Part shown: piece by piece, positions 1-64,000 of the stretch
Numbering within the stretch: position 1 is the first letter of the stretch
How the letters are laid out: each line of letters begins with the position of its first letter
Source of the DNA: a bacterium
Lineage (GTDB): Bacteria; Pseudomonadota; Alphaproteobacteria; Rs-D84
Length of the DNA stretch: 64,000 nt
Direction: 5' to 3'
Assembly (NCBI GenBank): GCA_014803525.1
Contig: JAAVBP010000005.1
Span: 1 to 64,000, forward strand
Notes under the pieces: generated by a model
Seen by the model: only the letters and a program-made list of their open reading frames with translations
Told to the model about the DNA's origin: nothing
Databases searched by the model: none
Made by a program: the position numbers and the translations under genes

Positions 1-60
1 CTCGCACCGGGCGTCACCCGATGCATTGAATATTATATCGGATTGTTTTTGGAAAAGCAA
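1..60 (-). ncRNA. structured leader RNA copy E, 5' end only (promoter plus first hairpin)
   Basis: aagcaa(55-60)-17-attata(32-37) = TTGCTT-17-TATAAT on minus; hairpin 4-24; the rest is beyond the left edge. Confidence 0.65.
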
Positions 61-69
61 ATTATTATA

Positions 70-237
70 GCCACCCCCCCGATGGCATTCGCCATCATCC
101 CCCCCCCGCAGTCCACCCACAAAAACATTCGTTTTTGCGGGGCCCAGAAACGGCGGTGGGAATTAGTACGTTCACAGCTCGGGCTAATGCCCCCCGCCCG
201 GGCGGGGGCTGGCGTGTGAAACACGACTGGGGGTGGC
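70..237. mobile_element. 168-bp non-autonomous relative of the queH element
   Basis: Same TIR type (gccacccccc...gggggtggc) and shared core 'cacccacaaaaacattcgtttttgcggggccc.gaaacggcggtgggaatt'. Confidence 0.6.
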
Positions 238-348
238 CAATATTTACTGGATTGCCACGCCCTGTGGACTCGCAATGACAGTAAAGATAACTTTTTCACT
301 CTCTCACTATTAACTGTTTCACTAAAAAAACGCCCGATTGGGCGATTT

Positions 349-1083
349 TTATTCAACTGATTTCCACGTACATATGACCGACGCATGTTCGTTATTATCG
401 TCGGTACGGATTTTGTGATGCGATATATTGCCATCAATCGCAACGTCCACAAAAACCTGTGGCGTGGTGGGGCTGATTTCCTTTTTAAAGTTTAATTCTA
501 TGCGACGCAACATGTGCGCATTACGATATTCGTATCCGACACTTTCGGTTGCCCATACGGCGTATACCGCATTATTTATATGCTGATTTACATCGATATC
601 ATCAAAACGACATTTGAACGTATGCGTCTTTTGCGCGTCAAAATCCGCAAACTTATCAAACGCACGATCCCATGCGCGACATTCATTTACCATCCATCGT
701 GGCAAGTTTTCATCTAATCGCAACGGACGACGACGCGCAATATCAATCAATACCCATTGTGATGTTGCGCGTACCAACAAACGACCATCAGATCCACGAA
801 TTTCAAAATCACGCGTGGCACGCAATGCATCCTGGCACGACGGCCAGGTAGAGATTTCAATCTCTTCCAATTCGGTTGGCATTTCGATTATATCGACCAA
901 GTAATGTGTCACAACCCATGCAAAACCATGCGCCTGGCAGAATTTATAACCGACACCCAATATTTCAGCATGCCGGTCACCCATTCCCTGCAATTCATTC
1001 ATTAATATCAGTGGTCGCATGTTGCCATATCGGTCACACTGATACGCCTGCAGACGACGTTTCACAATCAGTTTTCCGTCCAT
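349..1083 (-). CDS. acyl-ACP thioesterase-like (hotdog fold) protein
   Basis: ORF of 244 aa; double-hotdog layout with 'DIDVNQHINNAVYAVWATE' catalytic-type motif. Confidence 0.8.
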   Translation of the reverse strand: MDGKLIVKRRLQAYQCDRYGNMRPLILMNELQGMGDRHAEILGVGYKFCQAHGFAWVVTHYLVDIIEMPTELEEIEISTWPSCQDALRATRDFEIRGSDGRLLVRATSQWVLIDIARRRPLRLDENLPRWMVNECRAWDRAFDKFADFDAQKTHTFKCRFDDIDVNQHINNAVYAVWATESVGYEYRNAHMLRRIELNFKKEISPTTPQVFVDVAIDGNISHHKIRTDDNNEHASVICTWKSVE

Positions 1084-1084
1084 A

Positions 1085-3487
1085 TTACTTCACCATTTCT
1101 GCAACAACGAAATCAACCGTGTCACCCGCGGCCGTGATATTCAGTGCGCGCGCACCGGATTTTATAACACCGAACAGCGATTCTGGTGTACCGGCCGGAA
1201 CGGTTAATAATTCCAGTTTGGCGCCGTTGCCAACCTGGCGCGTTGTACGCAAGCCGCGTACAGCCTTTATAACATCCTGGGCAATCTGCATGTCGGCCGT
1301 ATCGGTATCGCGGGCGCTATCGACCGCCGGATATGATGTCAGGTGCAATGTTTCGCCACCTTCAAAATCTTTATATATTTTCTGCCACAATTCTTCGGTC
1401 AGGAACGGGATAAACGGTGCATACAATCCGATGATTGCACGCAGCACTTCAAACAGCGTCCACTGGGCCGACAATTTGGAATCCGCACCGTAATTTTCCG
1501 GCGACCAGAAACGGTCTTTGATATATTCCAAATACTGGTCACAGAATACATCGTAAAAGAACGTATCAATCGCCGCACGAGAATTATAGTTATCGTATTT
1601 ATCCAAATTACGACGCACATCGGCAATGGCCGTATTCAATTCACGCAAAACCCAACGGTCTTCGATAAAGCGGTCCGATATCGCGACCGGCGCGGCAGAC
1701 GACGGGTCAAAATCATTCAGATTCATCAAAACATACTTTGATGCATTCCACAGCTTGGTCAGCAATTTGCTGCCACGCTTAACCTCGTCATCACTGTATC
1801 TGATGTCCGTACCAATGGGTGCCGTCGCAATCCAATAACGCAATGCGTCTGTACCGAATTTTTCAACAGTATCCAACGGGTCTGTACCGTTGCCCTTGGT
1901 CTTGGACATTTTCTGACCCTTAGAATCACGAACCAATCCATGCAGGTTAACAGTTTTAAACGGAACATCGCCCATGATGTACATCCCCATCATTACCATA
2001 CGCGCAACCCAGAAGAATATAATATCTGGGCCGGTGTACAATAAATCTGTTGGATAATACTTTTCCAATTCCGGTGTTTTTTCCGGCCACCCCAATGTAG
2101 AGAACGGCCACATACCGGACGAAAACCATGTATCCAAACACGACGCGTCACGCGTTAATTCTTTGCCACCCGATTGCTTAATCGCTTCTTCTTCGGATTC
2201 CGCAACATAGATATTGCCATCGGCGTCATACCATGCCGGAATCTGATGCCCCCACCACAACTGGCGCGAAATCGACCATTCATGAATGTCACGCATCCAC
2301 GACATAAACAGGTTATATCTGTGTTCCGGCATGAATTTAATTTTGCCCTGCTCTACAGCAGCAATAACCGGTTCTGCCAATTTTTTCGCATCAACAAACC
2401 ATTCGTCGCGAACCATGTATTCAACAACAACGCCACCGCGTTCGGAATATGGTGTCGGGATGACTTTGTCATCAATTTTTATCAAGAGATTCGCCGCATC
2501 CAAATCCTTGATAATTTCGGCGCGTGCGGTAAATCTGTCCATGCCGCGATATTTTTCCGGCACAACGTCAATATCCAACATCTTGGCATCGTTCGTCAAA
2601 ACGCAAACCACCGGCAGATTGTGACGCAGACCAACTTCCCAGTCGTCTTTGTCATGTGCAGGCGTGATTTTAACGGCACCAGTACCCTTTTCAGGGTCGG
2701 CGTGAACGTCCGCAATAACCGGAATTTCAATATCGGTCAATGGTATAATTGCGGTCCGGCCAATCAGATGTTTTAACTTTTCATTTTCAGGATGAATTGC
2801 AATCGCCTGGTCACCAAACAATGTCTCTGGTCTGGTTGTTGCAACCTCTATATACCCACCATCTTTTAACGGATATTTGAAATAATAAAACTTACCCTTT
2901 TCATCGCGTACATCAACTTCCAAATCCGAAATAGACGTCTGTTGTTTTGGGCACCAGTTTACCAGACGACGCGCCTTGTATATCAAGCCCTCGTTATACA
3001 TTTTAACGAACATTTTGATAACCGCGCGTGACAGGCCTTCGTCCATGGTGAAACGCTGACGCGACCACGCCGGGGTTGTGCCCAGTGTGTGCAACTGATT
3101 TATAATCTGGCCGCCCTTGTCCGCCTTGTACGCCCATGCAGCGTCCAGTAATTCAGGTTTGGTTAATGCACGCGGATTTATTCCACGTTTGGATAAATCT
3201 TTTTCCACCATTAACTGCATCGCAATTGACGCATGGTCGGTACCGGGTTGCCACAAAACATCATAACCCGCCATACGTTTATAACGACACACAATATCGG
3301 TCAAAACATTATCCAACGCATGCCCCATGTGCAAATTACCCGTCACGTTTGGCGGCGGCATCATAATGCAAAATGCTGGCTTGTCAGATTTTACATCGTT
3401 TTCCCAAAAACTGTTAGAATCCCAGAATTGCTGAATCCGGGTTTCTATTTCACGCGCGTTAATGTTTTTGCCGAGTTCAATATTCAT
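1085..3487 (-). CDS. valS: valyl-tRNA synthetase, short form
   Basis: 800 aa; 'PPPNVTGNLHMGHAL', 'GTDHASIAMQ', 'KMSKTKGN' motifs; lacks a long C-terminal coiled coil. Confidence 0.96.
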   Translation of the reverse strand: MNIELGKNINAREIETRIQQFWDSNSFWENDVKSDKPAFCIMMPPPNVTGNLHMGHALDNVLTDIVCRYKRMAGYDVLWQPGTDHASIAMQLMVEKDLSKRGINPRALTKPELLDAAWAYKADKGGQIINQLHTLGTTPAWSRQRFTMDEGLSRAVIKMFVKMYNEGLIYKARRLVNWCPKQQTSISDLEVDVRDEKGKFYYFKYPLKDGGYIEVATTRPETLFGDQAIAIHPENEKLKHLIGRTAIIPLTDIEIPVIADVHADPEKGTGAVKITPAHDKDDWEVGLRHNLPVVCVLTNDAKMLDIDVVPEKYRGMDRFTARAEIIKDLDAANLLIKIDDKVIPTPYSERGGVVVEYMVRDEWFVDAKKLAEPVIAAVEQGKIKFMPEHRYNLFMSWMRDIHEWSISRQLWWGHQIPAWYDADGNIYVAESEEEAIKQSGGKELTRDASCLDTWFSSGMWPFSTLGWPEKTPELEKYYPTDLLYTGPDIIFFWVARMVMMGMYIMGDVPFKTVNLHGLVRDSKGQKMSKTKGNGTDPLDTVEKFGTDALRYWIATAPIGTDIRYSDDEVKRGSKLLTKLWNASKYVLMNLNDFDPSSAAPVAISDRFIEDRWVLRELNTAIADVRRNLDKYDNYNSRAAIDTFFYDVFCDQYLEYIKDRFWSPENYGADSKLSAQWTLFEVLRAIIGLYAPFIPFLTEELWQKIYKDFEGGETLHLTSYPAVDSARDTDTADMQIAQDVIKAVRGLRTTRQVGNGAKLELLTVPAGTPESLFGVIKSGARALNITAAGDTVDFVVAEMVK

Positions 3488-3490
3488 TTC

Positions 3491-4006
3491 TTATTTCCCT
3501 GTGTTCGGTGTCCATTTTGATGTATCAATATCTTTTAATTCCGGAATGTTTTTGGCATCAATTGCGCGCCAATGCTGGGTACGACCAATCGGCCCTATTT
3601 TACCGCGAACGTTTAATTCGCCCGGTGTATCCATCCACATAACAGACGAATAAACCTTGCCAGATGTCGGGTCCATTATTTTACCATCTTCATACCGATT
3701 ATCATCCGCGTCCCATTCCATATCCCAGATAATATCCAGGCCTGCATAATGCGGTGTGCCTTTGACCTTGTCCGCGACCTTTACAGGGTTTGCAATCGTT
3801 TCTGTTATTTTGCCATTCGCATCATACAATGCAACAATACGACCGGCCAATTCCATATCGTCGTCATCGGCATATTCATACAATGCGACAATCGATTTCG
3901 GTTGGTTTGTTTTATCATCAATCGTCTGATAAAAACCGGCGAGTGGCGCCGCATTTGCCAGTCCAACACTAAGCCCAGCGACAATCGCAACAAATATTTT
4001 TTTCAT
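3491..4006 (-). CDS. DUF2147-type secreted protein
   Basis: Signal peptide MKKIFVAIVAGLSVGLANA; 'GFYQTIDDKTNQPKSIVALYEY' and 'GKIGPIGRTQHWRA' typical of DUF2147; start set at the internal ATG preceded by SD-like sequence. Confidence 0.75.
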   Translation of the reverse strand: MKKIFVAIVAGLSVGLANAAPLAGFYQTIDDKTNQPKSIVALYEYADDDDMELAGRIVALYDANGKITETIANPVKVADKVKGTPHYAGLDIIWDMEWDADDNRYEDGKIMDPTSGKVYSSVMWMDTPGELNVRGKIGPIGRTQHWRAIDAKNIPELKDIDTSKWTPNTGK

Positions 4007-4075
4007 GGCATTCCCCTTTATCAAAAACCAATAATATTCAAATCGTAGCAGAATAAAATCAAAATTCAAGTGCGA

Positions 4076-4795
4076 CTATACCGTGCGCACAACACGACAA
4101 AACGTTACACCGCATACAGATTTGGCGCCCGCCCGCATTAATACACGACGCAATTCTGATAACGTTGCGCCACTGGTATACACATCGTCAACCAACAATA
4201 TTTTACGACCCTTGACCTTATCCGGATTTACGACAGAAAACACACCGCGAATATTTTCATGTCTTTGCTTGGACGTTAAATGTCCCATATCCGGGCGATG
4301 AATTCGATGCACACTGTCAACATCCAATACCACACCCATGACATCCGCAATTGGACGTGCCAGTAATGTTGCCTGATTATAACTTCTGTGGCGCAAGCGT
4401 GCCGTCGCCAGTGGCACCGGCATTACGATATCAAAATCACAATCCACATCACGCAGCGCCCACATCATTGCACGCGACATAAAACGTGCATGTTTTATCC
4501 GGCCACCATGTTTAAACGGCAATACTACACTGCGCGACATTTCTTCATAACGACATGCACTGCGCAGCCACTCTAAATCAAATTCGCCCGCCGCACATAC
4601 CGGACACTGGGCGTTCGGGCCCGCATCATAGACCAACGGATAACCACAACGCGGACATTTCGGATCATCTATCCATTCAAACGCACCAAAGCAATCCGCA
4701 CACAATTCACCATGAACAGACACCGGCGCACCACATACTGGACACGCCGGCGGAAATATAAACTCTATGACTTTGTGAAATGTACGCGCAATCAT
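4076..4795 (-). CDS. ComF family phosphoribosyltransferase-like protein
   Basis: N-terminal CxxC pairs (CPVCGAP, CPRCGYP, CPVCAAG) and PRPP loop 'KILLVDDVYTSGATL'. Confidence 0.92.
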   Translation of the reverse strand: MIARTFHKVIEFIFPPACPVCGAPVSVHGELCADCFGAFEWIDDPKCPRCGYPLVYDAGPNAQCPVCAAGEFDLEWLRSACRYEEMSRSVVLPFKHGGRIKHARFMSRAMMWALRDVDCDFDIVMPVPLATARLRHRSYNQATLLARPIADVMGVVLDVDSVHRIHRPDMGHLTSKQRHENIRGVFSVVNPDKVKGRKILLVDDVYTSGATLSELRRVLMRAGAKSVCGVTFCRVVRTV

Positions 4796-4798
4796 ACC

Positions 4799-6121
4799 CT
4801 ACCACGACATGCTTTTATATGTCTTTTTAGATGTCGTATCGCCGAACATATCCCGCTGTTGCTGATTTAATGTTTCATACAAATCATTTGAAATTATACG
4901 CAACACAAATCCTTCTTCGTCACGTTGGGACAGCACCGGCATTATACGCTGTTCCGACACACCGGTGTCACGTAACACCTGTTCTATAATCGCCAGACGA
5001 CGCGCCGCCAACTTGCGATCATCAGAATTCGTTGTTACACGATTGGGGATTGAAACCTGGATTGCACGCTTTGGATTACTGACCACAATTCCCGCATATT
5101 CGGTCAGCAAATTATAGTTTTCACGCGACAGCGCAGAATCATCGCCACGGAATTTTATTTTTATTTCCAACGGGCGAACACCACCGGCCTCTGACAAATC
5201 GCGTTTAGCTGTAAATCCCTCTATACCGGCAGACATATCACTGGCGACATCAAATCTGTCGTCAACCTGGTACGTAGACAAATGCTTGTTTTCTGATAAA
5301 TACGTTTTACGAAACGCCCGACGCAATTCTGACGGAGACATCGACGCCATATCATCGCGGGCCGCAGCGATACGCGGCGAAGTGTTTTTTTCAACCGCAC
5401 GAACGATAACATCATCCGACGCCATCGGCACAACCATACGACGCAGCGACACCGCATCATCCCGCATATTTGTTGCCATATTATCCGCCGACGCACGGGA
5501 CGCCACACGTGCAACAACGGGCGCATGTTTTTCATCTGCAACCGGTGCGGCAATTACCCGACGCGATTTAACAGCAACCGGTGCCGCACCAACAGATGTA
5601 TCCGCACGACGCTGCAATTCAACCAACCGATCTATTTCCGCATCTAATGCGCCCGTGCGAACCGGCGCATCATCCGCACGCGCAATTAAATTCTTGTTTA
5701 ATTTGGCATCCAAACTTTCTTCGGGCAAATTATAATCTGCACGAACCGTGCGAACCTCATCCGCGGTTGGCATGCGCAGGGGGGCATCACTTTTTGCCCA
5801 CAAATCCGTACTGGGGCGTTGCGGCATTAACACATCCGCAACTGCAATTTTTTCACCCGTATCCACCGGTGCCGTATTTTTCACAGGTGCCGCCGCACGC
5901 GCCACAACCGTTTTTTTCGGCATCGGCGCCGCCGTTACCGCAGGTGCCGGCACATCACCATACAATGCCGCCGCAGATGTTAAGGATTTTGCATCCCCTT
6001 CGCCAAATGCGGTACGCGCAGAAACACCCGCCGCCCCAACATTTACAACGGGCAGACGCGTCCCCCCAATCGCCGGCAATACAACGAAAATCGACAAAAC
6101 AGAAACTGTAATGCGCCGCAT
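4799..6121 (-). CDS. secreted OmpA-C-terminal-like protein with Ala/Arg-rich low-complexity N-terminal half
   Basis: Signal peptide; C-terminal 'IKIKFRGDDSALSRENYNLLTEYAGIVVSNPKRAIQVSIPNR...RKLAARRLAIIEQVL' resembles OmpA domain. Confidence 0.55.
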   Translation of the reverse strand: MRRITVSVLSIFVVLPAIGGTRLPVVNVGAAGVSARTAFGEGDAKSLTSAAALYGDVPAPAVTAAPMPKKTVVARAAAPVKNTAPVDTGEKIAVADVLMPQRPSTDLWAKSDAPLRMPTADEVRTVRADYNLPEESLDAKLNKNLIARADDAPVRTGALDAEIDRLVELQRRADTSVGAAPVAVKSRRVIAAPVADEKHAPVVARVASRASADNMATNMRDDAVSLRRMVVPMASDDVIVRAVEKNTSPRIAAARDDMASMSPSELRRAFRKTYLSENKHLSTYQVDDRFDVASDMSAGIEGFTAKRDLSEAGGVRPLEIKIKFRGDDSALSRENYNLLTEYAGIVVSNPKRAIQVSIPNRVTTNSDDRKLAARRLAIIEQVLRDTGVSEQRIMPVLSQRDEEGFVLRIISNDLYETLNQQQRDMFGDTTSKKTYKSMSW

Positions 6122-6190
6122 ATTCCTTTCCTTATGCATTCATCATAGAACAAATGACGAATCGCAAGCAAGCAGAAAATGCGGCGACGA

Positions 6191-7237
6191 CTATTTTGTT
6201 ATTAAATCAGCAATATTTTCAACGGCCATATTTGGAACATAGGCCTTGGCCGCCATTTTATCCAGACGCGACGGATTATCCAACAATTCACCCAGGGTGG
6301 ATGTCAACCACCGCGGAGTAAACCGTGACTGTTCCACCGCAAAGCCACCACCATTTTTGGCGAACGCCGCAGCGTTGGCCGCCTGGTCCGGATTGATGTT
6401 CAGTGGCACAATTATCGCCGGCCGGCCGACGGTTTGTAATTCTACAACGGTGCTGGCACCACCGCGACTGATTACGATATCGGCATCGGCGATTGTACCC
6501 GCCATATCATGCACGAATGATAACACGTTTGCACGGATCTTGTTATCCGCATAAAATTTTTGCAGGCGCGCAACATTTTCCGGACGCGTTTGATGCGTGA
6601 CAAAGATCTTTTTGTTTTTTATCGCCGCAATTGCACCGGGCACAACATCATCCATAATTTGCGCCCCCAGTGACCCGCCGGTAATAAAGATGCGCCCATC
6701 ATGCAAGAGCGGTGCCGCCGCGCGGGACTTAAAATCATCGCGCACCGGCAGGCCGGTATATACAACATTTGCGCTTGATGTGGCGGGAATACCGGCAACA
6801 TCCGGGAAACTAGTCATCAAAGTCTTAACCCAGCGCATTGTGAATTTATTCGCGCGACCAATGGCCGCATTTTGTTCATGCAAAAACGTCGGTATTTTCC
6901 ACAGGTGCGCGGCAAAGACCGGTGCAACGGACGCATATCCGCCAAACGCCACCATACGATCCGGACGCGAAAATACAAAGCGGAGTGTCAATGCCGCCGC
7001 CGATACACCTATTTTAAACAGCGCATACATTTGCTGTAATTTGCTTTTTGCGCCGACACCAGATGCCCAGATATGCGTGATCCGCGCACCCGCGGGCGCC
7101 CCGCGCGCCACCATATCGCGCACACGCCCATCACATGAAATTGTGATTTTATTCCCGCGTCGGGCAAGTTCCGTCGCCACACTAAGTGCCGGGTACACAT
7201 GCCCGCCTGTTCCACCTGTTGCAATCCATATTTTCAT
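6191..7237 (-). CDS. murG: UDP-GlcNAc:undecaprenyl-PP-MurNAc-pentapeptide GlcNAc transferase
   Basis: 'MKIWIATGGTGGHVYPALSVA' and 'GGASTVVELQTVGRPAIIVPL' motifs. Confidence 0.95.
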   Translation of the reverse strand: MKIWIATGGTGGHVYPALSVATELARRGNKITISCDGRVRDMVARGAPAGARITHIWASGVGAKSKLQQMYALFKIGVSAAALTLRFVFSRPDRMVAFGGYASVAPVFAAHLWKIPTFLHEQNAAIGRANKFTMRWVKTLMTSFPDVAGIPATSSANVVYTGLPVRDDFKSRAAAPLLHDGRIFITGGSLGAQIMDDVVPGAIAAIKNKKIFVTHQTRPENVARLQKFYADNKIRANVLSFVHDMAGTIADADIVISRGGASTVVELQTVGRPAIIVPLNINPDQAANAAAFAKNGGGFAVEQSRFTPRWLTSTLGELLDNPSRLDKMAAKAYVPNMAVENIADLITK

Positions 7238-7253
7238 ATCTATACCCCCGTTA

Positions 7254-8393
7254 TTATTTCCATTTATCTTCGCGCACAATCGCCAATATCATTCCAAACA
7301 GCAAACAGAATGCGACAAACGAACTGCCCCCGTATGATATGAACGGCAGTGTCATCCCCTTGGGCGCAAACAGGTGCAATGTTGTCATCAGATTGATACA
7401 CACCTGGGTTCCGAACAATGCCGCCGCACCACCAGTTGCATAGAACACAAACGTATCGCGCGCATGCGTTGCATCCGTCACCAATCGCTTTAAAACATAC
7501 AGCAATAGGCACAGCAATCCGCACGCAACAATTGCGCCAACATCTTCGGCGATTGCCGCAAAGATAAAGTCTGTATGCGCGTCGGGCAAAGACTGCTTTA
7601 CAAACGCGTCATCACCACTGCCGAGTAATCCCCCATGCTGAATAGACTGAACAGATTGGGTAACCTGATAATTATCACCATCCCCGGTCAGCAATGTCAT
7701 AATACGGCGATGCACGTGCGACATGGTAAAGAACGCCGTCGTAATACCCACCGGAATCAGGCCAACAATTATTGCAAAAAACTTCCACGGAAGACCGGAT
7801 ATAAACAGCATCGCGCACAGCACCGCCAGATACAGCATCGCCGTTCCAACGTCCGGATGCCGAAATATAATCAATAATGTCGGCACAAACACCGCCAAAT
7901 ATGTCCACCAGCTGAGCCATTCCAATTTCCATGCATCGCGCGTTGTGAACATTTTGGATCCAAATTTTTCCGACATCCGCGCCAGAAACCATGCCGTTAA
8001 AATTATAAATCCGGGCTTCATAACATCGGCCGGCATAACGTTAAATCCCATCAGCGACACAAAACGTTTCGACCCCTTGATCACATGCGGCGCAACAACC
8101 GTCACCGGCAACAATAACAATCCCACCGCAACATTTACCCATGCAATTCGCATCACCCATTTTTTGTTCAGCAAACTGACCACAAATAATGTTATCAAAC
8201 CAATCGCATAAAACGGCATTGCCTTGACAATAAAGAAATGCCATGGCTGGCCGATACGTTCGGCGGCAACCGACCCCGCCGACACCATAAACAGCATGCC
8301 AATAAATACCAGCAACAATACACACCCCAGCAGTCTGCGGTCTATTTCAAAATACCAACTGGTTAGTGTACTTTCTTCGCTTCGTTTAAACAT
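7254..8393 (-). CDS. ftsW: FtsW/SEDS peptidoglycan polymerase
   Basis: Polytopic SEDS protein; C-terminal 'GMTLPFISYGGSS' signature; between mraY and murG. Confidence 0.92.
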   Translation of the reverse strand: MFKRSEESTLTSWYFEIDRRLLGCVLLLVFIGMLFMVSAGSVAAERIGQPWHFFIVKAMPFYAIGLITLFVVSLLNKKWVMRIAWVNVAVGLLLLPVTVVAPHVIKGSKRFVSLMGFNVMPADVMKPGFIILTAWFLARMSEKFGSKMFTTRDAWKLEWLSWWTYLAVFVPTLLIIFRHPDVGTAMLYLAVLCAMLFISGLPWKFFAIIVGLIPVGITTAFFTMSHVHRRIMTLLTGDGDNYQVTQSVQSIQHGGLLGSGDDAFVKQSLPDAHTDFIFAAIAEDVGAIVACGLLCLLLYVLKRLVTDATHARDTFVFYATGGAAALFGTQVCINLMTTLHLFAPKGMTLPFISYGGSSFVAFCLLFGMILAIVREDKWK

Positions 8394-8420
8394 GCCGTGC
8401 AACCCCGCCCTATTTTTTAT

Positions 8421-9509
8421 TTATGCAAATTTTAACAGTACCAATGCCAGCCCCGAAAACAGTATGGACAGAACAAAAAAGCGTTCTACGATTTTCGTTT
8501 CACCCCAGCCCAATTCTTCGAAATGATGATGCAGTGGTGCGCGCAGAAACACACGACGCCCCGTGCCGGTTGCGCGACGCGTAATTTTGAACACAACTGT
8601 CTGGATGAATGAAGACAACAATATCAAAACCATCATACCGGCGGCGACACCCATGATAATTTCAGACTTTAACAGCATCGCAACCGTGCCCATAAATCCA
8701 CCGAGCGCCAAAGACCCCACATCCCCCATAAAGATTGCCGCCGGTTTTGCGTTATACCACAAGAACCCCAGTACCGCACCAAACGCCGCCCCCAGAACCG
8801 CATACAATCCCGATGCACCTGGTAAAAATATCACGGTATCCATAAATCCAATGCGTGTCGCACCATACAGCGCCACCACCAACACCAACAACACCGGCAT
8901 ATATAATTTGGCCAACATTCCATCCAAACCATCTGTGATATTTGTTGCATTGGCCGAACCACAGATCACGAAATATGCAAACACAAAGTACAACAACCCC
9001 AACGGTAATATTAACCCAAATGGCAACGCCAATGAATATTCCGGAATATATGGCGGCATTGTTGAATTAATAAGATACGCCAGAACAATTACACACAACC
9101 CTTCCAGTATCAATCGTAATTTTGGCGACAACCCGTTTGAGGCCTTTTTTGATTGACTGGTTACTTTCTTATAATCATCGGCAAAGCCAATCAGACCAAA
9201 CATCATCAATGACGCCAGTGCAATCCATGCAACCTTGCTGTGCCATGGCATAAACAATACAGACGCCACCAAAATCGACACCACCACCAGTGCACCACCC
9301 ATTGTTGGCGTCCCGGCCTTTTTACGATGCGATTCCGGTACATTTTCACTGATCGGCTGACCCTTTTTCTGCCAGCGCCGCATAAACGTAACAAACGGGC
9401 GTCCAACCAGCAACATTATCAAAAATGCCAATCCGAACGCGGCTGCAAACTGGGCCCAACCACCGGCAAAGAAATAAAAACCACGGCTTATTAAAAAATC
9501 AGTCAGCAT
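8421..9509 (-). CDS. mraY: phospho-MurNAc-pentapeptide translocase
   Basis: 'KAGTPTMGGALV', 'NATNITDGLDGMLA', 'FMGDVGSLALGG', 'LRAPLHHHFEELGW'. Confidence 0.97.
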   Translation of the reverse strand: MLTDFLISRGFYFFAGGWAQFAAAFGLAFLIMLLVGRPFVTFMRRWQKKGQPISENVPESHRKKAGTPTMGGALVVVSILVASVLFMPWHSKVAWIALASLMMFGLIGFADDYKKVTSQSKKASNGLSPKLRLILEGLCVIVLAYLINSTMPPYIPEYSLALPFGLILPLGLLYFVFAYFVICGSANATNITDGLDGMLAKLYMPVLLVLVVALYGATRIGFMDTVIFLPGASGLYAVLGAAFGAVLGFLWYNAKPAAIFMGDVGSLALGGFMGTVAMLLKSEIIMGVAAGMMVLILLSSFIQTVVFKITRRATGTGRRVFLRAPLHHHFEELGWGETKIVERFFVLSILFSGLALVLLKFA

Positions 9510-9564
9510 AAAAATCTCCTTCTTATGCTGACCATTTTATCACAAGATTTAAGGAAAATAAATC

Positions 9565-9870
9565 TTATTTAGCAATGCATTCCGTCACAATGTCTTCATC
9601 CAAAATCATTGTCCATGCATCACCCTTGTTCCATAATGTAACCGCCGTATCATTCAATACGCCGTCGTATTTACCGCCCGATGCAGATACAGAATTTACC
9701 AATTCTACCGCATCACCGTTTAAAACAGCGTTGATTTTATCACCATCCGGCGACAGTGTTATTTCGACCGTATATCCACCACACTGTTGTACGATAACAT
9801 CAGATTTTTTATCCGCATCACATGCGGCCAGACCCGCACATACAATTCCCAATACAAATATTTTCTTCAT
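9565..9870 (-). CDS. small putative lipoprotein
   Basis: 'MKKIFVLGIVCAGLAAC' lipobox; 101 aa. Confidence 0.55.
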   Translation of the reverse strand: MKKIFVLGIVCAGLAACDADKKSDVIVQQCGGYTVEITLSPDGDKINAVLNGDAVELVNSVSASGGKYDGVLNDTAVTLWNKGDAWTMILDEDIVTECIAK

Positions 9871-9927
9871 GAATTTGCCCCCATCTTTCTGGGGGCAATT
9901 ATATCACAAAAATACGCCGATTCGAAA

Positions 9928-12003
9928 TTAAAATACGCCACCAACAACCGCCGTTGCCGCGGGTGCAACAACCGCATCCCCGGCGGTATCACGCACCGGC
10001 GCAATTGGCGCCGGATTTGGACGCTGGCCGGGTTTAAATGCCTCTTGGATTATTGTTCCATTTGGATCGACCGCGGCGGACGCACCACTGCGCCGATTAA
10101 CACGCATAAACGTCAAACCGTCAGGCACCGAAAAAGGCTGATTCTTTTCACCCGCCAGTGCCACATTCATAAAGTCTGCAAACACCGATGCGGCCATATG
10201 ACTGCCCGCGCCTTTGCCCATCGGGCGCGGAGTATCATACCCCATATATACGCCAACAATTAAATTCTTGGAAAAACCGACGAACCATACATCCTTGACA
10301 TCGTTGGTAGTGCCGGTTTTTCCCGCAATGGTATGTCCGGGAACGCGTGCCTGGCGCCCTGTACCACGTTCAACCGCCCCCTGTAGAATCGATACAATCT
10401 GGTACAGACTTTGCGAATCGGACAGCGCATCAGACTGGGCTGTTAAATCCGGTGGCGTCAAATCATCCGACCATGCAACCATTTTATGCGCGTCCCCACC
10501 GATAACACGACCGTATCTGTCTTCGACATAGTCGACCAATTTTGGTTCAATCGCGCGTCCACCATTAATAAACGCAGAATACCCCAGAACCAGGCGTTCC
10601 AACGTCGTTTCGCCAGACCCCAATGCCATCGACAGATTCATATTACGCATATCCGCCGGATACACACCAAACCGCACCGCCGCATCAATTGCATTGTGAA
10701 CACCAATCTGTTCAACCAGGCGCACCACCGGCACATTGCGCGACGTTTCCAGCGCCAGACGCAATGGCACATCACCCATGAACTTTTTATCATAGTTTTC
10801 CGGTCGCCATTCGCGATTACCTTCGCGCATACCAACAATCGGCGCATCCAGTATCAACGCCTGTGGCGACATGCCGCGCTCTAGGGCGGCCAAATACACA
10901 AACGGTTTGATTGTTGATCCAACCTGGCGATATGCCTGGGTTGCGCGATTGAACGAACTGTCCGCAAAGCTGCGTCCACCCGCCATGGCCAGTATCCGCC
11001 CCGTATGCGGATTCATAACGATGATTGCCCCCTGCAGTTTTTCACTGCCGCCACGACCATTGTTATAGTTATCCAGTGCCTTGTTCAATGCAGCGGATGC
11101 GGCGCGCTGATATTCCGGATTAATTGTCGTTTTGATATACAGACCTTCGTTATACAATTGTTCGCGCCCGATGGTCCCCAGCAATTGGCGGCGCACATCT
11201 TCGGCAAAGTATTGGAATGCAGGTTCCATTTGGGCGGTAAATCCGCTGTTGATATTCAGTTCTTCTGCAGCGGCGGCATCGGCCTGGTCTTGGGTAATAT
11301 AACCCTCTTCTACCATGCGGCGCAGGACATAATTACGACGTTCCACCGCACGATCACGGTTATTTGGTGCCTTTGGCAGGGATGCCAAAAATGCACATTC
11401 CGACAGTGTTAATTCTGTTACCGGCTTATTAAAATACATCAGTGCCGCCGACCCAACACCATATGCGCGCGCACCCAAGAATATCTGGTTCAGATACAGT
11501 GTCATAATATGCTGCTTAGAGAAAGTGCGTTCCAACTTTAACGCCAAAATCGCCTCTTTTATCTTGCGCGAAATTGTGCGTTCAGATGATAAAAAGAAAT
11601 TCTTGGCCACCTGTTGCGTGATGGTGGATGCACCAGAAAAATTCGCATGAAATCCCATCGCCCCCAGTGCATTGTTCGCCGCCGCACGGATTATACCCTG
11701 CATATCAATACCCGGATGACGCCAGAAATTTTGATCTTCGGCCGCGACAAACGCATTAACCAATTGCGGTGGCATATCCGCAAAGTCGATAAAGACGCGC
11801 CGTTCTTCGGCATATTCAATCAGCAACGATCCATCCGACGCATACAGTCGTGTTGCCACCGGCGGCGCATATGTCGCCAGCTTTTTATAGTCCGGCAGAT
11901 CATTTCCATATATCAGCACCAACGCCGCCAACGCGGCAATCCCGGCGGTAAAGCACCAGAATATGATATTTAACAAAATGCGAAAAATTTTCTTTAAATT
12001 CAT
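9928..12003 (-). CDS. penicillin-binding protein 1A-type bifunctional transglycosylase/transpeptidase
   Basis: GT51 'AAEDQNFWRHPGID' and transpeptidase 'QVGSTIKPFVYLAAL', 'AGKTGTTND' motifs. Confidence 0.93.
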   Translation of the reverse strand: MNLKKIFRILLNIIFWCFTAGIAALAALVLIYGNDLPDYKKLATYAPPVATRLYASDGSLLIEYAEERRVFIDFADMPPQLVNAFVAAEDQNFWRHPGIDMQGIIRAAANNALGAMGFHANFSGASTITQQVAKNFFLSSERTISRKIKEAILALKLERTFSKQHIMTLYLNQIFLGARAYGVGSAALMYFNKPVTELTLSECAFLASLPKAPNNRDRAVERRNYVLRRMVEEGYITQDQADAAAAEELNINSGFTAQMEPAFQYFAEDVRRQLLGTIGREQLYNEGLYIKTTINPEYQRAASAALNKALDNYNNGRGGSEKLQGAIIVMNPHTGRILAMAGGRSFADSSFNRATQAYRQVGSTIKPFVYLAALERGMSPQALILDAPIVGMREGNREWRPENYDKKFMGDVPLRLALETSRNVPVVRLVEQIGVHNAIDAAVRFGVYPADMRNMNLSMALGSGETTLERLVLGYSAFINGGRAIEPKLVDYVEDRYGRVIGGDAHKMVAWSDDLTPPDLTAQSDALSDSQSLYQIVSILQGAVERGTGRQARVPGHTIAGKTGTTNDVKDVWFVGFSKNLIVGVYMGYDTPRPMGKGAGSHMAASVFADFMNVALAGEKNQPFSVPDGLTFMRVNRRSGASAAVDPNGTIIQEAFKPGQRPNPAPIAPVRDTAGDAVVAPAATAVVGGVF

Positions 12004-12097
12004 AGTGACCGAATTCTAAGACAAATATTTGCGGTTTGCAAGTTTTGATTCCATCGCACATAATCCGCGCCACCCCAAATACCGAATATGGTATATA

Positions 12098-13564
12098 TTA
12101 TTTCCATGCCGCCGGTATATCCGCATAATCATCCAGCCCTGTATCGCCAAGATAACACCCTCCAACCTGGACGCTTGTTGCACTTGGCCAGATTTTATAT
12201 AAATATTTGCCATTTATTTTTGCAGATGGCCCCGTCAGGGATGTGCCATTACAAAACATACAAAAAAACATACTCCTTTGCGCCGCGCCAGATATATTGC
12301 CGAACAGGTTTTCTGGGATGGATGTCAGGCCGCTGCATTTATAAAATGTGTATACAAACATATCCTCTGCCGGGGCGCCAGATATCCCCGCAAACAGGTT
12401 TTCGGGAATCGGCCCCGTCAGACCGCTACATTCATAAAATGTGCCATAGAACATACTGGACGCAGGCGCGCCAGATATCCCCGCAAACAGATTTCCCGGG
12501 ATCGAACCAGAAAGATTGCTGCATCCAGAAAATGTTTTATGGAACATACCCATCGCCGGGGCACCAGATATCCTTGCAAATAACTTTTCCGGGATCGAAC
12601 CAGTAAGGCCGCTGCATCCGGAAAATGTTTCTTTGAACATATACCATTCCGGTTTGCCAGATATCCCCGCAAACAGGTTTTCCGGAATCGGACCCGTCAG
12701 ACCGCGGCAGCTAGAAAACGTGCCATAGAACATACTTGATGCTGGCGCACCAGATATCCCCGCAAACAGGTTTTCCGGAATCGGACCCGTCAGACCGCGG
12801 CAGCTAGAAAACGTGCCACAGAACATACTTGATGCCGGCGCACCAGATATCCCCGCAAACAGGTTTTCCGGGATCGAACCGGAAAGGTTGCTGCATCCAG
12901 AAAATGTTCTATAAAATCTTGGCTGTTGGCCACTTTGCGCCCCATCGCCAATTGTTGAAAATATCGCCCCAAGGGCCCCTGATATCCCTGCAACATTGGT
13001 ATTGCTCCAAAATGATATCGCGGCGATAGCAGGTTTCGTGTTGTATTCCATGGCGCGTCCGCCAATACCGATGGTGCGGGCACCGGCGGCGCTGTATGTG
13101 TGACTATATGTTGTTTCACTTGTGTCGGTACGCTTGATTATATCGCGTGTGCCGTCACCCCAATCAATCATAAACGTACCACGCGCAGACATTTTAAAGC
13201 TAAAACTGGATGTGGTTGACGTTGTTGTCACAAAAAACTTTGGCGACCAATCGACTATCAATCGTGAAACAGCATCATTTGCCGCGACGGTATCGGCCGC
13301 GTACTGTGTGGCATATTCACTGTGCAGGTAATCCGTGGTCGCAGTGCCGTTTAGTCTTTTATTCGTGATATCCACCATCCCCAGCAAGTATTCCATATTT
13401 GCCGCAACCTTTGGGTTCGTGACAGATGGATTGTACGGTACAGTTATGCCCCATTTTTGTTCAATCAACAGGTGGATGTATTCTACATTAACCATTTCGG
13501 CGGCGCGCGCAGAATTACAAAACAAACAGCCCACAAAACCCAATAAAATTAATAATTTGCGCAT
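12098..13564 (-). CDS. secreted BspA-like repeat surface protein
   Basis: Signal peptide, PKD-like 'FMIDWGDGTRDIIKRTDTSETTYSHTYSAAGARTIGI', then about seven 31-aa repeats 'IPENLFAGISGAPASSMFYGTFSSCRGLTGP'. Confidence 0.8.
   Translation of the reverse strand: MRKLLILLGFVGCLFCNSARAAEMVNVEYIHLLIEQKWGITVPYNPSVTNPKVAANMEYLLGMVDITNKRLNGTATTDYLHSEYATQYAADTVAANDAVSRLIVDWSPKFFVTTTSTTSSFSFKMSARGTFMIDWGDGTRDIIKRTDTSETTYSHTYSAAGARTIGIGGRAMEYNTKPAIAAISFWSNTNVAGISGALGAIFSTIGDGAQSGQQPRFYRTFSGCSNLSGSIPENLFAGISGAPASSMFCGTFSSCRGLTGPIPENLFAGISGAPASSMFYGTFSSCRGLTGPIPENLFAGISGKPEWYMFKETFSGCSGLTGSIPEKLFARISGAPAMGMFHKTFSGCSNLSGSIPGNLFAGISGAPASSMFYGTFYECSGLTGPIPENLFAGISGAPAEDMFVYTFYKCSGLTSIPENLFGNISGAAQRSMFFCMFCNGTSLTGPSAKINGKYLYKIWPSATSVQVGGCYLGDTGLDDYADIPAAWK
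12661..12939 (-). repeat. near-identical 93-bp tandem repeats inside the BspA-like gene
   Basis: 'atatccccgcaaacaggttttcc...' recurs at 12661, 12754, 12847 (93-bp period = 31 codons). Confidence 0.85.
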
Positions 13565-13575
13565 TCTTTCTCCTC

Positions 13576-13691
13576 TGCCTAACAAAAAGGGTGGTTTGGA
13601 TTAGGCATAGTTAGCACATAAAAAACACTGGATTTATGGGGTATTTTTTTCTAACATATATTCGAAAAGAAAGGACCCTTTTTATTAGGCA
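13576..13691 (-). promoter_or_regulatory. inverted-repeat 5' leader upstream of the BspA-like gene
   Basis: TGCCTAACAAAAAGGGT (13576-13592) is inverted relative to ACCCTTTTTATTAGGCA (13675-13691); a third TTAGGCA lies at 13601-13607; SD follows immediately. Confidence 0.5.
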
Positions 13692-13809
13692 AAAAATGAG
13701 ATATAGCGGATCACCGACACACCAACTGCGCGGGAACAACAGAAATACACGCCTACTCTGGACACTGATAATTCTTTCGCTATAAAAAATCCCGCAGATG
13801 CAGGATTTT

Positions 13810-14133
13810 TTATTTGGTACGTTGTGATTGTAATGCAATCTTATGTTTACACACGTCCAGTAATTCTGATACGTCCGCATGGGCCGCCCGGATATCAGAT
13901 ATTGCATTTCCTAAATACGGATATTCTGGGCGCCACTGGACCTGGATGGGTTCAACCCCGTTTATCAAAACCCGATAATAACCAAACCCACCCACCGGTT
14001 CAGACAGTTCCCCGATAATATTTCCATCACGACCAATAACATGATAAAAAATTCGACCCATATCGCCACCTGTTCTAACAATGGTGCTGGATTCAATTGT
14101 ATTTTTAATTTTTTGCTTCAAAGAATTGTCCAT
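13810..14133 (-). CDS. hypothetical protein, tandem paralogue 1
   Basis: 'MDNSLKQKIKNTIESS...FYHVIGRDG...VQWRPEYPYL'; paralogous to next ORF. Confidence 0.55.
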   Translation of the reverse strand: MDNSLKQKIKNTIESSTIVRTGGDMGRIFYHVIGRDGNIIGELSEPVGGFGYYRVLINGVEPIQVQWRPEYPYLGNAISDIRAAHADVSELLDVCKHKIALQSQRTK

Positions 14134-14153
14134 GATTTTACCCCATGCAAATT

Positions 14154-14495
14154 TTATTTTGTGCGACGATTATTTCCAGACATCATTATTTGCTTTTGTA
14201 TCTTGCGATCACATGCAATTACGAACGACCGGATCCAGGCCTTGGTCGCACGCGCTTTTTCGGCCCCGGGCAAATCTATGAAATCATATTCCGGCCGCCA
14301 GTTTACATATAAAACCTGGGAACCATTGTATATAACACCATGTCCACCAAGGCCACTGAACGGAACCGTCAATTGAACAATCGTGCGCCCCGTATGATCA
14401 ATTACATGATAAAACATCAGATCCTGGTCCGTGCTTTTTAATACGCGCCCCGATGCAATCGCCGATATAATTTTTGTCTGTAAAGAATTGTTCAT
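14154..14495 (-). CDS. hypothetical protein, tandem paralogue 2
   Basis: 'MNNSLQTKIISAIASG...FYHVIDHTGR...VNWRPEYDFI'. Confidence 0.55.
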   Translation of the reverse strand: MNNSLQTKIISAIASGRVLKSTDQDLMFYHVIDHTGRTIVQLTVPFSGLGGHGVIYNGSQVLYVNWRPEYDFIDLPGAEKARATKAWIRSFVIACDRKIQKQIMMSGNNRRTK

Positions 14496-14553
14496 ATTTT
14501 ATCCTGTTCTTTCTGTTTTTGATAATAAAACCCGCCATGTGGCGGGTTTTATA

Positions 14554-14820
14554 TTATTTCGCTTCGTCTTCTGGGATAACGTGAACCGTTTTGCGGTCGC
14601 CGTTGCCCTTTTTAAACTTTACGACGCCTGCGATTTTCGCAAACAATGTATGGTCTTTGCCCATACCAACATTCAAGCCCGGATGCACGGCTGTGCCACG
14701 CTGGCGAATGATGATATTACCCGGGATAACCTGCGCACCACCGGATTTTTTTACACCCAACCGACGTCCGGCCGAGTCGCGTCCGTTCGCTGATGCGGAA
14801 CCTGCTTTCTTATGTGCCAT
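14554..14820 (-). CDS. rpmA: 50S ribosomal protein L27
   Basis: '[28 protein letters not shown]'. Confidence 0.97.
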
Positions 14821-14851
14821 AAATTCGCTCCTTTAATTTCCGTGACAGAAA

Positions 14852-15151
14852 TTAGCCTTTAATCTCTGTGATTTTCAAAACGGTGATATACTGACGATGT
14901 CCCGCCGTACGACGATAGTTCTGACGACGTTTTTTCTTGAACACCAAGATTTTATCAGCGCGTTTCTGTTCAACGACCGTGGCCATAACTTTGGCACCGG
15001 CAACAAACGGAGTACCGATTTTATCGCCCGCCATCAAAACCTGGTCAAATTCAACAGTGCCGTCGGCATTCAGTTTTTCAACCTTGATCGTATCGCCAAC
15101 CTTTACACGATACTGTTTACCGCCGGTCTGAAAGATTGCAAAATCGCTCAT
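14852..15151 (-). CDS. rplU: 50S ribosomal protein L21
   Basis: '[17 protein letters not shown]...[17 protein letters not shown]'. Confidence 0.97.
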
Positions 15152-15326
15152 ATTCTTTCTCTTGTTTATTGTTGTTTATTAACACTTTGTCTAAAAGTTT
15201 ATGCAAATAATATATGATTTCGCACGATTGTCAAGCATTTTGCATAAAAATTTATACAAAACTGTATTTTATATATTAAAAAATCCCCCGAACGATATCG
15301 GGGGATTGATGCATATGCAGTCTTTT

Positions 15327-17504
15327 TTAGTCGGCCACCTTGCGAACACAAACCTCGTTCACAGAGTCAAAATCCAATCCGGCGGCGGTGCACTGCTCCG
15401 CGGTCGCCTTCCAGGCAGTGGTTTCCGAAGATGTTGTTTTCCAATTACGCACACCTTCGATACCGTTGCGTTGCAGGCACGCCTCGCGCATACCCTTGGA
15501 CGATGTTGCGGCGGCGCCACTGGCATACGAACCACTCAAGATTTCGCTTATCGTTATAATGTTGCGGCATTTATTTGTTTCATAGTCCGTGGTGTTATTA
15601 GTGCTGCTGCAACCATCTTCACTATCATCCTTATCAATCACAGCCTGCAGTGTGCTGTTCGGGGCGCCACAGATCATCTGTTCATAACAATGCGGTGCGT
15701 TTGCCACCTGTGAACAATATGTTTTGATGCGTGACGTACTCCAGGATGTATTTGCTGTTTCCTGGGTCGTATAGCAATCATACAATTCGGACAAGCATTC
15801 GTTAAAGTTGCTGATTGCACTGCTGTAATTAGACGCAATCGCATTTTCTTCTTCCTGGGCAAATTCCAGGCGCTTTTTCTGCAAGGCCTGTTGCGCGGCA
15901 ACCTTTTGATAGCCGATATTCTGGGCCGCCGTACGCAGCTGTTCGCCATATGCATCACAATCTGCATTTGCATCCAGCGCATACTTTTGCAAAATACTGC
16001 GACGGGCATCAGCCACCGGACCACGCAGGTTGGAATACGGGTCACCCGATGTGGATGTGTATCCAAAGCACGACGCGCTGTTCGATGATGTATAGCCACT
16101 GTTGCCGGTGACGAAGTTCAGCTCGTACGTGCCGGTATTCGATACGGAAATCTTGCTGTTATAATTATATGGACACTGGCTCGAACCATTTGTGCACTTG
16201 TTCGCACTGGATGGCGGTGTGCCGCAAGCCTCGTATATTCCATTAAAGCAGGAATCCAATACGCGGTTGCAAACATTGTTATGCGCGTATTCAAACAGTT
16301 CATATCCCCATGTTTCGGCCAGTGAATCTTTTAAATTATCCGTACTGGACAAAGAACCTGTCAAACCGGACATATTGGATACGACATTGGACAACGTATC
16401 AAATGCACTTAACAGATTATTATTATCGTTTTGAACGATGGTCAGGGTCTGTTCCTTGGCATTGGCCCATGATTGCAGGGACGCCAGAATATCACTGCCA
16501 TCGCCGTCGATGTTTGCAATATCAAATCCGAAATTATTTCCAGACGTAGAACAATATGACGGCTTTGCACAGCTGGTTAATGCGGTGCCATTGCTGCCAT
16601 AAATTCCATGTGCGTTACACCATTCGATGGCCTGGGTTGAACCAACACCATATTGATTGGTTGTTTCCTGCCATGAAACACAGTTCATAACTTTTTCAGC
16701 ATCGGTTAACTGAAACGCCTGGCTTACATCTTTGCCCTTGGTCGCAACCAGCAACGCCAGTTCACCTGACACCTTGATCAATTCTTCGTTGGCAGATTCC
16801 AGGGCTGTTTCCGCCTCTGCAAATGCCTTTACACGACCGGCGCATGCACAGCGACGCTGGGCCGCGTTACGGGCGGTACAGATTTCATCCATGCACGCAT
16901 AGTATGATTCCATACAGTTATTATATGCATCGGCCGATATCAAACCGGTTGTAGAATCAATAATATTTGAATAATTGCCGGTGTACAGTGCACTGGACAA
17001 ATATGTGTATGAATTGCCAGACGTTGTTGTGTTTGTACGACTGCCACGAATTATATTACCACTGACCGACACGCGGGCATTTGAATTCGTTGCCGTACGC
17101 GCAACGACGCCACGCGACGGCTGGGCCGTGCGGGTCGGTGATGTACGCGACGCAACACCGCGCGATGTTGTTGTGGCACGTGACGCGCCGGCATTGGTTG
17201 TGGCACGCGACGTGACGGCACTGCGTCCGGATACACTGCGCGTTGCGCCACTTGTTGCGGTGCGCGCAACCGTGGACGTGGCCGTTCCACGCGATGTGGT
17301 GGCACGATTTGACGTACGGGCGGATGTCGCCCCGGCGCCACGCGGGGACTGGACCGATGTGGTTGGCCCGGCGGTCGGCGCAATCGGATCTGCGAATACT
17401 GCGCGCATCGACAACAACGTCGAACACACAAAACCGGCACCCGCCAATAAAAACATTGTGCCGACTACATTTTTGCAAACTTCCCCGAAATTACGGTTTT
17501 TCAT
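15327..17504 (-). CDS. large secreted Cys-rich protein with Thr/Arg/Ser-rich N-terminal low-complexity region
   Basis: 725 aa, N-terminal hydrophobic signal, many paired Cys ('CMESYYACMDEICTARNAAQRRCACA'). Confidence 0.6.
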   Translation of the reverse strand: MKNRNFGEVCKNVVGTMFLLAGAGFVCSTLLSMRAVFADPIAPTAGPTTSVQSPRGAGATSARTSNRATTSRGTATSTVARTATSGATRSVSGRSAVTSRATTNAGASRATTTSRGVASRTSPTRTAQPSRGVVARTATNSNARVSVSGNIIRGSRTNTTTSGNSYTYLSSALYTGNYSNIIDSTTGLISADAYNNCMESYYACMDEICTARNAAQRRCACAGRVKAFAEAETALESANEELIKVSGELALLVATKGKDVSQAFQLTDAEKVMNCVSWQETTNQYGVGSTQAIEWCNAHGIYGSNGTALTSCAKPSYCSTSGNNFGFDIANIDGDGSDILASLQSWANAKEQTLTIVQNDNNNLLSAFDTLSNVVSNMSGLTGSLSSTDNLKDSLAETWGYELFEYAHNNVCNRVLDSCFNGIYEACGTPPSSANKCTNGSSQCPYNYNSKISVSNTGTYELNFVTGNSGYTSSNSASCFGYTSTSGDPYSNLRGPVADARRSILQKYALDANADCDAYGEQLRTAAQNIGYQKVAAQQALQKKRLEFAQEEENAIASNYSSAISNFNECLSELYDCYTTQETANTSWSTSRIKTYCSQVANAPHCYEQMICGAPNSTLQAVIDKDDSEDGCSSTNNTTDYETNKCRNIITISEILSGSYASGAAATSSKGMREACLQRNGIEGVRNWKTTSSETTAWKATAEQCTAAGLDFDSVNEVCVRKVAD

Positions 17505-17702
17505 GTATTTCTCCCTGTATCCGGATTTTGCCGGAAACCTACCACTTATACGACGTAGGAATGCGCATTCTTACGTCAAGCTGTGATAATTATAGCATTT
17601 TTCACAAGGTCTGTAAAGAGTTAAAGCCAGCGGCATTTACCGGATCGCCCACCACACAGAAAGTCAAACACAAAAAAATTCCCCGCGTCCGCGGGGAATT
17701 TT

Positions 17703-18269
17703 TTAAAACATTTCTTTGATTGCCTTGCCGGTGTCTTTTGCGGCGGCACCCGTTTCACGAACCGCATTGGCAATTTCTTGGCCGGCGGCCTTTACCTCAG
17801 CCTTTTTGGCGGATGCGGCGGCCTTGTCCGCGGCAACCTTGTCTTCGGCGGCGGCTTTCTTGGCGGCGATATCAGATTTTACCGCATCAACCTTGGCGGA
17901 AAGCGCCTCTTTGGCCTCGGCCCCCTTTGTATTTCTTTCTTGCTGGGCATTTGTCGCCTTGTCATTCAGATCGGCCTTCACCGAAGCTACCTTGGCGATG
18001 GCGGCATCTTTTTTATCCGCAATTGATTTCTTTACGAACGTTGCGCACTTGGACGACAACGACTTTACATTTTCGGACAAACATTCCGGTATCGTTTTGG
18101 TACCCAAGACAACCTCTGGACACACTTTCTTAATTTCGGCGGTATCACATGCCTCTTCCAATGTGGCAGGCTCTGATTTCTTGACCAGCCCCAATGATTC
18201 CAACAATCCCGCATTCGCAGATGTCGCAACCAGAATTGCACCCAAACTGACCATAATTATTTTTTTCAT
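17703..18269 (-). CDS. secreted Ala/Lys-rich helical protein
   Basis: Signal peptide; long A/K/D/E-rich helix C-terminally. Confidence 0.6.
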   Translation of the reverse strand: MKKIIMVSLGAILVATSANAGLLESLGLVKKSEPATLEEACDTAEIKKVCPEVVLGTKTIPECLSENVKSLSSKCATFVKKSIADKKDAAIAKVASVKADLNDKATNAQQERNTKGAEAKEALSAKVDAVKSDIAAKKAAAEDKVAADKAAASAKKAEVKAAGQEIANAVRETGAAAKDTGKAIKEMF

Positions 18270-18372
18270 ATTTTTCCCCTTGTTATAACATTAACGAATT
18301 TATCATAAGAAAAAATTCAAACACAATCAACTTTATTTGAACAACAGCGAAATTTAATGTATACTGATTCCC

Positions 18373-18924
18373 ATGAAAAAGTATATATGTCTGTTATCAT
18401 TAATTGCAACGCCGGCGATGGCGACACAAAATCCAATGTTTGGCGCAAATCACGACAATGCGATCACATTATACGCCGGACAAAGTACCGGCCCGGGCAG
18501 TCTGTTTAAACTGGTTAACCCATTCGATTGGGATATATTGCCACAAACAATGATCATGGCCCAGTACAGCCAACCAATGACACTGTTTCGATTGCCGGCG
18601 CGCCAGAATTTTAACGTCGTGCAAAACATCGGATATGAATCCGGACGCGGATTATCATTCTTGGGCGTGGGAATTTCATGGGATGTGGTACCATTACACT
18701 GGTGCGGTTTTTATATTGGCGGTGGCGTTGGCCCATACATGCGCGATTCACATGATCGATATGTGGCCAGTCGCCTGGTATTCGGGGAAAAGTTCTTTGT
18801 CGGGAAAAGTATATCTGACGCATGGCGGGCGGAATTTTTCACACTGCACTTTTCTAACGGAGATTTTACAGAGGTTAATCGCGGATTTAACTTTACAGGC
18901 CTTGCCGTAAATTACAGTTTTTAA
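18373..18924 (+). CDS. PagL-like acyloxyacyl hydrolase / lipid A 3-O-deacylase
   Basis: Signal peptide, beta-barrel pattern and 'HFSNGDFTEVNRGFNFTGLAVNYSF' C-terminal signature. Confidence 0.65.
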   Translation: MKKYICLLSLIATPAMATQNPMFGANHDNAITLYAGQSTGPGSLFKLVNPFDWDILPQTMIMAQYSQPMTLFRLPARQNFNVVQNIGYESGRGLSFLGVGISWDVVPLHWCGFYIGGGVGPYMRDSHDRYVASRLVFGEKFFVGKSISDAWRAEFFTLHFSNGDFTEVNRGFNFTGLAVNYSF

Positions 18925-18926
18925 TT

Positions 18927-19499
18927 ATGAAAACAGACTTAAACGATTTGGATTTTGTGAAATATTTAAATGCGCATCTGGCGGCCGGCGGCGTTATTGC
19001 GTTCCCAACCGATACAGTATGGGGATTGGGGGCATTGCCAACGCGCGCGGGGGCGGCGGCACTGTTTGAAATAAAACGTCGGCCGCATGAAAAACATCTG
19101 ATCATAATGTCGGACAGCGTGGCGCACATTCGTCCATATATGACAGGATACCCGCCGCGCGCATTTGAACTGGCAAACAAATACTGGCCGGGGGCGTTGA
19201 CCATCGGCGTACCGGTTGGGGGCAGCGACACTTTCGTATTCGGTGGCGTGCGCGTACCCGCATATCGCCCATTCCAAGATTTATGCGCGGTGGTGGATGG
19301 CCACTGTCTGGCCACATCATCTGCAAATATCTCCGGTATGCCGCCAATGCAATCCGCGGCCGAGATAAGAAAAACCTTTCCAGACATTATTGTGATTGAC
19401 AATGCATATCAACCGATGGGCGGCCAACCCAGCACCGTTGTCGTATTGGACGGGGACAAGACAACAATCGCACGCGCGGGCGCGGTTGAAATCAATTAA
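18927..19499 (+). CDS. tsaC: Sua5/YciO/YrdC threonylcarbamoyl-AMP synthase-like
   Basis: 'GGVIAFPTDTVWGLGALPTRAGAAALFEIKRRPHEKHLII'; 'ATSSANISGMPP'. Confidence 0.85.
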   Translation: MKTDLNDLDFVKYLNAHLAAGGVIAFPTDTVWGLGALPTRAGAAALFEIKRRPHEKHLIIMSDSVAHIRPYMTGYPPRAFELANKYWPGALTIGVPVGGSDTFVFGGVRVPAYRPFQDLCAVVDGHCLATSSANISGMPPMQSAAEIRKTFPDIIVIDNAYQPMGGQPSTVVVLDGDKTTIARAGAVEIN

Positions 19500-20032
19500 A
19501 ACGGCCGACTGATAAAACAACTATCCTTGATACCAAACCGCCACGGCAATTCGGCATCCCGACCCGCATAGTCAATTCCGATGCGCGGGCCGGATATTAT
19601 TTTTGGTGTGGTGTCACGGGCCTCTATCCACATGGTTGAATTTGGCGACGTTAAATCCATCTTGTTATCTGCGCGCGATACCCCAAGTACCTTTGTTAAA
19701 CGCCCCGGCCCCGTACACGATGGCAATTCCAGCGCACGTATCAACACCGCCGCCGCATAGCCAGATTCCCCCACCACGATATTTAACATATTATGCAGGC
19801 CATAGCATAAATAGACATACGCATGACCACCACGCATAAACATGGCATCATTGCGCGCAGTGGGTCCCGCATAGGCGTGACAACCACGCTCTTGCTCAGT
19901 GTATAATTCCAGTTCGGCGATGCGCGCCCGAATTAATTTTCCATCATCGGTGACACGACATAAATATGCCCCGACCAAATCCCGGGCAACATCCATTGGC
20001 GCGCGACAATAAAAATCCTGTGACAATCTCAT
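19496..20032 (-). CDS. 3-methyladenine DNA glycosylase (AAG/MPG family)
   Basis: 'DFYCRAPMDVARDLVGAYLCR', 'RIAELELYTEQERGCHAYAGPTARNDAMF', 'AYVYLCYGLHNMLNIV'; start at internal ATG. Confidence 0.88.
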   Translation of the reverse strand: MRLSQDFYCRAPMDVARDLVGAYLCRVTDDGKLIRARIAELELYTEQERGCHAYAGPTARNDAMFMRGGHAYVYLCYGLHNMLNIVVGESGYAAAVLIRALELPSCTGPGRLTKVLGVSRADNKMDLTSPNSTMWIEARDTTPKIISGPRIGIDYAGRDAELPWRFGIKDSCFISRPF

Positions 20033-20108
20033 ACAATGCATAATAGCAAAAAATATCAGGATATCAATCTTGGGGTAATGAACTTCACGCAATGCTAACA
20101 TCGTTGTC

Positions 20109-20600
20109 ATGAAAAGGAAAAAAAGTTTTAAATTTGTACGGGCACTGGTTCTGGGGATGCATGATGCGTTGGTGGAACTGGGTGGAATTATCGCAGGATT
20201 AACATTTGCGATCGACAGTCGCCGCATTATCGTTATGACCGGACTGATTGCCGCCGTCGCGGCCAGTCTGTCCATGGCCGCCGCAAATTATCAGGCAGAG
20301 CGGTGCGAAAATAATCCGCATGCCCTGCGCGCCGCAATGTACACCGGCATTATGTATGTCGGCACCAGCGCAATGTTAATATTTCCATACACGGTTATTG
20401 CGAATAAGTTTTGGGCGCTGACCATGATGGGGCTGATTGCGGCGCTTATTATATTCGGATTTAATTGCGCGATCGGACGGGATACGGGCCGACCGTTTAT
20501 AAAACGCTTTACAGAAATGTTGGCCATATGTTTTGGTGTTGCAATCGTATCATTTTTTATCGGCGGCGCCGCACGACACTTTCTGGGTGTGAATATATAA
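20109..20600 (+). CDS. VIT1/CCC1-like membrane transporter
   Basis: 'RALVLGMHDALVELGGIIAGLTFA' and 'AAVAASLSMAAANYQAE'. Confidence 0.7.
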   Translation: MKRKKSFKFVRALVLGMHDALVELGGIIAGLTFAIDSRRIIVMTGLIAAVAASLSMAAANYQAERCENNPHALRAAMYTGIMYVGTSAMLIFPYTVIANKFWALTMMGLIAALIIFGFNCAIGRDTGRPFIKRFTEMLAICFGVAIVSFFIGGAARHFLGVNI

Positions 20601-20605
20601 ACGCA

Positions 20606-21805
20606 TTATTCATCTTTGCCATATAAAAAGAATCCATCACCGGCATTTGGATAATATGTTTGCGTTACAATATCCCACATGCCGGTTCGGGGAATTTGTA
20701 CATTGCCAATCTGTAATCCACACGGCACAGGAACCAGATGCATTATTAATTTACCATCGGCATCATAGACCTGGTAAGAATAAATTTTTACTAACTGCTT
20801 TGTTCTATGTGGGACACCACCAATAATAGCAACAAAGAGAGCCATATTGTATTCTGATTCCCATTCTTCGGAATATACACCTATATTTTTCTCAATATTG
20901 TTATAGCGAACAAAACCATTCGTCAGATTTATTTCAAGACGTGCACGTTCCAAATTATTGGCACCTGCAAAACTAGCGCTTCTCAAACTGGAACCATGCG
21001 GTCTAAAATATAATACTGTTGACCCGCCCAAAGCCGTAGAACCTTGCCAAGTATATGACAATATCCCCTCTGCATTATATTCTGGGACACTGCGTGTTCC
21101 CCAAAAGCCTGATGTCATAGGCGCTGTGAATTGATAATCCAAAACGTATCTGTGACGGGAATTGCCTTTGGCATGCGTATCTATATATTGGGTGCCAGTA
21201 CTCTCTATATACACATTCGGATTCGCAGATATAATTTTGCCCCCCTTTATTACATAATCTGCCGGGTCAAATACGGTATGCATCGCCATTACTTTTTCTT
21301 TCATCGTGGTATCATATATAAAATATCTATTCCGATCTTTGTCTTTAACATTCAGAGTATGCAATATATCATCCCCCGCATTAACAGACATATCTGTTGC
21401 ACCGGCATAATACCGATTACCACTGTGCATAAATGTCAGACCTGGCGTTGATATACGCGCGGCTGATAAATAAAATATATTATCCCCAATACGCAATGTA
21501 CGACCACAATCTGATTCTTCGTCCGCACCGAAACCGTATCCGCGTGTCAACAGTCCATCAGGGCATCGATTGCGCACACCAACATCACCCTGAACAATCG
21601 TTGATATCGACGCCCAATATTCCGGACCAACATTCGTGCACTGCGCATCATTTGCATGGGCCAAATAAGTGCCGCACGGACAAATAATTCTGCAATCATG
21701 ACTATTATCTTCTGATACATCGATATACCCCGGCAGGCAGAAATCGTCAGCCCACGCGGCACCAGCACCCCACAACATCAACAATGCAATAAACACAAAA
21801 CGCAT
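20606..21805 (-). CDS. secreted protein with LamG/concanavalin-like domain
   Basis: Signal peptide; 'YIESTGTQYIDTHAKGN' and 'KIYSYQVYDADGKLIMHLVPVPC...GMWDIVTQTYYPNAGDGFF' typical of LamG-like gut surface proteins. Confidence 0.6.
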   Translation of the reverse strand: MRFVFIALLMLWGAGAAWADDFCLPGYIDVSEDNSHDCRIICPCGTYLAHANDAQCTNVGPEYWASISTIVQGDVGVRNRCPDGLLTRGYGFGADEESDCGRTLRIGDNIFYLSAARISTPGLTFMHSGNRYYAGATDMSVNAGDDILHTLNVKDKDRNRYFIYDTTMKEKVMAMHTVFDPADYVIKGGKIISANPNVYIESTGTQYIDTHAKGNSRHRYVLDYQFTAPMTSGFWGTRSVPEYNAEGILSYTWQGSTALGGSTVLYFRPHGSSLRSASFAGANNLERARLEINLTNGFVRYNNIEKNIGVYSEEWESEYNMALFVAIIGGVPHRTKQLVKIYSYQVYDADGKLIMHLVPVPCGLQIGNVQIPRTGMWDIVTQTYYPNAGDGFFLYGKDE

Positions 21806-21824
21806 TCAATACCCCCGTTATACT

Positions 21825-21986
21825 AAAAAGCCATCTGATGATCAGATGGCTGGAGCTTGAACACTATAATCACCGGAAAATAGCGTGTGTTATTCAATAT
21901 ATTCCACACACTCCAACCAACGGATTGGAGTTTTTCGTCCGTACAGTAATCCTGTCCCAGACGCCGATGAGTTATGGGTGTTCAAG
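21825..21986 (-). ncRNA. structured leader RNA copy D (divergent member of the family)
   Basis: CTTGAACAC/GTGTTCAAG closing stem, CTCCAA..TTGGAG hairpin, GTGTGGAATATATTGAATAACACAC apical hairpin, AGCCATCTGAT..ATCAGATGGCT terminator with U-run. Confidence 0.65.
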
Positions 21987-22070
21987 CCCAGCATATTTCA
22001 AATCTATGCGTTTTATATTTTATATCATTTGCACTAAAAAAACAACCCGCAATATGCGGGTCAATGTTTA

Positions 22071-22475
22071 TTACATATCACATTCATTACATACGCGACG
22101 TGTGCGGGTATAGCGACCAGCCGGCACATATGCAACCACAGGACGATATTGCTGCACTGTTTCTTCAACATATGTGCGACGACTAACCACGCGTTCAATT
22201 GGCACCACGCAATCAATACATACATCGCCAACATACGCCGATGCCGCCGCGGGACGTGCAACCACTGTGCGCGCTGCCGGGCGTGGATTGCACTTTACAA
22301 CGGTTATTACCGCACGACGGTCAGCGGTCGCATTATCCAATGTATTTTGCATCGCGGCCATATCACAACTGGCACTGCGTGTTTCATAATATCCGCCCGC
22401 AGGACGCATATCAGACGCCATCGCCACAACCGGCATCAGCGCCATCATTACAATCATCAGCATTTTATTTTTCAT
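22071..22475 (-). CDS. hypothetical secreted protein
   Basis: Signal peptide; Val/Arg-rich; strong terminator downstream (acccgcatattgcgggttgtttttt). Confidence 0.5.
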   Translation of the reverse strand: MKNKMLMIVMMALMPVVAMASDMRPAGGYYETRSASCDMAAMQNTLDNATADRRAVITVVKCNPRPAARTVVARPAAASAYVGDVCIDCVVPIERVVSRRTYVEETVQQYRPVVAYVPAGRYTRTRRVCNECDM

Positions 22476-22494
22476 AAACATATCCTCTTTTTAT

Positions 22495-22665
22495 TTATCT
22501 TGCACGTGCCACAGCATGCAAAACACGAAAACGACATTCTTTGCCATATACGTCAAATGCGGAAAAGCCGGCAACAACCTCTGGACACTGTTCAGGATTG
22601 CACGGCCCACCAATCAAACGACAATCTTTGCATTCCAATTGCGGCATTTTAATAACTAGATTCAT
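22495..22665 (-). CDS. small Cys-containing hypothetical protein
   Basis: 'LECKDCRLIGGPCNPEQCPEVVAGFSAFDVYGKECRF'. Confidence 0.4.
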   Translation of the reverse strand: MNLVIKMPQLECKDCRLIGGPCNPEQCPEVVAGFSAFDVYGKECRFRVLHAVARAR

Positions 22666-22730
22666 TTTTACACCATTGTACAAATTTTTGATTTAGTATA
22701 ATACACTTATTTCCATTTACAACAAAAAAA

Positions 22731-22976
22731 TTATCGTTTTTCCGGATGTGCGGTAATAACCGTAAAAGACATGGTGTTTATTGTGATTATGCAACCGCGC
22801 GACGTAACATAGTAATTCTTGCCCCGACGTTTCATGCACGCATTTGGCGATAAAATCATGTCGCGACACAACGTGATCACATCTGTATCCATCGCCAGAT
22901 TCAAATTCCGCACGATGCGCCCGCCCCCCATGTCGGTTGTATGCAATCTGTCGATATTTGAAATTAAATCATGCAT
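22731..22976 (-). CDS. DUF3781-like protein
   Basis: 'DRLHTTDMGGGRIVRNLNLAMDTDVITLCRDMI...RRGKNYYVTSRGCIITINTMSFTVITAHPEK' resembles DUF3781 pattern. Confidence 0.5.
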   Translation of the reverse strand: MHDLISNIDRLHTTDMGGGRIVRNLNLAMDTDVITLCRDMILSPNACMKRRGKNYYVTSRGCIITINTMSFTVITAHPEKR

Positions 22977-22978
22977 TA

Positions 22979-23185
22979 CTATCGGGCATTATAATTACGT
23001 GTACAGGAATAATAGGTTTTACCATACGGTATGCCTGTTATTGAAAAATCAAATATTGATTTAACATGCAAACCACGAAACACCATTTGCAAGGCCCGTG
23101 GTGCTGTCTGGATATCATAAGAAACCTCATAATATTTTGGTCCATACCATGTCCAATCTTTGTTTAATGAATATATCATTATCAT
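22979..23185 (-). CDS. hypothetical protein (68 aa), tightly packed with neighbours
   Basis: ORF separated by about 3 nt from both flanking ORFs. Confidence 0.45.
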   Translation of the reverse strand: MIMIYSLNKDWTWYGPKYYEVSYDIQTAPRALQMVFRGLHVKSIFDFSITGIPYGKTYYSCTRNYNAR

Positions 23186-23188
23186 TTC

Positions 23189-23803
23189 TTATATCTCCGG
23201 TTTGATTGTAAATTCTGGATTATTCATATCACCACTGGCGTATAAATTGCGCATCTTTGCATAACTGTCGCAATTTGCAAAATCGGCCACCGGCACAATC
23301 GCGCAAATTAAATACGGCAACTGAAAGCGTAATGCCTTTACAAAATTACCCGGCCGCACCGCCGCGTCATACCAAACAGGCCATGGTCCGGTCAATCCAT
23401 CAAACAAACGCAGGTGTCCACCAACATTAATTGCCATCATAACACGACCACGAATTTTTATGTCTGCACCACGGGACGCATCCAACCAATCATAATAATC
23501 CGCACAACATACAATATAGCAATCCAAGCCGCGTTCAGCGGCAAATTTACAGAATACTTTCGCCTGGGCAATGCGGCCGGCCACACGTGCCGGAATGCGA
23601 CGCGCAATAACATCATCGGCCGACAGGCGATATTCCCAATCGTCGCGATCTGCGCGCGATATAATATTATTTTCGCGCCAATATGCAATACGCAGACGGG
23701 GCCCCGTGGCCGCGCGAAAAATGCCGCGCATTCTACGTATGATCGGATAGATCATATGATCTAACTTTGACTTGCTCTCATGCTTCTTCTTTTTCATGAT
23801 CAA
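23189..23803 (-). CDS. hypothetical protein
   Basis: 204 aa ORF in compact minus-strand cluster. Confidence 0.5.
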   Translation of the reverse strand: MIMKKKKHESKSKLDHMIYPIIRRMRGIFRAATGPRLRIAYWRENNIISRADRDDWEYRLSADDVIARRIPARVAGRIAQAKVFCKFAAERGLDCYIVCCADYYDWLDASRGADIKIRGRVMMAINVGGHLRLFDGLTGPWPVWYDAAVRPGNFVKALRFQLPYLICAIVPVADFANCDSYAKMRNLYASGDMNNPEFTIKPEI

Positions 23804-23861
23804 AATTATAAAGACTATTTTCCAAAAGTCTAGGCCGGGACTATTTTAAATTCAGAATTTT

Positions 23862-24755
23862 TTATATCCCGCGGGATGTATCCGACTTTAACATTGTGGC
23901 GTTTTGCGCTATGCCGTCGCGCCGAACATCATTTACAATTGACTCAAATTTTCTTATTTTTACCGAAAACGGGTCTGTCTTGCCGGGGCCGAATATCGGA
24001 CTCTTGCCAAACTTCATTGCAAAGAACATATAATTTACAACCGCCGGATTTGTTTTTGCGAGCTTTGTTATCAATTTCTGAAATTCCGGCACGTTGTCTG
24101 TCTTGATGTAATAGACCAGCTTTTTAACCTTGTCCACCTCTACCCGCGACAGCTTCTTTATATCATCAATCTTGCCCGTGCGGTTGGTAAATGATGCCTG
24201 GTCTATCAATTTACCATCGATAAAGTTATTCGAATGTGCGTCCACGATATTTACGCCCTTGGTTAAATATGCATAAAATAATTTTTCCATCGCGCGGGCA
24301 AAACTATTCTCGCGATCATGCGCAATATAGTCCGACAGCACCCATGAATATTTCCGACCATTATGCTCAAACATCGCACCCATATACATTTTATTTACCA
24401 GATTGCGGGCACGTGATTGGCGTGGCATAACACCCAATTCGCCGGTCGATGAATTTCTGTTTATCTTTAATGCGAATACGCGGTCACCAATCTGAATCTT
24501 ATATACACTGCCGACAGATCCACTTGCGATATAGTCCAAAGTCACCGGCATGCCAAAGATTTCCGCTGACATCAGTTTTATATCCTCGGGCCGTTTATCC
24601 GCGACCAGGGCGGCATGAAAATCACGGGCGATTTTTGTTATGGCATCATTAAAGACGGTCGTTGCGGTGGCCGCATCCATATCAGCGATACGCGGCATCA
24701 GGGCCGGCGGGATACTGCCCATTGTTTTATGAACTTTGCGGTCAAATTTTTTCAT
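23862..24755 (-). CDS. protein-kinase-fold-like protein
   Basis: 'GSVGSVYKIQIGDRVFALKI' (glycine loop plus ATP-binding Lys) and 'NIVDAHSNNFIDGKLIDQ' (DxHxxN plus metal Asp). Confidence 0.5.
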   Translation of the reverse strand: MKKFDRKVHKTMGSIPPALMPRIADMDAATATTVFNDAITKIARDFHAALVADKRPEDIKLMSAEIFGMPVTLDYIASGSVGSVYKIQIGDRVFALKINRNSSTGELGVMPRQSRARNLVNKMYMGAMFEHNGRKYSWVLSDYIAHDRENSFARAMEKLFYAYLTKGVNIVDAHSNNFIDGKLIDQASFTNRTGKIDDIKKLSRVEVDKVKKLVYYIKTDNVPEFQKLITKLAKTNPAVVNYMFFAMKFGKSPIFGPGKTDPFSVKIRKFESIVNDVRRDGIAQNATMLKSDTSRGI

Positions 24756-24834
24756 AAGGTAATTATATCACATACTGTGCGGGATACATAAAAAAACCGA
24801 CACTGCACAGCACCGATATGCAGCGCGCATCGCA

Positions 24835-25008
24835 TTAGCGCTGTTTGGTAAAATTGCTGATTTTTTTCTTTTGCATGATTTTATCTGCACGGCCATGTTC
24901 GGCTAATAATCTGTGCAAATCCACTATATTTGCAACTGACAAACTGTCATGTATGCATGCCAGCATATTCCCCAGCATAATCGCCGCCATAATATTCTTT
25001 TTGTTCAT
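24835..25008 (-). CDS. small hypothetical protein (57 aa)
   Basis: MNKKNIMAAIMLGNMLACIHDSLSVANIVDLHRLLAEHGRADKIMQKKKISNFTKQR with SD AGAAAGGA upstream; below the ORF-track cutoff. Confidence 0.4.
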   Translation of the reverse strand: MNKKNIMAAIMLGNMLACIHDSLSVANIVDLHRLLAEHGRADKIMQKKKISNFTKQR

Positions 25009-25103
25009 TTCCAAAATCCTTTCTGTGGGGGGATAAGTATATCATATTATGGGGCTTGTTTCCATCGACAAAAAACGCCCCAGCAAGTGGGGCGATAGGA
25101 TTA

Positions 25104-25190
25104 TTATTCTTCGACTTCACCGACCATTGTGACTACATTTGCTATACACTTTAAATCACAATCGGGTTCGGTCAATTTAGCGCATGGCAT
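25104..25190 (-). CDS. putative 28-aa Cys-containing small protein
   Basis: MPCAKLTEPDCDLKCIANVVTMVGEVEE; overlaps the stop of the upstream gene and is followed by a terminator at about 25071-25095. Confidence 0.3.
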   Translation of the reverse strand: MPCAKLTEPDCDLKCIANVVTMVGEVEE

Positions 25191-25611
25191 CCTTAAAGCA
25201 TGAAAACATTGAAAAGCCCAGTAGGTATTTAGCGTGATCCAGGTCTGTCTTCATCTGGCGCACACGCAGGTGATGTGCAACCGCTAACTTTAAATCGCTG
25301 TCTACAACATTATGGTTTTCTGGATTAATAAATAATTCACGCACTGATTTGGCTTCTAACATCTTCTGTCTGACATTTTCGTTATCAGGTGCATTTTCCA
25401 GGGCCGATGTATAATTTTTCTCGGCACGCTGCAGTGATGTCTTCATTGACTCATATTCCTGTTTTAATGTGGCCTTTACCGCCCAGACATCAACATACAA
25501 TTCATCATTCTCATACGTCGTCAAATAACGCATATCCGTATTCAGGTTATATATCGGCACAACATAGTCTGCATACAACATTACGCCGCCGTTCTTGTGT
25601 TTTTTTGTCAT
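25177..25611 (-). CDS. hypothetical protein
   Basis: 144 aa ORF. Confidence 0.5.
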   Translation of the reverse strand: MTKKHKNGGVMLYADYVVPIYNLNTDMRYLTTYENDELYVDVWAVKATLKQEYESMKTSLQRAEKNYTSALENAPDNENVRQKMLEAKSVRELFINPENHNVVDSDLKLAVAHHLRVRQMKTDLDHAKYLLGFSMFSCFKDAMR

Positions 25612-25745
25612 TTTCCACCTCTTGTTTGGTTACAGTTAAACAAACACAAAACACCATTCGCAATCGCGAAAATAAAAAAGCTGATAAAATAAAATTTGGA
25701 GATTTAAAATTTATTCGGTTTTTAATGTCAGAAACTGGATTTACT

Positions 25746-25857
25746 CTGGCGACGACCTACTCTTCCGTGGCTTAAGCCAAAGTACCATCGGCGATACGGG
25801 GTTTCCCTGTCTGGTTCGGAATGGAACAGAGGGTGGCTCCCGCTCAATAATCACCAG
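25746..25857 (-). rRNA. rrf: 5S rRNA
   Basis: Conserved 5S: ctggtgattattgagcgggagccaccctgttccattccgaaccagac...gtaggtcgtcgccag (reverse complement; ends approximate). Confidence 0.9.
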
Positions 25858-25949
25858 AATAAATCCAGCGAACATCATAATAACAATTTCAGAATCAATT
25901 GTCAACGTTCTCTTCAAGCATTCGTTTGATAAAATCAAACGATAAGATA

Positions 25950-28695
<2,746 letters not shown>

Positions 28696-28977
28696 TCTTA
28701 TGCTTGAAGAGAAAGTCTTCAAACATTAAAAAGAACTTAATGAGTTTTTAAGCATTTAAGTTGATTCTTGCTTCTCTAATTGAATTATCACTTTCGTGAT
28801 TACTCTATTTAGAAAGATTTTTGAGATTACGATGTTCAATAAATCAATTTCTTGATTTACGACATTAAAAACCGATTTACAATGTTTGCTAATAAAAGCA
28901 GATTCCGAAGATATTTATCGAAATATCTGGAATCAAAAACACAAAGATGTTTTTGATTCCAACCTCATCAAACTAAG

Positions 28978-29054
28978 TGGTGGGTCAGGAAGAACTCGAA
29001 TCTTCGACCTCCGCTGTATCAGAGCGGCATTCTAACCAACTGAACTACTGACCC
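28978..29054 (-). tRNA. tRNA-Ile(GAT) in the 16S-23S spacer
   Basis: gggtcagtagttcagttggttagaatgccgctctGATacagcggaggtcgaagattcgagttcttcctgacccacca. Confidence 0.95.
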
Positions 29055-29137
29055 AGCAGAAAAACACTCGTTTCAAAAAGAGATATTCAGACAGTCGCAT
29101 TCGGATTTGACCGTTTTCGTGTAAACGGTATTCTCTA

Positions 29138-30641
<1,504 letters not shown>

Positions 30642-31275
30642 AAAAAACTTGTGGTTTAAGTCCCGTGCATATAAACAACACTGACATTATATCAGTTCGT
30701 CTTTACATATATATAATTCGCAAGACAAGTTTTTAACGAGGTTTAATATGTAAACCTACTACCTGTCTAGGATATGCACTTTTGACTTAGTCAAAGTTTG
30801 GATATTCCCAAATTCAACTGTCTGCACATCCCTTCTTGAATTTTGATGAGCTGCTTTTATTCACAATGTTTGCGGACTTAATCCAGATTTTTTCTTCCAG
30901 TTAAACCGCTTTATCTCAGGGGTTGGGAGCTTTCGTTTTCTTTTTTTTCGTTTGCTCTCAACTTGATTGCCGGCACAGTATGCGGTCAAACTTGGAAAAA
31001 GTCAAGCGATAATTCGAAAATAATTTAAAAAAAATTTGAAAATCTTCTTAGAATTAGGAAAAATCGCCGGTTTTCCGGGATTTTTTACCTGATAAATTTC
31101 TTTAATTTTTTTTCATTTTTTTATTATTTTGCCCATAAAATGATTCGGATTTGCATAAAAAACCGATTCTGATTTGTTTTTTGCGGGGGTAAAAAACATT
31201 CGATTCGGCCAATCGAATCGAAAAAGCCGCATTTTGTGTTTTAAAAAGATGTGCTTTTGTGATATGATTCGTATT

Positions 31276-32595
31276 ATGAAAGTAAGATTTGTTATTTTAA
31301 CGTCCCTGGTAATGGTATGTGGGGGCGGCCAGGCCCGGGCATCTGAATGCCTGGGGCCAGAATGTGATATTACACCGACGGCCGGCACGCCAACCGTATT
31401 AGGCATGGCGACAGAACGCGACACAATCACCACGCCCCAGGCGCCACGATATATTGCCCCGGCGCAACCACAATATATATATGCGGGCGCAATCCCAATG
31501 CGCAACATAAAGACAATAAGTGTCAAACCGGTACCAGAGGACACACGACGTGCCCTGTGGGATGGCGATCACGGCAAATACAAGGCTCGCACATACGACA
31601 AAACGGTCGATTGGCGCGACGGCGTACCGATTTGGGACGATTCGATCGTAAATTATAAGAGTAAAGATTTTAGCGACTGGTATCTGGAACCGGCACCAGA
31701 GGTTTATTTGCGTGATATAGACAGCCCTGACGAATCGATTTTCGCGCAATATGGCACGACCCCGGCGGCGCCAACAACCGAATCGATCGATGTAATTGAA
31801 TTATATAATCAAAATATGACAGATGCCGCCGCCACCCGCGCACGTGTCGAAGAATTGTTAACACCCCAGCGTCCGACCGAAAACATATGGGCGGATACAT
31901 TGGTTGTAAACAATGTAAATGATGCCGCGCCGTGCGTCCAGCCACGCCCAGAATACGTGGCCCAGGATATGACATCTGTTATTGCGATGGCATTTGGTGA
32001 CGGATGCCCGTTCGAATCGGAAACCGAATGCGAAATATGGCGGCGCAAGCCCATGATTCGCGAAACGGTATCACCGCGCAGCAACAAAGTGCGCCCAGAA
32101 TTGATGGAGTCATTTATTGCACGTGCCAAGTGTAACAAAAACATTGATGCATCAGATCCGACGGCGGCGCCATTACTGGACAGATATAAAATGTTAATGC
32201 GCAGCGCCCAGGCATGCTGCAGCGATGGTATGGTATACGCACTGCGCAATGCAGGCGCGTCAGATGGCCTGGTATACAAATTCATGGCGGACGATGCGAA
32301 TTTCTATAATCTGGGCAGTCGTTGTTTAATGACGACCGATGCAGAATTCGATGCCAAGTATCCAAATATGGCAACGGCCGTGGTCGCAGCCGACGTTCGC
32401 AACGGATGTTTATGCCGTGGACGCCAGTGGTTTACGGCCATGCTGGCCCCGTTTGTGGATGCATATGCGGCGGCGCCGGAATTTGCCCAGTCTAAATTTA
32501 ACTATACATATACAGATGGTCTGCAGCGCGAAATAACCGTTTCCATAAATAATGATGTGCAAAACGTGTTAAATCAATTAGCCCAGTGCCCATAA
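31276..32595 (+). CDS. secreted Cys-containing hypothetical protein
   Basis: MKVRFVILTSLVMVCGGGQARA signal; followed by terminator 'aaatcccccaccgggggatttttta'. Confidence 0.55.
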   Translation: MKVRFVILTSLVMVCGGGQARASECLGPECDITPTAGTPTVLGMATERDTITTPQAPRYIAPAQPQYIYAGAIPMRNIKTISVKPVPEDTRRALWDGDHGKYKARTYDKTVDWRDGVPIWDDSIVNYKSKDFSDWYLEPAPEVYLRDIDSPDESIFAQYGTTPAAPTTESIDVIELYNQNMTDAAATRARVEELLTPQRPTENIWADTLVVNNVNDAAPCVQPRPEYVAQDMTSVIAMAFGDGCPFESETECEIWRRKPMIRETVSPRSNKVRPELMESFIARAKCNKNIDASDPTAAPLLDRYKMLMRSAQACCSDGMVYALRNAGASDGLVYKFMADDANFYNLGSRCLMTTDAEFDAKYPNMATAVVAADVRNGCLCRGRQWFTAMLAPFVDAYAAAPEFAQSKFNYTYTDGLQREITVSINNDVQNVLNQLAQCP

Positions 32596-32662
32596 AAATC
32601 CCCCACCGGGGGATTTTTTAGTATTTATAAGTCCAAATGAATGCCGAAAAAAAACGGTCGGA

Positions 32663-33325
32663 TTGGAATCCGTTCCCGAAAATCTGTTTTCAGGTGTGTA
32701 CGGCGCGGCATCCAGCATGTTTTATGGCACATTTTGGAATTGCACGAGTTTAAAAACCGTACCTGGCAAGCTGTTTTCTGGGGTATCAGGGGCGTCGTAC
32801 GGTATGTTCATATATACTTTCGCATACAGCGGGCTGGAATCTGTACCGGCCAGTTTGTTTGACGGCGTAAGTGGCGCCGCCGAAAAAATGTTCTTTTACA
32901 CATTTGCCCAGAGTCGTAATTTAAAATCTATCCCGGCGGGGCTGTTTAGTGGTGTAAATGGTGCCGCAAACAATATGTTTGAACTGACGTTTTATGCATG
33001 CCTGAATTTGATCGATGTGCCAGATGGACTGTTTGCGAATGTATCCGGCACGGCGGAATATATGTTTTCCGGTACATTTCAGCAAACCGCCATGACATCA
33101 ATTCCAGAAAATTTATTTGGGAAAAATATATCGGGCGAACTGTTAAATGACATGTTTACCCAAACGTTCAAGGATGCCTATTATTTAACCGGGCCGTCGG
33201 CACGTATAGATGGAAAATACCTGTACGAAATATGGCCAAATGCCACAGCGGACCAGGCCGGCGAATGTTACAACAGCGCAACCAAACTGTCTGATTACGA
33301 CACCATCCCCGACGTATGGAAATAA
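32663..33325 (+). pseudogene. N-terminally truncated BspA-like repeat gene
   Basis: About six 29-31-aa repeats and the same C-terminal 'LTGPSA+I+GKYLY+IWP' tail as the 12.1-13.6 kb gene, but no signal peptide and no in-frame ATG (TTG only; frame closed upstream by TGA). Confidence 0.6.
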
Positions 33326-33477
33326 TTCGCCCCCATGGAAACGTATGAATATAATGCGCATGGGCGGTTCTTAGATAAGTGGCCGTAAAGCACTTTCTGG
33401 ATTGCCATGTCGGAAATAATTTCTCCTTTTTATCTATTTCACTAATAAAAATCCCCGGCATTTGGCGGGGATTTTTA

Positions 33478-33726
33478 TTATTTACGCATATATGGTGGAA
33501 TCCAACCGTCATCAAACAGTTGCTTTATATATTCTGCGTCCTGGCCGACGGCGTGCATAAATTGATACAGTTGATATACACTTATTGTAACAATGCCCTT
33601 TTCCAGGGCGAAATACACGCCCGGCGAAATGTGCATTTTGTTGGCAACCTTTTGTGGCATTAATCCCTTGCGCGCACGCCGCATATGTTTTTTTAGTTTA
33701 TCTTGAAATTCGACTTCTGTTTTCAT
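33478..33726 (-). CDS. XRE-like helix-turn-helix protein, copy 1
   Basis: 82 aa, 'MPQKVANKMHISPGVYFALEKGIVTISVYQLYQFMHAVG'; nearly identical to 61380-61628. Confidence 0.65.
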   Translation of the reverse strand: MKTEVEFQDKLKKHMRRARKGLMPQKVANKMHISPGVYFALEKGIVTISVYQLYQFMHAVGQDAEYIKQLFDDGWIPPYMRK

Positions 33727-33742
33727 TGTATTCCTCCGTTAT

Positions 33743-33934
33743 AAAAAATTCCGCATTGATGAGATGCGGTTGGAGGTTGAGAACTACTGTCAGGAGTAGT
33801 GTTGCTTATTCAATATATTCGCAACCCTCCAACCACCGTTGGAGTAATGATTCCTGACAAAATTGGTTCTCACACCTCGCATCGGTCATCACCCGATGCA
33901 GGGGTATTATAACGGATTAAAATACCATTTGCAA
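33743..33934 (-). ncRNA. structured leader RNA copy C with its own promoter
   Basis: TTGCAA-17-TATAAT promoter (33929-33934/33906-33911), hairpin 33879-33899, conserved core, terminator 33751-33769. Confidence 0.75.
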
Positions 33935-34034
33935 ATTATTTACTGGATTGCTTCACTGCGTTCGCGACGACAGCGATGAGCCATCTGAACACTGAACACT
34001 AAAAAACCCGGTGTTTACCGGGATTTTTATGACC

Positions 34035-34334
34035 TTAATCTGGCATTGGCATGCCGGCGGTGGCTTCGCCCATTATCTTGTCGATTGTGGCGTCCGCTTT
34101 TTCTTTGGCGTCACGAAATGCCGTCGCAACCGTTTCCGCAATTGTCGCCGCATCACGCGATGCTAATTCATCACTGATTTTCAGATCTTTTAAATCATAT
34201 TTACCGGTCAGCGTCACAATACATGCACCGCCATCTGCGATACCACGCACTGTTGTTTTATCCAACAATGCCTGCGCTGCGGCAACCTTGTCCTGCAAGA
34301 CCCGGGCCTGTTCCATAAATGATTCCATATCCAT
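34035..34334 (-). CDS. YbaB/EbfC nucleoid-associated protein
   Basis: 'MEQARVLQDKVAAAQALLDKTTVRGIADGGACIVTLTGKYDLKDLKI'. Confidence 0.8.
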   Translation of the reverse strand: MDMESFMEQARVLQDKVAAAQALLDKTTVRGIADGGACIVTLTGKYDLKDLKISDELASRDAATIAETVATAFRDAKEKADATIDKIMGEATAGMPMPD

Positions 34335-34387
34335 TTTATTCCTCCGTTAATATCAAATTTACGGCGCCCGGAATGGGCGCCGCATTT

Positions 34388-36598
34388 TTATTTATCGGCC
34401 TTGTCCGCTTTTTCAGCTTTATCGGCTTTTGGGGTTTCCGCGCCTGTCTTCTGGTCGATACCAACCATCGACATACGCGTTTTACCACGTTTATCCGCGC
34501 CCAGGTATTTTACATATACCGCATCGCCTTCTTTGTATCCGGCGTCGGCAATTTTATCAATACGTTTGCCGGTAATTTCGGAAATATGAACCATTGATTC
34601 AAATCCGTTCAATACCTTTACAAACAAACCGAAATCTTTGACACCGGAAACCGTGCCGGCATAGATCTGGCCAACCTCGGGCTCTGCAATGATTTCCTTG
34701 ATACGACGAATGGCTTCGTCTGCATCTTCGCGTGTCACTGCCATGATTTTTACCGTGCCATCATCTTCCAAGTCGATGTTTGTGTTTGTTTCGCGTGTCA
34801 GGGCCTGGATAACCACCCCGCCCTTGCCGATAACATCACGAATCTTGTCCGGATTGATGTTCATTGTGTACATCTGGGGTGCGTATTCGGATACCTTCTC
34901 ACGCGGTGCAGAAATCGCCGCATTGATTTTGCCCAAGATGTGCATACGGCCGTCGCGTGCCTGGGCCAATGCACGTTCCATGATTTCAAATGTAATGGAT
35001 GTAATTTTAATATCCATCTGCAGGGCTGTGATACCCTGGTCTGTACCGGTTACCTTGAAATCCATATCACCCAGGTGGTCTTCATCACCCAAGATATCGG
35101 TCAGAACCGCATAGTCATCACCCTCTTTGATTAATCCCATTGCAATACCTGCAACCGGACGCGTTAACGGCACACCACCATCCATCATGGCCAATGTTGC
35201 GCCACATGTTGTCGCCATGGACGAAGAACCGTTTGATTCCAAAATATCGGATACAACACGGATTACATAGTCGAATTTTTCACGTGTCGGTACCATCGGG
35301 TGCAATGCGCGCCATGCCAGGTTACCATGACCTAATTCACGACGTGACGGGGATTTCAGCCCCTTGCATTCGCCAACGGAATAACCCGGGAAATTATAGT
35401 TCAAAAAGAAATCTTTTTCCTGGGATCCATCCAGTGTTTCGATCGGTAATGCATCCTTGCCGCCACCCAGTGTGAGTGTCACCAGCGCCTGGGTTTCACC
35501 GCGTGTGAACAATGCAGATCCGTGTGCACGTGGCAGCACGCCCAATTCGATTTCAATCGGACGAACAGTCTTGGTGTCACGACCATCGATACGCGGTTTT
35601 CCCGCCAAGATATTGCCGCGCATGATGCGTGCAGTGATGTTTTCAACAATTTCATCCGCAAAAGATTCCAACGTGGATGTAGCCAGCGCAGAATCAACAA
35701 ACATTTCCGGTATCATGGCCTTGGCCGCGGCATGGATTTCCGCCAATTTATCCAGACGATCCAGTTTTTCCTTGATCCCCAGCGCGTTTTCGATATCGCC
35801 CGCAAATTTTTCAAATGCAGATTCCATCGCAACATATTCCGGTGATTTTTCCGGCACGGCCCAACGTTCTTTGCCGGCCTTTGCCGCCAGTTCGTTGATC
35901 GCGTTAATTACCGCCTGTTGCGCGTCAAAACCAAATTTAACCGCACCCAGAACCGTCTTTTCATCCAGTTCGCCGATTTCAGATTCAACCATCAAAACAC
36001 CATCTTTGGTGGCGGCCACAACCAAGTCCATTTCCATATCTTCGGTTTCTTTGCGTGACGGGTTCAATACATATTTACCGTCGGCATATCCAACACGCGC
36101 CGCGCCAATCGGGCCCTGGAACGGAACACCGGACAACGCCAATGCCGCAGATGACGCAATCATGGCCAGGATATCCGGCTGATTCTTTTTGTCATATGAA
36201 AATACCTGGGCAATAATCTGAACCTTGTTCTTGAACGTTTCCGGGAACAGCGGGCGAATCGGACGATCGATCAAACGTGCGGTCAATGTTTCCGGTGTTG
36301 ATGCCTTGCCTTCGCGTCTGTCGCGTGAACCCGGAATGCGGCCGGCCGATGCATATTTTTCCTGATAATCAACGGTCAGTGGGAAAAAGTCCTGACCCTC
36401 GACCGCGGTCTTTTCCGCGCAGACCGTTGCCAGAACCATTGTTTCGCCCATTGTGGCCAATACCGCGCCACACGCCTGTTTCGCCATACGGCCCGTTTCC
36501 AAACGCAGGGTTGCGTCACCATACGGAATTTCAACGTAAACCGGGTGATTCAACGGATGTGCGTCATCTTTGCCTTTTTTAAATAAACCAAATACCAT
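34388..36598 (-). CDS. pnp: polyribonucleotide nucleotidyltransferase
   Basis: 'GRIPGSRDRREGKASTPETLTARLIDRPIRPLFP', KH 'IRDVIGKGGVVIQALTRET', S1 'GQIYAGTVSGVKDFGLFVKV'. Confidence 0.98.
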   Translation of the reverse strand: MVFGLFKKGKDDAHPLNHPVYVEIPYGDATLRLETGRMAKQACGAVLATMGETMVLATVCAEKTAVEGQDFFPLTVDYQEKYASAGRIPGSRDRREGKASTPETLTARLIDRPIRPLFPETFKNKVQIIAQVFSYDKKNQPDILAMIASSAALALSGVPFQGPIGAARVGYADGKYVLNPSRKETEDMEMDLVVAATKDGVLMVESEIGELDEKTVLGAVKFGFDAQQAVINAINELAAKAGKERWAVPEKSPEYVAMESAFEKFAGDIENALGIKEKLDRLDKLAEIHAAAKAMIPEMFVDSALATSTLESFADEIVENITARIMRGNILAGKPRIDGRDTKTVRPIEIELGVLPRAHGSALFTRGETQALVTLTLGGGKDALPIETLDGSQEKDFFLNYNFPGYSVGECKGLKSPSRRELGHGNLAWRALHPMVPTREKFDYVIRVVSDILESNGSSSMATTCGATLAMMDGGVPLTRPVAGIAMGLIKEGDDYAVLTDILGDEDHLGDMDFKVTGTDQGITALQMDIKITSITFEIMERALAQARDGRMHILGKINAAISAPREKVSEYAPQMYTMNINPDKIRDVIGKGGVVIQALTRETNTNIDLEDDGTVKIMAVTREDADEAIRRIKEIIAEPEVGQIYAGTVSGVKDFGLFVKVLNGFESMVHISEITGKRIDKIADAGYKEGDAVYVKYLGADKRGKTRMSMVGIDQKTGAETPKADKAEKADKADK

Positions 36599-36772
36599 TA
36601 GTTTTCTCCATTTTTTAAAGTTTGTTTATTTCGTGCGGAGAAAATTATTCGTTCTTGCATTCTGGGGACGTCATAAAAAATGCAAAAATGAACAATTTTC
36701 AACCCCGCACATATTAATTATAGATGATATTTATCTGTTTGCAAATAAAATAACGGGGCATGTGCCCCGCCC

Positions 36773-37504
36773 TTATTCCGCCGCCTGGTACAGGCGTATG
36801 TATTCAAACACCGTCTTCATAATCAGGGCACCTGCCCCGCGTTTATCCAGAAAACGGCGTGCACGCATTAAATCGCCATGCATGTCACAGAATGCGGCAC
36901 TTTCCCAATCAATAAACGCAACAATATCGCCAGTATCGGGATCCACGACAAAATTGCCACCGATATCATTGTGATACCATCCGTAAAACATCCCAGGCCT
37001 GACATCTGCGGGTTTCATATGACGGATCGATTCGGGATCACTGCGCCCCAATTCAAATATAAACGCAGCCAATTGATTGGCGATTTTATCTTCGTGGCGC
37101 AGTATTGTATCGGTATCCATATCCGCCAATGTTTTACCGGCGTGAAAATCGTACTTTAATACGTCCATGCCATTAAATTCCAAGATTTCCATTTTCGGAA
37201 TATATATCGGCGATATGTCACGAAATGCGTCGGCAAACATTTTCTCGCGGCGCGGACTGTCGGCGCGTGCGGCGACCAGTGGAAATTTATACGCAACCAC
37301 GTCATCCAGTACAACGATTATCTTTTTCATGCCGCCATGACCGGAATATGTCCGGGCACGACCGTTTGGGCGTCCGGCGTCCCGACGCGCAAAATCAATA
37401 TATTGTTTGATATCGTAATTCAGACGTGTACGTACGCGATGACGCAATTTCTTGTTCGGTATAAAACCGCATACGACATTTGCCGCCGCCTTTTTAATTC
37501 CCAT
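36773..37504 (-). CDS. APH/kinase-fold phosphotransferase-like protein
   Basis: 'DVVAYKFPL' and 'WYHNDIGGNFVVDPDTGDIVAFIDWESA' (HxDxxxxN...IDWE). Confidence 0.6.
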   Translation of the reverse strand: MGIKKAAANVVCGFIPNKKLRHRVRTRLNYDIKQYIDFARRDAGRPNGRARTYSGHGGMKKIIVVLDDVVAYKFPLVAARADSPRREKMFADAFRDISPIYIPKMEILEFNGMDVLKYDFHAGKTLADMDTDTILRHEDKIANQLAAFIFELGRSDPESIRHMKPADVRPGMFYGWYHNDIGGNFVVDPDTGDIVAFIDWESAAFCDMHGDLMRARRFLDKRGAGALIMKTVFEYIRLYQAAE

Positions 37505-37968
37505 TACTGCTTCCTGTTTTTACGAAATTCATCCAGTGATACAACACGTCCCGGATCCGGCACCGTGCCCGGTTTATCATCCAATGGCAATTCCATATCA
37601 TTGTCGGCGGCCGGATTTACCTTTGGATGAAAAGACAACATGAAATCCACCGACGGATCCTTGAATTCCACCAATGCAGAAAACGGCACGCGTATAAAGA
37701 ACGGTCGACCATCAAATGTCAACTGGACACCGAATTCTTTGTCAGATACGTGCAGGTTGTTATAAGAATACTGCAGAACAATTGTCATAATATCTGGATA
37801 TCGTATACGCAGAAAGTCCGGCAGAACCACCCCAGCCTCACGCGTTTTGAATGTGATATAAAAGTGCGTGCCATCGGCCAGCCCATTAAATTGGGCGTGT
37901 GTTAGCGCATCTTTGACCACGGTTTTCAGCGCGCGATCCAACAGTGATTGATAATCTATTTTACTCAT
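37504..37968 (-). CDS. sspB: SspB-like ClpXP adaptor (alphaproteobacterial type)
   Basis: 'IDYQSLLDRALKTVVKDALTHAQFNGLADGTHFYITFKT...LPDFLRIRYPDIMTIVLQY'. Confidence 0.85.
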   Translation of the reverse strand: MSKIDYQSLLDRALKTVVKDALTHAQFNGLADGTHFYITFKTREAGVVLPDFLRIRYPDIMTIVLQYSYNNLHVSDKEFGVQLTFDGRPFFIRVPFSALVEFKDPSVDFMLSFHPKVNPAADNDMELPLDDKPGTVPDPGRVVSLDEFRKNRKQ

Positions 37969-37983
37969 CCTTATTCCTTTGAA

Positions 37984-39048
37984 CTAAACTATATTATTTA
38001 TCGCACCATTGTTGCAAGTAACAAATGCCGCATCCGGAACATCGGCAAATGCACTTTTATCCAACCCGGTTGCCCAAACCTGGGCACAGGCATTTGACAA
38101 TGCCGAAAACAGCCGCATGCGCGCGGCACTATCCAGGTGGGCGGCGGCCTCGTCCAACAATATAATTGGTTGGGCGAATGTTTTCTCGTGCATTAATTGC
38201 GCGTGGGCCAAAATTAAATCCAACAAGACAGATTTTTGTTGCCCGGTACTGGTTATATGTGCCGGCAGGTTAAGCGCATTGTTAAACACGCCGAAATCAG
38301 ATTTATGCGGCCCATCGACCAACATTTTATCACCAATCAACGCGCGATTTTCGCGCAAATATGCCAAATACGCGCCTTCGGCGGCAGGGGCGTCTTGGAT
38401 TATCATAGACTCGACCATGCCGGTAACGGATACAGCGGCATTTTTCAGAAAATAATTAACCTCGCCCGCGTATTGGATACGTGCGGCCGCAATTGATACG
38501 GCGGCCGCGGCGATCTGGGCATCCAGCGCATCCAGCCAACGCGTGTTTGCGCCCGCCTTGATCGCGGCGGCGCGTTCCGACATCAGTTTTGAAAAACGTG
38601 CAACGCGGCCGCTGTGCGTTGCATCAAATGCCGCGGCCAGGCGATCAAAAAACGCACGACGTTCTGATGCGCTGTCTACAAACAATCTGTCTTCGCGGGG
38701 GGTAATCCATACGACGCGGATATGTTTGGCCAAATCGGCCAACGGGGCCGCATCACCGTCAATGCGTGCACGACGGTTTGCATCGCCGGGGGAAAAAGAT
38801 ACGGCAACCTCGGTCTGGTTATCCAATTCTGCATGTACAGAAAATCCGCCCACACCACCAAATCGTGCGATATCGGTCATTGCCGCACCGCGCATTCCAC
38901 GATGTCCACCCAGGATTGATACTGCCTCGAGTATTGCGGTCTTGCCCGCACCGTTGGGGCCTGTGATAATAATATTGCGCGCCCCACGCGTATCAACGCG
39001 CCCAAATTCATGATTTCTAAAGTCAGTCAATGTCAACCGTGTTATCAT
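37984..39048 (-). CDS. recF: DNA replication/repair protein RecF
   Basis: 'LTLTDFRNHE', 'GPNGAGKTAILEAVSIL', 'HITSTGQQKSVLLDLILAHA', 'ILLDEAAAHLD'. Confidence 0.93.
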   Translation of the reverse strand: MITRLTLTDFRNHEFGRVDTRGARNIIITGPNGAGKTAILEAVSILGGHRGMRGAAMTDIARFGGVGGFSVHAELDNQTEVAVSFSPGDANRRARIDGDAAPLADLAKHIRVVWITPREDRLFVDSASERRAFFDRLAAAFDATHSGRVARFSKLMSERAAAIKAGANTRWLDALDAQIAAAAVSIAAARIQYAGEVNYFLKNAAVSVTGMVESMIIQDAPAAEGAYLAYLRENRALIGDKMLVDGPHKSDFGVFNNALNLPAHITSTGQQKSVLLDLILAHAQLMHEKTFAQPIILLDEAAAHLDSAARMRLFSALSNACAQVWATGLDKSAFADVPDAAFVTCNNGAINNIV

Positions 39049-39189
39049 GCGCCGAATAGTACAACAAAAATATAAAAAAATGCAAGCAATCCATCATTCC
39101 TTGGCTTTGTCATACGTTATATCACATGGGAATTTGACCAATATTTAATATTGCAATCCCAAAATTCTTTGTTATAATTGATGGGACAT

Positions 39190-39266
39190 GGATGTGTAGC
39201 TCAGTTGGTTAGAGTATCTCCTTGACATGGAGGGGGTCGTTGGTTCGAGTCCAATCACATCCACCA
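39190..39266 (+). tRNA. tRNA-Val(GAC)
   Basis: ggatgtgtagctcagttggttagagtatctcctt-GAC-atggagggggtcgttggttcgagtccaatcacatccacca. Confidence 0.93.
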
Positions 39267-39324
39267 GATTTAAAAAGCGTGACGCCCCATTGGCGTCTGT
39301 TTTTATAAAAGGGGCACAAAAACA

Positions 39325-41313
39325 ATGACAGATACAAAGAAAGTTTTAATTACATCCGCACTGCCGTACGTAAATGGTGAACTGCATTTGGGACATTTGG
39401 TTGGATGCTGGCTGCCCAGTGATGTGTACGCCCGTTTTAACCGCGCACGCGGTAATGATGTTTTGTATGTTTGCGGCGCAGATGAACACGGAACACCCGC
39501 CGTTGTTGGTGCCGCCAAAGAAGGCATACCGGTAATTGAATACAATAACAAATATTACGAAAAACACCTGCGTGCGGTGCGTGATTTCAACCTGTCATTT
39601 GATCTGTATGGCCGCACACATACCGAATTACAGGAAACATTAATACACGATTTATTTGGCCGTCTGGATGCCCGCGGCCTGATAGAAGAACGCGAAACAA
39701 TTCAGCCGTTTTCGGTTGATGATAATATGTTCTTGGCCGACCGTCAATTGGTTGGAACTTGCCCGAAATGTGGATTTGATAAAGCCCGCGGTGACCAGTG
39801 TGATAAATGCAGTGCCACGTACGAAGCGACAGAACTGGTATCCCCGCGCAGCACTATATCGGGATCAGACAAAATTGAAATGCGCCCGACAAAGAATTTG
39901 TTTTTCCGGGCCAGCGCAGTGCAGGACACATGGCGCGAATGGCTGAAAACACATGCACCAAAATGGTCTAAAACCGCCGGTGCGATTGCAATGGGTTGGG
40001 CAAACGACGAATTATTTGATACATCAATCACGCGCGATTTGCCATGGGGAATTTCTGTAAATAAACCGGGTTATGAAAACAAGGTTTTCTATGTATGGTT
40101 TGATGCCCCATGGGGATATGTGTCAATATCCCAGGCCGCACGTAAAAATTGGGCCGATTGGTGGAAAAATCCGGACACACATTACGCGCAGTTTATGGGC
40201 AAAGATAACGTGAAATTCCACGCTGTATTTTTCCCGGAACAGCAATTGGCCGTTGCCGACGGATGGAAGACGGTTGATATGTTAAAATCCATGAACTTTT
40301 TAAATTTCGAAGGCGGCAAATTTTCGAAATCTGAAAAGCGCGGAATATTCTTGACCGATGCGCTGGATGTCGCGCCAAGTGATGCATGGCGTTATGCATT
40401 GTTGGCGTCGGCCCCCGAAACGGATGATACAGATTTCACGATTGAACGCTTTGCCGATATTGTTAACAAAGATTTGAATGGCATGCTGGGTAACTTTGTA
40501 TCCCGCGTATGCAAATTAACCGATAAAAACTTTGGCCTGAACGTTCCCGCGGCGGGCGAAATGGATACCAATTTGGCGGCGCGCATAAATGAAAAAATTG
40601 CGGAATTAACCGCGGCACTGGACGCATGCGAATTCCGCGCAGCGATTGTTGCACTGCGCGGACTGTACGCAATCGGTAATGAATATATGACAGAAATGGC
40701 ACCATGGACATTGGTGAAAAACGGCGACATGGCGGCGGCCGGGGCGGTGCTGAATAACTGTTTCCAATTGATTGATTTGTATGCCCGCGTGTCTGCGCCA
40801 TTTATCCCAAATGCGGCGGAAAAAATCCGCGCGGTATTTGCCGGGGCGCATGATTTATCATGGCCGGCAGAATTTGAACGTCGTGTGGATAATGGTGATT
40901 CGTTTATTGTCCCCGATAACCTGTTCGAAAGAATAGATGACGCACGTGTGGCAGAACTGACTGAAAGATTTGCACCGAAAAAAGACGACGCACCAAAGCC
41001 GACGATTGCAAAAATTATCGCGGCCGAACCGCATCCATCACGCGAAGGTCTGCAAATTTTAACCGTGGACAATGGAACGGAAACGTTACAAATCGTATGC
41101 GCCGCACCGAATGCACGCGCGGGGCTGGTGTCCGTTCTGGCGCCGGTCGGATGCAAATTGCCGGGCCAGAAAAAGCCGATTTCACAGCGCACCGTCGCCG
41201 GCACAGAATCATTTGGCATGATGTGCAGCGCGGCCGAAATTGGCACCGGCACAGACGGCGATAATATTATCGAATTACCGGCAGACGCCGTAATCGGTAC
41301 GGAATATAAATAA
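39325..41313 (+). CDS. metG: methionyl-tRNA synthetase with C-terminal tRNA-binding domain
   Basis: 'ALPYVNGELHLGHLVG', 'FSKSEKRG', C-terminal 'GLQILTVDNGTETLQIVCAAPNAR'. Confidence 0.96.
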   Translation: MTDTKKVLITSALPYVNGELHLGHLVGCWLPSDVYARFNRARGNDVLYVCGADEHGTPAVVGAAKEGIPVIEYNNKYYEKHLRAVRDFNLSFDLYGRTHTELQETLIHDLFGRLDARGLIEERETIQPFSVDDNMFLADRQLVGTCPKCGFDKARGDQCDKCSATYEATELVSPRSTISGSDKIEMRPTKNLFFRASAVQDTWREWLKTHAPKWSKTAGAIAMGWANDELFDTSITRDLPWGISVNKPGYENKVFYVWFDAPWGYVSISQAARKNWADWWKNPDTHYAQFMGKDNVKFHAVFFPEQQLAVADGWKTVDMLKSMNFLNFEGGKFSKSEKRGIFLTDALDVAPSDAWRYALLASAPETDDTDFTIERFADIVNKDLNGMLGNFVSRVCKLTDKNFGLNVPAAGEMDTNLAARINEKIAELTAALDACEFRAAIVALRGLYAIGNEYMTEMAPWTLVKNGDMAAAGAVLNNCFQLIDLYARVSAPFIPNAAEKIRAVFAGAHDLSWPAEFERRVDNGDSFIVPDNLFERIDDARVAELTERFAPKKDDAPKPTIAKIIAAEPHPSREGLQILTVDNGTETLQIVCAAPNARAGLVSVLAPVGCKLPGQKKPISQRTVAGTESFGMMCSAAEIGTGTDGDNIIELPADAVIGTEYK

Positions 41314-41314
41314 A

Positions 41315-42493
41315 ATGAAACTGGTGTTGGTATCTTGCTGTGCACCGTGCAGTGCGGGCGCGATAAAGCAACTGGCGGATGGCGCTATCCCGGACGTGGA
41401 TGACTTTGTCGTGCTGTTCTTTAATCCGAATATTTATCCCGCGGCCGAATACGAAAAACGCATGGCGGAACAGATAAGATATTGCGAGCAACTGGGCGTG
41501 CGTCACATAGAACTGGAATACGACCACGATGCATGGCGCGATGCGGTGCGCGGACTGGAAAATGAACCCGAACGCGGTGCCCGGTGCAGCTTGTGTTTTG
41601 AATATCGATTCGCCCGCGCGGCGGCTTGGGCACGCGAAAATGGTTATGACGCGGTAACATCAGTGCTTGGCGTGTCACGGCACAAGGACCAGGCCCAGGT
41701 TGATCGTGCCGGAGTTCGGGCCGTTGCATCGGCCACCCCCCGTCATGTCACAGACATGCCACCCCCCGCCAAGGGCGGTGGGAATTACCATGTGCCGCGT
41801 TATACGCAATTCGCGCTACAACAATCCAAAACATTAAAACGTAATATGACTGATGCAGAAAGATTGTTGTGGCATTATCTGCGTGGGCGTCGTGATTTCT
41901 CGTTTCGTAAACAGGCACCAATCGGAAATTATATTGTAGATTTCGTATGCTTATCGAAAAAGCTTATTATTGAGCTGGACGGCGCACAGCATGGAGATGC
42001 CACCGGTCGCGTACATGACACGGCGCGGGATAAGTTTTTGCACGACGCCGGATACAGAGTTCTGCGCTTCTGGAATGACGAAGTTTTTAAAAATATGGAT
42101 ATGGTGTTGGATACGATATATCGGTATTTAGCCACCCCCAGTCAGGCTGTGCCTGACAGCCCCCGCCCGGGCGGGGGCCATTGCGCCGAAGACCGCAATT
42201 TAAATTCGTATTCCAGAGCCCAAATTCCCCCCGCAATCCACCCACAAAAACATTCGTTTTTGCGGGGCCCGGAAACGGCGGTGGGAATTGGTGCGTTCCA
42301 GGCTCGGGCTGAATTGCCCCCGTCCGGGCGGGGGCTGTCGCCAAGGGCGACTGGGGGTGGCCCTGCGACTGAGCCCGATATTAAATACATCCCTATAAAA
42401 TGGGACGAGGGCCTGCGTCAACAAATCGGACGCGCGTCGGACTTTTACCGCCAGAATTATTGCGGTTGCGAATTTAGTATTCGAAAAGTATAA
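41315..42493 (+). CDS. queH: epoxyqueuosine reductase QueH interrupted in frame by a DUF559-encoding element
   Basis: N-part 'MKLVLVSCCAPCSAGAIKQL...VSRHKDQAQVDRAG' and C-part 'YIPIKWDEGLRQQIGRASDFYRQNYCGCEFS' are QueH; the middle 210 codons are foreign. Confidence 0.85.
   Translation: MKLVLVSCCAPCSAGAIKQLADGAIPDVDDFVVLFFNPNIYPAAEYEKRMAEQIRYCEQLGVRHIELEYDHDAWRDAVRGLENEPERGARCSLCFEYRFARAAAWARENGYDAVTSVLGVSRHKDQAQVDRAGVRAVASATPRHVTDMPPPAKGGGNYHVPRYTQFALQQSKTLKRNMTDAERLLWHYLRGRRDFSFRKQAPIGNYIVDFVCLSKKLIIELDGAQHGDATGRVHDTARDKFLHDAGYRVLRFWNDEVFKNMDMVLDTIYRYLATPSQAVPDSPRPGGGHCAEDRNLNSYSRAQIPPAIHPQKHSFLRGPETAVGIGAFQARAELPPSGRGLSPRATGGGPATEPDIKYIPIKWDEGLRQQIGRASDFYRQNYCGCEFSIRKV
41732..42361 (+). 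mobile_element. 630-bp in-frame element with GCCACCCCC/GGGGGTGGC terminal inverted repeats carrying a DUF559 nuclease-like domain
   Basis: TIRs at 41732-41740 and 42353-42361; 'NMTDAERLLWHYLRGRRDFSFRKQAPIGNYIVDFVCLSKKLIIELDGAQH...LRFWNDEVF' is DUF559; 3' half matches the 70-237 repeat. Confidence 0.7.
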
Positions 42494-42576
42494 AAAACAC
42501 CGGAAAAAAAATCACCCACAGAAATTACATGTCCTTGGGGGCTGGAAACGGCGGCGGGAATTAAGACGTCACAAGT

Positions 42577-43036
42577 ACGCACACCAACAACAATATTTGC
42601 CGGCGATAAAAATATGCCCTGAAGAAGTTCGTTTGACAAGTGACGAATTACGCGCGCTATCGTATGACAAACAAATGCAATTCCCACCCAGGTATATATT
42701 TTTTACCACCGGCAAAAAAGAAAGCGGTCGCCTGTAAAAAAACAAGTGACCGGGGCGTTCGAAAATCACACTAACGATGACCGGCGTACCTTTCAATACG
42801 CACCACCCCGGCCGTACGGCATTGGGGCGTATAACGATGCGACGCACCGCAATACATCAAATGGATTTCGATGCATTCGCATCGGTTAGTGTGGGCTTTC
42901 GACGGCCCCGAATCAAGCATCCCTGCCTAATTCAATATTAATTATAACATACGTTTTTCCAACAGTCCATAAAAATACGGGCAACGAATGACGGATGACG
43001 CACACCAACAATAATATTTGCGCGGCGCAAAAATCG
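42577..43036. repeat. direct repeat pair flanking the putative structured RNA
   Basis: acgcacaccaacaacaatatttgccggcg (42577) versus acgcacaccaacaataatatttgcgcggcg (42998). Confidence 0.5.
42750..42936 (-). ncRNA. putative multi-branched structured RNA
   Basis: 42752-42779 pairs with 42880-42909; several internal hairpins (GCGTA..TACGC, CGATGC..GCATCG, GCCGTACGGC); TATAAT on minus at 42941-42946. Confidence 0.4.
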
Positions 43037-43079
43037 TGTCTATAATGCCACCGTGATTCAATATTTGAAAGGAGGACAT

Positions 43080-43955
43080 ATGTCATCTGTATTTGTATTC
43101 CCCGGCCAGGGCAGCCAGTCTGTCGGCATGGGACGCGAATTATATGAAAATAATGCCGCCGCCCGCGCAGTGTTTGAAGAGGTGGACGCGGCACTCGGCG
43201 AAAAGTTAACCGACATTATCTTTAATGGCCCGGCCGAGGATTTGACCCTGACGCGTAATGTTCAACCGGCGATTATGGCTGCGTCAATTGCAATGCTGCG
43301 TGCGTCGGGTGCAGAATTACCCGAATATGTTGCGGGACACAGCTTGGGCGAATATACCGCCCTGGCGGCCACCGGCGCAATCAGCGTGGGTGACGCGGCG
43401 AAACTTCTGCGTGCGCGTGGTGACGCGATGCAGTCTGCGGCGCCCGTGGGTGCGGGACTGACGGCCGTGATTATCGGTCTGGATATTGACACGGTGCGCG
43501 AGATTTGCGCCACGACAGATTGCGACGTTGCAAACGATAACTGCCCGGGCCAGGTTGTGATTTCCGGTCCAAAAGACGTGGTAGAGGCGACAATGGCCGC
43601 GGCCAAGGATGCCGGCGCACGTCGTGCGATGCCGCTGGCGCTGTCTGTGCCGGTTCATTGCCGTATGCAGTCGCCTGCCGCGGATGCAATGCGTGTCGCT
43701 TTGGAATCTGTCGAAATTAAAACACCATCCGCAAAGTTTATCGCAAATAAAACCGCGGACGTTATGATGGACCCGGCTCAGATTAAGGAAGCATTGATTT
43801 ACCAAATGACACATGGTGTACGCTGGCGCGAAAGTGTGCTGCGTATGCACGAACTGGGAATCCGCGACATGGTTGAATGTGGCCCGGGCAATGTTTTAAC
43901 GGGACTGTGTGGTCGCATTTGTTCAGATATTAACGCAAAGAAATTGGAGATATAA
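43080..43955 (+). CDS. fabD: malonyl-CoA-ACP transacylase
   Basis: 'FVFPGQGSQSVGMG', 'GHSLGEYTAL'. Confidence 0.95.
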   Translation: MSSVFVFPGQGSQSVGMGRELYENNAAARAVFEEVDAALGEKLTDIIFNGPAEDLTLTRNVQPAIMAASIAMLRASGAELPEYVAGHSLGEYTALAATGAISVGDAAKLLRARGDAMQSAAPVGAGLTAVIIGLDIDTVREICATTDCDVANDNCPGQVVISGPKDVVEATMAAAKDAGARRAMPLALSVPVHCRMQSPAADAMRVALESVEIKTPSAKFIANKTADVMMDPAQIKEALIYQMTHGVRWRESVLRMHELGIRDMVECGPGNVLTGLCGRICSDINAKKLEI

Positions 43956-43957
43956 TT

Positions 43958-44686
43958 ATGTTTGATTTAACAGGTAGAGTTGCATTAATCACAGGTGCGA
44001 CCGGTGGTATCGGTGGCGCAATTGCCAAGAAAATGAAAGAGGCCGGCGCAACGGTTGTTGTGACGGGCCGCAGCCAAGAAAAACTGGATGCGGAATTTGG
44101 TGATGAATATATCAAAATTCCGGCGGATATTTCGTCTGATACCGGCGCGGTTGATTTGGTGGCGCGGGCAATCGAGGCCGCCGGTAAAATCGATATCGTT
44201 GTAAACAACGCCGGTATTACAAAAGATACACTGATGATGCGTATGACGGATGATCAGTTTGACGATGTTATTAACACAAATCTGCGCTCTACATTTAAAA
44301 TTTGTCGCGCATGCATTATGCCGATGATGAAAAATCGTTATGGCCGTATTATCAATATGGCATCCATTATCGGTGTTATCGGTGGCCCGGGCCAGGCAAA
44401 TTATGCAGCATCCAAGGGCGGTATGATTGCAATGACAAAATCCATCGCCGCCGAAGTGGGCAGCCGTGGCATCACCGCGAACTGCATCGCGCCGGGATTC
44501 ATCAAAACCCCGATGACAGATGTTCTGTCGGAAGATTTGAAAAAAGCATATCTGGCCCAGATTCCGGCCGCGCGTTTCGGCGAACCTGACGATATCGCGG
44601 CGGCATGTGTATTTTTGGCATCGCCAGAGGCCAGCTATATCAACGGCCAGACATTGAATATCAACGGCGGTATGGGACGTTTTTAA
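43958..44686 (+). CDS. fabG: 3-oxoacyl-ACP reductase
   Basis: 'VALITGATGGIGGAIAKKM', 'NYAASKGGMIAMTKS', C-terminal 'GQTLNINGGMGRF'. Confidence 0.93.
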   Translation: MFDLTGRVALITGATGGIGGAIAKKMKEAGATVVVTGRSQEKLDAEFGDEYIKIPADISSDTGAVDLVARAIEAAGKIDIVVNNAGITKDTLMMRMTDDQFDDVINTNLRSTFKICRACIMPMMKNRYGRIINMASIIGVIGGPGQANYAASKGGMIAMTKSIAAEVGSRGITANCIAPGFIKTPMTDVLSEDLKKAYLAQIPAARFGEPDDIAAACVFLASPEASYINGQTLNINGGMGRF

Positions 44687-44689
44687 CCA

Positions 44690-46333
44690 ATGACCGAATA
44701 CGATGTAATTGTTATTGGTGGTGGGCATGCCGGGGCCGAGGCCGCCGCGGCATCTGCCCGTCGTGGCGCGCGGACTTTATTGCTAACCATGTGCGAAAGT
44801 GACATTGGTGCAATGTCATGCAACCCGTCAATTGGCGGCCCCGGTAAATCCCAAATGGTCGCGGAAATAGACGCATTGGGTGGTGTTATGCCACGTGCGG
44901 CGGACGCGGCCGGGATTCATTTCAGAATGCTGAACGCGTCGCATGGCGCGGCGACGCGCGCACTGCGTGCGCAAATTGACCGCGATTTGTATCATGCGGC
45001 GGTTATGCGTATTTTGAACGACACACCAAATTTAACAATTGCATTTGAAACGGTTGACGCGCTAGATATTGAAAATAAAACCGTTAACAATAAATATTCG
45101 GCAAAATCCATTGTTATAACAACGGGAACTTTTTTGCGCGGCCTGGTCACACGCGGGGCGGAAAAAATCCCGTCGGGGCGATTGATGGATAACGGCGAAT
45201 ACCAGGCGCCGGATACGCACATATCTGCGGCATTGCGCGCGGCGGGTTTTGAATTAATGCGCCTGAAAACAGGTACGCCGGCGCGAATCTATCGCGACAG
45301 TATTGATTTTTCCGTATGCGAAGAACAACCGGCCGACCGTCCGCACGAATGGTTTTCGGCCCCCGACCCCACAAACAATTATGACGCGGTATGCTATATC
45401 ACGCATACGACCGGCGAAACGCATGATATAATCCGTGCGAATATCAAAAATGCGCCAATGTATAATGGCGATATAGAAGGCATTGGCCCCCGTTATTGCC
45501 CATCATTGGAAGATAAAGTCATGCGATTTGCATCGCACGCATCACACCATGTTTTTTTGGAACCCGAAGGCCTGAACAGCGACCTGATTTATCCCAATGG
45601 CATATCAACGAGTTTCAGTGCCGATATCCAGGATATTTGGATTCGCACAATTCCGGGACTGGAAAATGCACGTATTGCGCGTTATGGATACGCCATTGAA
45701 TATGACGCGATTGATGCGCGTAAATTATCGTCATTGCTGGAATCGAAAGACATCCCCGGATTGTTTTTCGCAGGGCAAATCAACGGCACATCCGGTTATG
45801 AAGAGGCCGCCGCCCAGGGTATTGTCGCCGGTGCAAATGCGGCGGCATATGCATTAAATATTGATTGTCTGGAATTGGATCGCACCAATTCAATGATTGG
45901 TGTTTTGATTGATGATATTACGACACTTGGCGTGGACGAACCATATCGCATGTTTTCATCACGTGCGGAATATCGTTTGCACCTGCGCGCGGATAATGCG
46001 GTAATGCGCCTGGGACAAATGGGCGCAAAATTGGGTCTGATATCAGAAACCGATTACAATAAAAAGTGCGAATATCGCGCACCCGCGGCCACTGAAAATG
46101 ATAAATTTTACGCCGGATATATTGCGCGTGCCATGCGAGAGATGGAAAGTTATCAGCGTGATTTGCACCTGAAAATCCCACATGATTTTGATTATAAAAA
46201 TTTGCCGGGATTGACGGGCGAATTGGTGGAAAAATTGTCGGCCACGCGGCCAGAAAATATCGCGGCATTATCGCGAATACCCGGCATGACGCCGGCCGGA
46301 ATAATGGTCGTATTGCGTAAAATCAGGGCGTAA
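44690..46333 (+). CDS. mnmG: tRNA U34 carboxymethylaminomethyl modification enzyme, short form
   Basis: 'DVIVIGGGHAGAEAAAASARRG', 'SCNPSIGGPGKSQMVAEIDALGG'; 547 aa. Confidence 0.93.
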   Translation: MTEYDVIVIGGGHAGAEAAAASARRGARTLLLTMCESDIGAMSCNPSIGGPGKSQMVAEIDALGGVMPRAADAAGIHFRMLNASHGAATRALRAQIDRDLYHAAVMRILNDTPNLTIAFETVDALDIENKTVNNKYSAKSIVITTGTFLRGLVTRGAEKIPSGRLMDNGEYQAPDTHISAALRAAGFELMRLKTGTPARIYRDSIDFSVCEEQPADRPHEWFSAPDPTNNYDAVCYITHTTGETHDIIRANIKNAPMYNGDIEGIGPRYCPSLEDKVMRFASHASHHVFLEPEGLNSDLIYPNGISTSFSADIQDIWIRTIPGLENARIARYGYAIEYDAIDARKLSSLLESKDIPGLFFAGQINGTSGYEEAAAQGIVAGANAAAYALNIDCLELDRTNSMIGVLIDDITTLGVDEPYRMFSSRAEYRLHLRADNAVMRLGQMGAKLGLISETDYNKKCEYRAPAATENDKFYAGYIARAMREMESYQRDLHLKIPHDFDYKNLPGLTGELVEKLSATRPENIAALSRIPGMTPAGIMVVLRKIRA

Positions 46334-46423
46334 ATACATCGTAATATCGCGATGTGACAATATTCCATTTTTAACGGCCATGTATTTTATGGTATAATGC
46401 GCATGTAACAAAAAGAGAGAATT

Positions 46424-46708
46424 ATGAAAAAAGATTTCATCATGGCGCAGGATATGAAGCTGCGTATAAAACACAGAACGTTGTTGCGGGCGTTTTTCAT
46501 TAATCTGGTACTGGGGCTGATTGCATTGGCACTGACATATTTTCCGGTATTGCTGTATATCGGCGTATGGGCCACAGGTATTTCACCGATGGTAATGTAT
46601 TTTTCTATTATCAGTGGAATTGCGGTCTGGCAAATGCTGGGGGTTGTATTATTCCTGGTGCCGGGTATATCGGCATGGATAGAACGGCGCAGTCTGCCAC
46701 GTTGTTAA
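46424..46708 (+). CDS. small membrane protein
   Basis: Two predicted TM segments by inspection; downstream terminator. Confidence 0.5.
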   Translation: MKKDFIMAQDMKLRIKHRTLLRAFFINLVLGLIALALTYFPVLLYIGVWATGISPMVMYFSIISGIAVWQMLGVVLFLVPGISAWIERRSLPRC

Positions 46709-46789
46709 AAAAAGCCCCGTCGGGGGCGTTTTTTTAGTGAAAGAATTAAACAGTGAAAGAGTGAAAAAGTTGTTCGTGCTGGATTCGTA

Positions 46790-46970
46790 ATAATGCCCAC
46801 CGCCGTTCCCGGGCCCCGCAAAAACGAATGTTTTTGTGGGTGGACTGCGGGGGGATGATGGCGAATGCCATCGGGGGGGGCAAGTGTTGCGAAATACAAG
46901 CTGGCCACCCCCAGTCGTGTTTCACACGCCAGCCCCCGCCCGGGCGAGGGCAATTCGTCCGTGCCAGGAA
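46790..46970. repeat. partial, permuted copies of the same GC-rich repeat
   Basis: 46790-46880 and 46898-46970 match reverse complement of the two halves of the 70-237 element, in swapped order. Confidence 0.6.
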
Positions 46971-47007
46971 CGTATTCAAGTTCTCATCATGTGCTGAGGG
47001 GGCGCGA

Positions 47008-47135
47008 TTTGTCATTCCCGCGGCGGCGGGAATAGGGTCTATAAACCATAGTAAAAGATAGCCTATTACAATACAAAAATGCCCTGCGCAAAAAAACTGT
47101 TTAGACCCACTCCCGCCTGCGCGGGAGTGACAAAA
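47008..47135. repeat. inverted pair of REP-like palindromes
   Basis: tttgtcattcccgc..gcgggaatagggtcta (47008-47042) versus tttagacccactcccgc..gcgggagtgacaaa (47099-47135). Confidence 0.65.
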
Positions 47136-47166
47136 GGATAACAACCGTGGCAATCCAGTAAATAAT

Positions 47167-47352
47167 TTGCTTTTCCAAAAACAATCCGATATAATGTACA
47201 TTGCATCGGGTGATGACCGATGCGAGGTGTAGGAACCTTGGTAATCAAAAAACTCCAACCGTGGTTGGAGGGTTGCGAATATATTGAATAAGCAACACTA
47301 TTGATTACATAGTTCCTAACCTCCAACCGCATCTCATCAATGCGGTATTTTT
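47167..47352 (+). ncRNA. structured leader RNA copy A with its own promoter and terminator
   Basis: TTGCTT(47167)-17-TATAAT(47190); hairpin 47203-47223; P1 TAGGAAC/GTTCCTA; P2 GTAATCA/TGATTAC; P3 CTCCAACC/GGTTGGAG; loop GAATATATTGAATAA; terminator 47327-47345. Confidence 0.78.
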
Positions 47353-47384
47353 AATTTGGTTTAACAGAACAAAGAAAGAATGCT

Positions 47385-47738
47385 ATGAGGTTGGGGTTGT
47401 TTATATTTTGTTTCGTATTTGTTGTGGGTGCGGCACATGCAAAACATAAACGCATGGAATATGAATATGTATCGGAACATTGCGATGGTCGTACAGAGGT
47501 TACGTTGCGGGATCGCACGCGTGTTGATTGTTTAACGGATGAATACGCAATTGAATTTGACTTTGCCCCCAAATGGGCCGAAGCTGTTGGTCAATCACTG
47601 CACTATGCACGCATGACACAACGCCTGCCTGCGATATATATAATATTAGAATCCAGGAAAGAGACGCGTTTTGTAGACCGCCTGTCGCCACTGTGTGATA
47701 TATATGGAATCAAATTGTTTTTGATAAAAAATTATTAA
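47385..47738 (+). CDS. secreted hypothetical protein downstream of RNA copy A
   Basis: 117 aa; signal peptide MRLGLFIFCFVFVVGAAHA; downstream terminator. Confidence 0.5.
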   Translation: MRLGLFIFCFVFVVGAAHAKHKRMEYEYVSEHCDGRTEVTLRDRTRVDCLTDEYAIEFDFAPKWAEAVGQSLHYARMTQRLPAIYIILESRKETRFVDRLSPLCDIYGIKLFLIKNY

Positions 47739-47775
47739 ACAGAATACTAAAAAAACGGGGCGATGCCCCGTTTTT

Positions 47776-48231
47776 CTATTCTGCGGATTTCTCTTTCAAA
47801 TCCATCATGGCGGAAAAAGTTGCCTCGGCTACTTTTTTGCCATCAACCATTGCAACACCATGGAATTTAAACATGCGCATTTTTGACTGAATCAGTTCAA
47901 CATGTAATTCCAATGTGTCACCCGGCATCACCATGTGCGAGAATTTGATTTTATCCATTGTGGTAAAGTACCCCAATGCATTGCCGTCGGTATATCCCAG
48001 TTTCATCAGTGCGATAAAGCATGCGGTTTGGGCCAATGCCTCGATCTGTAAAACGCCGGGCATAATCGGTTTACCCGGGAAATGTCCCGCGCACCAAAAT
48101 TCATCATCACGTACGTAATGAATGCCGACGCCACTGTTGTCATTAAACTCACGAATCTCGTCGATTAAACGCATGTGTCCGCGATGCGGTATCACTTTCT
48201 CTATTTCTTTGGCACCTATCATCGTTGCCAC
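47776..48231 (-). CDS. fabZ: 3-hydroxyacyl-ACP dehydratase FabZ
   Basis: 'KVIPHRGHMRLIDEI', 'HFPGKPIMPGVLQIEALAQ'. Confidence 0.95.
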   Translation of the reverse strand: MATMIGAKEIEKVIPHRGHMRLIDEIREFNDNSGVGIHYVRDDEFWCAGHFPGKPIMPGVLQIEALAQTACFIALMKLGYTDGNALGYFTTMDKIKFSHMVMPGDTLELHVELIQSKMRMFKFHGVAMVDGKKVAEATFSAMMDLKEKSAE

Positions 48232-48243
48232 TCCTTTCCTTTT

Positions 48244-49293
48244 TTATTTTGTTGTTTTTGCCATGCGACGCAAAATGGCATAATGTCGCATGAACTCGGT
48301 CCCCGGTCCGGCAGGATAACCCATATACCGTTGCCCATCCGGGATATTGCGGAATACACCGGACTGTGCACCAACCTCTGCATCATTTCCAATATGTACC
48401 CCATTTGCAATTCCAACATGTCCGCCCAGTAACGCACGGTCACCAACAACCGTTCCGCCGGCCAGACCCACACCCGACGCCAAGAAACATTCGGCGCCAA
48501 CAACAACACCGTGCGCAATCTGGCACAGGTTGTCTATCTTGGTTCCATCGCCCACGCGCGTATCTGTCATCGCGCCGCGGTCAATACAAGTATTCGCACC
48601 AACCGACACCCGGTCACCCAATACCACGCGGCCCGTGTGCGGGATAAATACGTTGTGTCCATCCTGGCGGGTGTATCCAAATCCATCCTTGCCAATAACG
48701 GCACCGGCGTTAATTACGCATTCCGCGCCGATCGTTGCATTTTCAATATGTGCGCCTGTCTGCACAATTGTGCCGCGACCAATTGTCACGTTTTTACCAA
48801 TATATGCACCGGGATAGATTTTTACGTCCGCCTCAATCACCGCGCCGCGTTCGATTGTTGCAAACTGGCCGACGTATACCGTTTTCTTTTTGCGAAAGAA
48901 CACGCCGCGTTCGATCACTGCACGTCGGTCAATGCCATATCGTGGCGGTTCCCGATAAATTTCACCCAATATCTTTACGATATTTCCGCGCGGCGTGTCC
49001 GTGATCAACAGCGTAGCACCCGCCGGTGCGTCCGCAACCTGATCCGGCTGTAATAAAATAACACTGGCGCGCGTATTACGCAAAACATCAATCGGCAAAA
49101 TCCTGAACGCTGCACTGTTTTGTTCTGTGGAATAAAATGCCAGTTGTCCCGGACGCGCATCTGCAATCGGCGCAACACCACGCACGATGGTCGCCGCGTC
49201 GCCCTGCAGTTTTAATCCAAATTTTTCAGCCAATTCGCCGGCGGTGACGGTTGCCCCGCGCGGCATAAACAAAGATTTGATAACATTTAACAT
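48244..49293 (-). CDS. lpxD: UDP-3-O-acylglucosamine N-acyltransferase
   Basis: Left-handed beta-helix hexapeptides; 'GKDGFGYTRQDGHNVFIPHTGRVVLGDRVSVGANTCIDRGAMTDTRVGDGTKIDN'. Confidence 0.95.
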   Translation of the reverse strand: MLNVIKSLFMPRGATVTAGELAEKFGLKLQGDAATIVRGVAPIADARPGQLAFYSTEQNSAAFRILPIDVLRNTRASVILLQPDQVADAPAGATLLITDTPRGNIVKILGEIYREPPRYGIDRRAVIERGVFFRKKKTVYVGQFATIERGAVIEADVKIYPGAYIGKNVTIGRGTIVQTGAHIENATIGAECVINAGAVIGKDGFGYTRQDGHNVFIPHTGRVVLGDRVSVGANTCIDRGAMTDTRVGDGTKIDNLCQIAHGVVVGAECFLASGVGLAGGTVVGDRALLGGHVGIANGVHIGNDAEVGAQSGVFRNIPDGQRYMGYPAGPGTEFMRHYAILRRMAKTTK

Positions 49294-49343
49294 GCGCCGA
49301 TTATAGCGACAAAAAATCAAAATAAAAGAAAATTCGTGCACAA

Positions 49344-49703
49344 TTACCGGCTATAGGAATTTTTTGCAATTAAATTCAATATTTCGGCCAATGACATCCC
49401 CGATGTGCGCCGAACCATGTTTAACGAACCCTCTTTGCAGGATATCTTGATCAGTGCATCAAACAATTCTGGTATTCTGTCGGTCATTGTGGCCATTTGG
49501 CGCATTTGGGCACAATTTTTTACAGGCGCATTCATTGTATTATATGCCGCACTGTGCAAAATTTGTGCAGCGCTAAATCGATGGCGGTCCACACCGATTT
49601 CATCGCAATATTGACCAAGTGCGCGACAAAACTTCAAAAACACTATCGCGCCACGGTCGTTACTAGACTTATTCTGCAAAGCTGTATTTGTGTTTTTATT
49701 CAT
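49344..49703 (-). CDS. hypothetical helical protein
   Basis: 119 aa ORF upstream of lpxD. Confidence 0.4.
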   Translation of the reverse strand: MNKNTNTALQNKSSNDRGAIVFLKFCRALGQYCDEIGVDRHRFSAAQILHSAAYNTMNAPVKNCAQMRQMATMTDRIPELFDALIKISCKEGSLNMVRRTSGMSLAEILNLIAKNSYSR

Positions 49704-49801
49704 ATCGCGGTATAAATATCACAACACGCCAGTTTGTCAATATAAAAATTTAACTTTCGCGCGGGCGCTTTTTGTGTTAAAATCAAGCAAAGCGAGAGAA
49801 A

Positions 49802-51667
49802 ATGAAATCCATAGCACGTGTTTTATTTATGGTATTGGCGTTTGCGCCATATGCGGGCCACGCGGCGGCACCACTGTCCGGCACCGCGGGCAGTAATTTA
49901 ACCGCATATAACCCAAATGGCAGTGGCGCGGCCAATAATAACGCATGGAATTCTATGACAAATGGCCGCACGGGCGGCGGTGCTGTTGGTACGCCGGCCA
50001 CGGCAGATTTTGGAAATTGTAATTCTGTAATTTTACGCTGCGCGTCACCAAAATGCGCGGGTGGCGGATGTGCATCGATAGAGATTGCAACACCGATCGT
50101 GTCGGGATGCGTCATGTCAAACAGCGCGTGCAAGCAATATGCAGACCAGGGATTGGTTGAAACCATTGCGGCGCAATTGGTTGCGCAATCGACCGCAAAA
50201 ACAAACGCGCAAATGGCGGCGGCGCAGGCTGCATCGGCCGAACAGTCGGCCCAACAGATGGAACAGATGCAGGCCCAGATGCAACAGATGCAGCAGCAGA
50301 TGGCCGAACAAAATGCCCAGCAAATTGCACAATTACAATCGGCATTGGAAGAACAACAGCGTGCAACGGAAAATGCCCTGGCCCAGGCGGCCGCCGCGGC
50401 CGAATCTGCATCGGCACCTGCATCAATTGCATCCGGTGTATCTGATGTGGTTGCGACATCGGGTGCATCCACCACGCCTGAAACAGTGATTGATGGACTG
50501 ACCGAATCACAACGTATTGCGGCGGCGGCCGGTGTGTCGGCGGATATCTTGGCGCGCGAACAGGTTGCTGGCCAGATTATGACATATCTGGAAAATGCCC
50601 AGGTTAGCCTGAAAAATGCCCAGGCCGCAATGCAAGAGGCATTTTCATACGCCGGATGCGATACCAAGGGTGATAATTGCAGTGGCCCAAAGCGCGTGTC
50701 TGTTTTCCGCCAAAAGGCGATGGAGTTCTTTGATCCATATGACGCGGTATTGGATGATTTGTATGATGCATTGATATTGGCACAATCGGTCGGTATCGAC
50801 ATCACAGATATTTACATGATGCTAAACGGCAGCTGTAACGTCTGGGGTGAATATTTGTGTTATGGCGGGACACAAATGGTCAGAAAAACCGCTTGGAATC
50901 CTGAAACACAAAAATTAGAATTGACGAACGAGATGTCAAAATCTTGGGCGACATATTCAGATGGAACACAAACTGATATCAATGGAAATAAGATAGAGGC
51001 CAATTGTGTTGGCGGCAAATCAAAACCATCGGCAACAACCCGCGGTGGAATGGCGTGTACACCCGGTGCGGTAATTCCACCCGAAGATTCTCCGGCATGT
51101 ACATTAAACCGTACATTAACAGACATGGAAGAGGTTCAGCGTAATTATTTGTTTGCCAATACTGGTGATATGGATGAAAATGTTCGCATTGGTTGTGCGT
51201 CATCTGCGCTGGAAAGCAGTAAATTCTTTCGCAATCGTAAAAAGGGATCCAGTATAGATATCGAAACACTGCAACGCATGGTGTCCCAGGATGCACCGGC
51301 AATAATTGGATCCAACCGGTTTACCGGTGGTACGGCGGATCCGGTGGATCGGTATAAATACTGCGCATTGACAACCGAAGGATATATGAATTTGGAACGT
51401 GCGGTTTCAACCAAGAAATTGCCGTCAAAGGTATGCGTTCCAAATAATAGACTGCGTGCCTTATATGAAAGTGGTGGCCAAATCACAGACAGTGCATTCA
51501 ATAAAATGTACGGCAATAACGCATCCGGCAGTACAAGCCCATATTGGACAACCAAAGAGATGTGCGAGAGTCCCAATGTAGGCTGCGAATGGGATGACAG
51601 TGATAAAAAATGTAAACTTCCGGATGGTATGACCTGGAATGCCGAAGATGGGACTTGCAAAAAATAA
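49802..51667 (+). CDS. large secreted coiled-coil protein (Gln/Met-rich coil, Cys-rich ends)
   Basis: Signal peptide; 'AEQSAQQMEQMQAQMQQMQQQMAEQNAQQIAQLQSALEEQQ'. Confidence 0.6.
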   Translation: MKSIARVLFMVLAFAPYAGHAAAPLSGTAGSNLTAYNPNGSGAANNNAWNSMTNGRTGGGAVGTPATADFGNCNSVILRCASPKCAGGGCASIEIATPIVSGCVMSNSACKQYADQGLVETIAAQLVAQSTAKTNAQMAAAQAASAEQSAQQMEQMQAQMQQMQQQMAEQNAQQIAQLQSALEEQQRATENALAQAAAAAESASAPASIASGVSDVVATSGASTTPETVIDGLTESQRIAAAAGVSADILAREQVAGQIMTYLENAQVSLKNAQAAMQEAFSYAGCDTKGDNCSGPKRVSVFRQKAMEFFDPYDAVLDDLYDALILAQSVGIDITDIYMMLNGSCNVWGEYLCYGGTQMVRKTAWNPETQKLELTNEMSKSWATYSDGTQTDINGNKIEANCVGGKSKPSATTRGGMACTPGAVIPPEDSPACTLNRTLTDMEEVQRNYLFANTGDMDENVRIGCASSALESSKFFRNRKKGSSIDIETLQRMVSQDAPAIIGSNRFTGGTADPVDRYKYCALTTEGYMNLERAVSTKKLPSKVCVPNNRLRALYESGGQITDSAFNKMYGNNASGSTSPYWTTKEMCESPNVGCEWDDSDKKCKLPDGMTWNAEDGTCKK

Positions 51668-51683
51668 GGTCAATAAAAGAAAA

Positions 51684-52499
51684 ATGTCTAAGAAAAAAAA
51701 CATTTTAAATATACGTAGTTTTGCATTTATTGCGGCGGTTGTGGGTGCACTGAATATTGGCATGGCGCGTGCGGACGATGGATGCGAAAATGAAAACAAT
51801 GATCGTATTACGCCGGAATTGGCCCTGTGCAGCGTACATGCATATAACATTGGAAATGATCAGAATCCATCTGGCGCAGATAAACAATTAATGCGTGACG
51901 TTGTTGCACTGAAGACAACTGTTATCACGCAACAGATGGAAAAGCAGTATGAATATATGGATGCAATGCTGCGTCGTTTTAAAACGCAATTGGAAAAGGC
52001 AGTTTTAACAACTAAACTGCAAAAGGCCGGCGCCACAGGCGGTGACGGCAACAACAGTGGCGGCAGCTATTCATCCGGCGGATCATACAGTGGCGGTAGT
52101 GGTGGCTCATCCCGCAACGACGGTCGTGTGACGAATATCTTTTTAGATGGTGCGCAAAATTGCGCATCAAAGCTGGATACGTCTGATATGATCGCATGTT
52201 TGGGCGATAATTATTCCATAATAATGGAGGCGACAAATTCCGGCCAGAAAATAACACCAGAGGCAACCAAGCAATTGGCAACGGATTTTAAATTGTTGGG
52301 ACAATCTAGTTTGGTTAAGGACGATGATAAACGACCACGAAAATCCTCGGGCGGATACGACAACAAATGTGAAAGTGACGGCAATCTGCGTCAGCGTAAT
52401 AACTTGCAAACGTGCTTAACCGCGCACAGCTCGAATATTCGTAATGCCAAGGATGAATATAATCAAAAAAACCGCCAGAATCAGCAGCAAAATCGTTAA
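51684..52499 (+). CDS. secreted hypothetical protein, same operon
   Basis: ATG at 51684, 17 nt after upstream stop; N-terminal hydrophobic segment; Gly/Ser linker. Confidence 0.55.
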   Translation: MSKKKNILNIRSFAFIAAVVGALNIGMARADDGCENENNDRITPELALCSVHAYNIGNDQNPSGADKQLMRDVVALKTTVITQQMEKQYEYMDAMLRRFKTQLEKAVLTTKLQKAGATGGDGNNSGGSYSSGGSYSGGSGGSSRNDGRVTNIFLDGAQNCASKLDTSDMIACLGDNYSIIMEATNSGQKITPEATKQLATDFKLLGQSSLVKDDDKRPRKSSGGYDNKCESDGNLRQRNNLQTCLTAHSSNIRNAKDEYNQKNRQNQQQNR

Positions 52500-52555
52500 A
52501 AAAACATGCTTGACATACGGGAAAATATACTTTAATATACACCCCGCATGGTTTC

Positions 52556-52632
52556 GGATGTTTAGCTCAGTTGATTAGAGCATCTCGTTTACACCGAGAG
52601 GGTCGGGGGTTTGAGTCCCTCAACATCCACCA
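52556..52632 (+). tRNA. tRNA-Val(TAC)
   Basis: ggatgtttagctcagttgattagagcatctcgtt-TAC-accgagagggtcgggggtttgagtccctcaacatccacca. Confidence 0.93.
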
Positions 52633-52779
52633 GAATAAAAATACCCGAATGGGTATTTTTTTACGGGTGGCGTGGAAGGAAAAAGCCGACCACCCCGGAA
52701 TAAATGTCCCACGGACGTTTATAAAGGAAAGGGGTTGCGTATGCCACCCCTTATATAATGTTAAAAAAGAGGCGCAATT

Positions 52780-53013
52780 ATGAATGATACTGATATGGAA
52801 AAACCAACATGGAAGGGTGCACTGCAATGTTTGGCGTATGCCGCACTGGGGGCAGCATTGTTGTCCTTACAACAAAAATGCAGCAACAGCAAACAAGCAA
52901 ATACGGACGTTGACCCCCAGACAAAAACTGTGGCTGGCCCCGTTAAAAACGACACAATTGCGGCCAATGCGCGCATCCAAATGATCAAAAACAACACAGC
53001 AAATGCACGCTAG
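52780..53013 (+). CDS. small single-TM hypothetical protein
   Basis: 77 aa with hydrophobic 'LAYAALGAALLSL'. Confidence 0.4.
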   Translation: MNDTDMEKPTWKGALQCLAYAALGAALLSLQQKCSNSKQANTDVDPQTKTVAGPVKNDTIAANARIQMIKNNTANAR

Positions 53014-53068
53014 GGCGATCGGCCGCACATGGAAATGGGCGGCCGCCAAACAAATATAGTTGGTTAAG

Positions 53069-53320
53069 ATGAAAGAAAAAACAAAGCAAAATATTACTGA
53101 ATGGATTGAACTTTTCGGCCTGACGGCATTATGCTTGGTGGCTGGGTTTCATTTAAATTCTTTGGGTAAATCCGATAAAAAACAAGATACACAAAAAACA
53201 GGCACAGAACGCGTTGATTCGGTCGTACAACGCGATACCGCCATCCATACGCGCCATCATGCGCACACCGCCCAAGAACTGTTTCTGGACGGGATGCGTC
53301 GCAGTTTGCCATCGCGATAA
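53069..53320 (+). CDS. small single-TM hypothetical protein
   Basis: ATG at 53069; 'ELFGLTALCLVAGFHL' hydrophobic segment. Confidence 0.4.
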   Translation: MKEKTKQNITEWIELFGLTALCLVAGFHLNSLGKSDKKQDTQKTGTERVDSVVQRDTAIHTRHHAHTAQELFLDGMRRSLPSR

Positions 53321-53388
53321 AATATTGTTCCCGTGGCAACAAAAATAATATAAGATAGGAATTAAGCGAAAAAGCAAAAGGAGAACGT

Positions 53389-54033
53389 ATGAAAAAATTA
53401 GCTGTTTTCACAGCGGCAACTGCAATGTTGGCGGCGTGTACAACAAATCCGTACACCGGACAATCCCAGACGGCCAAATCCGTATGGGGCACCGGTATCG
53501 GTGCGGCGGCCGGTGCAGCAACAGGCGCATTGGTATCAAAAAATCATGCGGCGGGTGCGCTGGTCGGGGGGCTGGCCGGGGCGGCAATCGGTGGTGGCGT
53601 CGGATACTATCTGGACGTGCAAGAGGCTGAATTACGTCAAGAACTGGCGTCGACCGGTGTTGGTATTGAACGCACCAACGACAGCATTCGTCTGATCATG
53701 CCGGGCAATATTACATTTAATACAGATTCCGCGAACATCAGCGCCGGCTTCTATCCGACACTGAATTCCGTGGCCAAGGTTTTGAATAAATACGACAATT
53801 CGACCGTTATGGTCTTGGGCTATACCGACAGCACGGGCAGTGCCGAATACAACCAGACCCTGTCACGGAATCGTGCAAATGCGGTTGCGGCATACCTGCA
53901 GGGCCAGGGTGTCAAGGCATCACGCTTTGAAGTAATGGGTATGGGCCCGTCGAACCCGATTGCGTCGAATGATACGGCCGCGGGGCGTGCGCAAAATCGC
54001 CGCGTGGAAATTAAAATCATTCCAAACAAATAA
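53389..54033 (+). CDS. OmpA-family lipoprotein with glycine-zipper domain
   Basis: Lipobox 'AMLAAC'; 'GIGAAAGAATGALV...GGLAGAAIGGGVGYYLD'; 'VLGYTDSTGSAEYNQTLSRNRANAVAAYL...NRRVEIKI'. Confidence 0.88.
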   Translation: MKKLAVFTAATAMLAACTTNPYTGQSQTAKSVWGTGIGAAAGAATGALVSKNHAAGALVGGLAGAAIGGGVGYYLDVQEAELRQELASTGVGIERTNDSIRLIMPGNITFNTDSANISAGFYPTLNSVAKVLNKYDNSTVMVLGYTDSTGSAEYNQTLSRNRANAVAAYLQGQGVKASRFEVMGMGPSNPIASNDTAAGRAQNRRVEIKIIPNK

Positions 54034-54063
54034 AAAAAATCCCCCACTTGGGGGATTTTTTTA

Positions 54064-55251
54064 TTACATTGGACCACCGCCAGGGCCGCCCATGCCACCA
54101 CGACGATTCCCACCGCCGTTACCAGATTTGGTGGACGACTGACCGGTTTTACCCACAATTATGCGATCACCGGCAACAATGTCATCAGATATAATTTCTG
54201 TTTCCGTCGCCGTTACCAATCCTTTTTCATATGGGATCAATTTAACGTTATTTTCACGCTGTACGGCCAAATGTGTTTTCGGGGTTGCGTCACCGGCGTC
54301 ATCGACAATACCGTCAAAACTGCGCAGCAACAATGCAGCATTTTGAGCCTTCCATATATCGTTCTTTTCAGACACGATAATTGTTACAAACGCCGTCATT
54401 CCCGGCAACAGACGCATATCAGAATTATCCACATCGATCACCACCGTGTATACAACAACGTTCGATGTCGTTGTCGGCGACAGACGAATTTGACGCACAA
54501 CACCTTCAAAATTCTGGGTCGGATATGCATCAACGGTGAATGTTACTTTCTGCCCTTCGGATATTACGCCGATATCAGCCTCGGACACGGATGTTTCTAT
54601 CTGCATGCGGGTCAAATCTTCGGCAATTTCGAACAGGTCCGGCGTCTGGAACGATGCGGCGACAGTTTGACCTTTGTCCACCTTGCGCGAAATAACCGTA
54701 CCGTCAACCGGCGATGTAATGGTTGCATAACCCAAATTTGTCACCGCACGGTCATACTGTGATTGCGCACGTTTTACAGACTGTTCGGCCTGTTCGTATG
54801 ATGTTTGTGATTGTTCCAATTCCGCACGCGCAATAAAGTCATCTTTGTACAGTGTTTTATTGCGTTCGTATTCACTTTTTGCATAATTGCGCTGTGAAAT
54901 AGCAGAATCCAGGGATGCCTTGGCTTCATCAACCGACGCCTGTAATACAGACGGTTCAATGGTTAACAACAGGTCGCCTTTTTTAACCTTGGAATTATAA
55001 TCAACATATAATGCATCAATTGTACCCGACACCTGGGAACCGACACTGACGGTGTTTACCGGCTGAATTTCACCGGTGGCCGTCACGACATAACGCAAAT
55101 CACCGCGGTTAATCGGTAATGTGACGAATTCAGATTTCTTGGATTTACCACCGCCAAAAATCATCATTGGCACGATAATGATGACGGCCAGTATGACAAA
55201 CCACCATTTTTTGCGCCAAATCCACTTAAAAAAGGATTTAATTTTAGTCAT
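54064..55251 (-). CDS. HlyD/MacA-type efflux periplasmic adaptor
   Basis: 'ATGEIQPVNTVSVGSQVSGTIDALYVDYNSKVKKGDLLLTIE'. Confidence 0.88.
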   Translation of the reverse strand: MTKIKSFFKWIWRKKWWFVILAVIIIVPMMIFGGGKSKKSEFVTLPINRGDLRYVVTATGEIQPVNTVSVGSQVSGTIDALYVDYNSKVKKGDLLLTIEPSVLQASVDEAKASLDSAISQRNYAKSEYERNKTLYKDDFIARAELEQSQTSYEQAEQSVKRAQSQYDRAVTNLGYATITSPVDGTVISRKVDKGQTVAASFQTPDLFEIAEDLTRMQIETSVSEADIGVISEGQKVTFTVDAYPTQNFEGVVRQIRLSPTTTSNVVVYTVVIDVDNSDMRLLPGMTAFVTIIVSEKNDIWKAQNAALLLRSFDGIVDDAGDATPKTHLAVQRENNVKLIPYEKGLVTATETEIISDDIVAGDRIIVGKTGQSSTKSGNGGGNRRGGMGGPGGGPM

Positions 55252-56578
55252 TGTTTTCTCTCTCCTTGTCTAATTCTGCCTTTATATCACCAATCGCCAG
55301 CGCAACCGCCGCGCGTGATGTAAACAGGTCATATTTTGCCGCATTATGCTGCTTTTGTGCGTCAACCAATTCAGATTGTGCGGTCTGCCAATCCAACATG
55401 GTTGCACGTCCAACCTTGTACATACCGGCGGTGACGCGTTCACTTTCGGTGGCCGACGCCAGCAATGTTTCCGTCTGGGTCAATACAGTTTGCGCAGTCT
55501 TGTAGTTCTGGTACGCCGTAAAGATATCCAGCGTTGCATTATCTGCGGCGGCACGTTCACTTTCTTTGGCGCGGTCATAATTGGCCTCGGCTGCGCGAAC
55601 GCCGTAATAATTTGCAAAGCCCGCAAATATCGGCATAGATGCGCGGATACCAATGCTGCCGTTTACCTTGTTACTGTCGTTGCCGAACGAATTCCATTCT
55701 GTATCGTTCCAGCCAACAGATCCCGTTGCCGAAATCGACGGCAGATTCTTTAAAAATGCAGAATTGCGGCGATGCCATGCGGCGTCTTTGTTGGCTGTCG
55801 CACGCAGCAAATCCGGACGCGTTTTCTGCGCCGCGGCAATCAATTCATCGATGCTTTTGTTTTCGGTGCTGCGGCCAAAGTTCGATGGCATGTCCATAAT
55901 TTCTAGATCCTGGTCCGCCGGGAATGACAGTTTTGACAGCAATGTTCCCTTGGCAATTTCGCGATTGTTTTTTGCACGCTCTAACGCCAATTCACGACTG
56001 GCCAATGTTGTGTCGGCCTTTAAGACGTCGGCCTTGGCCACTGATCCGGCATTATACTTTTTCTGGGCCATGTCACGGGCCGTTTGCGCCACATCGCGCA
56101 GTTTTTCCGCCGATACCACATCCGCATCTGCGGTCAGCAAATTGTAATAAGATCCAATAACGCCATAAACATAGTTTTGAACACTTTCGTCATAATCAAA
56201 ACCGGTGGCACGCCACGTGGCCGCCAGTGCGTTTAAATCCGCCAAACGCTTGCCAAAGTCAAATATTAAATAAGACGCCGACAGGGATGCGCCATAACTC
56301 CAATCGCCCCAGTCTTTGTTTCGGTAATCGCGCCCGGCCGACCCGGATGCATTAACACTGGGCAAATAGTTTGCATATCCGGCATTTTTTGCGAATCGGG
56401 CGGATTCCGATGCCAGATACGCGGACGTTGTCTGTGGATTTCGACACAGTCCCAATTCAATAACATCGGATAAAGACAATTTCCCATCCGGGACATTTTG
56501 ACGACCGGCACAGTTTTCTATATTTCCCGCATATGCGGCAAGTGGCATCAAATATGCCAAGAATACTACTTTTTTCAT
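55244..56578 (-). CDS. TolC-like outer-membrane efflux protein
   Basis: TolC repeats 'LSLSDVIELGLCRNPQ', 'YNLLTADADVVSAEKLRDVAQTARDMAQKKYNAGSVAKADVLKAD'. Confidence 0.85.
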   Translation of the reverse strand: MKKVVFLAYLMPLAAYAGNIENCAGRQNVPDGKLSLSDVIELGLCRNPQTTSAYLASESARFAKNAGYANYLPSVNASGSAGRDYRNKDWGDWSYGASLSASYLIFDFGKRLADLNALAATWRATGFDYDESVQNYVYGVIGSYYNLLTADADVVSAEKLRDVAQTARDMAQKKYNAGSVAKADVLKADTTLASRELALERAKNNREIAKGTLLSKLSFPADQDLEIMDMPSNFGRSTENKSIDELIAAAQKTRPDLLRATANKDAAWHRRNSAFLKNLPSISATGSVGWNDTEWNSFGNDSNKVNGSIGIRASMPIFAGFANYYGVRAAEANYDRAKESERAAADNATLDIFTAYQNYKTAQTVLTQTETLLASATESERVTAGMYKVGRATMLDWQTAQSELVDAQKQHNAAKYDLFTSRAAVALAIGDIKAELDKERENND

Positions 56579-56678
56579 GATAACTCTCTCTACCTTGGTG
56601 TGGATTATATCATAAAATGTGCAATTTTTAAAATTTTATGTTGAATTACATTTTGATTTTGCATAGTATAGCTGCACC

Positions 56679-56752
56679 GGCCTGGTGGCAGAGTGGTTAT
56701 GCAGAGGACTGCAAATCCTTGAATGCCGGTTCGATTCCGACCCAGGCCTCCA
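56679..56752 (+). tRNA. tRNA-Cys(GCA)
   Basis: ggcctggtggcagagtggttatgcagaggactGCAaatccttgaatgccggttcgattccgacccaggcctcca. Confidence 0.94.
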
Positions 56753-57049
56753 AAATAAAAAGCGCCCCGAACGGGGTGTTTTTTATTTTGTGATATTGAG
56801 TATGATATTCGCGTCGGCGCCGGTTCGCATATGAGCAAAGTTTTGTGGTGCGCCAGCAATGGCATTGATCACCACACCAGTATAAAAACTTGCAATCTGG
56901 AAAAATTCATTATAAAATCCACGGGAAATGAACAAACAGACAATAATCATTATTAAATAAATTGGCACTGCGCTTTTGGCGGTGGCCGGGGCGCATATGG
57001 CGCCCATTTTTATTTAATAATCGCCAACAACAATAAAAGGATAAACCAA

Positions 57050-60000
57050 ATGGCATACCCAAAGACAGACCCACGTCCGGATTTCCCATCACTGGAACAG
57101 GAAGTATTACAATTCTGGCGTGATGACAATACGTTCCATAAAAGTCTGCAAAAGACAAAACAGGGCCATCCGTTTTCATTCTTTGACGGGCCGCCGTTCG
57201 GAAATGGTCTGCCGCACTGGGGGCATTTGGGCGTATCGGCGGTCAAAGACATGGTATGTCGCTATCAGACGATGAAGGGCCGATATGTTCAACGTGAACT
57301 GGGCTGGGATTGCCATGGGTTGCCGGCGGAAAATTCGGTCGAAAAAAAGCAAGGCCGCGCCGCCAAAGAAATCGTTGCGAACGACGGGATTGCGGCGTTC
57401 TGTGACATGTGCCAGACCGATGTTATGACATATACGCAAGAATGGGAATGGTTTATCGAACGCATGGGTCGCTGGGTCGATGTGGGCGACGGGTATGGAT
57501 ACAAAACCATGGATAAAAATTACATGGAATCCATGCTGTGGACACTGAAAACATTGCATGAACGGGGACTGCTTTATAAAGATTATTCTGTAAACTGGTT
57601 CGATTGGGTAAATGGTACGATTGTATCTAATTCAGAGGCATCCCAGGATTACCGTGATGTCGTCGATGATGCATTGACGGTTTGGTTTGAACTGTCAAAT
57701 GGCGACCGCGTCATGGCATGGACAACAACGCCATGGACATTGCCGGCGAATTCGGCACTGGCCGTAAATCCGGATATGAAATATGTACGTATGCGCGACA
57801 CCGACGGGCATGTTTATGTTATCGCAGAATCCCGCGCCGCCGCATATGAAAAACAATTGGCCGGGGCTGAAAAAATTGGTGAAATCATGGGCCGCGATTT
57901 GGTCGGTCTGCGTTATACGCCGCTGTTTGACTATTATGCGGGCACGTCTGATTTATTGTACCAAGTTATCCCGGCAGACTATGTATCTGATTCTGATGGT
58001 ACCGGTATCGTACACATTGCGCCGGCATATGGTGCAGACGACTTTTGGGCGGCGAAAACCTTGGATCCAAAATTCCCGGTGCTGTTAAATGTTGATAACT
58101 ATGGCAACTTTACTGATGAAGTGCGTGACTTTGCGGGCGAAAACATCTTTGCTGCAAATTCCAAAGTCATGGATTTATTAAAATCCCGCGGCCATGTTGT
58201 GAAAAAAGAACAGTACAAGCACGCGTATCCATACGGCGACAGATCAAAAGAAAAATTGATTCAGCGCGCGACAGATTCCTGGTATATCGACGTGCCGAAA
58301 ATCAAAGACAAATTAATTGAAAATAACAAACAGGTTAACTGGACATCGGCCGGCGAACGTTTCCGCATGTGGATTGAAAACGCGCGCCCGTGGGCGATTT
58401 CACGTAATCGTTTCTGGGGATTGCCACTGCCGATTTGGGAAAGGGATGGCGAATATAAAATATTCGGTTCCATCGCAGAATTGGAAGAATTCTTTGGTAC
58501 AAAAATAAACGATTTACATCGCCCGACATTGGACGCATTGGAAAAAGACGGCTGGAAACGTATTCCGGATGTACTGGATTGTTGGGTTGAATCCGGTTCC
58601 ATGCCGTGGGCGTCATTGCACTATCCGTTTGAAAACAAAGAACGGTTCGAAGCAACATTCCCGGCCGATTATATTATCGAAGGCCAAGATCAAACCCGCG
58701 GCTGGTTCTATGCATTGATGGTTTTGGCGACAGCGTTGTGGGACAAACCCGCATTCCGCACGGTATCGGCAAATGGAATGGTGGTTGATGAAAACAAGAA
58801 AAAGTTTTCCAAATCCCTTAAAAACTTTGTTAATCCAGAGGCGCAAATTCAACAGTTCGGCGCAGATTCCATCCGCCTGTTTATCCTGGGGTCTAACTTT
58901 ATGAAGGCAGAACCCGTCCCGGTGGATAAAGAGGGCAAAGTATTTGCGGAAACCGCCAAGACGATTTTAACCCCGCTGTGGAATGCGTATCACTTCTTTA
59001 CGTTGTATGCAAATGCGGGTCATATCACGGCAACAGACGCCGCATCAAACAATCCGCTGGATAAATATATTGTCGCGGAATTGAATGAAGTAATTGGTGT
59101 GGCGGATAAAGCGCTGTCTGAATACAAGCCGGATGTTGCGATTGCGGCATTTGTGCGATTCCTGGATATCCTGAACAACTGGTACATCCGTCGGTCGCGC
59201 GCGCGTTTCTGGGATGAAGAATTGGATGCATTTAATACACTGCATTATGTACTGACGACATTCTGCCGCGTGCTGGCGCCGTTCGCACCGTTTACGTCGG
59301 ACTATATCTATCGCAATTTAACAGGCGTGGAATCTGTGCACTTGGCAGATTTCCCAACCGCCGCCGCGTATGATAAACAAATTGTGGACGATATGCGCCG
59401 CGTGCAGTCGATTGTGTCCGTGGGTAAACAGCTGCGCGAAAATTATAAATTACGCAACCGTCTGCCGTTGAATAAACTGACGGTGGCGGGGGCAAACATG
59501 CCGGCCTATAGCGATATTATCAAAGACGAATTAAACGTAAAATCGGTCGAATTTACCGACAGTGTTGACGCCGTTGCGGATAAATTCGTGTACTTAATCA
59601 CACCGAAAATCGGCGCGCGCCTGGGTGGTGCGTTAAAGGAAATAATCCCGGCGGTAAAGCGTGGCGATTATGAAATTGATGGCGACAAATTGGTTGCGGC
59701 GGGCCATACACTGAACGCGGATGAGTTTGAAAATCGTTTAACAGTAAAGCCGGGCGTCACGGGCGCGGCAATTCCGGATAATACGGCGGTGGTCGTACTG
59801 GATACTGAAACGAACTCTGAACTGGTGGCCGAGGGCCTGGCAAACGACGCATTGCGCTTTATCCAAGACACGCGCAAGGCCGCAGGCCTGGATGTATCCG
59901 ACCGGATAAAGTTGGTCTATACCGCGGATCCGGCGCTAAGCATGGCGATTGATGCACATAAAAAACGCATTATGCGCGACGCGCTGATACGGGAAATAGA

Positions 60001-60076
60001 CGCCGGATTCGCGTCTGATTACACAACAGAAATCGAAGGCTATCAGCTGGCGATTTCTGTTGAAAAGGTGAAATAG
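57050..60076 (+). CDS. ileS: isoleucyl-tRNA synthetase, eukaryote-like (type 2) form
   Basis: 'DGPPFGNGLPHWGHLGVSAVKDMVCRYQTMKG...RELGWDCHGLPAENSVEK', 'KKFSKSLKN'. Confidence 0.94.
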   Translation: MAYPKTDPRPDFPSLEQEVLQFWRDDNTFHKSLQKTKQGHPFSFFDGPPFGNGLPHWGHLGVSAVKDMVCRYQTMKGRYVQRELGWDCHGLPAENSVEKKQGRAAKEIVANDGIAAFCDMCQTDVMTYTQEWEWFIERMGRWVDVGDGYGYKTMDKNYMESMLWTLKTLHERGLLYKDYSVNWFDWVNGTIVSNSEASQDYRDVVDDALTVWFELSNGDRVMAWTTTPWTLPANSALAVNPDMKYVRMRDTDGHVYVIAESRAAAYEKQLAGAEKIGEIMGRDLVGLRYTPLFDYYAGTSDLLYQVIPADYVSDSDGTGIVHIAPAYGADDFWAAKTLDPKFPVLLNVDNYGNFTDEVRDFAGENIFAANSKVMDLLKSRGHVVKKEQYKHAYPYGDRSKEKLIQRATDSWYIDVPKIKDKLIENNKQVNWTSAGERFRMWIENARPWAISRNRFWGLPLPIWERDGEYKIFGSIAELEEFFGTKINDLHRPTLDALEKDGWKRIPDVLDCWVESGSMPWASLHYPFENKERFEATFPADYIIEGQDQTRGWFYALMVLATALWDKPAFRTVSANGMVVDENKKKFSKSLKNFVNPEAQIQQFGADSIRLFILGSNFMKAEPVPVDKEGKVFAETAKTILTPLWNAYHFFTLYANAGHITATDAASNNPLDKYIVAELNEVIGVADKALSEYKPDVAIAAFVRFLDILNNWYIRRSRARFWDEELDAFNTLHYVLTTFCRVLAPFAPFTSDYIYRNLTGVESVHLADFPTAAAYDKQIVDDMRRVQSIVSVGKQLRENYKLRNRLPLNKLTVAGANMPAYSDIIKDELNVKSVEFTDSVDAVADKFVYLITPKIGARLGGALKEIIPAVKRGDYEIDGDKLVAAGHTLNADEFENRLTVKPGVTGAAIPDNTAVVVLDTETNSELVAEGLANDALRFIQDTRKAAGLDVSDRIKLVYTADPALSMAIDAHKKRIMRDALIREIDAGFASDYTTEIEGYQLAISVEKVK

Positions 60077-60207
60077 TTATCAATAAAACGGTATCCGTCA
60101 CCCGTGTTTGGGATGTGCGGATACCGTTTTACGTAGACATAAAAAAATATTGACAATTGCTTTTTTGTGTTAATATAATCTGCATCAAAATAAAAAAGGA
60201 GTTTAAA

Positions 60208-60462
60208 ATGGCACAAGAAGAAGATATGATATATTTCTGCTCAAGAGTCGAAAAGGATTGCAATGATATGGATAGATGGAATCCTGATTATTGCGGCTAC
60301 CCTGACTATCATTCAAGATGTAAATTTTTAGTAAAGGTTCCACGGAATAGTGAGAAACAAATTTCTTTCTTGCAAGTATTATATTTGCGTCAAATAAAAG
60401 CAGATTTCTTATCGCTTAAAGAAGATCTGCGCCAAATAAAGCAGGAATTAAACATAAGATAA
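60208..60462 (+). CDS. small Cys-containing hypothetical protein
   Basis: 84 aa from ATG 60208 with SD 'aaaggag'; AT-richer than neighbours. Confidence 0.45.
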   Translation: MAQEEDMIYFCSRVEKDCNDMDRWNPDYCGYPDYHSRCKFLVKVPRNSEKQISFLQVLYLRQIKADFLSLKEDLRQIKQELNIR

Positions 60463-60477
60463 CAGCGCTATTAGAAC

Positions 60478-61134
60478 ATGACGCCAAGTGAATACTTTGA
60501 GATTGTGCCACGGCATGTGGATATGAATATCCGCACGGAACTGTATTCCGTGAACGAGTTTACGTTTGCCGTGGCCGTCATTTTATCTGCCCAGGCAACG
60601 GATAAGAAAGTGAACGAGGTGACGCCGGAACTGTTTCGCGTGGCACCAACGCCCGCCGCGATGATTAAACTCGGCGAAGATGGGCTAAAAAAATACATTC
60701 GCGTCATTTCATTTTTTAATAACAAGGCACGCAGTATTATTGGCTTGGCCGCGCGGCTGATGGATGAAGACGGCGCGACGGACGAAAACTATAAATTTCC
60801 GGCAAAATATCATAACCGGGATAGCCTTATGAAATTACCCGGCATTGGGCAAAAGACCGCAAACGTTGTAATGAACGTGCTGTGGGGTGCGCCGAATATC
60901 GGCGTGGATACGCATGTTTTCCGCAATGCACATCGTTACGGATGGGTCGGCGCGGATGCAAATACACCCGAGAAAGTAGAGGCCGCATTACTTAAAAAAA
61001 TTCCCAAAAAATATCACGGGATTGTAAATCATGTAATGGTTTTACATGGGCGGTATACGTGCCGGGCGCTGCGTCCAAAATGCGCCGAATGTCCGGTTGC
61101 GCATATATGCAATGCACCGGATAAAACGACCTAG
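60478..61134 (+). CDS. nth: endonuclease III
   Basis: 'LMKLPGIGQKTANVVMNVLWGAPNIGVDTHVFRNAHRYGW', 'CRALRPKCAECPVAHIC'. Confidence 0.95.
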   Translation: MTPSEYFEIVPRHVDMNIRTELYSVNEFTFAVAVILSAQATDKKVNEVTPELFRVAPTPAAMIKLGEDGLKKYIRVISFFNNKARSIIGLAARLMDEDGATDENYKFPAKYHNRDSLMKLPGIGQKTANVVMNVLWGAPNIGVDTHVFRNAHRYGWVGADANTPEKVEAALLKKIPKKYHGIVNHVMVLHGRYTCRALRPKCAECPVAHICNAPDKTT

Positions 61135-61169
61135 GGTATTATTATACCGTGGCAATTAGGTCAAATAAT

Positions 61170-61352
61170 TTGCAAATCTGAAAACAATCCGATATAATAT
61201 TCAATGCATCGGGTGATGACCGATGCGAGGTGTCATAACCTCATGCAATAATCTCCAACTACGGTTGGAGGGCCGCGAATATATTGAATAAGCGCACTAC
61301 CATTGCAGTAGTTATGAACCTCCAACCGCTTATCATCAAAGCGGGCTTTTTA
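61170..61352 (+). ncRNA. structured leader RNA copy B with its own promoter and terminator
   Basis: TTGCAA(61170)-17-TATAAT(61193); hairpin 61206-61226; P1 TCATAAC/GTTATGA; P2 TGCAAT/ATTGCA; core; terminator 61326-61344. Confidence 0.78.
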
Positions 61353-61379
61353 TTTGCAAAAAGATTAAGGAGGCAAAAA

Positions 61380-61628
61380 ATGAAAACAGAAGTCGAATTT
61401 CAAGATAAACTAAAAAAACATATGCGGCGTGCGCGCAAGGGATTAATGCCACAAAAAGTTGCCAACAAAATGCACATTTCGCCGGGCGTGTATTTTGCCC
61501 TGGAAAAGGGCATTGTTACAATAAGTGCATATCAACTGTATCAATTTATGCACGCCGCCGGCCAAGATGCGGAATATATAAAGCAACTGTTTGATGATGG
61601 TTGGATTCCACCATATATGCGAAAATAA
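61380..61628 (+). CDS. XRE-like helix-turn-helix protein, copy 2
   Basis: 82 aa; differs from 33478-33726 product at two residues; SD aaggagg; downstream terminator also conserved. Confidence 0.65.
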   Translation: MKTEVEFQDKLKKHMRRARKGLMPQKVANKMHISPGVYFALEKGIVTISAYQLYQFMHAAGQDAEYIKQLFDDGWIPPYMRK

Positions 61629-61658
61629 TAAAAATCCCCGGAAAATGCCGGGGATTTT

Positions 61659-62339
61659 TTAAAACAAAATAAAATTGTTTTTAAATGCCTCGTTCAGGGC
61701 ATCACGTACCTCGCCCGTGGCGAGTCCCCCGCCCCGCAAAAACTCAATTTCGGCCGGTCCTGGCCGGTAAATTGATGCACTGTGGCCGGCCGATTCTGGC
61801 ACAGATGAAATATATTGCGCCGGCATAAATTCGACACGTGCGGATTCCGCGCACATCGCAGAAAACCCGATATCAGACCGGCAATTTTCACAATTTTTTC
61901 GAATCTCGGCGGCACCTGATATTTTGGATATTGAATTTTCCCCGGCCAAAACGTTGGTTTTCATCAAAATGCCGGTGTTTTCCGATAAATGTTGACCCAC
62001 GCATTCAAAATTTAAACTGTTGTTATTTTCCAGTAAAATATGCCCGCGTATTTCAGAATTTTTCCCGGCATTTTTGATAAAAATGTTAAAAAAGGCCGGC
62101 AATTTATTTTTTACGCGAACGTCTAAAAAGACCGGCTGATCGGTGGCGGTTATTTCGATATCCAACCGGCATTTACCGGCAATTTCGCCGACATATATAA
62201 TATGCACCGGCAGGTCGTACTTTATATCAATTGGACCGTTCGCCAATGTTGATAATTCCGCCGCATATTCGCCATCGCGGTAGACAATCGTCTCCGCCGG
62301 CCAGGTTTTTATATTGAATTCGTTCCACATGTATGACAT
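61659..62339 (-). CDS. SufB/SufD-like protein, short
   Basis: C-terminal 'AGHSASIYRPGPAEIEFLRGGGLATGEVRDALNEAF' resembles SufD tail; beta-helix-like body. Confidence 0.5.
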   Translation of the reverse strand: MSYMWNEFNIKTWPAETIVYRDGEYAAELSTLANGPIDIKYDLPVHIIYVGEIAGKCRLDIEITATDQPVFLDVRVKNKLPAFFNIFIKNAGKNSEIRGHILLENNNSLNFECVGQHLSENTGILMKTNVLAGENSISKISGAAEIRKNCENCRSDIGFSAMCAESARVEFMPAQYISSVPESAGHSASIYRPGPAEIEFLRGGGLATGEVRDALNEAFKNNFILF

Positions 62340-62366
62340 ATTATTCGCATTATAAAGGATTTATAA

Positions 62367-63446
62367 ATGGGATTCAATTGTGGAATTGTGGGCCTGCCGA
62401 ATGTGGGCAAATCAACATTGTTTAACGCGCTGACACAAAGTGCCGCCGCCGACGCACAGAATTATCCGTTCTGTACGATCGAACCGAACACGGGCCGCGT
62501 TGTCGTGCCGGACGCAACATTACATAATCTGGCCGGGGTATCGGGTGCGGCGCGTATTATTCCAACGCAACTGGAAATCGTGGATATTGCAGGTTTGGTC
62601 AAGGGTGCATCCGCGGGCGAGGGATTGGGTAATAAATTCCTGGGCAATATATTATCGACAGATGCGATTATTCATGTTGTGCGTTGCTTTGAAAACGATG
62701 ATATTGTGCATGTAAACGGGCGTATTGATCCGCTGGGTGATATTGATACGATTGAAACGGAATTAATGTTGGCCGATATAGACAGCCTGGATAAACAGAT
62801 TAAAAATCTGGAAAAAAAGGCCCGTGGCTTAGACAAAGACGCGGCAAAGTTGCTGGCCGATGCGAATGCGTTGCGCGAAAAATTGGCATCTGGCGTGCCT
62901 GCCCGTAACACTGGTATTGATGCGGCGCCGTTTAATTTACTGACGGCAAAGCCCGTGATTTATGTATGTAACGTGGACGAGGCATCAGCCGCCACCGGCA
63001 ACGAATTTTCAAATGCGGTGCGCGAAAAATTTGGCAATACAAATCCGGTGCTGGTTATATCATCAAAAATCGAAATGGAGATTTCACAAATTGTCGACCC
63101 GGACGAACGCAAAATGTTCCTGGACGATTTGGGATTATCGGAATCTGGTTTGGATCAGGTTATCAAAACCGGTTATGCGACATTGGGACTGCAGACATTT
63201 TATACCATCGGCCCAAAAGAGGCACACGCATGGACAATAACCAAGGGTATGACCGCACCCCAGGCGGCGGGTAAAATCCACACGGATTTTGAAAAAGGCT
63301 TTATTCGCGCGGAAATTATATCCCCGGTCGATTATATAGAATTGGGGGGCGAAGTCGCGGTCAAAGAGGCCGGTCGTATGCGTCTGGTTGGGCGTGATTA
63401 CATCATGAACAACGGCGACATATGCCACTTCCTGTTTAATAATTAA
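62367..63446 (+). CDS. ychF: ribosome-binding ATPase YchF
   Basis: 'MGFNCGIVGLPNVGKSTLFNALTQSAAADAQNYPFCTIEPN'. Confidence 0.97.
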   Translation: MGFNCGIVGLPNVGKSTLFNALTQSAAADAQNYPFCTIEPNTGRVVVPDATLHNLAGVSGAARIIPTQLEIVDIAGLVKGASAGEGLGNKFLGNILSTDAIIHVVRCFENDDIVHVNGRIDPLGDIDTIETELMLADIDSLDKQIKNLEKKARGLDKDAAKLLADANALREKLASGVPARNTGIDAAPFNLLTAKPVIYVCNVDEASAATGNEFSNAVREKFGNTNPVLVISSKIEMEISQIVDPDERKMFLDDLGLSESGLDQVIKTGYATLGLQTFYTIGPKEAHAWTITKGMTAPQAAGKIHTDFEKGFIRAEIISPVDYIELGGEVAVKEAGRMRLVGRDYIMNNGDICHFLFNN

Positions 63447-63595
63447 AAACACAAAAAACACCGGTAAATACCGGTGTTTTTTTATTATTTTTCCATGCAT
63501 TGTATGCATTTTTGTGGTGTATTTGAATTCGCCGCACATGATATTGGAAATAACATTTCGCACTAAAAAAAAATCCCGGCATTTGCCGGGGATTT

Positions 63596-63997
63596 TTACA
63601 GTTTTGCGCGGATTTCTTCCACCTCGTAACACTCTACGCGGTCGCCTTCTTTCAGGTCGTTATATTTATCAAACGACATACCGAATTCAACGCCACCGGA
63701 TACTTCTTTGACCTCGTTCTTTTCGCGGCGCAATTCGCCAATCTTGCCATCATAGATAACAACATTGTTGCGCAGCAAACGTACAAACGCGTCTTTCTTT
63801 ACGGTACCTTCGCTCATACGGCAACCGGCAACGCGAATGCCCTTGCCCACGGTAAACAATGCGATAACGTCGGCGTATCCGATAAAGTTTTCGCGGCGTT
63901 CCGGCGCCAATTTACCAGACAGAATTTCTTTGATTTCGTCTGTGATGCGATACACAACACTGTGATAGCGAATATCGACGTTACCCGCGCGTGCCAT
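63596..63997 (-). CDS. infB: translation initiation factor IF-2, C-terminal part (continues past the right edge)
   Basis: 'VDIRYHSVVYRITDEIKEILSGKLAPE...VAGCRMSEGTVKKDAFVRLLRNNVVIYDGKIGELRREKNEVKEV'. Confidence 0.9.
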   Translation of the reverse strand: MARAGNVDIRYHSVVYRITDEIKEILSGKLAPERRENFIGYADVIALFTVGKGIRVAGCRMSEGTVKKDAFVRLLRNNVVIYDGKIGELRREKNEVKEVSGGVEFGMSFDKYNDLKEGDRVECYEVEEIRAKL

Positions 63998-64000
63998 ATC

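Follow-up and report, generated by a model that had tools for sequence, protein, structure and literature searches.

A palindromic element with a DUF559 nuclease domain, inserted in frame in queH, may belong to a widespread type of mobile element residing in host proteins

The window, that is the whole stretch of 64,000 nucleotides analysed, derives from an alphaproteobacterial genome (G000; 1.08 Mb in 27 contigs) and contains an open reading frame at 41315-42493 on the forward strand, which stays open along 392 amino acids and encodes QueH interrupted by a DUF559 domain (Table 1). Pfam assigns residues 3-140 to QueH (E 2e-44) and residues 169-272 to DUF559 (PF04480; E 5e-37; 126.6 bits, above the curated cut-off of 20.6), and the C-terminus of QueH is recovered as a separate profile match. 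The interruption of 630 bp has no stop in the queH frame and is bounded by a 14-bp inverted repeat of 93% identity (41731-41744 / 42349-42362). It contains three REP-like double hairpins, one located 5' of the DUF559 domain and two 3' of it, the last one being inverted. The cysteine motifs SCCAPC, CSLC, and YCGC of QueH are all kept in the translated fusion. Translation bears out the initial annotation of this locus with respect to both the open frame of 392 residues and the retained cysteines.

Insertion-free QueH proteins of the same genus continue across the insertion point in the alignment, which lies in the short and variable loop that separates VDxA from Y(I/L)PIKW. The annotation had described the insert as precisely 630 bp long. 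An in-frame insert of this length stands, but its exact boundary does not: after deletion of the 210 codons the QueH loop is still approximately 6-7 residues longer than in the empty relatives, as counted on the alignment, and the ends of the insert are therefore uncertain. The evidence that queH holds an insertion is comparative and comes from alignment with these relatives. The stop-free frame was dropped as an argument for insertion, because dinucleotide-shuffled insert flanks also stay open in the queH frame in 25% of the shuffles.

Table 1. The interrupted queH gene and related palindromes in the window.
Feature	Position	Strand	Basis
Palindrome-family member without nuclease	74..240		Repeat searches in the window
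queH N-terminal part (host)	41315..41731	+	Pfam QueH, residues 3-140
In-frame insert, 630 bp, ends approximate	41732..42361	+	14-bp inverted terminal repeat; missing from relatives' empty QueH
Left REP-like double hairpin	41732..41786	+	Fold of 41731-41787; belongs to the dispersed family
DUF559 nuclease domain	41816..42130	+	PF04480, E 3.5e-38, whole-genome search; sole DUF559 of the genome
Second REP-like double hairpin, oriented as the left one	42131..42182	+	Shuffle z -3.8; repeat D11 with 46904-46955
Repeat variant of the dispersed palindrome family, between the last two hairpins	42226..42289	+	92-97% identical to copies elsewhere in the genome
Terminal REP-like double hairpin, inverted	42311..42361	-	Shuffle z -2.9; inverted repeat I9 with 42131-42143
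queH C-terminal part (host) and stop	42362..42493	+	QueH Pfam match at 42368-42484
Palindrome-family member without nuclease	46775..46974		Repeat searches in the window

Bacterial genomes commonly contain palindromic repeats. Comparison of the insert region with the whole genome of G000 yielded 42 matches, which represent about 10 sites outside queH. The sites inspected look intergenic and consist of inverted double hairpins that occur in pairs or clusters and lack DUF559; some are overlapped by short ORFs, none of which resembles a conserved gene. Judging from searches of 162 genus genomes, this palindrome family occurs essentially only in this species: the 127-bp palindrome unit matched G000 and a 27-bp stretch of one other genome. 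A PF04480 search of the whole genome retrieved a single DUF559 gene, the copy in queH. Because the sole DUF559 is located in queH and the palindromes are dispersed, the nuclease lies inside the repeat family that spread in this species. REPs driven by a RAYT were rejected as an explanation, since the Y1 transposase (PF01797) is missing from G000; two of the 162 genus genomes have one.

The nearest relatives of G000 in the comparison are genomes of the same genus with sizes of 0.6-1.1 Mb; the analysis is comparative throughout, and most of the genomes are MAGs. QueH is present in 156 of the 162 genomes, and in five of these (G000, G046, G059, G177, and G195, where the copy is broken by a contig end) it contains DUF559. 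The QueH of G171 carries a palindrome-only insert with identical point and ends. A search for empty-site alleles, as proposed in the initial annotation, found about 150 of the 156 QueH proteins without an insert. A stable domain in all close relatives, which would have spoken against a mobile element, disagrees with these counts, and the polymorphism of the DUF559 insert among relatives supports the annotation's view of an in-frame mobile element with a nuclease-like domain. The fusion of G177 also occurs in the MAG CALXXD010000001.1 (L228; uncultured Alphaproteobacteria bacterium). When the loci of G046 (L065, approximately 1380-2110) and G059 (L066) are compared, identity is about 70% up to the vicinity of the element's left edge, where it rises to about 100% and stays at that level through the contig end. 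This step could be homing-like co-conversion or a chimeric contig, and no conclusion is built upon it.

DUF559 is also found in frame inside QueA in about 26 genomes of the genus (one case was confirmed as QueA by profile), either in the loop after RDASRMLVV or in the loop after TLESA, and both loops are filled in G028, G052, and G108. Palindrome-only inserts seem to be present in QueA as well, most clearly in G021. Altogether, 35 of the 79 DUF559 copies of the genus are embedded in host proteins. All QueH copies form one clade in the DUF559 tree, which comprises only 105 columns and has many forks without support; queH was thus perhaps hit only once. The QueA-1 and QueA-2 labels need nine changes each in this tree, of which at least six are forced by starred branches, and the QueA loops are occupied by two distinct DUF559 lineages. 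G108 and G013 share an identical cassette in QueA host parts that are only 87% identical, whereas a further pair combines 93% identity of the hosts with 63% identity of the cassettes. It follows from this mismatch between hosts and cassettes that cassettes have been exchanged at fixed sites. DUF559 has moved between the two QueA sites repeatedly. Several QueA contigs stop at the insertion site, as repeats break MAG contigs. At one locus (L211, G043:C7), QueA is split into two pieces that overlap around unresolved bases, and the downstream piece begins with a different QueA-like sequence, which is probably a scaffold error of the assembly.

A scan of species-representative genomes extended the range of hosts. 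Among the best 80 of more than 550 DUF559 loci, ranked by similarity and hence not a random sample, 14 show in-frame embedding. The hosts are PriA (four times), an MpaA-like amidase (three times), Mfd, ValS, a TIGR03960 radical-SAM protein, HydF, PrmA, IspE, and QueH, each identified by profile except L232, which resembles L262, and L228, which equals the QueH of G177. Organism names were taken from record titles, and some genomes may be mis-binned. Counting QueA, DUF559 is embedded in at least ten host protein families. The initial annotation, which treated the element as a feature of a single locus, is supported in part and incomplete beyond queH: the flanking palindromes are dispersed in G000, and DUF559 recurs in these families and is flanked by such palindromes across bacteria. 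In a member of the Rickettsiales (AM-377-L16; L234), a 1460-aa Mfd carries DUF559 together with a long in-frame array of translated palindromes (NPLPKEGEG..., SLSLFGERV...).

The flanks of DUF559 were assessed by the best local alignment of the upstream flank with the reverse complement of the downstream flank, and windows of the same geometry elsewhere in the loci served as control. Of 83 copies, almost all of them from the genus, 68 scored above the 99th percentile of the control windows (medians 47 versus 19), as did 55 of the 74 named loci, which represent many phyla. Overall, approximately 75-80% of the sampled DUF559 copies are located between inverted palindromes, as compared to 1% of control windows, which are not matched small mobile genes. 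A flank-swap control, with 22 of 83 copies above its 99th percentile, is very strict because different loci have palindromes in common, and the windows from the same locus were therefore used as main control. Standalone copies show the inverted arrangement plainly, and the link between DUF559 and palindromes recurs while the palindrome sequences differ between phyla. However, not all DUF559 genes are mobile, since some, such as that of Phytobacter (L300), lack palindromes in their flanks. A perfect 54-bp direct repeat abuts both ends of one standalone element (L098; 1419-1876 on the gene's strand); this is far above the usual length of target-site duplications. Abutting direct repeats of 54 and 58 bp occur at L078 and L148, which apparently represent one insertion, and a repeat of about 85 bp lies at a distance from the element in L142. 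No target duplication was found at queH or in most elements with definable ends. Target-site duplication was rejected as a general signature: abutting repeats of 54-58 bp are confined to three standalone loci, of which two probably go back to a single event, and the repeats at standalone elements are no more than suggestive of such duplications.

At the protein level, the putative catalytic residues E15, D42, E53, D55, and H59 are present in the queH copy and in almost every one of the 164 copies compared. Among the embedded DUF559 domains, the first four are kept in 49 of 49 and H59 in 48. Comparison of G177 with G046 or G059 gave dN/dS values of approximately 0.13-0.14 for the QueH-embedded DUF559 and a similar value of 0.10 for the C-terminal part of QueH, whereas values against G000 are near saturation. 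From these ratios, both the embedded domain and the host enzyme look to be under purifying selection. The AlphaFold2 model of the fusion shows two confident domains and low-confidence linkers (145-161 and 281-346), and thus predicts two intact domains on disordered linkers. Its QueH part matches the structure 7lc5. The DUF559 part matches a DUF559 entry (3hrl) and the homing endonuclease I-Bth0305I (3r3p_B; E 6.5e-4; TM 0.68 by target length).

We consider it probable that the queH insert is a palindromic mobile element that encodes DUF559 and is tolerated as an unspliced additional domain. An element of REP-like palindromes around a DUF559 gene would have entered queH in frame at a tolerant surface loop and would be translated through, with nothing being spliced, so that the nuclease becomes part of QueH as a further domain. 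We infer that the fused 392-aa QueH is active and that DUF559 itself confers mobility. The nuclease, which is of the Vsr/EDxHD type, would nick or cut DNA at palindromes or empty target loops, and subsequent repair would place copies of the palindromes, at times together with the complete nuclease cassette, at new sites. Insertions that keep the frame in a loop of a useful gene would persist because they are tolerated and because imprecise loss is impossible. Such cutting and copying would account for the dispersed nuclease-less copies in this genome and for the repeated filling of the QueA loops, and this model would also explain the residence in PriA, Mfd, and ValS, whence the element is not easily lost. 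The wider proposal, that RAYT-less palindromic repeats form a pan-bacterial class for which DUF559 is the dedicated mobilising nuclease, with autonomous copies able to persist in frame and unspliced in host proteins, has in our judgement about an even chance of being correct. Alternatively, DUF559 could be a passenger, a nuclease with a role in repair or defence that became trapped between REP-like palindromes whose spread depends on something else (homologous recombination, slippage, or an unknown transposase), and embedding would then reflect recombination between palindromes already in host loops. This would fit the palindrome-only inserts seen at this point of queH as well as in QueA, the excess of nuclease-less palindrome copies over the nuclease copy in this genome, the lack of target duplication at most elements, and the Vsr-like repair role of a Caulobacter DUF559 protein described in PMC12907096. 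However, no alternative enzyme of the RAYT kind was found in the genome, the association with palindromes recurs across phyla although the palindromes differ, and the embedded copies keep their catalytic residues. We regard a passenger role as rather unlikely, albeit not negligible.

The remaining explanations concern the fusion itself. Recruitment of DUF559 to QueH and QueA for tRNA-queuosine metabolism would be in line with its presence in two enzymes of one pathway in the genus and with the conservation of both the QueH and DUF559 parts. It is a poor candidate nevertheless, as the fusions are rare and scattered among relatives, two different QueA loops are used and sometimes both, the linkers derive from translated palindromes and have low predicted order, and hosts elsewhere are unrelated; a queuosine-specific fusion in particular is weakened by the copies embedded in unrelated proteins. 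A homing-endonuclease-like fold (that of I-Bth0305I) at a fixed site of a conserved enzyme is what a cryptic intein or intron, spliced out from the product, would lead one to expect. The absence of intein splice motifs noted in the initial annotation agrees with profile searches of the fusion, which gave no intein or Hint domain at E up to 1 (Pfam, NCBIfam). The best Rfam match had an E of 0.32, below its cut-off, and offers no support for an intron. All embedded cases that were retained have a frame free of stops across the insert, a property that an intron could do without. Splicing of either kind is highly improbable. That the fusion is an assembly artefact, a refutation envisaged by the annotation, has a next to vanishing probability. 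Repeats do break MAG contigs, as in several that terminate at the QueA site, and the G046 copy, which lies near a contig end, may be a chimera, but the fusion of G000 lies about 41 kb inside a 130-kb contig, and diverged fusions recur in the independent assemblies G059 (399-kb contig) and G177, in frame each time.

The proposed DUF559 element shares features with several known systems. REPs and Rickettsia palindromic elements (RPEs) inside genes are already known to occur in frame in unrelated protein genes, and the host proteins tolerate them (PMC10969869, PMC3733652). The queH insert likewise consists of palindromic repeats in frame within a protein-coding gene and justifies the likeness to RPEs drawn in the initial annotation, which refers to the insertion habit. 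The known intragenic repeats, however, encode a REP peptide of about 20-82 aa and no enzyme has been described in them, whereas the queH palindromes carry a complete nuclease domain. In REPtrons (REP plus RAYT/TnpA-REP) and REPINs, too, inverted REP-like palindromes enclose a nuclease-type gene and nuclease-less pairs are dispersed in the same genome, but their enzyme is a Y1 HUH transposase, which was not found in G000, instead of DUF559 with its Vsr/EDxHD fold. EDxHD/Vsr-like homing endonucleases such as I-Bth0305I and inteins with homing nucleases have a related fold and fixed sites in conserved proteins; the queH element differs in that no splicing domain or intron was found in it, that it is flanked by palindromes, and that it has dispersed nuclease-less copies. 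The described proteins of the same domain family (PF04480; NGO0050, structure 3hrl; Caulobacter VsrA) are free proteins, unlike the embedded DUF559 of queH. DUF559 has been characterised as a Vsr-like repair nuclease (PMC12907096), found with a transposase in repeated recombination hotspots of Legionella (PMC12308824), and related to EDxHD homing endonucleases (PMC9403480). The passages on DUF559 in the open-access literature contained no link to flanking palindromes, palindromic mobility, or embedding in host proteins. Relative to the open-access literature, a widespread type of mobile element living inside host proteins has thus apparently not been described before.

CGTC-type REPs, including RPE-4 and RPE-6, are stated to have no dedicated transposase (PMC3733652). 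DUF559 is a concrete and testable candidate for the enzyme that mobilises such palindromes, because it lies between inverted palindromes in most of the named loci and inside PriA, Mfd, and ValS. If this holds true, DUF559 would serve as a transposase-equivalent for palindromes that lack a known enzyme, and embedding would join inteins and introns as a third means by which nucleases hide inside conserved genes. The embedded copies also show that conserved proteins can accept whole nuclease domains, beyond short peptides, in frame and without splicing, which is relevant to protein evolution, genome annotation, and assembly breaks at such sites.

The window contains other repeats as well. An intergenic unit is found at 33441-33941 (-), 61163-61660 (+), and 47160-47356 (+), and partially at 1-66 and 21879-21922, with copies that are 80-95% identical and have conserved hairpins (GCATCGG..CCGATGC and CTCCAACC..GGTTGGAG). 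Two copies are located 5' of a small XRE-like ORF and the others are not. The unit had no match in Rfam; a structured leader RNA and a second mobile family are both conceivable. Finally, seven tandem coding-length repeats of 93 bp each, 67-78% alike, occupy 12284-12974.

Follow-up and report, generated by a model that had tools for sequence, protein, structure and literature searches.

A probable undescribed RNA-switch family in Alphaproteobacteria with tiny genomes, preceding dozens of genes for surface proteins and regulators

A structured RNA that recurs ahead of different genes raises the question of what it does there, and of whether two of its hairpin loops, which could pair with one another, take part in it. 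The window analysed here (a 64,000-nucleotide stretch of DNA, contig JAAVBP010000005.1) contains five copies of this element, three of which (A, B and C) were the subject of a preliminary description, and the 1.08-Mb home genome contains approximately 35. In each unit a sigma70-like promoter is followed by a structured leader of approximately 150 nt, whose 3' end is an intrinsic terminator, and then by a gene with its ribosome-binding site. The comparative evidence set out below indicates that these leaders probably form an undescribed RNA-switch family, placed ahead of dozens of genes for surface proteins or regulators in Alphaproteobacteria with tiny genomes. We consider it likely that the element belongs to an unnamed class of cis-acting 5' leader RNAs, which would attenuate transcription by terminator/antiterminator exchange with a kissing-loop latch, and it probably decides whether the downstream genes are read. 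The features of the window copies are collected in Table 1.

Table 1. Leader copies in the window and parts of copy C (positions in the window; strand + or -).
Feature	Position	Strand	Basis or remark
Copy A of the leader	33744-33901	-	upstream of an 82-aa HTH-like protein
Copy B of the leader	61204-61351	+	upstream of an 82-aa HTH-like protein
Copy C, whole leader RNA, P0 to U-tract	47201-47352	+	cmsearch 166 bits; copy C is also in the model's training set
Divergent leader copy without P0 hairpin	21824-21968	-	upstream of a 399-aa protein with signal-peptide-like start
Start of a leader copy, truncated by contig end	1-26	-	promoter further up
Sigma70-like promoter: TTGCTT (47167-47172), 17-nt spacer, TATAAT (47190-47195)	47167-47195	+	sequence
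P0, 5' hairpin, 7 bp, 7-nt loop GUGAUGA (47210-47216)	47203-47223	+	fold; covariation
Putative kissing strand 1, UGAUGA, in P0 loop	47211-47216	+	loop covariation
P1 5' strand	47224-47236	+	double changes at all 7 inner P1 pairs in genus copies
P2 5' strand (partner 47301-47308)	47241-47248	+	double changes at all 6 modelled pairs
P4 hairpin CUCCAAC-CGUG-GUUGGAG	47253-47270	+	fold; covariation
Switch strand GGUUGGAGG, P4 3' arm or antiterminator 5' strand	47263-47271	+	covariation with both partners
P5 hairpin, conserved GAAUAU..GAAUAA loop	47272-47296	+	covariation at all 5 pairs; AAUAA of the loop nearly invariant
P6, CUAU...AUAG, alternative hairpin that excludes P2	47298-47312	+	98.3% paired in genus; 3 doubly changed pairs
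P1 3' strand	47311-47323	+	fold; covariation
CCUCCAACC, 3' strand of the antiterminator, overlapping the 3' end of P1 and the 5' arm of the terminator	47320-47328	+	covariation
Intrinsic terminator hairpin (loop CUCAUCA) and U-tract	47326-47352	+	fold; stem covaries at 4 of 6 pairs
Putative kissing strand 2, UCAUCA, in terminator loop	47334-47339	+	loop covariation
Downstream gene of copy C, 117 aa, N-terminal signal-peptide-like segment	47385-47738	+	starts 33 nt past the leader

A BLAST search of the home genome returned 35 leader matches, and a covariance model was built from 24 aligned home-genome copies. This model matched 54 of the 61 genomes of the genus (with up to 44 matches each), 77 of 80 genomes in the family, representing 13 of its 14 genera, and 131 of 148 genomes in the order, where matches are sparse outside the family. 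A class-wide draw yielded a further 10 matched genomes outside the order. Across a phylum-wide draw of 299 genomes the home genus alone was matched, which shows that the model is specific. Several leader copies lie at contig ends (contigs C2, C4, C5 and C14 of G000), and the true copy number in the home genome is therefore probably above the count. No Rfam 15 family matched the window or the distant copies at the gathering threshold, and a permissive Rfam search of the element gave chance-level matches alone (E 3-9). A single scan of IMG/VR with a home-genome-type pattern returned nothing and gave no sign of viral origin, while a strict sequence-pattern search of genome contigs produced one match, BRZ_EC__bin9 (uncultured Alphaproteobacteria); its leaders have the same coordinates as in genus member G059, and the two are therefore evidently one genome. 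A search of part of the literature, in which the conserved sequence itself was also looked for, found no description of the element; the main text of a paper on structured RNAs of the human microbiome contains no word starting with 'Proteobacteria'.

The predicted fold of copy C (-60.6 kcal/mol, z -7.4) is far from chance. In this fold, the presumed default, a long two-part helix, P1/P2, encloses P4 and P5. Because P0 adjoins P1 and the terminator starts two bases after it, two 7-bp hairpins with 7-nt loops would be placed side by side. The sequences of both hairpins agree with the preliminary description, the 5' hairpin being GCATCGG-GTGATGA-CCGATGC in copies A, B and C, and the terminator CCGCAT-CTCATCA-ATGCGG in A and C and CCGCTT-ATCATCA-AAGCGG in B; the terminator stem is of 6-7 bp and its strength is a predicted one. 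P0 covaries at 6 of its 7 pairs across 106 genus copies, and the -10 box is found 4-7 nt upstream of it in most copies of the genus. The promoter of copy C is absent from the output of a generic promoter scan because TTGCTT is a weak -35 element. The best conserved unpaired part of the leader is the P5 loop (GAAUAUAUUGAAUAA in copy C), which is likely to be a sensor or binding site.

A second fold competes with this one. The 3' arm of P4, GGUUGGAGG, pairs either within P4 or with CCUCCAACC, and the two resulting folds are mutually exclusive and both covary. Among the 106 genus copies, 95.6% of cells are paired in the default fold, with double changes at 32 of 42 pairs and a covariation of 0.482 (0.170 shuffled); the alternative fold, counted with P5, which is common to both, has 98.2% of cells paired, 12 doubly changed pairs and a covariation of 0.242 (0.144 shuffled). 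Because the model's structure guided the fitting of alignments A2 and A3, these somewhat favour that fold. The GGUUGGAGG:CCUCCAACC pairing is 99% paired in the genus against 91% for P4 (90.9%, one inner pair being broken in 34 copies and another in 27), so that the second pairing is the better kept. The smaller helices of the alternative fold behave similarly: P1', in which GAGG of the P1 5' strand is paired instead with the next CCUU/CCUC, is 95% paired in the genus and covaries, as does P6 in its form CUAY/RUAG, with CAAU/AUUG and others outside the genus. In other genera and orders the switch strand is 98% paired with the terminator-side strand (7 of 8 pairs doubly changed) and 93.7% paired with the P4 5' arm (5 of 7 pairs doubly changed), and P4 covaries there as well; examples of switch-strand pairings are GGCUGGAGG/CCUCCAGCC, GGCAGGAGG/CCUCCUGCC, GGCGGGAGG/CCUCCCGCC and GGUUGGAGU/ACUCCAACC. 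The leader thus contains mutually exclusive terminator and antiterminator helices that are both kept by compensatory change, as characterises an attenuation leader.

When the alternative helix was forced in copy C, the resulting fold, at -45.1 kcal/mol, contained P0, P1', the antiterminator, P5 and P6. Folding of four copies placed the antiterminator fold 6-15 kcal/mol above the minimum, which implies that a strong trigger or kinetic help would be needed to reach it. The forced helix gave a clean fold with P5 and P6 in two of these copies and a different fold in the other two, and the alternative fold therefore rests on covariation more than on energies.

These helices also bear on whether the leader works on translation instead, with CCUCC in its 3' part, or the region after the terminator, masking GGAGG, and with the hairpin and U-tract forming no functional terminator. 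The GGAGG site, 10-60 nt past the hairpin, is complementary to CCUCC in many copies, as such masking would require, but we regard this reading as unlikely, given that a T-rich tract directly follows the GC-rich hairpin almost throughout the genus (T at columns 282-285 in 97-103 of the 106 copies), that the terminator stem covaries, neither a covarying stem nor a T-tract being needed by a translational leader, and that the alternative helix overlaps the terminator arm.

The position of the genes agrees with the preferred reading of transcription attenuation. A ribosome-binding site and an open reading frame lie within 10-60 nt past the leader in 123 of 151 copies (two alignments), compared with 4.8% of random positions, and the order of parts (promoter upstream, ribosome-binding site and open reading frame directly past a terminator-like hairpin) is that of an attenuation leader. 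In the home genus the downstream proteins are mostly HTH proteins (XRE-like) of 70-100 aa, together with proteins that have signal-peptide-like starts. A scan of seven downstream proteins gave HTH-model matches for five, and for two of these the match exceeds the curated cut-off; the best Pfam match of the downstream HTH proteins is to HTH_31 (E 5.6e-8), several members giving weak matches, and the 117-aa protein gave no Pfam match above cut-off. As judged by eye, the downstream proteins in other orders are outer-membrane barrel-, lipoprotein-, prepilin- or HTH-like, and within the home order a leader copy from a different family is located upstream of a Stealth-like transferase. The home genome encodes approximately 20 short HTH-like paralogues, each with its own leader (L009-L029 and the window), an unusual expansion for 1.08 Mb.

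An own promoter, many copies and a terminator set between RNA and gene would equally be found if the main product were a stable short RNA ended at the U-tract, trans-acting or antitoxin-like, with weak readthrough into the gene as in type III toxin-antitoxin systems; kissing 5' and 3' hairpins would then shield both of its ends. We find this quite unlikely, because there are no tandem RNA repeats, the downstream proteins are HTH-like or secreted and not ToxN-like, and the conserved antiterminator would be superfluous for a plain small RNA.

The kissing of those two hairpins had been proposed in the preliminary description as a 6-bp contact that could control termination. Among the 24 home-genome copies that align well, a loop-1 UGAU is always accompanied by AUCA in the loop of the terminator (9/9) and a loop-1 UGAC by GUCA (15/15), such that the loop-1 U/C and terminator-loop A/G are linked in 24/24 (Fisher p=7.6e-7); the loop-1 type showed no linkage to terminator stem, P5 or P6 type in the same copies. 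On a leader tree from which the loops were left out, there are 7 changes each of loop 1, of loop 2 and of their joint state, meaning that both loops change together; this tree comes from a short alignment and could be blurred by gene conversion. The mean longest loop complement is 5.08 in the home genome, compared with 4.23 when the loops are re-dealt (0/5000 shuffles), and 4.00 in 105 genus copies, compared with 3.35 shuffled (0/5000). There are 30 doubly changed loop-loop cells in the genus against 13.5 shuffled, and sliding the partner by one column lowers loop pairing from 73% to 15-48%. Compensated loop pairs in the genus include UGAUUA/UAAUCA, GUGAUAA/UUAUCAC and GACUA/UAGUC. Other orders, in which the loop complement is 4.4 compared with 3.7 (2/2000 shuffles), contribute UUGAUGA/UCAUCAA, UGACUA/UAGUCA, UGAUA/UAUCA, UGAUGG/CCAUCA and UGGU/ACCA, as well as CUGACGA/UCGUCAG, for which loop 1 was set by eye. 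It is very improbable that the loops match simply as inherited sequence of a dispersed repeat (duplicated cassettes) that make no contact, since the copies are indeed related and dispersed, several at contig ends as repeats are, but loop 1 is linked perfectly to loop 2 and to none of the terminator stem, P5 and P6 types, the seven joint changes fall on a tree of the remaining leader, and other orders of the class have different compensated pairs.

Repeated compensatory changes, seen in the home genome, the genus and other orders, therefore give the contact between the P0 and terminator loops strong support, and it is very probably real. Its length needs correcting: the shared core is of 4-5 bp (UGAYG:CRUCA), and six base pairs are available in some copies, A, B and C included (seven in a few). 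The terminator stem does covary (4/6 pairs) while the loop match is kept, with loop 1 unlinked to stem type, and none of the 24 well-aligned home-genome copies has one loop changed alone, although three keep just 4 bp. Elsewhere the contact is often missing. Other genera of the same order gave no signal of loop complementarity, most sister genera of the same family keep the switch strands without kissing loops (3.00 compared with 2.85 shuffled, not significant), subfamilies with GAAA-type P0 loops have no complementary partner loop, and some copies within the genus have unmatched loops (e.g. CGAUUA with UCAUCA, and L120). Since whole subfamilies and most sister genera are without complementarity, the contact is a common, dispensable module and not an obligatory one. 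P0 loops of sister genera (L182-L209) are often GGNNUUCC or GCGANUUGC, not UGAY, without a complementary terminator loop, and the recurrent UU suggests another partner. Control of termination by the kissing contact is plausible because a conserved terminator/antiterminator exchange surrounds it; neither this exchange nor the family had been recognised in the preliminary description.

We propose the following sequence of events. By default the leader would adopt the terminator fold, which is approximately 15 kcal/mol more stable in copy C, and transcription would stop; this default-off direction is inferred from the energies. Kissing of the P0 and terminator loops at the base of P1 would latch this fold. 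A ligand or protein, most likely acting at the conserved P5 loop, may then favour the antiterminator fold. There the P4 3' arm would quit its hairpin for the terminator-side strand, and this pairing would occupy the base of P1 together with the beginning of the terminator stem. P5 and P6 would remain as hairpins inside the new antiterminator helix, and polymerase would be able to read into the gene, whose start lies approximately 20-35 nt further on.

Several known systems resemble parts of this scheme. In the corrinoid riboswitch of P. megaterium metE, kissing of L5 with L13 stabilises P13 of the expression platform, the 3' side of which otherwise pairs with the terminator as antiterminator; this is the nearest mechanism, a kissing loop stabilising one expression-platform hairpin in both cases (PMC10653944). 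The corrinoid riboswitch kisses its aptamer loop L5 with P13, whereas the leader would kiss its 5'-terminal hairpin with the terminator loop itself, and it has neither a corrinoid aptamer (no Rfam match) nor B12 genes as targets; by analogy, the leader family appears to work like the corrinoid class and is not a member of it. Cobalamin and the other Rfam riboswitch classes were rejected as candidates, with no match at the gathering score. Purine riboswitches have parallel helices of approximately 7 bp with 7-nt loops L2 and L3 kissing beside a central helix, and exchange strands with a terminator. The leader shares the kissing 7-nt loops and the transcriptional strand exchange but one of its kissing helices is the terminator, and there is no Rfam purine riboswitch match; yxjA is an example of this riboswitch type (PMC9756952). 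T-box leaders occur in many copies per genome and exchange terminator and antiterminator with termination as the default; the leader differs in that its targets are not amino-acid genes, and a T-box was rejected for want of an Rfam T-box match. Type III toxin-antitoxin loci consist of a promoter, a structured RNA, a terminator and a small open reading frame, and differ from the leader in their tandem RNA repeats and in the proteins encoded; this candidate was set aside on finding a single RNA unit and no ToxN among the seven downstream proteins scanned. A leader-peptide attenuator was also rejected: the sole recurrent candidate start follows GGAGG within the P5 loop and reads ATG, TTG, CTG or ATA in different copies (judged by eye), and with this codon varying there is no conserved short open reading frame in the leader. 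ANTAR sites consist of two small stem-loops. Protein-triggered antitermination of dispersed leaders, as in ANTAR-responsive leaders, is a possible model here (PMC3369936).

As a wider and more tentative reading, to which we would give slightly less than even weight, the family could be an orphan riboswitch or protein-sensing class, confined to small-genome Alphaproteobacteria, with a shared P5 sensor loop (AAUA on both strands) and a latch between 5' hairpin and terminator. Its 30-44 copies would then set a programme for surface proteins and HTH regulators that spans the whole of a genome of approximately 1 Mb. If true, this would be an unrecorded cis-regulatory RNA class with exceptional comparative support. 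Reduced genomes usually lose regulation, whereas here as many as 44 matches are carried on approximately 1 Mb, an unusual load. Loop kissing between a 5'-terminal hairpin and a terminator would be a simple and testable way to tie terminator stability to leader architecture, and a sensor shared ahead of surface-protein and HTH genes would make what these bacteria sense directly testable.

Some further sequence features accompany the leaders. A GC-rich dispersed repeat (CCCACCGCCGTTGGCGGGGGG...GATGGCGAATGCCATCGGGGGG), at 46790-46960 in the window, is found just 5' of many leader promoters (e.g. L012, L013, L016 and L025) and looks like a separate palindromic repeat family. In many home-genome copies an A-tract complementary to the U-tract (e.g. 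CUUUUUAUUUGCAAAAAG) is present just 5' of the ribosome-binding site, and the pair gives a second, AU hairpin in those copies (sites matching 47347-47380 of the window). P5 is longer in other orders (L211-L230), where both strands of an internal loop carry AAUA and a variable stem flanks it, a near-symmetric form that might fit a symmetric ligand or a protein dimer.

Follow-up and report, generated by a model that had tools for sequence, protein, structure and literature searches.

The C4 antisense RNA of P1/P7/P22-type ant control lies upstream of an antirepressor gene, the kind of gene that wakes dormant phages, and is complementary to the ribosome-binding site (RBS) region of that gene. The family sRNA-Xcc1 (Rfam RF02221) was detected in Xanthomonas as an RNA of approximately 88 nt on Northern blots (PMC2996969), and integron cassettes carry it upstream of symE (PMC12444791). 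A search of the open-licence literature gave no statement of sRNA-Xcc1 as a cis-acting leader; earlier work could exist.

The window analysed here covers the opening 64 kb of contig C5 in a genome (G000) of 1.08 Mb. The core pattern of the element we describe was found in Alphaproteobacteria MAGs, mostly from animal gut, Candidatus Enterousia among them. Enterousia belongs to GTDB order Rs-D84, the members of which are described as genome-reduced and probably obligate symbionts or parasites (PMC12306168). From the kinship of the element-bearing MAGs we infer that the genome of the window is Enterousia itself.

Judged from its sequence, the element (47167-47352 with its promoter, forward strand) is a leader of approximately 150 nt with its own promoter and an intrinsic terminator, about 24 nt upstream of a start codon. 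The promoter is of sigma70 type, with TTGCTT (47167-47172), a 17-nt spacer and TATAAT (47190-47195), and one of similar pattern lies upstream of 30 of the 39 leader copies in this genome. Downstream come a 5′ hairpin, H1 (GCATCGG-GTGATGA-CCGATGC, 47203-47223), and a local hairpin, Ha (GAGG:CCT(T), 47224-47238), the loop of which contains the 5′ strand of helix P1 (TAGGAA, 47230-47235); the P1 3′ strand, TTCCTA, is at 47313-47318. The segment GTAATCAA (47241-47248) is the 5′ strand of PK2, assigned to the P5 loop on copy-specific complementarity. Segment A (CTCCAACC, 47253-47260; CTCCAAC(C)) is the local partner of the switching strand B (GGTTGGAGG, 47263-47271) in hairpin P3, the last C of A being left unpaired because the loop would be too small. 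P4 (GTTGC/GCAAC, 47272-47296) carries a strongly conserved 15-nt loop (GAATATATTGAATAA) and P5 (CTAT/ATAG, 47298-47312) a variable loop that is the PK2 3′ strand (TTGATTAC, 47301-47308). Segment C (CCTCCAACC, 47320-47328) is the long-range partner of B, assigned together with A through covariation, and its last CC opens the terminator (47327-47352), in which CCGCAT (47327-47332) and ATGCGG (47340-47345) are followed by TATTTTT. The downstream gene (47385-47738, forward strand) encodes a 117-aa protein with an N-terminal signal-like stretch and no match in Pfam.

Nearly every helix is backed by two-sided changes across 92 copies. Ha is paired in 91.6% of cells with two-sided variation at all four pairs, P1 in 98.7% with covariation at all six, P4 in 99.1%, P5 in 98.6% and the base of the terminator in 99.2%. 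Pairing of the P5 loop with the segment after Ha (PK2) scores 17.45 for a copy's own partner against 10.16 for swapped partners (0 of 5000 permutations). As Ha/P1 and P5/PK2 are pseudoknots, the full set cannot appear in an ordinary MFE fold. In the window copy the H1 loop, TGATGA, can pair with TCATCA of the terminator loop, and these loops match as TGAC/GTCA or TGAT/ATCA in 38 readable copies with none mismatched; a loop-loop contact between them is probable. The P4 loop, GAAUA..GAAUAA, is conserved across the range from Enterousia to members of sRNA-Xcc1. In some copies (L031 1416-1610, L101 929-1098, G040) an extra apical stem splits it, leaving an A-rich internal loop, GAAUA / UAAUAA or AAAAUAA / GAAUAU. 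A leader peptide was considered, B being GGAGG-like and the P4 loop often reading ATG/TTG AAT AAG, and was rejected because copies differ at the start codon (ATA in L018, CTG in L003).

Besides the copy at 47224-47355 (forward), the window holds a second (33741-33878, reverse) and a third (61227-61354, forward), each before an 82-aa HTH-like protein, a divergent copy (21821-21990, reverse) before a 399-aa secreted-type protein and a partial copy (1-66, reverse), the 5′ part of an element truncated where the contig ends. BLAST and a covariance model, R1, place approximately 39 copies in the 1.08-Mb genome, a very high density for a regulatory RNA. These have in common a promoter, mostly the 5′ hairpin, a variable long-range helix, P3, P4, P5 and the terminator. 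A reading frame starts close downstream of 171 of 177 related copies (median 24 nt, with genes called by a simple SD/ORF rule). Among the gene products, small HTH-like proteins form the largest cluster (56), alongside proteins of secreted or outer-membrane type and small orphans. The proximity of a frame and the set of genes identify a leader and not an isolated RNA, and a second promoter would not fit into a median distance of 24 nt.

Contig ends fall inside leader copies, or lie no more than a few hundred bases away from them, at 1-66 of the window and at C2:110, C4:387, C4:201548 and C14:10012 of G000; the repeats therefore seem to break the assembly and the true copy number may be higher. 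Three tandem leaders precede one outer-membrane-type gene (L020 1502-2165, G000 C4:170335-170998) and three precede one HTH-like gene (L028 946-1600, G000 C22), and tandem pairs occur in relatives (L092, L291). Riboswitches can occur in tandem. The leader is also found on three IMG/VR contigs classed as viral (L264, L265, L266); since the L265 copy precedes an ABC-transporter gene and has a degenerate terminator, such contigs may be host or prophage sequence. The window copy had no match in phage records. A long G/C-rich palindromic repeat family lies between and inside genes of the window (42131-42340 and 46792-46956), in one example as 64 nt at 95% in inverted copies. The epoxyqueuosine reductase gene (QueH, 41315-42493, forward) is interrupted in frame by a DUF559 cassette (Pfam) flanked by G/C-rich palindromic repeats, which leaves QueH as two stretches of one open frame.

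The original prediction held that B can pair either with its local partner A or with C. The coordinates proved exact and the pairing exceeds chance, both against shuffles and on sliding. Over 92 copies, 97.7% of the B:C pairs are standard and 50 changes are two-sided, where shuffling yields 6.4; slid out of register, B:C gives 36-66% pairing. The main A:B helix is paired in 95.7% of cells, with six pairs that change on both sides. Among 90 substitutions in B that break consensus pairing, 49 are compensated in A and C both, 19 solely in A and 20 solely in C, and 2 have no compensation in either; the copies are related, such that these cases cannot be treated as independent, and kinship is not corrected for by permutation tests. 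Most of the covariation comes from divergent copies and relatives, the commonest B sequence being nearly fixed in the genome of the window. The last base of B pairs with C only and varies along with it (GC, TA, AT, TG). Evolution thus bears out the three-way competition, in which A and C contend for B. The divergent copy at 21821-21990, designated D in the prediction, has the pair GGTTGGAGT/GCTCCAGCC. With regard to function, exclusive pairing of the antiterminator type, with C overlapping the base of the terminator, is supported, and the proposed pseudoknot is borne out by at least two, plus the probable loop-loop contact. The suggestion of an anti-SD or trans-acting role for CCUCC finds no support. 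C becomes CUUCC, ACUCC, ACCCC, AUCCC, CAUCC etc. together with B, and is therefore kept as the partner of B, not as an anti-SD.

The last CC of C was also predicted to form the first two bases of the terminator stem; this is exact in the window sequence, and across families the CC is part of that stem. A terminator-like hairpin is present in 159 of 177 copies and a U-tract hairpin in 154 of the 163 scored. The 5′ arm overlaps C by at least 2 nt in approximately 150 of these 163, and C extends 2-5 nt into the stem in nearly all terminator-bearing copies. The window terminator is worth -6.5 kcal/mol, or -0.8 without the CC:GG pairs shared with C, and the two states differ little in helix energy (A:B at -9.7 plus -6.5; B:C at -15.5 plus -0.8). 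As in an attenuator, an intrinsic terminator lies between promoter and start codon and there are mutually exclusive helices, one of which overlaps it.

Among 4227 Rfam families no class matched except sRNA-Xcc1; RsaOG, Trp_leader and Thr_leader, at E values of 3-8, were set aside as chance, and C4 antisense RNA (RF01695) gave no match of the window copy at E 10. The window copy does not match RF02221 either, at the gathering score or at E 10, and the whole genome of the window gives 0 matches. R1 matches 35 of 35 genomes of the window's genus (Rs-D84/Enterousia-type) and 15 of 18 other sampled genomes of the order. Further families, from a class-wide search, are the basis of a second covariance model, R2, which has matches in 40 of 385 Alphaproteobacteria as well as a few others. 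Four outlying members from the R2 search pass the RF02221 Rfam cut-off (53 bits) and many more match below it. RF02221 also matches 3 of 3 other sampled genomes of the window's genus, below the cut-off with E values of 1e-6 to 7e-5, and in one genome (G117) its match places coincide with those of R1. By this chain of models, R1, R2 and RF02221, the window leader is placed as a distant relative of sRNA-Xcc1. The common core comprises the B:C closing stem, P4 with its GAAUA loop, P5, P1 and the pseudoknot; the RF02221 model spans the 3′ half only, and the 5′ strands of P1 and PK2 lie outside it.

A:B and the terminator hairpin were part of R1 and R2, which biases these models towards copies that have them; to offset this, an alphaproteobacterial sample was drawn by RF02221 alone, a model containing neither A nor the terminator. 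The small-genome members of the sample show A:B (0 of 5000 permutations) and a terminator in 10 of 20, with no signal of RBS complementarity (1855 of 5000); the large-genome members give 1622 of 5000 for A:B, a terminator in 1 of 10 and RBS complementarity at 4 of 5000. In a phylum sample drawn with RF02221 (n = 30, mostly non-Alphaproteobacteria) B:C, P1 and PK2 are present (each 0 of 5000), A is absent (2227 of 5000) and terminators are rare (2 of 30). The P5 loop in this sample shows complementarity to its own gene's RBS region (18.3 versus 14.5 swapped, 0 of 20000). The downstream genes include Bro-N, KilA-N, P22_AR_N, Rha and SymE, and in two named phages ant is directly downstream of the RNA; Haemophilus phage Aaphi23 and Escherichia phage Rac-SA53 carry such antirepressor leaders. 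Rs-D84 and other small-genome alphas carry A and the terminator and not the RBS complementarity. In the window's group no complementarity of the P5 loop to the RBS region was seen (783 of 5000; own genome 3545 of 5000), and a role for the loop as RBS antisense there was discarded on this permutation test. On these comparisons the outputs differ, with A and the terminator in small-genome alphas and both mostly missing in gamma/beta members and large-genome alphas, where the RBS-complementary loop often faces a phage antirepressor gene.

How might such a leader work? We consider it probable that this is a riboswitch-like cis attenuator, in which the folded core with B:C is the ON state and A:B with the terminator is OFF. 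Transcription would start at the leader's own promoter and A:B could form first, because A and B emerge before C. Were A:B kept, C would remain free, its CC would complete the terminator and transcription would stop. Were the core to fold (P1, P4, P5, PK2 and B:C), C would be taken by B, the terminator would lose base pairs next to the U-tract and the gene would be read. We infer that B:C prevents termination, that ON and OFF are assigned in this direction and that the balance is set by some signal (a ligand, a protein or another) that acts on the core; sensing would most likely take place at the P4 loop. In gamma/beta relatives, pairing of the P5 loop with the 5′ segment of the leader (PK2) would leave the RBS free, and pairing with the ribosome site of the gene would block it. 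Taking the folded core as ON accounts most simply for both outputs. Comparison established the individual parts, that they are conserved and covary, that C overlaps the terminator, that the leader stands before genes and that its core is akin to sRNA-Xcc1. In favour of attenuation, A:B and the terminator go together and RBS complementarity replaces both elsewhere. Against it, C and the terminator share only 2-5 nt, so that a shortened B:C could form alongside the terminator.

The latter point bears on the sign of the switch. A signal-stabilized core, with a shortened 7-bp B:C stacked on a complete terminator, might favour termination and leave A:B as the antiterminating helix. Such an arrangement is sterically possible, and the complementarity of the H1 and terminator loops might stabilize the terminator in the folded state. 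We judge it unlikely nevertheless, as B:C overlaps the terminator and A:B does not, and a folded core would free the RBS in the gamma/beta set. Also unlikely is a free trans-acting sRNA of approximately 150 nt, of the kind described for sRNA-Xcc1, with a variable loop that targets other mRNAs and an incidental place before genes. The leader has its own promoter and terminator, sRNA-Xcc1 was seen as a discrete RNA on Northern blots, and the P5 loop of gamma/beta members could act on an RBS in trans as well as in cis; however, the copies lie a median of 24 nt upstream of a start codon, the loop in the window's group is not complementary to its RBS region and a free RNA does not need the competition between A, B and C. 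That the leader is a static structure or mobile repeat, with A:B and B:C as alternatives on paper only and no switching, is very unlikely, for although near-identical copies occur within the genome, several at contig ends, the three-way compensation, the loss of A where the terminator is absent and the constant position before genes oppose it. A mobile repeat and nothing more was rejected, since copies differ by compensatory changes and sit before genes.

The attenuator may belong to something wider, which we put forward tentatively as a possibility we rate somewhat below even. This would be a riboswitch-like orphan class whose outputs can be exchanged, phages and large genomes using RBS masking and reduced genomes a terminator. 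It would sense a signal and control phage antirepressor genes, sRNA-Xcc1 would be its 3′ half, and gut Alphaproteobacteria with reduced genomes would have adopted it to switch, globally, tens of genes for small HTH and surface proteins. If true, a family curated as a trans-acting sRNA would be recast as the 3′ half of a cis-acting leader, and its structure would gain Ha, P1, PK2 and, in small-genome alphas, the A/B/C switch. A control element would be named in front of prophage antirepressor genes, and there would be a handle on the control of surface and DNA-binding proteins in uncultured gut symbionts with reduced genomes.

Three known systems come closest to the leader. It shares B:C, the P4 GAAUA..GAAUAA loop and P5 with sRNA-Xcc1 of Xanthomonas, Xylella, integron cassettes and phages; however, gamma/beta members of that family lack A and the terminator and have an RBS-complementary loop, and the family is described as trans-acting, not as a cis leader. 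The likeness to C4 is confined to gamma/beta relatives, in which the RNA is just upstream of an antirepressor gene and complementary to the RBS region, whereas the window's group lacks that complementarity and the architecture differs. With attenuating riboswitches and the T-box the leader shares a conserved core, exclusive helices, an intrinsic terminator upstream of the SD, occurrence at many genes of one genome, copies in tandem and changing output modules, but its downstream genes encode mostly small HTH, secreted or orphan proteins and do not belong to one metabolic pathway.
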